A stretch of DNA of 20,792 nucleotides from a virus: positions 1 through 20,792 of the IMG/VR virus record IMGVR_UViG_3300046001_003605. The stretch is one strand, 5' to 3'. The stretch's first letter is position 1, and the number at the start of each line of letters is the position of its first letter. The notes under the pieces are model-generated. The model had not been told where the DNA came from and made no database searches. It saw only the letters and a list, made by a program, of their open reading frames with translations. A program made the translations under genes and the position numbers. Shown piece after piece: positions 1 through 20,792 of the stretch.

Positions 1-38
1 TGGCGCCGGTAGACCCGTCAACCTATCGTTACACTGTC

Positions 39-57
39 TTTATATACAGTATATAAA
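39..57. repeat. Perfect AT-rich dyad, 9-bp arms
   Basis: TTTATATAC and its exact reverse complement GTATATAAA flank a single central A. A perfect 19-bp odd-centred palindrome of this kind is typical of a dimeric repressor operator or an easily melted origin element. It is also so AT-rich that it contains -10-like hexamers, so a promoter cannot be excluded. It lies at the left end of a 306-base gene-free stretch that holds further dyads and repeats. The dyad itself is directly seen; operator or origin function is inferred. Confidence 0.6.
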
Positions 58-80
58 TTATTGATGTTATCTGTAAACAA

Positions 81-186
81 TGACCCAAATGACCCAAAGC
101 ATAATGTTCCCCAGTATTGGCGCGCGCTAGCGCTTGGGTCATCGCAGCGCGAATGCATAACCTAATCGCGACCCAAATGACCCAAG
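81..186. repeat. TGACCCAA-type iteron-like repeats
   Basis: Two tandem pairs of a 9-mer are present. TGACCCAAA TGACCCAAA lies at 81-98, and CGACCCAAA TGACCCAAG at 169-186. One inverted copy, TTGGGTCA, lies between them at 134-141. The pairs start 88 bases apart. Directly repeated 9-mers in a non-coding region upstream of a strong promoter resemble either replication iterons or a cooperative binding array for a regulator. No initiator or repressor gene in the window can be assigned to them. Confidence 0.6.
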
Positions 187-207
187 GTTATGCAATTTTT
201 GCATAAC
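154..207. promoter_or_regulatory. TGCATAAC motifs with perfect dyad at 187-207
   Basis: GTTATGCAA (187-195) and TTGCATAAC (199-207) form a perfect inverted repeat around TTT. A third half-site, TGCATAAC, lies at 154-161, and GCATAA also follows the first 9-mer pair at 99-104. The dyad ends 13 bases before the -35 box at 221, a good place for a repressor or activator acting on that promoter. The pattern is seen directly; the operator role is inferred. Confidence 0.55.
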
Positions 208-220
208 TGTAAAATAATTG

Positions 221-248
221 TTGACAGTGTAAAAGAATCGCTTACAAT
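221..248 (+). promoter_or_regulatory. Strong sigma70-like promoter for the left gene cassette
   Basis: The -35 box TTGACA (221-226) matches consensus perfectly. A 16-base spacer separates it from the -10 box TACAAT (243-248), a five-of-six match. Transcription would start near 255, about 50 bases upstream of the first gene at 307. It is the best promoter match I found in the window and probably an early phage promoter read by host RNA polymerase. The repeats and dyads just upstream suggest it is regulated. Confidence 0.75.
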
Positions 249-306
249 ACATTCACCGCGCGACAAAACGCCGGTAATTTCTAAACTACAGTAAAGGCAA
301 ACTATT

Positions 307-492
307 ATGACTAAATCAGAATCACGCGAAGTTGCATTGTGCGTTAAATACGCCGCCGCCGGCTTAGGCCCTGACTATTTAGCGCGTGCATTGTCGGCGC
401 TTTATCGCGCAGCCAGCGCAAAATCGCAGCGCGAAATTTTCGCCCTGGCTGATGACATGGGCGTTATCAATAACCCCGAATTTATTATCTAA
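307..492 (+). CDS. Small phage protein of unknown function (61 aa)
   Basis: This is the first gene of the rightward left-arm cassette, about 50 bases downstream of the predicted start of transcription. The ATG follows a TAAAGG ribosome-binding site and GCAAACTATT. The same TAAAGGCAAA leader recurs before the next gene at 542, which supports both starts. The product is soluble and probably helical, with an Ala-rich centre (around residues 15-40) of alternating charged and hydrophobic residues. No signal peptide, membrane segment or catalytic motif is visible, and I do not recognise a family. Its first place behind a strong promoter suggests an early role. Confidence 0.75.
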   Translation: MTKSESREVALCVKYAAAGLGPDYLARALSALYRAASAKSQREIFALADDMGVINNPEFII

Positions 493-500
493 ACCAAACC

Positions 501-519
501 GGCCGGCGCAAAGCCGGCC
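501..519 (+). other. GC-rich hairpin between the first two genes
   Basis: GGCCGGC (501-507) pairs with GCCGGCC (513-519) around a 5-base loop. No T-run follows, so it is not a typical rho-independent terminator. It sits just upstream of the ribosome-binding site of the gene at 542. It may stabilise or attenuate the transcript, but the left arm is rich in GGCC palindromes, so it may have no function. Confidence 0.3.
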
Positions 520-541
520 AACAACATAAAGGCAAAACAAC

Positions 542-640
542 ATGAAAAAAGCATTATTTTTAGATATCTTAGCGGCCGTCGTTATCGCGGCCGCGCTCAC
601 TGTCGGCGCCCTGGCGTATTTTGACGTATTGGTAAAATAA
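542..640 (+). CDS. Single-pass membrane microprotein (32 aa)
   Basis: The ATG is preceded by AAAGG (528-532) at a spacing of nine bases. The product begins MKKALFLD and then has an Ala/Val/Ile/Leu-rich segment over roughly residues 5-25, enough for one membrane pass. It ends in a short polar tail. Its stop is separated by one base from the ATG of the next gene at 642, so the two are probably translationally coupled. Function is unknown; early phage microproteins of this form often sit in the inner membrane. The good ribosome-binding site and tight packing make it more than a chance ORF. Confidence 0.6.
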   Translation: MKKALFLDILAAVVIAAALTVGALAYFDVLVK

Positions 641-641
641 C

Positions 642-1301
642 ATGCACGTACATCTCACACTTAAAAGCGCGAACGTCAAAACCGGCCCGATTCCAGTGTC
701 AACGACGGAGCGCGACTCATGCCCGGCGGATTGCAAAATGAAGGCCGAATGCTACGCAGCCAGCGGGCCGTTGGCGCTACACTGGGCCGCCGTATCCATG
801 AAAACGCGCGGCACAAGCTGGGAAGAGTTTTGCAGCACAATCGCGCGCTTACCCGACAATCAAATTTGGCGCCATAACCAAGCCGGCGATCTACCCCAGC
901 AAAACGGCACAATTGATCCTGTTAAATTGGGCCAACTTGTCGCGGCCAATAAAGATAAGCGCGGGTTTACTTATTCGCATCATCGCGACGCCGCCAGCAT
1001 TGCATGGATCCGGCATGCCAATAATTGGGGTTTCACTGTCAACTTATCGGCCAATGATTTAAACGATGCCGATTATTTGGCCGATCAAAACGCCGGCCCC
1101 GTCGTCGTCGTCCTACCGTCAACGCAAAACGAAAACCTAAAAACCCCAGCCGGCCGGCCGGTCGTCGTTTGCCCGGCCACCCAGCGCGACGACGTGAGCT
1201 GCGCGACGTGCCAATTATGTCAACGTCAACGGTCCACAATTGTAGGTTTCCCGGCTCACGGTTCCCGTCATCGCACAATCAACTTAAGGTTAGCAGCATG
1301 A
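642..1301 (+). CDS. Double Cys-cluster phage protein, DUF7227-like (219 aa)
   Basis: The largest product of the left arm. It matches my memory of a phage and prophage family annotated as DUF7227, whose function is unknown. Its N-terminus carries TGPIPVS (14-20) followed by a first Cys cluster, C27-x3-C31-x5-C37 with C37 in CYA. A central WRHNQAGDL block covers residues 76-84. C177 and a CxxCxxC motif (C187, C190, C193) close the protein, followed by GFPAHG (202-207). Two Cys clusters suggest one or two zinc or iron-sulfur sites. The CYA and GDL blocks recall GP88 and DUF5131 phage proteins, which some regard as radical-SAM-like, but a canonical CxxxCxxC is absent at the N-terminus. The last four bases overlap the next gene (ATGA). 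Confidence 0.75.
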   Translation: MHVHLTLKSANVKTGPIPVSTTERDSCPADCKMKAECYAASGPLALHWAAVSMKTRGTSWEEFCSTIARLPDNQIWRHNQAGDLPQQNGTIDPVKLGQLVAANKDKRGFTYSHHRDAASIAWIRHANNWGFTVNLSANDLNDADYLADQNAGPVVVVLPSTQNENLKTPAGRPVVVCPATQRDDVSCATCQLCQRQRSTIVGFPAHGSRHRTINLRLAA

Positions 1302-1480
1302 ATAAATTATTCCCCGTGATATCCGCCGGCCAGCCGGTGCCTTGTTTTAATTGCAGCCGGCCACTGGCTGGCCAGCCGGCGCCAGTAGATAACCCGCCAA
1401 GGCGCGGCCAGTGGCGCGCGTATTGCAGCGCGTGCGACATGTTTACATTTTTTGATAAAGGGGCACAAAATGACCATTAA
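1298..1480 (+). CDS. Small zinc-ribbon-like protein (60 aa)
   Basis: The ATG at 1298 overlaps the stop of the preceding gene as ATGA and is preceded by TTAAGG at about nine bases, so I prefer it to starts farther upstream in the same frame. Two CxxC knuckles are present: CFNC (residues 16-19) and CSAC (about 44-47). They are separated by a Pro- and Gly-rich stretch with PPRRGQWRAY. This layout fits a four-Cys zinc ribbon, perhaps binding DNA, RNA or a protein partner. No other domain is visible. The partner and process are unknown; its tight coupling to the double Cys-cluster gene suggests linked work. Confidence 0.7.
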   Translation: MNKLFPVISAGQPVPCFNCSRPLAGQPAPVDNPPRRGQWRAYCSACDMFTFFDKGAQNDH

Positions 1481-1700
1481 GAGCATGAGAGCAAAATACC
1501 CCGGCCACTGTAGCCGGAGCGGCACCAGGATAAACCCCGGCGACGATATTAAATTTGACACTGTAACGCGCCGCGCATGGTTAGAAGAGCCTGGCGACTC
1601 TCGCGTTGTTTTTTACGGTGACAACGGCCCCAGCACGTTCTACCGTAACCCGCGCGGCCGGTGTATTGACGCACCATGCTGTGGCTGTTGCACTATCTAG
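1470..1700 (+). CDS. Small Cys-containing phage protein (76 aa)
   Basis: The ATG at 1470 lies 6-7 bases after AAAGGGG and overlaps the preceding gene by 11 bases. A TTG at 1452 is also in frame but poorly placed. The N-terminal part, KYPGHCSRSGTRINPGDDI (residues 9-27), recalls a short zinc-binding module of phages in which two Cys precede a Gly and an Ile-Pro-Gly turn. Here the second Cys of that knuckle is replaced by Ser, leaving CSRSG. The C-terminus has a dense group, CIDAPCCGCC, that could complete a metal site. The function is not known to me. Confidence 0.65.
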   Translation: MTIKSMRAKYPGHCSRSGTRINPGDDIKFDTVTRRAWLEEPGDSRVVFYGDNGPSTFYRNPRGRCIDAPCCGCCTI

Positions 1701-1710
1701 CACGCGACCT

Positions 1711-1754
1711 TATGCGGCCCTGGTGGCCGTATAGGGGCGCGCGCTGGTGCGCGC
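1711..1754 (+). other. Two tandem hairpins in a 73-base gap
   Basis: TATGCGGCC (1711-1719) pairs with GGCCGTATA (1725-1733), with one G-T wobble. Immediately after, GCGCGC (1739-1744) pairs with GCGCGC (1749-1754). Both stems have loops containing TGGT. They occupy almost the whole space between the genes at 1700 and 1774, the widest gap inside this otherwise overlapping cassette. No T-run follows. They could be an attenuator, an RNase processing site or a protein-binding element. The structure is seen; the role is inferred. Confidence 0.35.
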
Positions 1755-1773
1755 TATAACCTAAGGGTAAAGT

Positions 1774-1920
1774 ATGAACGAAGACCTAATGAACGCGCTG
1801 CAAGCGCTTATTTTTTACGCCGACCTAATCGCGCCGGATCTACCGGACAACGCGCGCGCCGACAATTTCCAGATTGCATTAGATAAGGCGCGCATGGCCT
1901 TAGATAAGGTGGCCACATGA
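1774..1920 (+). CDS. Small helical phage protein (48 aa)
   Basis: The ATG follows TAAGGGTAAAGT, a fair ribosome-binding site. The product is acidic and probably all helical: leucine and alanine recur in NALQALIFYADLI and again in ALDKARMALDKV near the C-terminus. No Cys, membrane segment or known motif is present. Its stop codon overlaps the ATG of the next gene as ATGA, the sign of translational coupling. Function is unknown. The spacing and overlap support it as a real gene. Confidence 0.65.
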   Translation: MNEDLMNALQALIFYADLIAPDLPDNARADNFQIALDKARMALDKVAT

Positions 1921-2132
1921 CCCACTATGACAAAACCCTCATTACTTTCCACCGGGGCAATGCTTTCGCGCCAGAGGGCATAGACGCGGCGCCGTTCGCT
2001 ATTTTGACGATCAATGACCTAATTGACCGGCAATTGATAGATGCAATATGCGCCCTAGTGCGCGAACACGTCAACAAGGCGCACGCCGACCATTGCAACA
2101 TTAAATTAAATTTAGAGGACTGGGACGTATGA
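1917..2132 (+). CDS. Small phage protein of unknown function (71 aa)
   Basis: The ATG overlaps the upstream stop by four bases (ATGA), and its own stop overlaps the following ATG in the same way. It is therefore the middle of a coupled trio. The product is probably mixed alpha/beta: a hydrophobic patch, PFAILTINDLID, then a helix, LIDAICALVREHVNKAHADH, and an acidic end, LEDWDV. A His/Cys group near the end (HADHC) might bind metal, but a full site cannot be made out. I know of no family match. Confidence 0.65.
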   Translation: MTHYDKTLITFHRGNAFAPEGIDAAPFAILTINDLIDRQLIDAICALVREHVNKAHADHCNIKLNLEDWDV

Positions 2133-2443
2133 AAACCGTAACTATTGGCCGCACGGCCTACAAAATAAACGACGACCGTGACATTTTCACAGAGCATGCA
2201 AAATGCACCGGTAAGCATAGGATTGTGAAAAGTAAGGGCCCGGAGCGCCGTTATTTTCCCGATTACTTTTATTCTACGGCCGACTATGTGACGCGCTATT
2301 ACGCGCTAAACAGTGGCCGGGGCCACCAGGGCCGGGGCGCGCCGTACGGCGGAGAAAATACCCTCACGGGGTTTTATGAGAATCTAAACGAAGCGCCGAC
2401 CACCTATTACACCGAAGAGGATCTATATGAAAACGAAGGATAA
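2129..2443 (+). CDS. Tyr-rich basic-to-acidic phage protein (104 aa)
   Basis: Coupled to the gene before it by an ATGA overlap. The N-terminal half is basic (KCTGKHRIVKSKGPERR, about residues 26-42). The C-terminal half is rich in Tyr, Gly and acidic residues, with TTYYTEEDLYENEG at the end. The middle, GRGHQGRGAPYGG, looks flexible. A basic head with an acidic, aromatic tail fits a small nucleic-acid or protein-binding factor, but no defined fold is visible. It overlaps the following gene by 17 bases. Confidence 0.65.
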   Translation: MKTVTIGRTAYKINDDRDIFTEHAKCTGKHRIVKSKGPERRYFPDYFYSTADYVTRYYALNSGRGHQGRGAPYGGENTLTGFYENLNEAPTTYYTEEDLYENEG

Positions 2444-2642
2444 TCTACACCCGCTCATGCGGGAAATAATCGCGCCATGGGCGCCGCTCACGTACGCCGA
2501 CCATTATTACGTCGATCTTGGGTTTAGGTATGAGCGCGGCCAAGTGTCAGAGCATGAATACAAAATGGCCCTAGCTGAAGGACCCGAAGCGCGCCGGCTT
2601 ATGAGCCGGGGGGCCATGGAAGCAATGCGGAGCGCCTATTGA
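2427..2642 (+). CDS. Small phage protein of unknown function (71 aa)
   Basis: It starts inside the preceding gene; GAAGAGG lies about ten bases before the ATG. The product looks helical and charged: an N-terminal MREIIAPWAPLTYADHYYVD stretch, then RYERGQVSEHEYKMALAEG and a Met/Arg-rich end. The segment GQVSEHEYKMALAEG resembles a short helix-turn-helix-like hairpin of the kind seen in small coat or virion adaptors, but this is too weak to assign. It is followed by a TGATG overlap with a membrane microprotein ORF. Confidence 0.65.
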   Translation: MKTKDNLHPLMREIIAPWAPLTYADHYYVDLGFRYERGQVSEHEYKMALAEGPEARRLMSRGAMEAMRSAY

Positions 2643-2701
2643 TGATTTTTTTATTCGCCCTTATACTGGGGGCGCTGCTGGCGGTTCTTTTGGATCTGTA
2701 G
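2642..2701 (+). CDS. Possible 19-aa membrane peptide
   Basis: The ATG overlaps the preceding stop as TGATG. The peptide is almost wholly hydrophobic (FLFALILGALLAVLLDL), enough for one membrane pass. Its stop lies 16 bases before the terminator stem. No separate ribosome-binding site is apparent, so translation would depend on coupling. The clean position between the last larger gene and the terminator favours a real gene, but a chance ORF of this size cannot be excluded. Confidence 0.4.
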   Translation: MIFLFALILGALLAVLLDL

Positions 2702-2717
2702 CAGTTGCCATCCTCAC

Positions 2718-2746
2718 AAGGCCCCTAGTAATAGGGGCCTTTTTTT
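2718..2746 (+). terminator. Rho-independent terminator of the left-arm operon
   Basis: AAGGCCCCTA (2718-2727) pairs perfectly with TAGGGGCCTT (2732-2741) around the loop GTAA. A run of T extends to 2746. The 10-bp GC-rich stem plus T-run is a textbook intrinsic terminator for rightward transcription. It stands between converging operons: the left arm ends at 2701 and the leftward primase gene ends at 2771. Read leftward, only two T follow the stem, so it should work poorly for the opposite operon. Confidence 0.9.
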
Positions 2747-2770
2747 ATGTTGACGTCGTGGGCGGCGGCA

Positions 2771-5059
2771 TTACTTCACCAAGCGCACGGCCAGCGGCGC
2801 CGGTATATCCTCAACCATGCGGCGCAGTTCTGATTTTGGCCGGCCGGCCATCTCTGGCGCACAAAACATGTGTTTTTTACTTTGGAAGTCACCGGACGCG
2901 ACGCGGCCAAGATCGACCCACCCAGCCTCTTTGAGCGCATGCAGTAGGGCCGGCTGGGGAACCTTCACACCGGCCGGAGCGGCGCCAGCCACGCGGTCAC
3001 ACAATGCATGGAAGGGGGACGCCACAACACCTTTGGAAAACTCACCCAGGCGCCCGCGCATCAGTTCGACAAGGTATGACTCGGCCATGCTCATGCCATG
3101 CTCGACAAGGTTTAATTTAAACTCGGTCATCATGGGGGCTGCGCCTGGGTTAAACGCGGAGACGTCGCGGGCATGCAGCCAGGCGCCCACGGCCGCGAAC
3201 CCTCCGGCCTTGTACCAGGCCCACATGCGCGCGGCGGCGTCGGTACTCATGCGCGGCGCATGCGACCAGACGCACATCCAGCGGCGGTCCTGCGAGTCTA
3301 GGCTAATCGGCACGGGGTCATTAGAGAACGCAAGGACAAAAACCCGGTTCGCCATTTGGTAGGGGTGCAGGCCCTTACGGTTAACTGTCAGCATTTCAGG
3401 CGGCGCGGCAATGATGGGTTTTAATTTGTTGGCCAAGGCTCGGCGTTCTTTTGCGTCCGGCTCCTTCAATTCATTCAAAATCAAAATTTCAGATTCTAGG
3501 GCATAGCCAAACTGCGACGACATGGTGTCATTGTCTAGCAGGCCACGGTTTTTAAGGTGGGGGCCACACACGGCCCAAATGAACGGCGCCCACATGGTAT
3601 CTTTTCCGGACCCTTGGTCACCGCCATGCAGCACGGCGTGATTGATCTTGATGCCGGGAAATTGGATTTTGAAGGCCATCACATTCAAAATGTGATCTAG
3701 TTCGCGCTGATCGGGCACAAGGGTTTTGCAGTGGTCCATCCACAAACCAATGTCACCGGCGGCCACTGGGGGCCGCGCGTCGCGCCAGCGGTTGCCGTAC
3801 AGATCACCATCACGGGCCACAATGACCGATTCACCAGCGGCGTAAGTGATCCCCACAAGCGCCTTGGCGCCGTATTCCTGGCGGTTTTCATCAAAGCAAA
3901 TTGACGCCTCGACTTTGGGGCGCTTGCCATGGATCGAATTGCAGGGGATATGACGAAACAATGCGTTAAAGGTGCTGCGGGAAATTTCGCGGCGGTCTTG
4001 CATGTCAAAATAAGATTCGTCGTCTTGAATGTAAGCAAACCGGCCGTACCACTGCGCCTTCTCAACGCGGCCCAGTTCTTTGCGCTCGACCTCGGCAATG
4101 ATGGCCGCCGCCGCGTCAGGGAATGCTTCGGTTGGCTTGATCTTGGACAGGGCTTGATCCATGGCCAAGGTCAGTAGCTCATCACGTAAGCCAGGGGCAT
4201 GCTTTGGGCCGCCGTTCTCTGACACCCACTGCAAAAACAGCGACGATCCAAACTCGACGCAGTGACTGTGCAGGCAGCAGTAGGCGCGGTTAGCGGGCAT
4301 GTAACGGCCTTCAGGGTTGCCGTCTGTATGTTCGGCTGAATTGGGACACATCACGCCGGCCCAGCCCTCTTGATTGGGTTTAGACAAAAGCAGGCCCTGG
4401 CTACTGAGCCACGCCATCACGTCATCGGCGCCATCGTCTGACAAGCGGATGGGCTTGAACCCCACAGAGTCGGCAGGCGCGGGCACTACGCCAAGCGCAT
4501 CACAAATTTGGTCCAATGTAAAGTCACGCGCTGGGTGGAACTCCACCAACTTAGCGGCGAAGTTGTTGCGGTCTGGTTTCAAGTTGATCGAACCAGGCAA
4601 GCGGAAATTGCGCACGGCGTTAATGGCGCCCTTGTCGGTGTAACCCGCGTCGGCGATGGCCTTGATCGCGGCGCTGAAATCGGCCTTGGTAGGCTGCTCA
4701 GAGAATGCGTAACCCCACTGAAACGACCCTTCTGACGTCTCGATCTTCCATGTCGGCTCAAGTGGTGGGGTGGCCGCTTTCGTGCCTACGTCGTCCAGCA
4801 CCATCACAAGCACATACTCGCAGTTGGCGGCGCTGGCGCTGACGTGGCCGTCTTTGAAGCGGTCGATAATAAAGCTGGCCGTGTTGCCGTAGATCGCCCA
4901 GTCGTCTTTGATGCGTGCGGTAGGCAACATAGCCGGCCATGTGCATTTGATTGCGCCGTCTGCGTGGAATTGCAGTTCTTTGCCAATAGGTTTCTGACGC
5001 ACAATCAGCGCAGTTTCGCCTTCTGGCGCCAAAGAAATTAAAAAATCAAGAAAGTTCAT
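2771..5059 (-). CDS. Primase-helicase, AEP primase fused to an NrS-1/DUF5906-type helicase (762 aa)
   Basis: A replication protein that would prime and unwind phage DNA. The N-terminal third resembles an archaeo-eukaryotic-type primase: VLDDVGTK (87-94) supplies acidic catalytic residues, and NFRLPGSINLKP (151-162) is the matching strand. A possible zinc module follows, with C238, C261, C262, H264, H266 and C267. The C-terminal half is a superfamily 3-like ATPase: Walker A GGDQGSGKDT (479-488), a Walker B-like ILILNE (525-530), a sensor Asn (N580 in AFSNDP) and DRRW (591-594) as likely arginine finger. This fits the DUF5906/NrS-1 or VapE-like helicase families. It is the last gene of the leftward operon. 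Its ATG overlaps the polymerase stop (ATGA), with AAAAGGT six bases upstream. Confidence 0.85.
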   Translation of the reverse strand: MNFLDFLISLAPEGETALIVRQKPIGKELQFHADGAIKCTWPAMLPTARIKDDWAIYGNTASFIIDRFKDGHVSASAANCEYVLVMVLDDVGTKAATPPLEPTWKIETSEGSFQWGYAFSEQPTKADFSAAIKAIADAGYTDKGAINAVRNFRLPGSINLKPDRNNFAAKLVEFHPARDFTLDQICDALGVVPAPADSVGFKPIRLSDDGADDVMAWLSSQGLLLSKPNQEGWAGVMCPNSAEHTDGNPEGRYMPANRAYCCLHSHCVEFGSSLFLQWVSENGGPKHAPGLRDELLTLAMDQALSKIKPTEAFPDAAAAIIAEVERKELGRVEKAQWYGRFAYIQDDESYFDMQDRREISRSTFNALFRHIPCNSIHGKRPKVEASICFDENRQEYGAKALVGITYAAGESVIVARDGDLYGNRWRDARPPVAAGDIGLWMDHCKTLVPDQRELDHILNVMAFKIQFPGIKINHAVLHGGDQGSGKDTMWAPFIWAVCGPHLKNRGLLDNDTMSSQFGYALESEILILNELKEPDAKERRALANKLKPIIAAPPEMLTVNRKGLHPYQMANRVFVLAFSNDPVPISLDSQDRRWMCVWSHAPRMSTDAAARMWAWYKAGGFAAVGAWLHARDVSAFNPGAAPMMTEFKLNLVEHGMSMAESYLVELMRGRLGEFSKGVVASPFHALCDRVAGAAPAGVKVPQPALLHALKEAGWVDLGRVASGDFQSKKHMFCAPEMAGRPKSELRRMVEDIPAPLAVRLVK

Positions 5060-6948
5060 TTGCCATACCTTTTCATAGTTTCTACTTCAGCGCTCAAGGG
5101 CAGGCCGTCTGCCCATGCTGGCGCTGTACACATCACACGTTTTAGATTTTGTTCTGCATCAGGATCAGAAGTCTCAAGTACGATTTCATCATGCACATGC
5201 AGCACAACGTCGTCGAGTTGGCGCAAGGCGTGGCGAAGCAAGTCGTTGGCCACTGCCTGCGTTACATTTTCACATGCCAAGCCTTTCCATAGACGGGCGC
5301 GTGGCCATTCTTTTGCATCTTGCGCCGGCTTCCATGCCGCTTTGGCATAACTGACGCCCTCTGATTCCAGTTTGGCATAGGGGTAGCACAAAATGCGGCC
5401 AGAGGGTAGGGCATACCACAGGTGCAGGCCATCATATAAATATGTTATACGGCCAGCTTTAAACTCACGCCCCTTGTTTCTCATTGCTCTGGTGTATGCG
5501 TCCTCAAGCGCCGACCAATAAGGTACGCTCCAAGTATTAGCACGCCGCCAGCCAGCCACCATGCGTTTGGCAACTGGCTCAGGAAGACTGATCCCATAAG
5601 CCCGACCCATAGCAGCAAAAGCGCCCACGCCGCCAGCAAATCCACAGGCAAGTTCTTGAACCTTCCCGATCTGGCGCTGGTCGTCGGTGACGTCGGTAAC
5701 TGAGATATTGAACGTGGCTGCGGCGTTGACTTTATAGACGTCTCTGCCGGTTCTAAAAATCTCCAGCTTGTCTTGACCTCGACCTGAGAGCCATGGATTG
5801 ACCCGCGCTTCGATGGCCGACCAGTCGGCAACGACAAGGTGCTTGCCGGCGGCGGGGATGATTGCGGGTCTGAGCATTCCTTTGAGAACATCGGTAACGC
5901 GCTTTCCATACCGAGGCACGATTGCGTGCCCTCTGACCATGGCGTGCCTGACGTCGTCGGGTTGCTCTGCGCACTTGCGGGTGAAGTTGTGGACTTGCGC
6001 GCCGTAGGACGATGCTCGGCCTGTTGCTGAACCGCCTGCAAATACAAACGCTCCTCGGACTCGCTCATCTTCAACATCTGCCAAAGCTGCAAGTCTGTTA
6101 AATTTTGCGACTGACGATGCCCATAGGTCGTCTGCGCATTGAATGACTTCTTGAACATCGGGTGGCACTCCTTCACAGTTTAAAAGATTGGCTCTTACGG
6201 TTTTGTCGATACTAACCTTGTCGTCTTTCTGCATCAGCTTGCGTGCTTCTTCGTCCACGCGATCCCAAACCCACTCACGCATGCGGGGGCTGCGAACGCT
6301 GGTGATCACGCCGTCGGTGACTTCTTTGACGATCTCTTCAATCTCGATCAACTCGTCTGACGCGTACTTGACTGCGGCGTGGCACAACGGCACGTCCACC
6401 AGCACGCCACGGTCGTTGATCTTCTCGTTGACGTGATAGTCCAGCAATTCCTCGGCTGACAAGTCGCGCATGCCCTTGCTGATCGCACGCATGGCGCGCA
6501 CGTCTTGCTCACAATACTTGATCATCTCGGCCATTAGTTCAGGCGAGTCTTTGAATGGCGGCACGCACATCAAGCGGATCAGTTGCGCGCCTCTGTGATC
6601 TTTTTTCATAGACGCGCCAGCAAAGCGGCCAACGTCTTCCAAACTGCCAGGCGCGCAGTTGGCACGGGCTTGTGTTGCAGTGCAATAGAACTGTTCCAAT
6701 TTAAAATCTATTTGTAAGACATACCAAAAGATCAAGCGCTCAAACGCTGCGTTATGCGCCCTGATCTGGCCAGTGTAGTTGCGCACGCGCTCGGGGAATG
6801 GCTGGCTAGGCAGCCACGTCACCACGTCTTCATCGTCAAACGCATAAGATAACATTAGAACGTCAGTTGAGCTATCCTGCGCATAGTTATACACGCCCTT
6901 GGCGCGTAGGTCGCATTCACTGCGGGTTTCAAAATCTAACCAAAGCAT
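5056..6948 (-). CDS. polA-like: Family A DNA polymerase with 3'-5' exonuclease (630 aa)
   Basis: The phage replicative polymerase. The N-terminal exonuclease domain shows LDFETRS (4-10; D5, E7), HNAAFE (65-70) and YCEQD (145-149). The polymerase domain shows TGRASS (309-314), motif A VVADWSAIEAR (372-382, D375), motif B from R425 through K429 to F437, and motif C HVHDEIVLE (584-592, D587). There is no 5'-nuclease domain, as usual for phage PolA. In motif B the residue matching E. coli Pol I Phe762 is Leu433. AAGGAG six bases before the ATG fixes the start. It lies between the probable ssDNA-binding protein gene and the primase-helicase gene. A 225-codon out-of-frame ORF lies inside it (5481-6158) and is treated as a finding, not a gene. 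Confidence 0.95.
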   Translation of the reverse strand: MLWLDFETRSECDLRAKGVYNYAQDSSTDVLMLSYAFDDEDVVTWLPSQPFPERVRNYTGQIRAHNAAFERLIFWYVLQIDFKLEQFYCTATQARANCAPGSLEDVGRFAGASMKKDHRGAQLIRLMCVPPFKDSPELMAEMIKYCEQDVRAMRAISKGMRDLSAEELLDYHVNEKINDRGVLVDVPLCHAAVKYASDELIEIEEIVKEVTDGVITSVRSPRMREWVWDRVDEEARKLMQKDDKVSIDKTVRANLLNCEGVPPDVQEVIQCADDLWASSVAKFNRLAALADVEDERVRGAFVFAGGSATGRASSYGAQVHNFTRKCAEQPDDVRHAMVRGHAIVPRYGKRVTDVLKGMLRPAIIPAAGKHLVVADWSAIEARVNPWLSGRGQDKLEIFRTGRDVYKVNAAATFNISVTDVTDDQRQIGKVQELACGFAGGVGAFAAMGRAYGISLPEPVAKRMVAGWRRANTWSVPYWSALEDAYTRAMRNKGREFKAGRITYLYDGLHLWYALPSGRILCYPYAKLESEGVSYAKAAWKPAQDAKEWPRARLWKGLACENVTQAVANDLLRHALRQLDDVVLHVHDEIVLETSDPDAEQNLKRVMCTAPAWADGLPLSAEVETMKRYGK

Positions 6949-6964
6949 TGGCGTCTCCTTTCCA

Positions 6965-6985
6965 ATGGGCGCTCATAACGCCCAT
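6965..6985 (-). other. Intergenic hairpin upstream of the polymerase
   Basis: ATGGGCG (6965-6971) and CGCCCAT (6979-6985) form a perfect 7-bp stem with a 7-base loop. It lies in the 44-base gap between the accessory-protein stop and the polymerase ribosome-binding site. There is no T-run on the leftward strand, so complete termination is unlikely. It could protect the upstream message from 3' decay and so make more of the accessory protein than of the polymerase. The structure is seen; the role is inferred. Confidence 0.4.
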
Positions 6986-6992
6986 CAGAAAG

Positions 6993-7649
6993 TTAAGCGC
7001 TACGGCGACGGCGTGCAGGCGCCTTAGCAGCTTCCTGTTCGGCTGTTGGCCATGCTGGCTCGTCTGCTTTGGGCGCTTCGCCATCCATGCTCACCCACTC
7101 AACAACCTCAAACACTGGCGTGTAAATCTTGCCGTAGGATTTGTGAGCGTAGTGGTCTTTCTTCAGACGCACGACTGGCACTGGCTTGGTCTGGTCTTTC
7201 TCGACCTGCTCGGCCAAAGCAACGGCCAAAGTCTGAACCGCACGCTTGCCGCCCACTGACGTGGTGGTGAAGCGCGCTTCCATACCCTTGTCTTCGCCAG
7301 AGATGCACTTGAGTGACATGCCGACTTGAGTTTCCCAACCTTTTTTGGCTGAAGGTGGCGCCTCATCCAACTCAGGCAAAGGGTTGCTGACGGACACCAT
7401 CTTCTCGCCCAGCACTTCGCCATCGCCCCAAGCGATGAAACCATGCACAAATGAGAAAGGATTGACAGCCCACACAGCGTCGTCTTCAGCTTCGGTTTGA
7501 TCCGCACCAAAGACCCAGTGGCCGGTCTTGTCCATCTTAAGGATGACAACACCAGCAGGGCCGACTTCGGCTTGGATCGAACGCAAAGCGCTAGATAAAG
7601 TTGAAACGGCAGGCAAGTTTGCTTGAGAGAAGGTTACTAAATTTGACAT
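6993..7649 (-). CDS. Probable ssDNA-binding or replication accessory protein (218 aa)
   Basis: I recognise this as a conserved phage protein found next to PolA and DUF2800-type genes, in the slot usually held by a single-strand DNA-binding protein (DUF2815-like in other phages). The core seems beta-rich: PFSFVHGFIAWGDGEVLG (about 64-81), SLKCISGEDKG, then HKSYGKIYTPVFEVVEWV (about 168-185). That pattern would suit an OB-like fold. The tail ends APARRRRSA, which is basic and unlike the acidic tips of classical SSBs. That argues for caution: it may bind DNA by itself rather than recruit partners through the tip. AAAGGA seven bases upstream supports the ATG. It is the second gene of the operon. 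Confidence 0.65.
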   Translation of the reverse strand: MSNLVTFSQANLPAVSTLSSALRSIQAEVGPAGVVILKMDKTGHWVFGADQTEAEDDAVWAVNPFSFVHGFIAWGDGEVLGEKMVSVSNPLPELDEAPPSAKKGWETQVGMSLKCISGEDKGMEARFTTTSVGGKRAVQTLAVALAEQVEKDQTKPVPVVRLKKDHYAHKSYGKIYTPVFEVVEWVSMDGEAPKADEPAWPTAEQEAAKAPARRRRSA

Positions 7650-7658
7650 GATTTTCCT

Positions 7659-8786
7659 TTACTGGAGTTTAGAAAGGGCAGCAGATAACTGTTTGCCCAA
7701 GAGCATTACTTCGGGTCGTGGATCATCCACGTTTGCCAAAGTATTACCTGACGAGATGGCGACCACTAGGTCTTCCGGTAGGCCGATCTTGCGCTTTTTA
7801 AGCGCCTTTTCGGCCTTGGCGGGGGAGACGACAGAAGTCTCCATCACTTCAGATTCTGTGAGGCCACACGCAAACAAAGCAATTTTTGCTTTCTCTTCGT
7901 CTGACCATGACCGGATGGCACGCTTAGCCACCAGTTTATATTCAGGCAACTTGGCGCCAGACTCAAGCATCTGCAATGCAAGGGCGCGCAAGTCTTTAAT
8001 CCATTCCTCTAGCATATCAGCGGTCTTAAGGTAATCGCTAATCTGCACAGCCGGCAGTGCTTCAATTTGCACCTTAAGCGCACGGTCGGCAGCGCCCGTC
8101 ATCTTGGGGCAAATCGGTTTGGCCGCGCACCAACGGCAATGGTCACCAACAGCCAGCTTGGCGTCTGGCTTCTCGGCTTGCTTGACAGCCTGCACCAACT
8201 CTAATTCAAACTCAGCAATGCGCGCAGGCGTTGTCACCCAGCGGCGGATTTCAGGTGGCTGCACAATAATGCACTCAATCTCAGTCACGCCATCAAACGC
8301 CCACTGCGCTTCTGGCGTGCGCATAGCGGCCGCCGCGTAGAACATCAACTGCGGGTTTTCCTCAACCTCAACCATAACGCCGTCACCAAATTTCCAATCC
8401 AAAACGACGGCGCGGTTACCAAGGCGGCCAATGAGATCAGTTGATCCAAACACGCCAGGCAACAGATCACCAAAGCCAACTCTAGTCTCTGCTTCAATTT
8501 CCATTTTTTGTTCGGGGTCGATGATGTCAAGGGCGCGCAAGGCTGGCCAGATTTTTTCTTCCACCAATTCAGGCGTAAGGATTTGATCTTCATAGCGTGT
8601 GCCAAGGTAATAGTCTGGTGGCTCCTCACCCATGATAAGTTCGGCCATGACGTTGTGTAGAAGTGTGCCTTCGTCAGCGTATTTGTTAGAAGGTCTTGGT
8701 GGCATTTTCTGCACCAGCGCCACACTGCCTGGGCAGTTGATGACGCGCTTTGCTGTAGAGCCGCCGACGATATTTGAATGTTGCAC
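7659..8786 (-). CDS. DUF2800-type PD-(D/E)XK nuclease with likely Fe-S cluster (375 aa)
   Basis: A RecB/Cas4-like nuclease, probably an exonuclease used in recombination or end processing. The active site is visible as H44 (GTLLH), D117 (STDLIG) and D130-x-K132 (LDWKFG). Four Cys, C18, C217, C220 and C226 (CRWCAAKPIC), are spaced as in the 4Fe-4S staple of Cas4/AddB nucleases. I chose the GTG at 8786 because AAAGGA lies seven bases upstream and the product then begins MQHSNIVGGSTAKR as I expect for the family. A GTG at 8825 is in frame but lies upstream of the predicted start of transcription. First gene of the leftward replication operon, about 23 bases from the predicted transcript start. 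Confidence 0.85.
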   Translation of the reverse strand: MQHSNIVGGSTAKRVINCPGSVALVQKMPPRPSNKYADEGTLLHNVMAELIMGEEPPDYYLGTRYEDQILTPELVEEKIWPALRALDIIDPEQKMEIEAETRVGFGDLLPGVFGSTDLIGRLGNRAVVLDWKFGDGVMVEVEENPQLMFYAAAAMRTPEAQWAFDGVTEIECIIVQPPEIRRWVTTPARIAEFELELVQAVKQAEKPDAKLAVGDHCRWCAAKPICPKMTGAADRALKVQIEALPAVQISDYLKTADMLEEWIKDLRALALQMLESGAKLPEYKLVAKRAIRSWSDEEKAKIALFACGLTESEVMETSVVSPAKAEKALKKRKIGLPEDLVVAISSGNTLANVDDPRPEVMLLGKQLSAALSKLQ

Positions 8787-8815
8787 TTTACTGTCCTTTC
8801 GTTTATTGAGACTCA

Positions 8816-8844
8816 AATATAGCACAGAAATAATTGTTGTGCAA
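8816..8844 (-). promoter_or_regulatory. Leftward promoter of the replication operon
   Basis: On the minus strand TTGCAC (8844-8839) is separated by exactly 17 bases from TATATT (8821-8816), a five-of-six -10 box. The start of transcription would be near 8809, giving a leader of about 23 bases that contains AAAGGA before the GTG at 8786. The -35 is weak (three of six), which suggests help from an activator or a modest rate. It overlaps the likely rightward promoter, so the two may compete. Confidence 0.6.
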
Positions 8845-8864
8845 ATCTTTTTTACATGTATACT
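8837..8864 (+). promoter_or_regulatory. Possible rightward promoter giving a leaderless transcript
   Basis: TATACT (8859-8864) matches the -10 consensus at five of six bases. TTGTGC (8837-8842) is a poor -35 at a 16-base spacing. The expected start of transcription, near 8871, falls at or one base before the ATG at 8872, and no ribosome-binding site precedes that ATG. If used, the VRR-NUC message would have no leader. A more distant start is possible, but it would leave the gene without a visible ribosome-binding site all the same. Confidence 0.4.
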
Positions 8865-8871
8865 TCACGGC

Positions 8872-9153
8872 ATGCGTGAAAAAGAAATTGAAGTTTATTT
8901 TGATTGGGCGGTGCAACGCATCGGTGGCCGGACTTGGAAGTTTACATCTCCCGGACGCAAAGGTGTAGCAGACCGCATTGCGTGTTTACCCGATGGCCAA
9001 ACTTGGTTTGTGGAATTGAAAACCAAAGGCGGCAGATTGTCGGAACTACAAAAACTATTTCAGACAGAGATGGCGCTGCTGCGCCAGAACTATGCGTGTT
9101 TATGGACTAAGGAGCATGTTAATGAGTGGATTAAAAGTATTAGTGGCGTGTGA
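8872..9153 (+). CDS. VRR-NUC domain nuclease (93 aa)
   Basis: A stand-alone VRR-NUC nuclease of the PD-(D/E)XK superfamily, as common in phages. The active-site pattern is D34 (GVADRI), E48-x-K50 (FVELKTKGG) and S57/Q60 in the following helix (LSELQ). Length is normal for a single-domain form. Such proteins act on branched or flap DNA in some families, so Holliday-junction-like resolution is a reasonable inference. The ATG at 8872 is chosen because residues upstream in the same frame (back to 8632) are antisense to the DUF2800 gene start. No ribosome-binding site is visible. It overlaps the next gene by 32 bases and is first of the rightward operon. Confidence 0.85.
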   Translation: MREKEIEVYFDWAVQRIGGRTWKFTSPGRKGVADRIACLPDGQTWFVELKTKGGRLSELQKLFQTEMALLRQNYACLWTKEHVNEWIKSISGV

Positions 9154-9742
9154 ATTTTCGGGGACTGTTAGAGAAGCGTTTGCTAAACGCGGGCATGACG
9201 CGTGGTCTTGTGATTTAGAGCCTACAGATGTACCTGGTAATCATTACCAAGGATCAGTGTTTGACATATTAGATGGGGGGGGGTGGGATTTGATGATAGC
9301 GCACCCCCCTTGCACTTATTTAACAGTTACAGGTAATAAATGGATGAAAGATGAATATAAAGACAGATTTCCAACAAGGCAACAAGATAGAAAAGACGCC
9401 ATTGAATTTTTTATGCGTTTGGCAAACGCTAATATTCCTATGATTGCAATTGAAAATCCCATAGGAATAATGAGTACAACTTGGCGTAAACCAAACCAAA
9501 TTATTCACCCTTGGCAATTTGGACATGAAGCAAGCAAATCAACTTGTTTATGGCTAAAAAATTTACCTAAATTAAACCCTACCAATGTTGTTGGTAAAGG
9601 TGAGTTTATTGAATATAAAAGTGGTAAACGAATGACAAAATGGTATGCAGATGCAGCGTCATTAAAACCTAAAGAACGCGCAAAAATTCGCAACAAAACA
9701 TTTCAAGGCATCGCCGACGCGATGGCAGCGCAGTGGAGTTAA
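9122..9742 (+). CDS. C5-cytosine methyltransferase-like protein (206 aa)
   Basis: Resembles a short DNA C5-methyltransferase. The N-terminal VACEFSGTVREAF (8-20) stands for the SAM-binding motif I, and CDLEP (30-34) for motif II. HPPC (61-64) supplies the candidate catalytic Cys64, and IENP (110-113) matches motif VI. At 206 aa it is much shorter than typical enzymes (over 300 aa), and no clear target-recognition domain is seen, so activity or specificity is uncertain. ATG 9122 lies seven bases after AAGGAG; the ATG at 9116 is only one base away from it. The middle and end of the gene (9361-9600) are only about 30-35% GC, against 57% just downstream, which suggests recent acquisition. A run of nine G (9275-9283) lies in the reading frame. 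Confidence 0.7.
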   Translation: MSGLKVLVACEFSGTVREAFAKRGHDAWSCDLEPTDVPGNHYQGSVFDILDGGGWDLMIAHPPCTYLTVTGNKWMKDEYKDRFPTRQQDRKDAIEFFMRLANANIPMIAIENPIGIMSTTWRKPNQIIHPWQFGHEASKSTCLWLKNLPKLNPTNVVGKGEFIEYKSGKRMTKWYADAASLKPKERAKIRNKTFQGIADAMAAQWS

Positions 9743-11049
9743 GGCCATACCAAAACACTGCTGCTGACTTTCTCTTTGAGCATGACAGGGCAATGATCTT
9801 GGCGCCAGTCGGTGCAGGCAAGACGGCGATTACTTTGACGGCCATGTGGGAGATGATCCGCGACGGCCACGTCAAGCGCTGGCTGGTGTTGGCGCCCAAA
9901 CGCGTCTGTACTGACGTATGGCCAGTCGAGCGCCCTAAGTGGGCAGACCGCATCAGCATGGCTCTGTGCGTTGGCACACCTAAACAGCGCTTAGACGCCC
10001 TTAAAAGCCCCGCCCAAATGGTTGTGACCAATTACGACAACTTGCAGTGGTTGGCCGAGCAGAAGCTGAATTTTGATGGCGTGGTGTTTGACGAACTGAC
10101 CAGATTAAAAAACCCATCAGGCACACGCTTCAAAGCATTTCTTAAAGTTGTTGACCCCATGACGACGCGATGGGGCTTGACTGGCTCGTTTACTAGCAAC
10201 GGCCTTGAGGATGTGTTTGGCCAGTGCAAGATCGTTGATCAAAGCCTGCTTGGTCGGTCTAAAGGCGCGTTCATGCAGCAATACTTTGTGCTGATCAACA
10301 AGGAGTTTGGTGAATGGGCGCCGCGTGTCGGTTCACTTCAGAAAGTCATGGACGTGATACGGCCGGCCACATTTGTCTTGGAGGCAGGTGAGTATAAGGA
10401 CAAGCTGCCGCCTTTGCATACAGTTGAACTGGCCTGCACCATGGACATGACGCCGTACAACACCATGAAGAAAGACTTTGTGCTGGAAGGCATCACTGCT
10501 GTGAACGCCGCCGTTGTCACGGGCAAGCTACAACAACTGGCGTCAGGTTTTGTTTACGATACGAAGACCACGCCGTCAGAGTCGCCTGGCAAGTTTGTTT
10601 CCACGCAACGCCCGATCTGGTACAGCATGCACAAGTTTGAAAGGCTTGAAGAATTACTCGATGAGAACCAGCATGCCAACACCATTATTGTGTACAACTA
10701 CCAAGAAGAACTTGCCGAACTCAAGCGACGCTTTAATGTCACCACCCTTGACGACACCGACGCCATTAAGCGATGGAATGATGGAAAGATCAGGCTATTG
10801 GCCGTCCATCCAAAGTCAGCCGGCCACGGGCTTAACTTACAGCACGGCGGCAGTCACATGGTGTTTCTGTCGCTGCCGTGGAGTTTGGAACTGTACGAGC
10901 AGACCATTGGTCGTTTGCACCGCAGCGGGCAACAACACCCTGTGTGGTGCTATATCCTACTGACCAGCAAAACGGTAGATGAAAAAATTTGGGCGGCCTT
11001 GCACGACAAGCGCGCCATATCTGATATTGCAATGGAGGAACTGAAATGA
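9733..11049 (+). CDS. SNF2-type superfamily 2 helicase/translocase (438 aa)
   Basis: A phage DNA translocase of the SNF2/DEAD-like group. Motif I is APVGAGKTA (24-32), motif II FDEL (119-122), motif III LTGSF (149-153), motif V SAGHGLNLQ (362-370) and motif VI QTIGRLHRSGQ (390-400). The last is characteristic of SNF2 enzymes. At 438 aa both RecA-like domains are present with little added. The start is a GTG giving MELRPYQ, the usual Q-motif-like opening of the family. It overlaps the methyltransferase end by ten bases with no good ribosome-binding site, so coupling is likely. Together with VRR-NUC upstream it probably remodels recombination or replication intermediates. Confidence 0.9.
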   Translation: MELRPYQNTAADFLFEHDRAMILAPVGAGKTAITLTAMWEMIRDGHVKRWLVLAPKRVCTDVWPVERPKWADRISMALCVGTPKQRLDALKSPAQMVVTNYDNLQWLAEQKLNFDGVVFDELTRLKNPSGTRFKAFLKVVDPMTTRWGLTGSFTSNGLEDVFGQCKIVDQSLLGRSKGAFMQQYFVLINKEFGEWAPRVGSLQKVMDVIRPATFVLEAGEYKDKLPPLHTVELACTMDMTPYNTMKKDFVLEGITAVNAAVVTGKLQQLASGFVYDTKTTPSESPGKFVSTQRPIWYSMHKFERLEELLDENQHANTIIVYNYQEELAELKRRFNVTTLDDTDAIKRWNDGKIRLLAVHPKSAGHGLNLQHGGSHMVFLSLPWSLELYEQTIGRLHRSGQQHPVWCYILLTSKTVDEKIWAALHDKRAISDIAMEELK

Positions 11050-11675
11050 GTTATATCGTGGCGTCACTGCCGCCCATGAAATGCTTTGTGAAGCGCGAGT
11101 TTTTGTACAACGATCACAAGGGGCACGGCGAGTTGGAGCCGGCCATCTGGGTGAGCCTTAAAGCCTTGCGTGGCCAAGTGTTCCGAATTGAATCGCTATT
11201 GCCGGCCTACGGCGCTTTGTATGACAAGCTGCCGATACACGCGTATGTGTGGCACAAAGACGCTGGCAACTTGCCTATTGACACGCTTCAGTTGTGGGAC
11301 TGCATGGGCTACAGGTTTACCATTCTTGAAAAGATTGGCTTGCGTAACCTGGGCGTAAAGTTTTTGGGTAAAGACCGTGAGTGGCACTTTGGGCGCTACT
11401 TGTTCACTGTAGATTTTTGTGCTGACGAATTAAGTTTAGACACGGGTTTTACCGAGCAGGCCGAGGAACACAAGTCGTTCAATTGGATTGCGCTAGACAA
11501 TGGCCAGTTTGCTTGCCAGCCAAACAACCGATGCCTGTGGTACGACCAGAGCCTAATCCCTGCTGAGACAAAGTTTCCTGACTTCCAAGCGGCGCAGCGC
11601 CTGTGGACAGTGGATGGCACACGCAAGTGGTCAGCAGGCGATGATTGGTTTTACGATGTTAAGGAAAGAAAATGA
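11046..11675 (+). CDS. Conserved phage protein of unknown function (209 aa)
   Basis: The ATG overlaps the helicase stop as ATGA. The protein is soluble and rich in aromatic residues (many W, Y and F), with no signal or membrane segment. Several blocks look well folded: VWHKDAGNLPIDTLQLWDCMGYRF in the first half (about 68-91), KDREWHFGRYLFTVDFCADE in the middle, and KWSAGDDWFYDVKERK at the end. I cannot tie these to a catalytic family. Being directly coupled to SNF2 and VRR-NUC suggests a replication, recombination or early regulatory role, but the context is the only guide. Confidence 0.8.
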   Translation: MSYIVASLPPMKCFVKREFLYNDHKGHGELEPAIWVSLKALRGQVFRIESLLPAYGALYDKLPIHAYVWHKDAGNLPIDTLQLWDCMGYRFTILEKIGLRNLGVKFLGKDREWHFGRYLFTVDFCADELSLDTGFTEQAEEHKSFNWIALDNGQFACQPNNRCLWYDQSLIPAETKFPDFQAAQRLWTVDGTRKWSAGDDWFYDVKERK

Positions 11676-11833
11676 AACGAATTGACCAATGGAAAGCCAA
11701 ACTTAAAGTGGCCAAGGCCGAGTTGCGCATACGCGACCGCGAAGCCAACGCCGCAGTGCGGGCGCTCATGCGCGTGCGCGGGACAATTACTGAATTGGAG
11801 AAGAAAATTGACAACTACCTGGCGAAGCCTTAA
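11672..11833 (+). CDS. Small coiled-coil protein (53 aa)
   Basis: The ATG follows AAGGAAAG at a good distance and overlaps the preceding stop by four bases (ATGA). The whole product is highly charged and helical, with heptad-like hydrophobic spacing from WKAKLKVAKAELRIRD through ITELEKKIDNYL. It probably forms a coiled coil. No catalytic residues are apparent. A longer ORF in another frame (11682-11999) overlaps it, but only the distal part of that frame has a credible start. Confidence 0.65.
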   Translation: MKRIDQWKAKLKVAKAELRIRDREANAAVRALMRVRGTITELEKKIDNYLAKP

Positions 11834-11849
11834 CAATGAACTTAGCAGG

Positions 11850-11999
11850 ATGAGTGAGGAAGACGTCCTCAAACTGCTTAACGAGGAACGTGATGGCGCC
11901 AAGCGCGTTACCATGCTTCAGCGCCTTCATCAGCGCTACAACACCCTGCGCGTAGCACGGGAAAGACTAGAACTACTTAAAGGAGCAACACAATGTTAG
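11850..11999 (+). CDS. Small helical protein (49 aa)
   Basis: The reading frame continues upstream, but the first ATG after the preceding gene is at 11850. It gives MSEEDVLKLLNEER, a typical acidic helix cap, and then an Arg-rich helix, QRLHQRYNTLRVARERLELL. AGCAGG lies immediately before the ATG, too close for a normal ribosome-binding site. A TTG at 11808 with GGAG seven bases upstream is an alternative that would add 14 residues. A five-residue ORF (ATG 11836) ends in TGA overlapping the ATG and could couple translation. Function is unknown. Confidence 0.55.
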   Translation: MSEEDVLKLLNEERDGAKRVTMLQRLHQRYNTLRVARERLELLKGATQC

Positions 12000-12178
12000 A
12001 AAAACCACCTTACTCAAAGATTAGTTACCCATCAGTTGCGTTAAAAGATTTTAAATGGGAGCCTGGCTCTGACGTGCAAGCCCTCTGGCGCAAGCATGGC
12101 TGGACGCCGCCTTCTGAAAAAATGCCGCCCCCGCCGCCAGAGCGCGTTATGGACATGCCACTTAGGAGAGTCAGGTAA
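11993..12178 (+). CDS. Small Pro-rich phage protein (61 aa)
   Basis: The ATG is preceded by AAAGGAG at about eight bases, one of the best ribosome-binding sites of this operon, and overlaps the previous stop by seven bases. The N-terminal half contains YSKISYPSVALKDFKW and DVQALWRKHGW. The C-terminal half carries PPSEKMPPPPPERV and a basic end. The LWRKHGWTPPSE segment is a short motif seen at the ends of small phage proteins, but I cannot assign a function. Probably soluble and partly disordered. Confidence 0.65.
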   Translation: MLEKPPYSKISYPSVALKDFKWEPGSDVQALWRKHGWTPPSEKMPPPPPERVMDMPLRRVR

Positions 12179-12370
12179 ATGCCACGACCAAAACCACCTG
12201 AACCATTGACGTTTAGAAACATACGAATGTCAGATAGACATTGGATGATCATGCAAGAACTTGGCGGCGCCGAATGGTTGCGCAATTACTTGGATAAGAA
12301 CGCCAAGATGCCGGCCAAGTATTACCGCCTTGAACTAGACGCGCCGTCAAAAAAGGAAGTCAATGACTAA
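12179..12370 (+). CDS. Small RHH-like protein, possible DNA binder (63 aa)
   Basis: The ATG directly follows the preceding TAA, and AGGAGAG about ten bases upstream can serve as ribosome-binding site. The pattern FRNIRMSDRHWMIMQELGG AEWLRNYLDK has the arrangement of ribbon-helix-helix-like phage proteins: a short strand, then a helix with HWxxMQELGG, then a helix AEWLRNYL. The C-terminus is charged. RHH regulators of this length bind DNA as dimers. I hold this as a suggestion from the pattern only, since the family is diverse. Confidence 0.6.
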   Translation: MPRPKPPEPLTFRNIRMSDRHWMIMQELGGAEWLRNYLDKNAKMPAKYYRLELDAPSKKEVND

Positions 12371-12524
12371 CAGACCAGACTTTGCAACATGGAGCCAGGC
12401 CAACTTGGCCAAGTTTGCCGATGAAGCCTACGCCAAGCTGTGTGAGCAAGACGACCGCATACAGCAGTTACAATGCGATCTAAAGACCGCCATTGAGGCT
12501 TACAGGGCGCTAACTAAAGAATAA
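12363..12524 (+). CDS. Small helical protein at the operon end (53 aa)
   Basis: Starts inside the preceding gene (8-base overlap) with AAGGAAG just upstream. The product is a probable two-helix or coiled-coil protein: WSQANLAKFADEAYAKLCEQDDRIQQLQCDL and then TAIEAYRALTKE. No active site is visible. It is the last gene of the rightward block. Its 3' end overlaps the 3' end of the converging endolysin gene by 11 bases, with no terminator between them. Confidence 0.65.
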   Translation: MTNRPDFATWSQANLAKFADEAYAKLCEQDDRIQQLQCDLKTAIEAYRALTKE

Positions 12525-12957
12525 GGGTGCATTCGGCTTGCCTGCGCTTGAGAAGGCCCGGCAACACCTTGCCGCCGCCCTTAGTCCAAAGCATCAGTTG
12601 CTCGGCAGCGCCTTCCCAATCGCCTGCGTTTATCTTGCGTTTGAGGGTTGAAGTCTGCAAACGCCCCGTGCCCAAGTTGTAGGCAAAGTCCACAATGGCG
12701 TTGCACTTGCGAACGTCAGTAATCAGACCGGGGCAGTTCCTCAAAACGCCTGGCAAGTATGTATGCTCAAGCTCAATCATCAAAAGGGCGTGAGCTTCTT
12801 CCTGACTCATCGGTGGGTCTTCCAAAGTTACCTTGCGCTTGTCTGCGTAATATGTAGAACCGTAGCCAATTGTGGCTACGTTGGCAGGGCAAAGATACGG
12901 CTTGGAGCGAAAGCCCTCAAACCGTTTGCACATCTCTGCGGCTAGTTCTAAGTTCAT
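12514..12957 (-). CDS. GH24 endolysin (phage lysozyme, 147 aa)
   Basis: A muramidase that cuts the N-acetylmuramic acid to N-acetylglucosamine bond of peptidoglycan. FEGF (13-16) gives catalytic Glu14. C23 and T29 complete the E-x8-C-x5-T pattern; Asp at the middle position is the T4 form and Cys is known in related phage lysozymes. ATIGYGST (28-35) is the usual core block, and IVDFAYNLGTGRL the second. There is no signal peptide or signal-anchor, so release should need a holin. Its ATG overlaps the upstream gene stop (ATGA). It is the last gene of the late operon in this direction. Confidence 0.9.
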   Translation of the reverse strand: MNLELAAEMCKRFEGFRSKPYLCPANVATIGYGSTYYADKRKVTLEDPPMSQEEAHALLMIELEHTYLPGVLRNCPGLITDVRKCNAIVDFAYNLGTGRLQTSTLKRKINAGDWEGAAEQLMLWTKGGGKVLPGLLKRRQAECTLIL

Positions 12958-13448
12958 AGGCCACGTTGCTTTAGAGTTCTGTCAAGGAACCAATAGTTAA
13001 TTGTCCCAGACAACAGGGCTGAGAAGTCAGGTGTCATCATGGTTTTAAACACTTCGGCGGCTGGCGCACCGGCAAGCCATGCGTTCCATGCAAACCATAC
13101 GTGGATGAACGACCAGACAAACAGCACCCAGTATGTAACCACTGGACGCACAGAAGCGGATAAGCCAGCAACCCAACCTCCGGCAGCTTTGGCCATCGTA
13201 GCTTGTTGTTCTATGGCAGACTGAAACGCATCCATTACGCCTACGTCAATAGCGGCTTCCCGCTGTGCGCCTATCTCAGCCAGCTTCATCTGGCCACGCA
13301 TCTGCTCCAACTCGCATTGGTTTTTGAACATGGCAAGCTCATGCTCACGCTCGTTCTTCTTATCAAAGAACTTTAAGACTTCAGGCGCAAGGCGGAACAG
13401 ACCGCCAAACACAGACCCCAGAATACCGCCGGATAAGATGTCTAACAT
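12954..13448 (-). CDS. Putative holin, GTA 3-TM-like (164 aa)
   Basis: Directly upstream of, and coupled to, the endolysin. The N-terminus has a Gly-rich hydrophobic segment (ILSGGILGSVFGGLFRL, about 4-20). A charged helical middle contains EREHELAMFKNQCELEQM. The strongest membrane segment is VVTYWVLFVWSFIHVWFAW (about 103-121), and a weaker hydrophobic stretch follows near LLSGTINYWFL. Such a layout resembles the three-segment holin family of gene-transfer agents (GTA_holin_3TM). Length and position support a holin, but other membrane lysis proteins precede it, so the main holin is not settled. Confidence 0.65.
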   Translation of the reverse strand: MLDILSGGILGSVFGGLFRLAPEVLKFFDKKNEREHELAMFKNQCELEQMRGQMKLAEIGAQREAAIDVGVMDAFQSAIEQQATMAKAAGGWVAGLSASVRPVVTYWVLFVWSFIHVWFAWNAWLAGAPAAEVFKTMMTPDFSALLSGTINYWFLDRTLKQRGL

Positions 13449-13717
13449 TATTTTTTCCCCAGTTTTTCACGTTCTTCAAGTAGGCGAACCTTGACTTGTA
13501 GTTCGTTGATGTGGTTCATTAAACTTTCTTTCAAAACGGCACGGCGCTCGGCAGATATAGGGCTGTCAGTGGGGGTACCCTCTTTGGTAATCAAGGCAGG
13601 CATCTGGCCTTCAATCTTAGTCAGGCGCTCAGAGAAAGAGTTAACCTGCCCCAACAGCCACGCCAAAGACATGACAACGATTGGTATTACTGCTTTAAGT
13701 GCGTCTGACCAATTCAT
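13448..13717 (-). CDS. Membrane-anchored coiled-coil protein of the lysis cassette (89 aa)
   Basis: One N-terminal membrane segment (VIPIVVMSLAWLLGQV, about 10-25) is followed by a long polar helical region, SERLTKIEGQ and ESLMNHINELQVKVRLLEEREKL. This topology fits an inner-membrane spanin or a regulator of the holin. No partner outer-membrane spanin with a lipobox is seen in the region. Its TAA overlaps the ATG of the 164-aa gene (TAATG), so translation is likely coupled. GGAG lies 11 bases before its own ATG. Confidence 0.65.
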   Translation of the reverse strand: MNWSDALKAVIPIVVMSLAWLLGQVNSFSERLTKIEGQMPALITKEGTPTDSPISAERRAVLKESLMNHINELQVKVRLLEEREKLGKK

Positions 13718-13718
13718 A

Positions 13719-13811
13719 TCAACTCAAACTCCATGCAATTATGTACGTGCCAAATATAACGAAGGCCACTATACAGGCCGCCGCAATGATTGCTTCGGCC
13801 CAGTCTTTCAT
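13719..13811 (-). CDS. Membrane microprotein of the lysis cassette (30 aa)
   Basis: A very short ORF whose ATG overlaps the stop of the 73-aa gene as ATGA. It ends just before the next start at 13717. The product MKDWAEAIIAAACIVAFVIF plus GTYIIAWSLS is nearly all membrane segment. A lipobox-like AAAC is present but lacks the needed Leu/Val/Ile before it, so I do not call a lipoprotein. Overlap and filling of the gap support it. It may be a holin, an antiholin or a pore regulator. Confidence 0.6.
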   Translation of the reverse strand: MKDWAEAIIAAACIVAFVIFGTYIIAWSLS

Positions 13812-14029
13812 TTGTCTACTTTGTTGTCTAGTTTGTCAAATATCTTACCAAGCATTTCTTTAATGTCACGCATGTCAGCGCGGTAGTCGTCGCGGGTGAC
13901 GTAGTTGAGTGGCATAGCCCGCACGTCGGTGTCAAGGCGCTCAAGCGATCTGTAGATGTTATTCAGCACCCAACCCCCTAAGAACCCCGCTAAACTTACC
14001 GCGATGTTAAAAAGAACTTGCGTGTCCAT
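13808..14029 (-). CDS. Small membrane-anchored coiled-coil phage protein (73 aa)
   Basis: The N-terminus has a Gly-containing membrane segment (LFNIAVSLAGFLGGWVL, about 6-22). A charged helical region follows, RSLERLDTDVRAMPLNYVTRDDYR, then DIKEMLGKIFDKLDNKV. I know this pattern from holin-side genes of other phages, where it is usually left as hypothetical or called holin. Its ATG overlaps the stop of the large virion protein by one base (TAATG). Topology would also fit an inner-membrane spanin. Confidence 0.65.
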   Translation of the reverse strand: MDTQVLFNIAVSLAGFLGGWVLNNIYRSLERLDTDVRAMPLNYVTRDDYRADMRDIKEMLGKIFDKLDNKVDK

Positions 14030-16485
14030 TATCTTGCCAATGCGTTTTGGTTTTCTGACGCGGGCATTTGCGCGGCAGCGGCAGCAGCGCGGGGTGCAAT
14101 TTGCTTTGCCAATTCATTTGTTGCTTGCTGTTGAGCCTGCCGAGCCATTGCTTTTTGAATAGATTCTGCCGTAACTGCTGGGCTTAACATTTCGCGTGCC
14201 AACTCCATGGCCAACTTATCGTCTACAACCCCCAGCAATCGTTTGACCACTGCGTTATAAATGGTAATAGGCATGGACAGAAAAGCAGAAGTAGGCGCCA
14301 CGCCAGATTCTTTACCAACTTGCGTTGCTATCTGGCCTACATCTTTACCGCTTTTTCTGCCCGCAGACGCCAAGCGCTCAAACTCAGCTTCGCGGGCTAA
14401 ATCGTCACGCACAGAATTGATTGCAGTCAATTGACGGTTGTCTAACCCTTTGGTTAATTCGCCAATCCGCGCTTCCACTGCCAAGGCGTTAGACCCTGGC
14501 GGTAAAGCGGGGGCCAACTTGTTGCCGCTGGATTTAGCCATGTCTTCAACGCGCGCCAAGCGCTGCGCGTCTTTGTCAATAACATCAAACCGCTGGCGCA
14601 GATTCATTCCTGCGCCGTCATAAATATCAATCGTGCGCCCGTAATCTCGCATAAAGTTAGCGTGCGACATGCCGCCTTGCGCAACCTTTTTGCGATACAC
14701 GTCTTCAATGCCAGCCCGTGCAATTTTTAACGCGTCTGGGTTGTTGCCAAACAACTGGGTAAATTGCCGCGCTTCCGACTCACCGTTAGGCGTAAAGTAA
14801 CGGTTTATGACATCTTCAGGTCGAATTTTGTCTTCACCCAAACTGGTGCGCTTAAACAAGTTAGCGTTGACGCCTTCTTTAAACCGAGGCGCGTACTCAG
14901 TGCGGTATTTAGATACGGCGTTGGCGTACAGCGTTTTAGCATCGTCAGCCAAGGTGGTGCTTTTACCAATCGCGTCGTCAATTGCGGCATGCAACTGCTT
15001 TAAGTTTTTAAGCGTTGTGGCCGCCATAGGCGCGTTGCTTGACGAAGCCGCAGCAATGTCTGCGTTAATGGCTTTGCGAACATCGTCAAGCTGCAACAGA
15101 GTTGCTTCAGGCGTTGCTGGGGGCGGCGTAGGCGCTTTAGCTGCTTTAAAACCTGCTTTACCAATTGTTACTGCTTCCGCTTCCGGCACTGACGGCATGA
15201 ACCCGCGCAGTTTGCGTACCGTATCGGGCGCAGTTTCAGTAGCAAAACTAGACAGCTTGCGGTCAAGAATACGTTCGGCGTCGGCAATAACATTTGAAAT
15301 ATCAATTTTGGCGTCGCCCGCAGCATCAAACGCGGCTTTATATGCGGGTTGAGTTACGTTAGCTTTAACAGACTGTCTTTCAGCGTTGGCAGCAGCGGTC
15401 AAGGCCTCACCTACCTCAGACGGGCTAACATCCACCAAATTACGGTCAATCTTTGCTTGCAGTTTGCCCGCAACATTTTGAAACCGTTGTTGAACACGCG
15501 TTTCTTGCGCCAATCGAGCTTGGTTTGTTTGCGCTGCTGCGCCGGCATATTCAGTAGCCACACCGGGTAACTCGGACAACTCTTGTTGCAACGCAGAGAA
15601 TTTGGCGCCCCCAACAGGCGCGGCCACTTGACCCGCAGTTGGCGCGGAACCGGGAACAATTACGGCCCCCTTGCTGCGCAAAGCATTGATAATATCTCGG
15701 CCCTTGCCTTCAACGGCGTCTAAATATGTAGCTGATTTTAGGTCTGCAATTTTGCGCCCGTAATTTACCACTTTACCAACCAACGGTGCAATTACTGTAG
15801 GCACTGCAGCCCCTATGGCCGCGCCCATTTCGGCGTCTTCTGGGTTAACCGCCGCAGCAGACGCGCCGCCTACGACGCCGCCGCCTACACCTTTTGTTGC
15901 TACGTTAATTACGCCTGGTTTAAGGCCAGTTTGAAACCCACCGCTTTGAATAGACGTGGCCAACGGCGTTAAAAATTTGGCCAACGAGGGAGCCATCTGG
16001 GCCACTTTTTTTATCGGCGCAGCAATTGCACCACCTACAGGCAACGTGCCTACTATTTGGCCACCTACGCGGCCAACTTCGCCGCCCATTAGGTCGCCGT
16101 AATTTTGTTCATATTGTTGTTTTTGTTGCGCTGCTGTTTCGCGCGCGCCTTTGATGCCCAATGCTTCTGTAGCCGCAATTGCCGCAGTGTCAGTGATGTC
16201 TTGTAAGCCCCGATAAAAACCAACGGCGGGGGCGTACAACGATTTTAGTACAGGGTTTGACGGTGCAGACCCATACACTGACGGGCCTGCACGCGGGCCG
16301 GGTATGCCCCCACCGCTAGGCGCAGGCGCGGCAGTAGGCGCGTCATCGGTTAACCAGTTACCCCCAACAAGGTATGCTTTGACGCCTTGCTTATTGGTTG
16401 CAGATTGTGTAATCGGCTTCCATTGGTCGCCAACTAAAACAACACGTTCGCCGGTAGTAGGGTTAGTTGCAGTTTGCAAACTCAT
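14029..16485 (-). CDS. Large ejection-type internal virion protein (818 aa)
   Basis: The largest product in the window, placed where P22 has gp16. It begins with two similar short units, TGERVVLVGDQWKPI (11-25) and KQGVKAYLVGGNWLTDD (32-48). After a Pro/Gly linker come Gly/Ala-rich hydrophobic segments (about 135-250) that could insert into a membrane during DNA entry. A long, mostly helical, Ala- and charge-rich region fills the rest to an Ala-rich end. I see no lysozyme or transglycosylase motif. AAAGG six bases before the ATG supports the start. Function is inferred from position, size and composition. Confidence 0.7.
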   Translation of the reverse strand: MSLQTATNPTTGERVVLVGDQWKPITQSATNKQGVKAYLVGGNWLTDDAPTAAPAPSGGGIPGPRAGPSVYGSAPSNPVLKSLYAPAVGFYRGLQDITDTAAIAATEALGIKGARETAAQQKQQYEQNYGDLMGGEVGRVGGQIVGTLPVGGAIAAPIKKVAQMAPSLAKFLTPLATSIQSGGFQTGLKPGVINVATKGVGGGVVGGASAAAVNPEDAEMGAAIGAAVPTVIAPLVGKVVNYGRKIADLKSATYLDAVEGKGRDIINALRSKGAVIVPGSAPTAGQVAAPVGGAKFSALQQELSELPGVATEYAGAAAQTNQARLAQETRVQQRFQNVAGKLQAKIDRNLVDVSPSEVGEALTAAANAERQSVKANVTQPAYKAAFDAAGDAKIDISNVIADAERILDRKLSSFATETAPDTVRKLRGFMPSVPEAEAVTIGKAGFKAAKAPTPPPATPEATLLQLDDVRKAINADIAAASSSNAPMAATTLKNLKQLHAAIDDAIGKSTTLADDAKTLYANAVSKYRTEYAPRFKEGVNANLFKRTSLGEDKIRPEDVINRYFTPNGESEARQFTQLFGNNPDALKIARAGIEDVYRKKVAQGGMSHANFMRDYGRTIDIYDGAGMNLRQRFDVIDKDAQRLARVEDMAKSSGNKLAPALPPGSNALAVEARIGELTKGLDNRQLTAINSVRDDLAREAEFERLASAGRKSGKDVGQIATQVGKESGVAPTSAFLSMPITIYNAVVKRLLGVVDDKLAMELAREMLSPAVTAESIQKAMARQAQQQATNELAKQIAPRAAAAAAQMPASENQNALAR

Positions 16486-16494
16486 GTTGTGCCT

Positions 16495-17832
16495 TTATTG
16501 GTCTGGGGTAAAGCCAGCTGGCGGTGCGATTTGTGTGGGCGCAGCGCCTTCAGCCGCCATATCATTGGTTACAAATTGGTTTTTGCGCTCTTGCATTAAA
16601 CGAAGAACAGTTTTACCTGCTTCTTTTCTAATTGCTGTTGGCAATGTAGGATCGGCTAATTGACCAGCAGCTTCTTTGTAAGACTGAGTGTCTTTATTTG
16701 ACTGCGGCCCTTCAAATCGAGGAACCATTTTTAGCACTAAATCTGCAATTGGCGCAATCTTTCCAATTGCAATTGCGCCGGGCGTTGCCTTACCAACAAA
16801 CCCTGCGCCAATATCAGCTAGTCGGCCAGCGCCGCTACCAGTAGATTGGTCAATCAAACCCCCATCTTTTGTAACTTCGCTTAATTGTGTAATTGCAAAG
16901 CCAAGATCCCTATTCGTTTGCGCTCGTTGCGCCGCAGTCTTTTCTGCAAACGCCGAGGGTTTACCTTTGACAGGCGCGCCGCCCTCGCCAGTAACTGGCC
17001 TTGCGACAGGCATAACACCTGAAGGAAGCCGTGATGGTAAAGCAACAAAATTACCTTGCGCGTCTTGTTGATAAGTAACGCCTTGATTTTCTTGAGCCAA
17101 TCTATCGCGCGCCAAATTAAGCTGGCCTTGCGACACGCCAAGTTGACCTTGCGATACTTTAAGCTGACCTTGGCTAGTTATGTCGGCAAAAGTTGGCGTT
17201 TTAGTAATTTCACTGCCAGGCACTAGAGTTGCCGCGCCACCAAATGCAGGCGTAGCTATTACTCGTTTGCCGCCACCAAAATCTTGCGAAGTTAACGTAG
17301 GCTTTAATTCGCTTGCGCTAGCACCTTGAGCCGCAAGATATGCTTGGCGTTGGTCAAAAGGTATTGACAACAAAGTCTGCTGTGTAACTAAAGCCCTTGC
17401 TTTTTCTTCTGGCGAAAACAAGGGCGACGCTTGAATGTCTTCTGTATGCGCAGTAATATTGGCGTCCGATGGGCGACCGCTAATATCACGCAAGGCTTGA
17501 CCTAACAGTTGTTGTTTTGCTTTGGCTGCCGTAGCAAGGCTAGACGCCGTTGCGGCTTTGCTTGCTTCGGCTGCGGCTTTTTCTTTTCGGTAGTTAATAC
17601 CCAACTGAGGACTAACTCTAAACAGTTGGCTTTCATAATCAGCAGCGGTAGGGTCTAGCCTGCGCAACATATTTTTCTCTTGCGCGGCCGCTTCGGCTTC
17701 ACGCATTTGAATTTGCGCCATAGCATTTTGATTTTGCGCGTTTTGAATCTGTGCAATCTGGCCATACTGCGCCAAAGGATTAGCAATCTCTAAGGGTCTA
17801 ACGCCAAGTGCAATGTTTGGATTAAGTGCCAT
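16495..17832 (-). CDS. Ejection-type internal virion protein (445 aa)
   Basis: Lies between the 231-aa and 818-aa genes, as P22 gp20 lies between gp7 and gp16. The N-terminal 110 residues are helical and very rich in Gln, Asn, Ala and Glu (QIAQIQNAQNQNAMAQIQ). A heptad triplet, SQGQLKV SQGQLGV SQGQLNL, covers residues 220-240. A later segment, GFVGKATPGAIAIGKIAPIADLVLKMV, is hydrophobic. No enzyme motif is visible. Low-complexity, amphipathic composition is usual for phage ejection proteins. The ATG follows AAGAGG by five bases; the next gene starts nine bases after the stop. Confidence 0.7.
   Translation of the reverse strand: MALNPNIALGVRPLEIANPLAQYGQIAQIQNAQNQNAMAQIQMREAEAAAQEKNMLRRLDPTAADYESQLFRVSPQLGINYRKEKAAAEASKAATASSLATAAKAKQQLLGQALRDISGRPSDANITAHTEDIQASPLFSPEEKARALVTQQTLLSIPFDQRQAYLAAQGASASELKPTLTSQDFGGGKRVIATPAFGGAATLVPGSEITKTPTFADITSQGQLKVSQGQLGVSQGQLNLARDRLAQENQGVTYQQDAQGNFVALPSRLPSGVMPVARPVTGEGGAPVKGKPSAFAEKTAAQRAQTNRDLGFAITQLSEVTKDGGLIDQSTGSGAGRLADIGAGFVGKATPGAIAIGKIAPIADLVLKMVPRFEGPQSNKDTQSYKEAAGQLADPTLPTAIRKEAGKTVLRLMQERKNQFVTNDMAAEGAAPTQIAPPAGFTPDQ
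17113..17175 (-). repeat. Three tandem 21-bp repeats in the 445-aa gene
   Basis: Three consecutive 21-base units encode SQGQLKV, SQGQLGV and SQGQLNL (residues 220-240). The units differ at several bases, so they are not fresh copies. The heptad spacing suggests a short coiled coil or an extended helix within the ejection protein. Expansion or loss of units would keep the frame. Confidence 0.65.
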
Positions 17833-17841
17833 ATTTACCTC

Positions 17842-18537
17842 TTAACCATTTAAATAATACATATCGGCTAATTGCGCATTTGTTGGGCTACTACTACCTG
17901 TACCGCGCAGAGCGTTAAGCAAATTGTTACTGCTTGTGTAGTTTAGATATGTACCTAATCCACCAGTAGCTGCGTTGGCCGCACCTACTCGACCAGCTGC
18001 TTGCGCCGCAGCACCACCAGTCATTAGATTGCCTACGTTAGCCGCATTGGCCGCGCCATATTGACCTAATTGATTGGCTGTAGTTTGACCAACACCAGCC
18101 AACGATTGCAATGGGTTTAATTGAGCATTACGCTCAGTCTGGTAACGATTAAACGCATTCATGTATTCTTGTGAACCCATGTCCTGACCATAACGCTGTG
18201 CGGCTTTTAAAGCCCCACCGCTGATCAAACCACCACGGGCGGCTGCACTGCGGTCAAGCGCTTTCTGACCTTCAGACAAACGAAACGCATAGCCTGGGTC
18301 TTGTTGAAATTGAGCCATGCCAAACTTTTGATAGTTTGTTGCCAAAGGCGTCAGCGCGTTAAGTGCAGTTTGACCAGCCGCACGATAGGGCGCTAGGTCT
18401 TCACGGGTTTGTTGAAACTGTTGATTCTGAAGTTCAGCAGCGCGATTAGCAGCATCTGATTGTGTAGACGCTGCGCTTCTAGATGCGCTTGCGCCGAGTA
18501 AGGCACTTCCACCAATTGCTAGGGCGATCCATGGCAT
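17842..18537 (-). CDS. DNA-transfer (P22 gp7/gp14-like) ejection protein (231 aa)
   Basis: Starts with a hydrophobic, small-residue segment (IALAIGGSALLGASASRSAAS, about residues 4-24). A Gln/Ala-rich helix and the block QQTREDLAPYRAAGQTALNAL (about 42-62) follow. The last part is low-complexity Gly, Ala and Asn. This is the familiar build of podoviral DNA-transfer proteins, and the QxxxxxxLAPYxxAGxxAL block recurs among them. ATG 18537 is favoured because AGGAGA lies about seven bases upstream; the longer frame to 18597 overlaps the cupin gene and lacks this. First of three consecutive ejection-type genes. Confidence 0.8.
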   Translation of the reverse strand: MPWIALAIGGSALLGASASRSAASTQSDAANRAAELQNQQFQQTREDLAPYRAAGQTALNALTPLATNYQKFGMAQFQQDPGYAFRLSEGQKALDRSAAARGGLISGGALKAAQRYGQDMGSQEYMNAFNRYQTERNAQLNPLQSLAGVGQTTANQLGQYGAANAANVGNLMTGGAAAQAAGRVGAANAATGGLGTYLNYTSSNNLLNALRGTGSSSPTNAQLADMYYLNG

Positions 18538-18538
18538 A

Positions 18539-18880
18539 TCAATTCTCCTGTAGGCACTTGGCCAGTTCTTGCGCTTGGGCTTGATCGCTTGGCACAATTA
18601 AAACTTCGTCAACTTCGTCCAAATCAGTGCATTCAGTTGCATGAATGCAATACCACACAACATCTGTAAGCGATTTTACGCCATGATGTTTATTTGCCTC
18701 AATGGTCAAACAAGCTGGCGCATGAATAATCTTGCGCTCACCATCCACCATCAACTCAATAGAACCACTGGCAAGAATCGACAAATGACTGAACTTGTGT
18801 TTATGTTGCACAAGCACATGACCCGCTGGTATCAGCGTTTCCTTTGCGTAAACCCCTGCACTAAAGTGGTGGTTAATCAT
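18539..18880 (-). CDS. Cupin-fold protein within the virion gene block (113 aa)
   Basis: A single-domain cupin. The first metal-binding motif is represented by H26-x-H28 and H32 in QHKHKFSHLSILASG, with His in place of the usual Glu. The second motif is PACLTIEANKHHGV, supplying H65 or H66. With three or more His, a bound divalent metal is plausible. The ATG overlaps the preceding stop by one base (TAATG). It sits between a small virion-type protein and the DNA-transfer protein, so it might be a late accessory or virion-associated enzyme or a sugar-binding module. Its substrate cannot be told from sequence alone. Confidence 0.75.
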   Translation of the reverse strand: MINHHFSAGVYAKETLIPAGHVLVQHKHKFSHLSILASGSIELMVDGERKIIHAPACLTIEANKHHGVKSLTDVVWYCIHATECTDLDEVDEVLIVPSDQAQAQELAKCLQEN

Positions 18881-19215
18881 TAAGTCACCTGACGTCCAGA
18901 AACGCGAATATTGATTGCACTGCCCGTGCCTGCAATTGTACTAATAAAGTCACCAACTCCAAGCACTTGGCCAACCAATTCAGGGAACGTATAAACTTCA
19001 GACGCCTGAAGTGATTTGGTCTTAGTAATTAAGTTTGTATTACCAGCAGAATCAGCAGTTGTGACCAAATTGACAGAAATTGTAGCGGCCGACGCAGTAA
19101 TGTTGGTGGCCGTAAATTTGTCAATAAGGGTTGTAACACCCGTTGAGGTGTACTGCGTTGTTTGGGTTGCCTCGGCAAATTTTGCCGGTACAAGAACTTT
19201 TACTGTGACAGTCAT
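18880..19215 (-). CDS. Small beta-rich probable virion protein (111 aa)
   Basis: Thr-, Val- and Ser-rich throughout with alternating hydrophobic residues, as in an all-beta structural protein: KFTATNITASAATISVNLV (33-51) and EVYTFPELVGQVLGVGDFIS (73-92) are its most distinct blocks. It ends with INIRVSGRQVT. No signal, membrane or enzyme motif. I recall similar small proteins near tail genes of aquatic podoviruses, normally left as hypothetical. Only three bases separate it from the 212-aa gene. A head-to-tail or tail-tube accessory role is inferred. Confidence 0.7.
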   Translation of the reverse strand: MTVTVKVLVPAKFAEATQTTQYTSTGVTTLIDKFTATNITASAATISVNLVTTADSAGNTNLITKTKSLQASEVYTFPELVGQVLGVGDFISTIAGTGSAINIRVSGRQVT

Positions 19216-19218
19216 GGT

Positions 19219-19857
19219 TTACTCCAAAAGCAAATTGTTGTTAGAGGCAGCTTGCATAATGACCCAATTAGTGCCGTCAGACACCATTGTCGCCCAATTT
19301 CCTACAACTGCCAAGAGAATTGCAGTGCCAGCCGACGTACTATCTAGCGGCACAATGTTGCTTGATGCTGAGTTAACCAACTGAGCCTGCATGTTCTTAA
19401 CCGTGATGACACGGCCAGACCACGCCGAGGGGCTAGGAAACGTCAATATCAAGGCCGAGCCAGTCTTGTTGTTGATAATCCAAGCGTCTGTATCGGCAAT
19501 CGAATAATTGGCCGTTACAGTCACTGGCGCAGTTAATGTTGAGCCGCCTGAAGCGACCACGCTAACGCTAACAGGTTGTAACTCTAAAGCCTCAATCTGC
19601 TTTTGCAGTTCAGCTATTTGAGATTCTAAACTTGGCGGTAAGGTCTGCAATTCTTGACTGATAGTCCGCAAAAACTCATCATAAGACGCAACCAGAGACA
19701 CAACATCAGGGTTAATGTCGCCGCCTTTTTCTTCGCTTGCGTTATATAGCGACACAAAAAACATGAACCAAGCACGGTCAATTAAGCCCGTGCGAGGGTC
19801 AGTCAGCGGCACTCGCGGGGGCGTGACTGGCGTTGGTGTAGCGTTAGGGCTAGGCAT
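19219..19857 (-). CDS. Coiled-coil tail protein, tail-needle or fibre candidate (212 aa)
   Basis: It follows the gp10-like gene, the place of the tail needle gp26 in P22. The N-terminus is Pro-rich and then has DRAWFMFFVSLYNA (27-40). A predicted coiled coil runs from about residue 59 to 95 (QIAELQKQIEALELQ). The C-terminal half is beta-rich with repeated Gly/Ser/Thr turns and ends near NWATMVSDGTNWVIMQ, a pattern of trimeric phage fibres and tail tips. The start overlaps the upstream gene by eight bases; the ribosome-binding site is weak. Needle or short fibre are both possible. Confidence 0.65.
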   Translation of the reverse strand: MPSPNATPTPVTPPRVPLTDPRTGLIDRAWFMFFVSLYNASEEKGGDINPDVVSLVASYDEFLRTISQELQTLPPSLESQIAELQKQIEALELQPVSVSVVASGGSTLTAPVTVTANYSIADTDAWIINNKTGSALILTFPSPSAWSGRVITVKNMQAQLVNSASSNIVPLDSTSAGTAILLAVVGNWATMVSDGTNWVIMQAASNNNLLLE

Positions 19858-20792
19858 TCGTTGGACTCAAAATGAGTTCAGCGCCCATGATCGTAATTTT
19901 CACAGGGTCAGTGCCCGACAACTCATACACGCGGTCACGCAATTTAACCGTCATGCCTAAACGACGCCAAATTACACGCTTGTAATATTCGCCGATTTTT
20001 CCCATAGACCGCCAATGCTCGTTTGACCAAGTGTGGCCACCGTCATCTGAGAAGCGGAGCATGACTTGAGGCTCACTGCCTTGGCCAAGGTTTAAGCCTA
20101 CGCCAGACTCGCAGTCAAGTTGCAGGGTGTGTTGGGTTGTTCTTTTAAGAGTGTTTGTGCCCGTAGGCAATGCACGCCAAGAACGCAGCCATTTTTGGAT
20201 GCCCCCGTTGTCGCTAAAATCATCTAAGTCAAACGCATAGATGTTGCCATTTTGGTAGTCGCCAACAACAACCAGGTTGTTGAATGCCATCTGGCAATTG
20301 CTACGATGACGGGTAAACTCTCCGTCAATAAAACCAGCACGCTCATGCCACACTTGCGTTGCCGCGTCATAGACCCACGTTGTGTTAGCGTTAGGAAAAA
20401 TCAGTACATAAAAACTGTGGCCGTCTTGCTGGTATGTGTAGCCAATAGCGTCAGTTAAATCGCTGTACTGCTGAATCTGCCATTCAACCGCGTGGGTTGA
20501 AATGCGAACACCTGTATAACCATTGGCGCGGTAGATAATACCTTGGCCACGACGGTCACGGCCAAGCCAGAACAAGCCATTGTCCATTTTGGCCACTGAG
20601 TAAGGCGCTGCGCAACCTAACTCATTAAACGCACCTTGAATGCGTTGCAAAGGGAAATCAGTCGATCCGGTGTTGTACCAGACTTCAATTGAGTTTGTGC
20701 CAAACGCCCATACTTCGCGGAAGTTGGACGCCACGGCGACTAGCCCATCAGGTGAGCCTTCTGTACTAGCAAACTCTAAAGGATCAATGGAC
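19850..20792 (-). CDS. P22 gp10-like DNA-stabilisation/tail hub protein, 5' end outside window
   Basis: The reading frame is open to the right edge of the window, so the gene is cut there. An internal GTG at 20734 could be taken for a start, but the residues before it (SIDPLEFASTEGSPDGLVAV) continue the family pattern. Characteristic blocks are VWAFGTNSIEVWYNTG (near the left of the visible protein), LFWLGRDRRGQG, and GVRISTHAVEW. These agree with the packaged-DNA stabilisation protein gp10 of P22, part of the tail hub that closes the portal. Later blocks (FSDDGGHTWSNEHW, YKRVIWRRLG) are also typical. It is the first gene of the late operon seen here. Confidence 0.85.
   Translation of the reverse strand, partial: SIDPLEFASTEGSPDGLVAVASNFREVWAFGTNSIEVWYNTGSTDFPLQRIQGAFNELGCAAPYSVAKMDNGLFWLGRDRRGQGIIYRANGYTGVRISTHAVEWQIQQYSDLTDAIGYTYQQDGHSFYVLIFPNANTTWVYDAATQVWHERAGFIDGEFTRHRSNCQMAFNNLVVVGDYQNGNIYAFDLDDFSDNGGIQKWLRSWRALPTGTNTLKRTTQHTLQLDCESGVGLNLGQGSEPQVMLRFSDDGGHTWSNEHWRSMGKIGEYYKRVIWRRLGMTVKLRDRVYELSGTDPVKITIMGAELILSPTNA

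Follow-up and report, generated by a model that had tools for sequence, protein, structure and literature searches.

The gene-free DNA at the left end of the 20,792-nucleotide stretch analysed here (positions 1-20,792 of the virus record IMGVR_UViG_3300046001_003605, referred to below as the window) is in all likelihood the right-hand part of a phage iteron origin, bound by the phage's own primase-helicase through the wing of a C-terminal winged-helix domain. As far as can be judged from comparison of related genomes, a single small loop of that protein, the wing, is most likely what reads the repeats; loop and repeats have been exchanged jointly in many related phages, and for that reason the amino acids of the loop predict the letters of the repeat. 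The repeats themselves, their layout, their phasing, the AT-richness of the DNA and a covariation specific to the wing are read directly from the window and its relatives (related loci and contigs, given L-numbers where they need to be told apart). The phage is 36-39 kb long and podovirus-like, with its own family-A DNA polymerase; a nucleotide search of named phages with positions 1-3000 of the window gave no useful match.

An earlier note, made from the letters alone, had described a gene-free region of 306 bases. That region is real, but it is cut by the contig edge and is only the right end of a longer gap: L002 and L003, which are 99.7% identical to positions 1-320 of the window, extend about 411 bases further, up to the start of terS, and the full gap in L002, from terS to the first ORF of the early operon, comes to 717 bp. 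A re-scan of the window recovered all of the elements that the note had listed, each where it had been placed. Two tandem iteron pairs lie on the plus strand, the right inner pair, TGACCCAAA TGACCCAAA (TGACCCAAATGACCCAAA), at 81-98 and a second right pair, CGACCCAAA TGACCCAAG (CGACCCAAATGACCCAAG), at 169-186; a single inverted iteron, TTGGGTCAT, is found at 134-142 on the minus strand. Tandem 17-mers with no more than three mismatches occur twice in the window, where 0.06 would be expected, and TGACCCAA occurs five times against an expected 0.72; exact TGACCCAA words number 13 over the whole 717-bp gap of L002. The mirror of the right inner pair is outside the window, beyond its left edge, and occupies 9301-9318 in L002.

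The 9-mers run head-to-tail, in pairs or in longer runs, with 8-14 exact repeats per array in the 22 loci of type A (defined below). Clusters to the left of an AT-rich segment point mostly leftward, with one inverted pair module (in L002), and those to its right point rightward, apart from a lone inverted copy. A search of eight whole related records for the tandem 17-mer, one mismatch being allowed, gave 5-8 matches in each and 52 in total; in all eight the matches are confined to a single region a few hundred bp long, and the reversed control pattern is absent. An exact 24-mer of the array matched 40 viral stretches, 39 of which also carry genes of this phage family. The one match that does not, L089, has only two exact units in what is apparently unrelated DNA, and was set aside. 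Multiple short direct repeats in non-coding DNA, as looked for in an iteron origin, are thus present.

So is an AT-rich segment flanked by repeats. It lies between the innermost inverted iteron pairs, is the proposed unwinding region and measures 99 bp in L002; positions 1-80 of the window are its right part, its first 18-19 bp falling to the left of the contig edge. Distance and AT content were analysed for the A- and B-type loci, 45 of which have a measurable inner distance. The mean AT content is 62.5% between the inner pairs versus 52.8% in the rest of the region, and is higher between the pairs in all 45. The inner inverted pairs stand 89-91, 98-100, 108-110 or 120 bp apart, so that the distances cluster with a period near one helical turn; a phase test on the distinct values gave p=5e-5, a figure that is indicative only because the 45 loci are related to each other.

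Other signals lie within this segment and between the array and the early genes. The perfect 9+1+9 AT palindrome pointed out in the earlier note, TTTATATAC-A-GTATATAAA at 39-57, is there and is perfect, but it is not conserved even among near relatives. A CTGT-N8-ACAG motif at 34-49, inside the AT-rich segment, matches the consensus of a LexA (SOS) box and is a putative site of that kind; the motif is found exactly in 26 of 108 loci (shuffles gave a mean of 1.2 and a maximum of 5). Its position is nearly constant in 25 of these 26, and the loci that carry it span all repeat types and include the origins of L147, L150 and L175. Some of the copies read CTGTATATATATACAG. A promoter-like site pointing leftward (77 to 48) overlaps the motif. 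The dyad GTTATGCAA-TTT-TTGCATAAC (TATGCA-N5-TGCATA) at 187-207 is seen in 33 of 108 loci, against 0.22 in shuffles, and adjoins the early promoter on its upstream side; in the remaining loci another element stands in its place. That promoter, a predicted sigma-70-type TTGACA-16-TACAAT at 221-248 on the plus strand for the rightward early operon, was also picked out at first reading, and the pattern is present in 54 of the 108 loci (0.7 in shuffles). The origin region of L086 has additional repeats around CTGTACA/TACAG and ATACAGTAC.

A search of related contigs for the same repeats, proposed earlier as a check, found repeats at the same place, though their sequence is often different. Among 58 relatives with a readable region, 22 have type A (TGACCCAAA), 12 type B (TTGTCCACA), 20 type C (TGAC[C/T/A]CACA by script label; two of these, L080 and L081, were later moved to 'other') and four other repeats. 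Words of type A and of types B and C are almost mutually exclusive across loci, and the layout of the array is unchanged across repeat types; the spacing of type C repeats varies from 9 to 10 bp. L125, whose wing is of the A type, holds a complete type-A array by the AT-rich segment and, towards terS, repeats of type B; it looks like a recombination or swap junction. In several of the loci L070-L079 the polymerase is 75% identical and TerL only about 32%, with the primase type and 9-bp TTGACTAC repeats in common; the replication module therefore moves between packaging modules. A repeat-DNA search for viral contigs in which the pattern ATGACCTAA is repeated found none, and no array of this kind could be placed in MW202483, the nearest named phage, or in DSL-LC05. 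In the former (L204, MW202483.1) a homing endonuclease is annotated at 10712-11158, directly before terS, the place of the origin in the window's relatives; in the latter (L205, OR003940.1) different C-rich repeats, some with GTGGGTCA, lie upstream of terS at 3700-4300, the structural module is related and the primase/polymerase annotation is different.

The earlier note saw no obvious cognate protein encoded in the window. This is not borne out: the cognate is very probably the window's own DUF5906 primase-helicase (a D5/NrS-1-type SF3 helicase encoded at 2771-5059 on the minus strand), the C-terminal domain of which covaries with the repeats and which is proposed here as the iteron-binding initiator. 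Its DUF5906 core is recognised by PF19263 (E 1.3e-12, 48.8 bits against a cut-off of 27.6), and residues 451-597 match the helicase core of the NrS-1 primase (6k9c, 6k9e and 6lrb; E about 8e-7); a primase part is probably fused to the helicase in the same protein. The AlphaFold2 model of the full-length protein is poor (pLDDT 56). A model of residues 599-762, from 47 sequences, has a pLDDT of 81 and a pTM of 0.62, and consists of helices followed by two strands with a loop at 721-728, a winged-helix topology. The predicted winged-helix domain takes in residues 683-750 (2810-3013, minus strand) and its wing hairpin residues 715-733 (VDLGRVASGDFQSKKHMFC; 2861-2917, minus strand); the wing of the modelled domain is the covarying stretch, and is proposed as the element that reads the iterons. 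Winged-helix domains are among the top rows of a structural comparison (VIA), with weak Z values of at most 6.3, and a Foldseek search of the PDB with the model returned nothing below E 0.001, so that the fold remains a prediction.

The comparison of proteins between repeat types used 44 of the 58 loci, all of type A, B or C and non-redundant, eight near-identical ones having been dropped along with L068 and those of the 'other' types. The primase-helicase has 15 disjoint columns between A and B, 109 between A and C and 114 between B and C; the polymerase and TerL have none for any pair of types, and the portal has one for A/C and two for B/C. A wider set comprised 149 loci with both parts, or 108 after near-duplicates were removed, and an unbiased covariation scan over 107 of them, scored for about half of the genome's genes, peaked at residues 709-726 of the primase (r 0.665, and a partial correlation of 0.62 given residues 1-300), compared with -0.15 for the polymerase and 0.14 for TerL. 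The partial correlation of the wing was reached by none of 500 label permutations. The top single columns are 721, 724 and 726, and residues 721, 723, 724 and 726 track the iteron sequence. The array directly adjoins terS in relatives, as would a pac- or cos-type packaging site recognised by the small terminase, but all copies of the repeat change and yet TerS has no disjoint column for A/B, A/C or B/C and a partial r of only -0.07 in the same scan; with a small A/C gap of +0.012 (7 of 1000 permutations) as the sole hint from TerS, a packaging site is very improbable.

With the unit written T[G/T]NNNNAX in its C-rich orientation (the reverse complement also fits the pattern), Arg at residue 723 goes with C at base 8 of the unit in 40 of 40 called loci, and any other residue there goes with A or T in 39 of 39. 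The 29 uncalled loci of the 108 comprise 20 with fewer than three tandem units and nine ties, among them L125 with both kinds; L067, L074 and L178 are not accounted for by the wing-iteron reading. The pairings seen are VAS[G/S/A] in the wing with TGACCCA[A/T] in the repeat, IASGE with TGACCTAA, LKSR[E/D]xD with TTGTCCAC, LKSRAxT with TGAC[C/T]CAC, LTSRE with TTGACTAC, LMSR with TGACTAAC and VHSRE with TGGCACAC. The rule had already been noticed in these loci when its caller was written, and the independent tests are therefore the tree and the prediction described below.

Part of the covariation in the main clade reflects a swapped block of DNA, because synonymous sites there show A/B linkage too, rising towards the C-terminus of the primase (the synonymous gap is about 0 in the polymerase and TerL, and 0.009 in TerS). 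Small ORFs between the origin and the primase switch as well, so that a linked block was exchanged, and the wider locus sets were used to get past this linkage. In L068, which has B repeats, the likeness to B is limited to residues 690-762 (0.83 to B versus 0.69 to A and 0.63 to C); the rest of the protein is about as close to one type as to another, or closer to C. Given the gradient at synonymous sites, the origin region and the 3' end of the primase gene might have been exchanged as one block throughout, with no contact between protein and repeat, but as an account of the whole association this is very hard to credit. The peak of covariation sits at individual wing residues; on a tree of residues 1-300, made from 74 of the 79 rows (the five without these residues being omitted), both traits change 15 times in parallel, and eight of eight supported independent pairs agree (p=0.0078); and contigs picked by their repeats keep the expected residues even where identity in the C-terminal segment falls to about 59%.

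In those contigs, found solely by repeats, the rule correctly anticipated the residues of the wing. For contigs chosen by TTGTCCAC or TGACTAAC DNA alone, all 17 wings that could be seen were of the expected kind: a KSR wing in 10 of 10 for the 12 TTGTCCAC contigs (at least two of which, L215 and L217, share a contig with earlier loci), and an MSR wing in 7 of 7 for the ten TGACTAAC contigs, a pairing previously known from two loci only, though five of these seven look closely related to one another. Among 38 newly fetched of 40 TGACCCAA contigs, several of which come from records already in the set, all 20 visible wings read VAS or LAS. Two contigs from bacterial assemblies (Rhodoferax MAG) also fit, as judged by eye, L196 having LKSRR with TTGTCCAC and L194 LASRE with TAGCC[C/T]AC.

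The earlier note had left the choice between an iteron-bearing replication origin and a multi-operator switch, and it is the origin that is strongly favoured. A transcriptional switch would have a repressor or activator, perhaps a small early protein, bound to the repeats; a conserved promoter does stand next to the array, and within the main set o1452 and o2129 occur in every one of the 18 type-A loci but are absent from those of types B and C. However, nine of the 39 called non-Arg loci are without o1452 and nine without o2129, and their repeats are still TGACC-type, while L068 pairs homologues of the A-linked o307, o642, o1452 and o2129 with B repeats. A further small gene, o2427, has an r of 0.64, but its partial correlation is only 0.08 once the wing is known, against 0.52 for the wing given o2427. 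The AT-rich core and the helical phasing are also better fitted by an origin, and the switch is an improbable reading.

In the proposed mechanism, the tandem 9-bp iterons would be bound by the C-terminal winged-helix domain of the primase-helicase, whose wing (residues 721-726) would read the sequence of the iteron. Binding in inverted orientation on both sides, at a fixed helical phase, would then open the AT-rich segment, where the protein would load as a helicase; priming and replication by the phage's family-A polymerase would come after loading. Physical binding, melting, loading of a hexamer and function as an origin are what we infer by analogy with known initiators. Cumulative GC skew, which had been suggested as a check, has its extremum away from this place in all four near-full contigs (minima/maxima at 768/34112, 25791/2120, 31298/1465 and 15653/31933, with origins at about 9250, 7450, 11830 and 36590), but the skew is weak and is regarded as uninformative. 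It is quite possible, if somewhat short of probable, that the pairings amount to a simple, evolvable code by which the wing tip of a hexameric replication helicase is matched to its origin. Under such a code base 8 would be set by residue 723 (C by Arg, A or T by Gly, Ala or Ser), base 6 would follow residue 721 (C with Lys, A with Met, T with Thr) and the 5' half of the unit would follow residues 724 and 726. The phages of this one group would then have re-coded every copy of the iteron, along with the wing, on many occasions, possibly driven by satellites, superinfecting relatives or origin-directed nucleases, and in a quarter of the loci the unwinding region would have a host LexA-like site built into it.

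Work on the choice of origin by initiator helicases, and on how it can change without being lethal to the replicon, usually deals with just one or two alleles, and here one phage group provides at least seven natural repeat-wing combinations over 108 non-redundant loci. Short DNA oligonucleotides and natural protein domains thereby allow a direct test of the origin specificity of D5/SF3 helicases, and there is a route to assigning origins to metagenomic phage primase-helicases and to asking what drives the switching.

The mechanism as such, an iteron origin bound by the phage's own helicase, is already known; what appears to be new is this example of it, together with the large number of natural specificities and the simple rule of recognition, and the literature searched held no paper on the origin of this phage group or on a wing-iteron code. 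The alpha protein of phage P4 and its origin are of the same kind, an iteron origin bound by its own primase-helicase; what differs here is the covariation of wing and repeat across many phages, and the type of phage. The likeness to the NrS-1 primase-polymerase covers the helicase core, the C-terminal wing domain lying outside the match. The Rep protein of SaPIs is an initiator helicase whose C-terminal domain recognises a multi-iteron origin, apparently as two hexamers, according to a passage in PMC7581432 that cites Ubeda et al. 2007, and the present protein, a helicase whose predicted C-terminal winged helix covaries with the iterons of the origin, may be like it in this. The SaPI origin, however, lies directly downstream of rep, whereas here the gene ends at 2771 and the origin lies at or before 306, about 2.5 kb beyond it and by terS, with small ORFs between; moreover, this is a podovirus-like phage with a family-A DNA polymerase, and the seven or more combinations occur within one group. 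For SCCmec, the same source reports that the isolated C-terminal domain of the D5-type helicase Cch2 binds direct repeats in a putative origin; that system has three 5-nt iterons and a separate primase, in contrast to the 8-14 copies of a 9-mer and the probably fused primase found here. In the V. cholerae PLE, as described in PMC8263062, the DNA-binding domain of RepA and the origin covary, have been swapped more than once and are needed as cognate pairs; RepA is a RepA_N initiator and not a helicase, its iterons are semi-palindromic and about 30 bp long, and it falls into two allele groups, where the phages described here have many.
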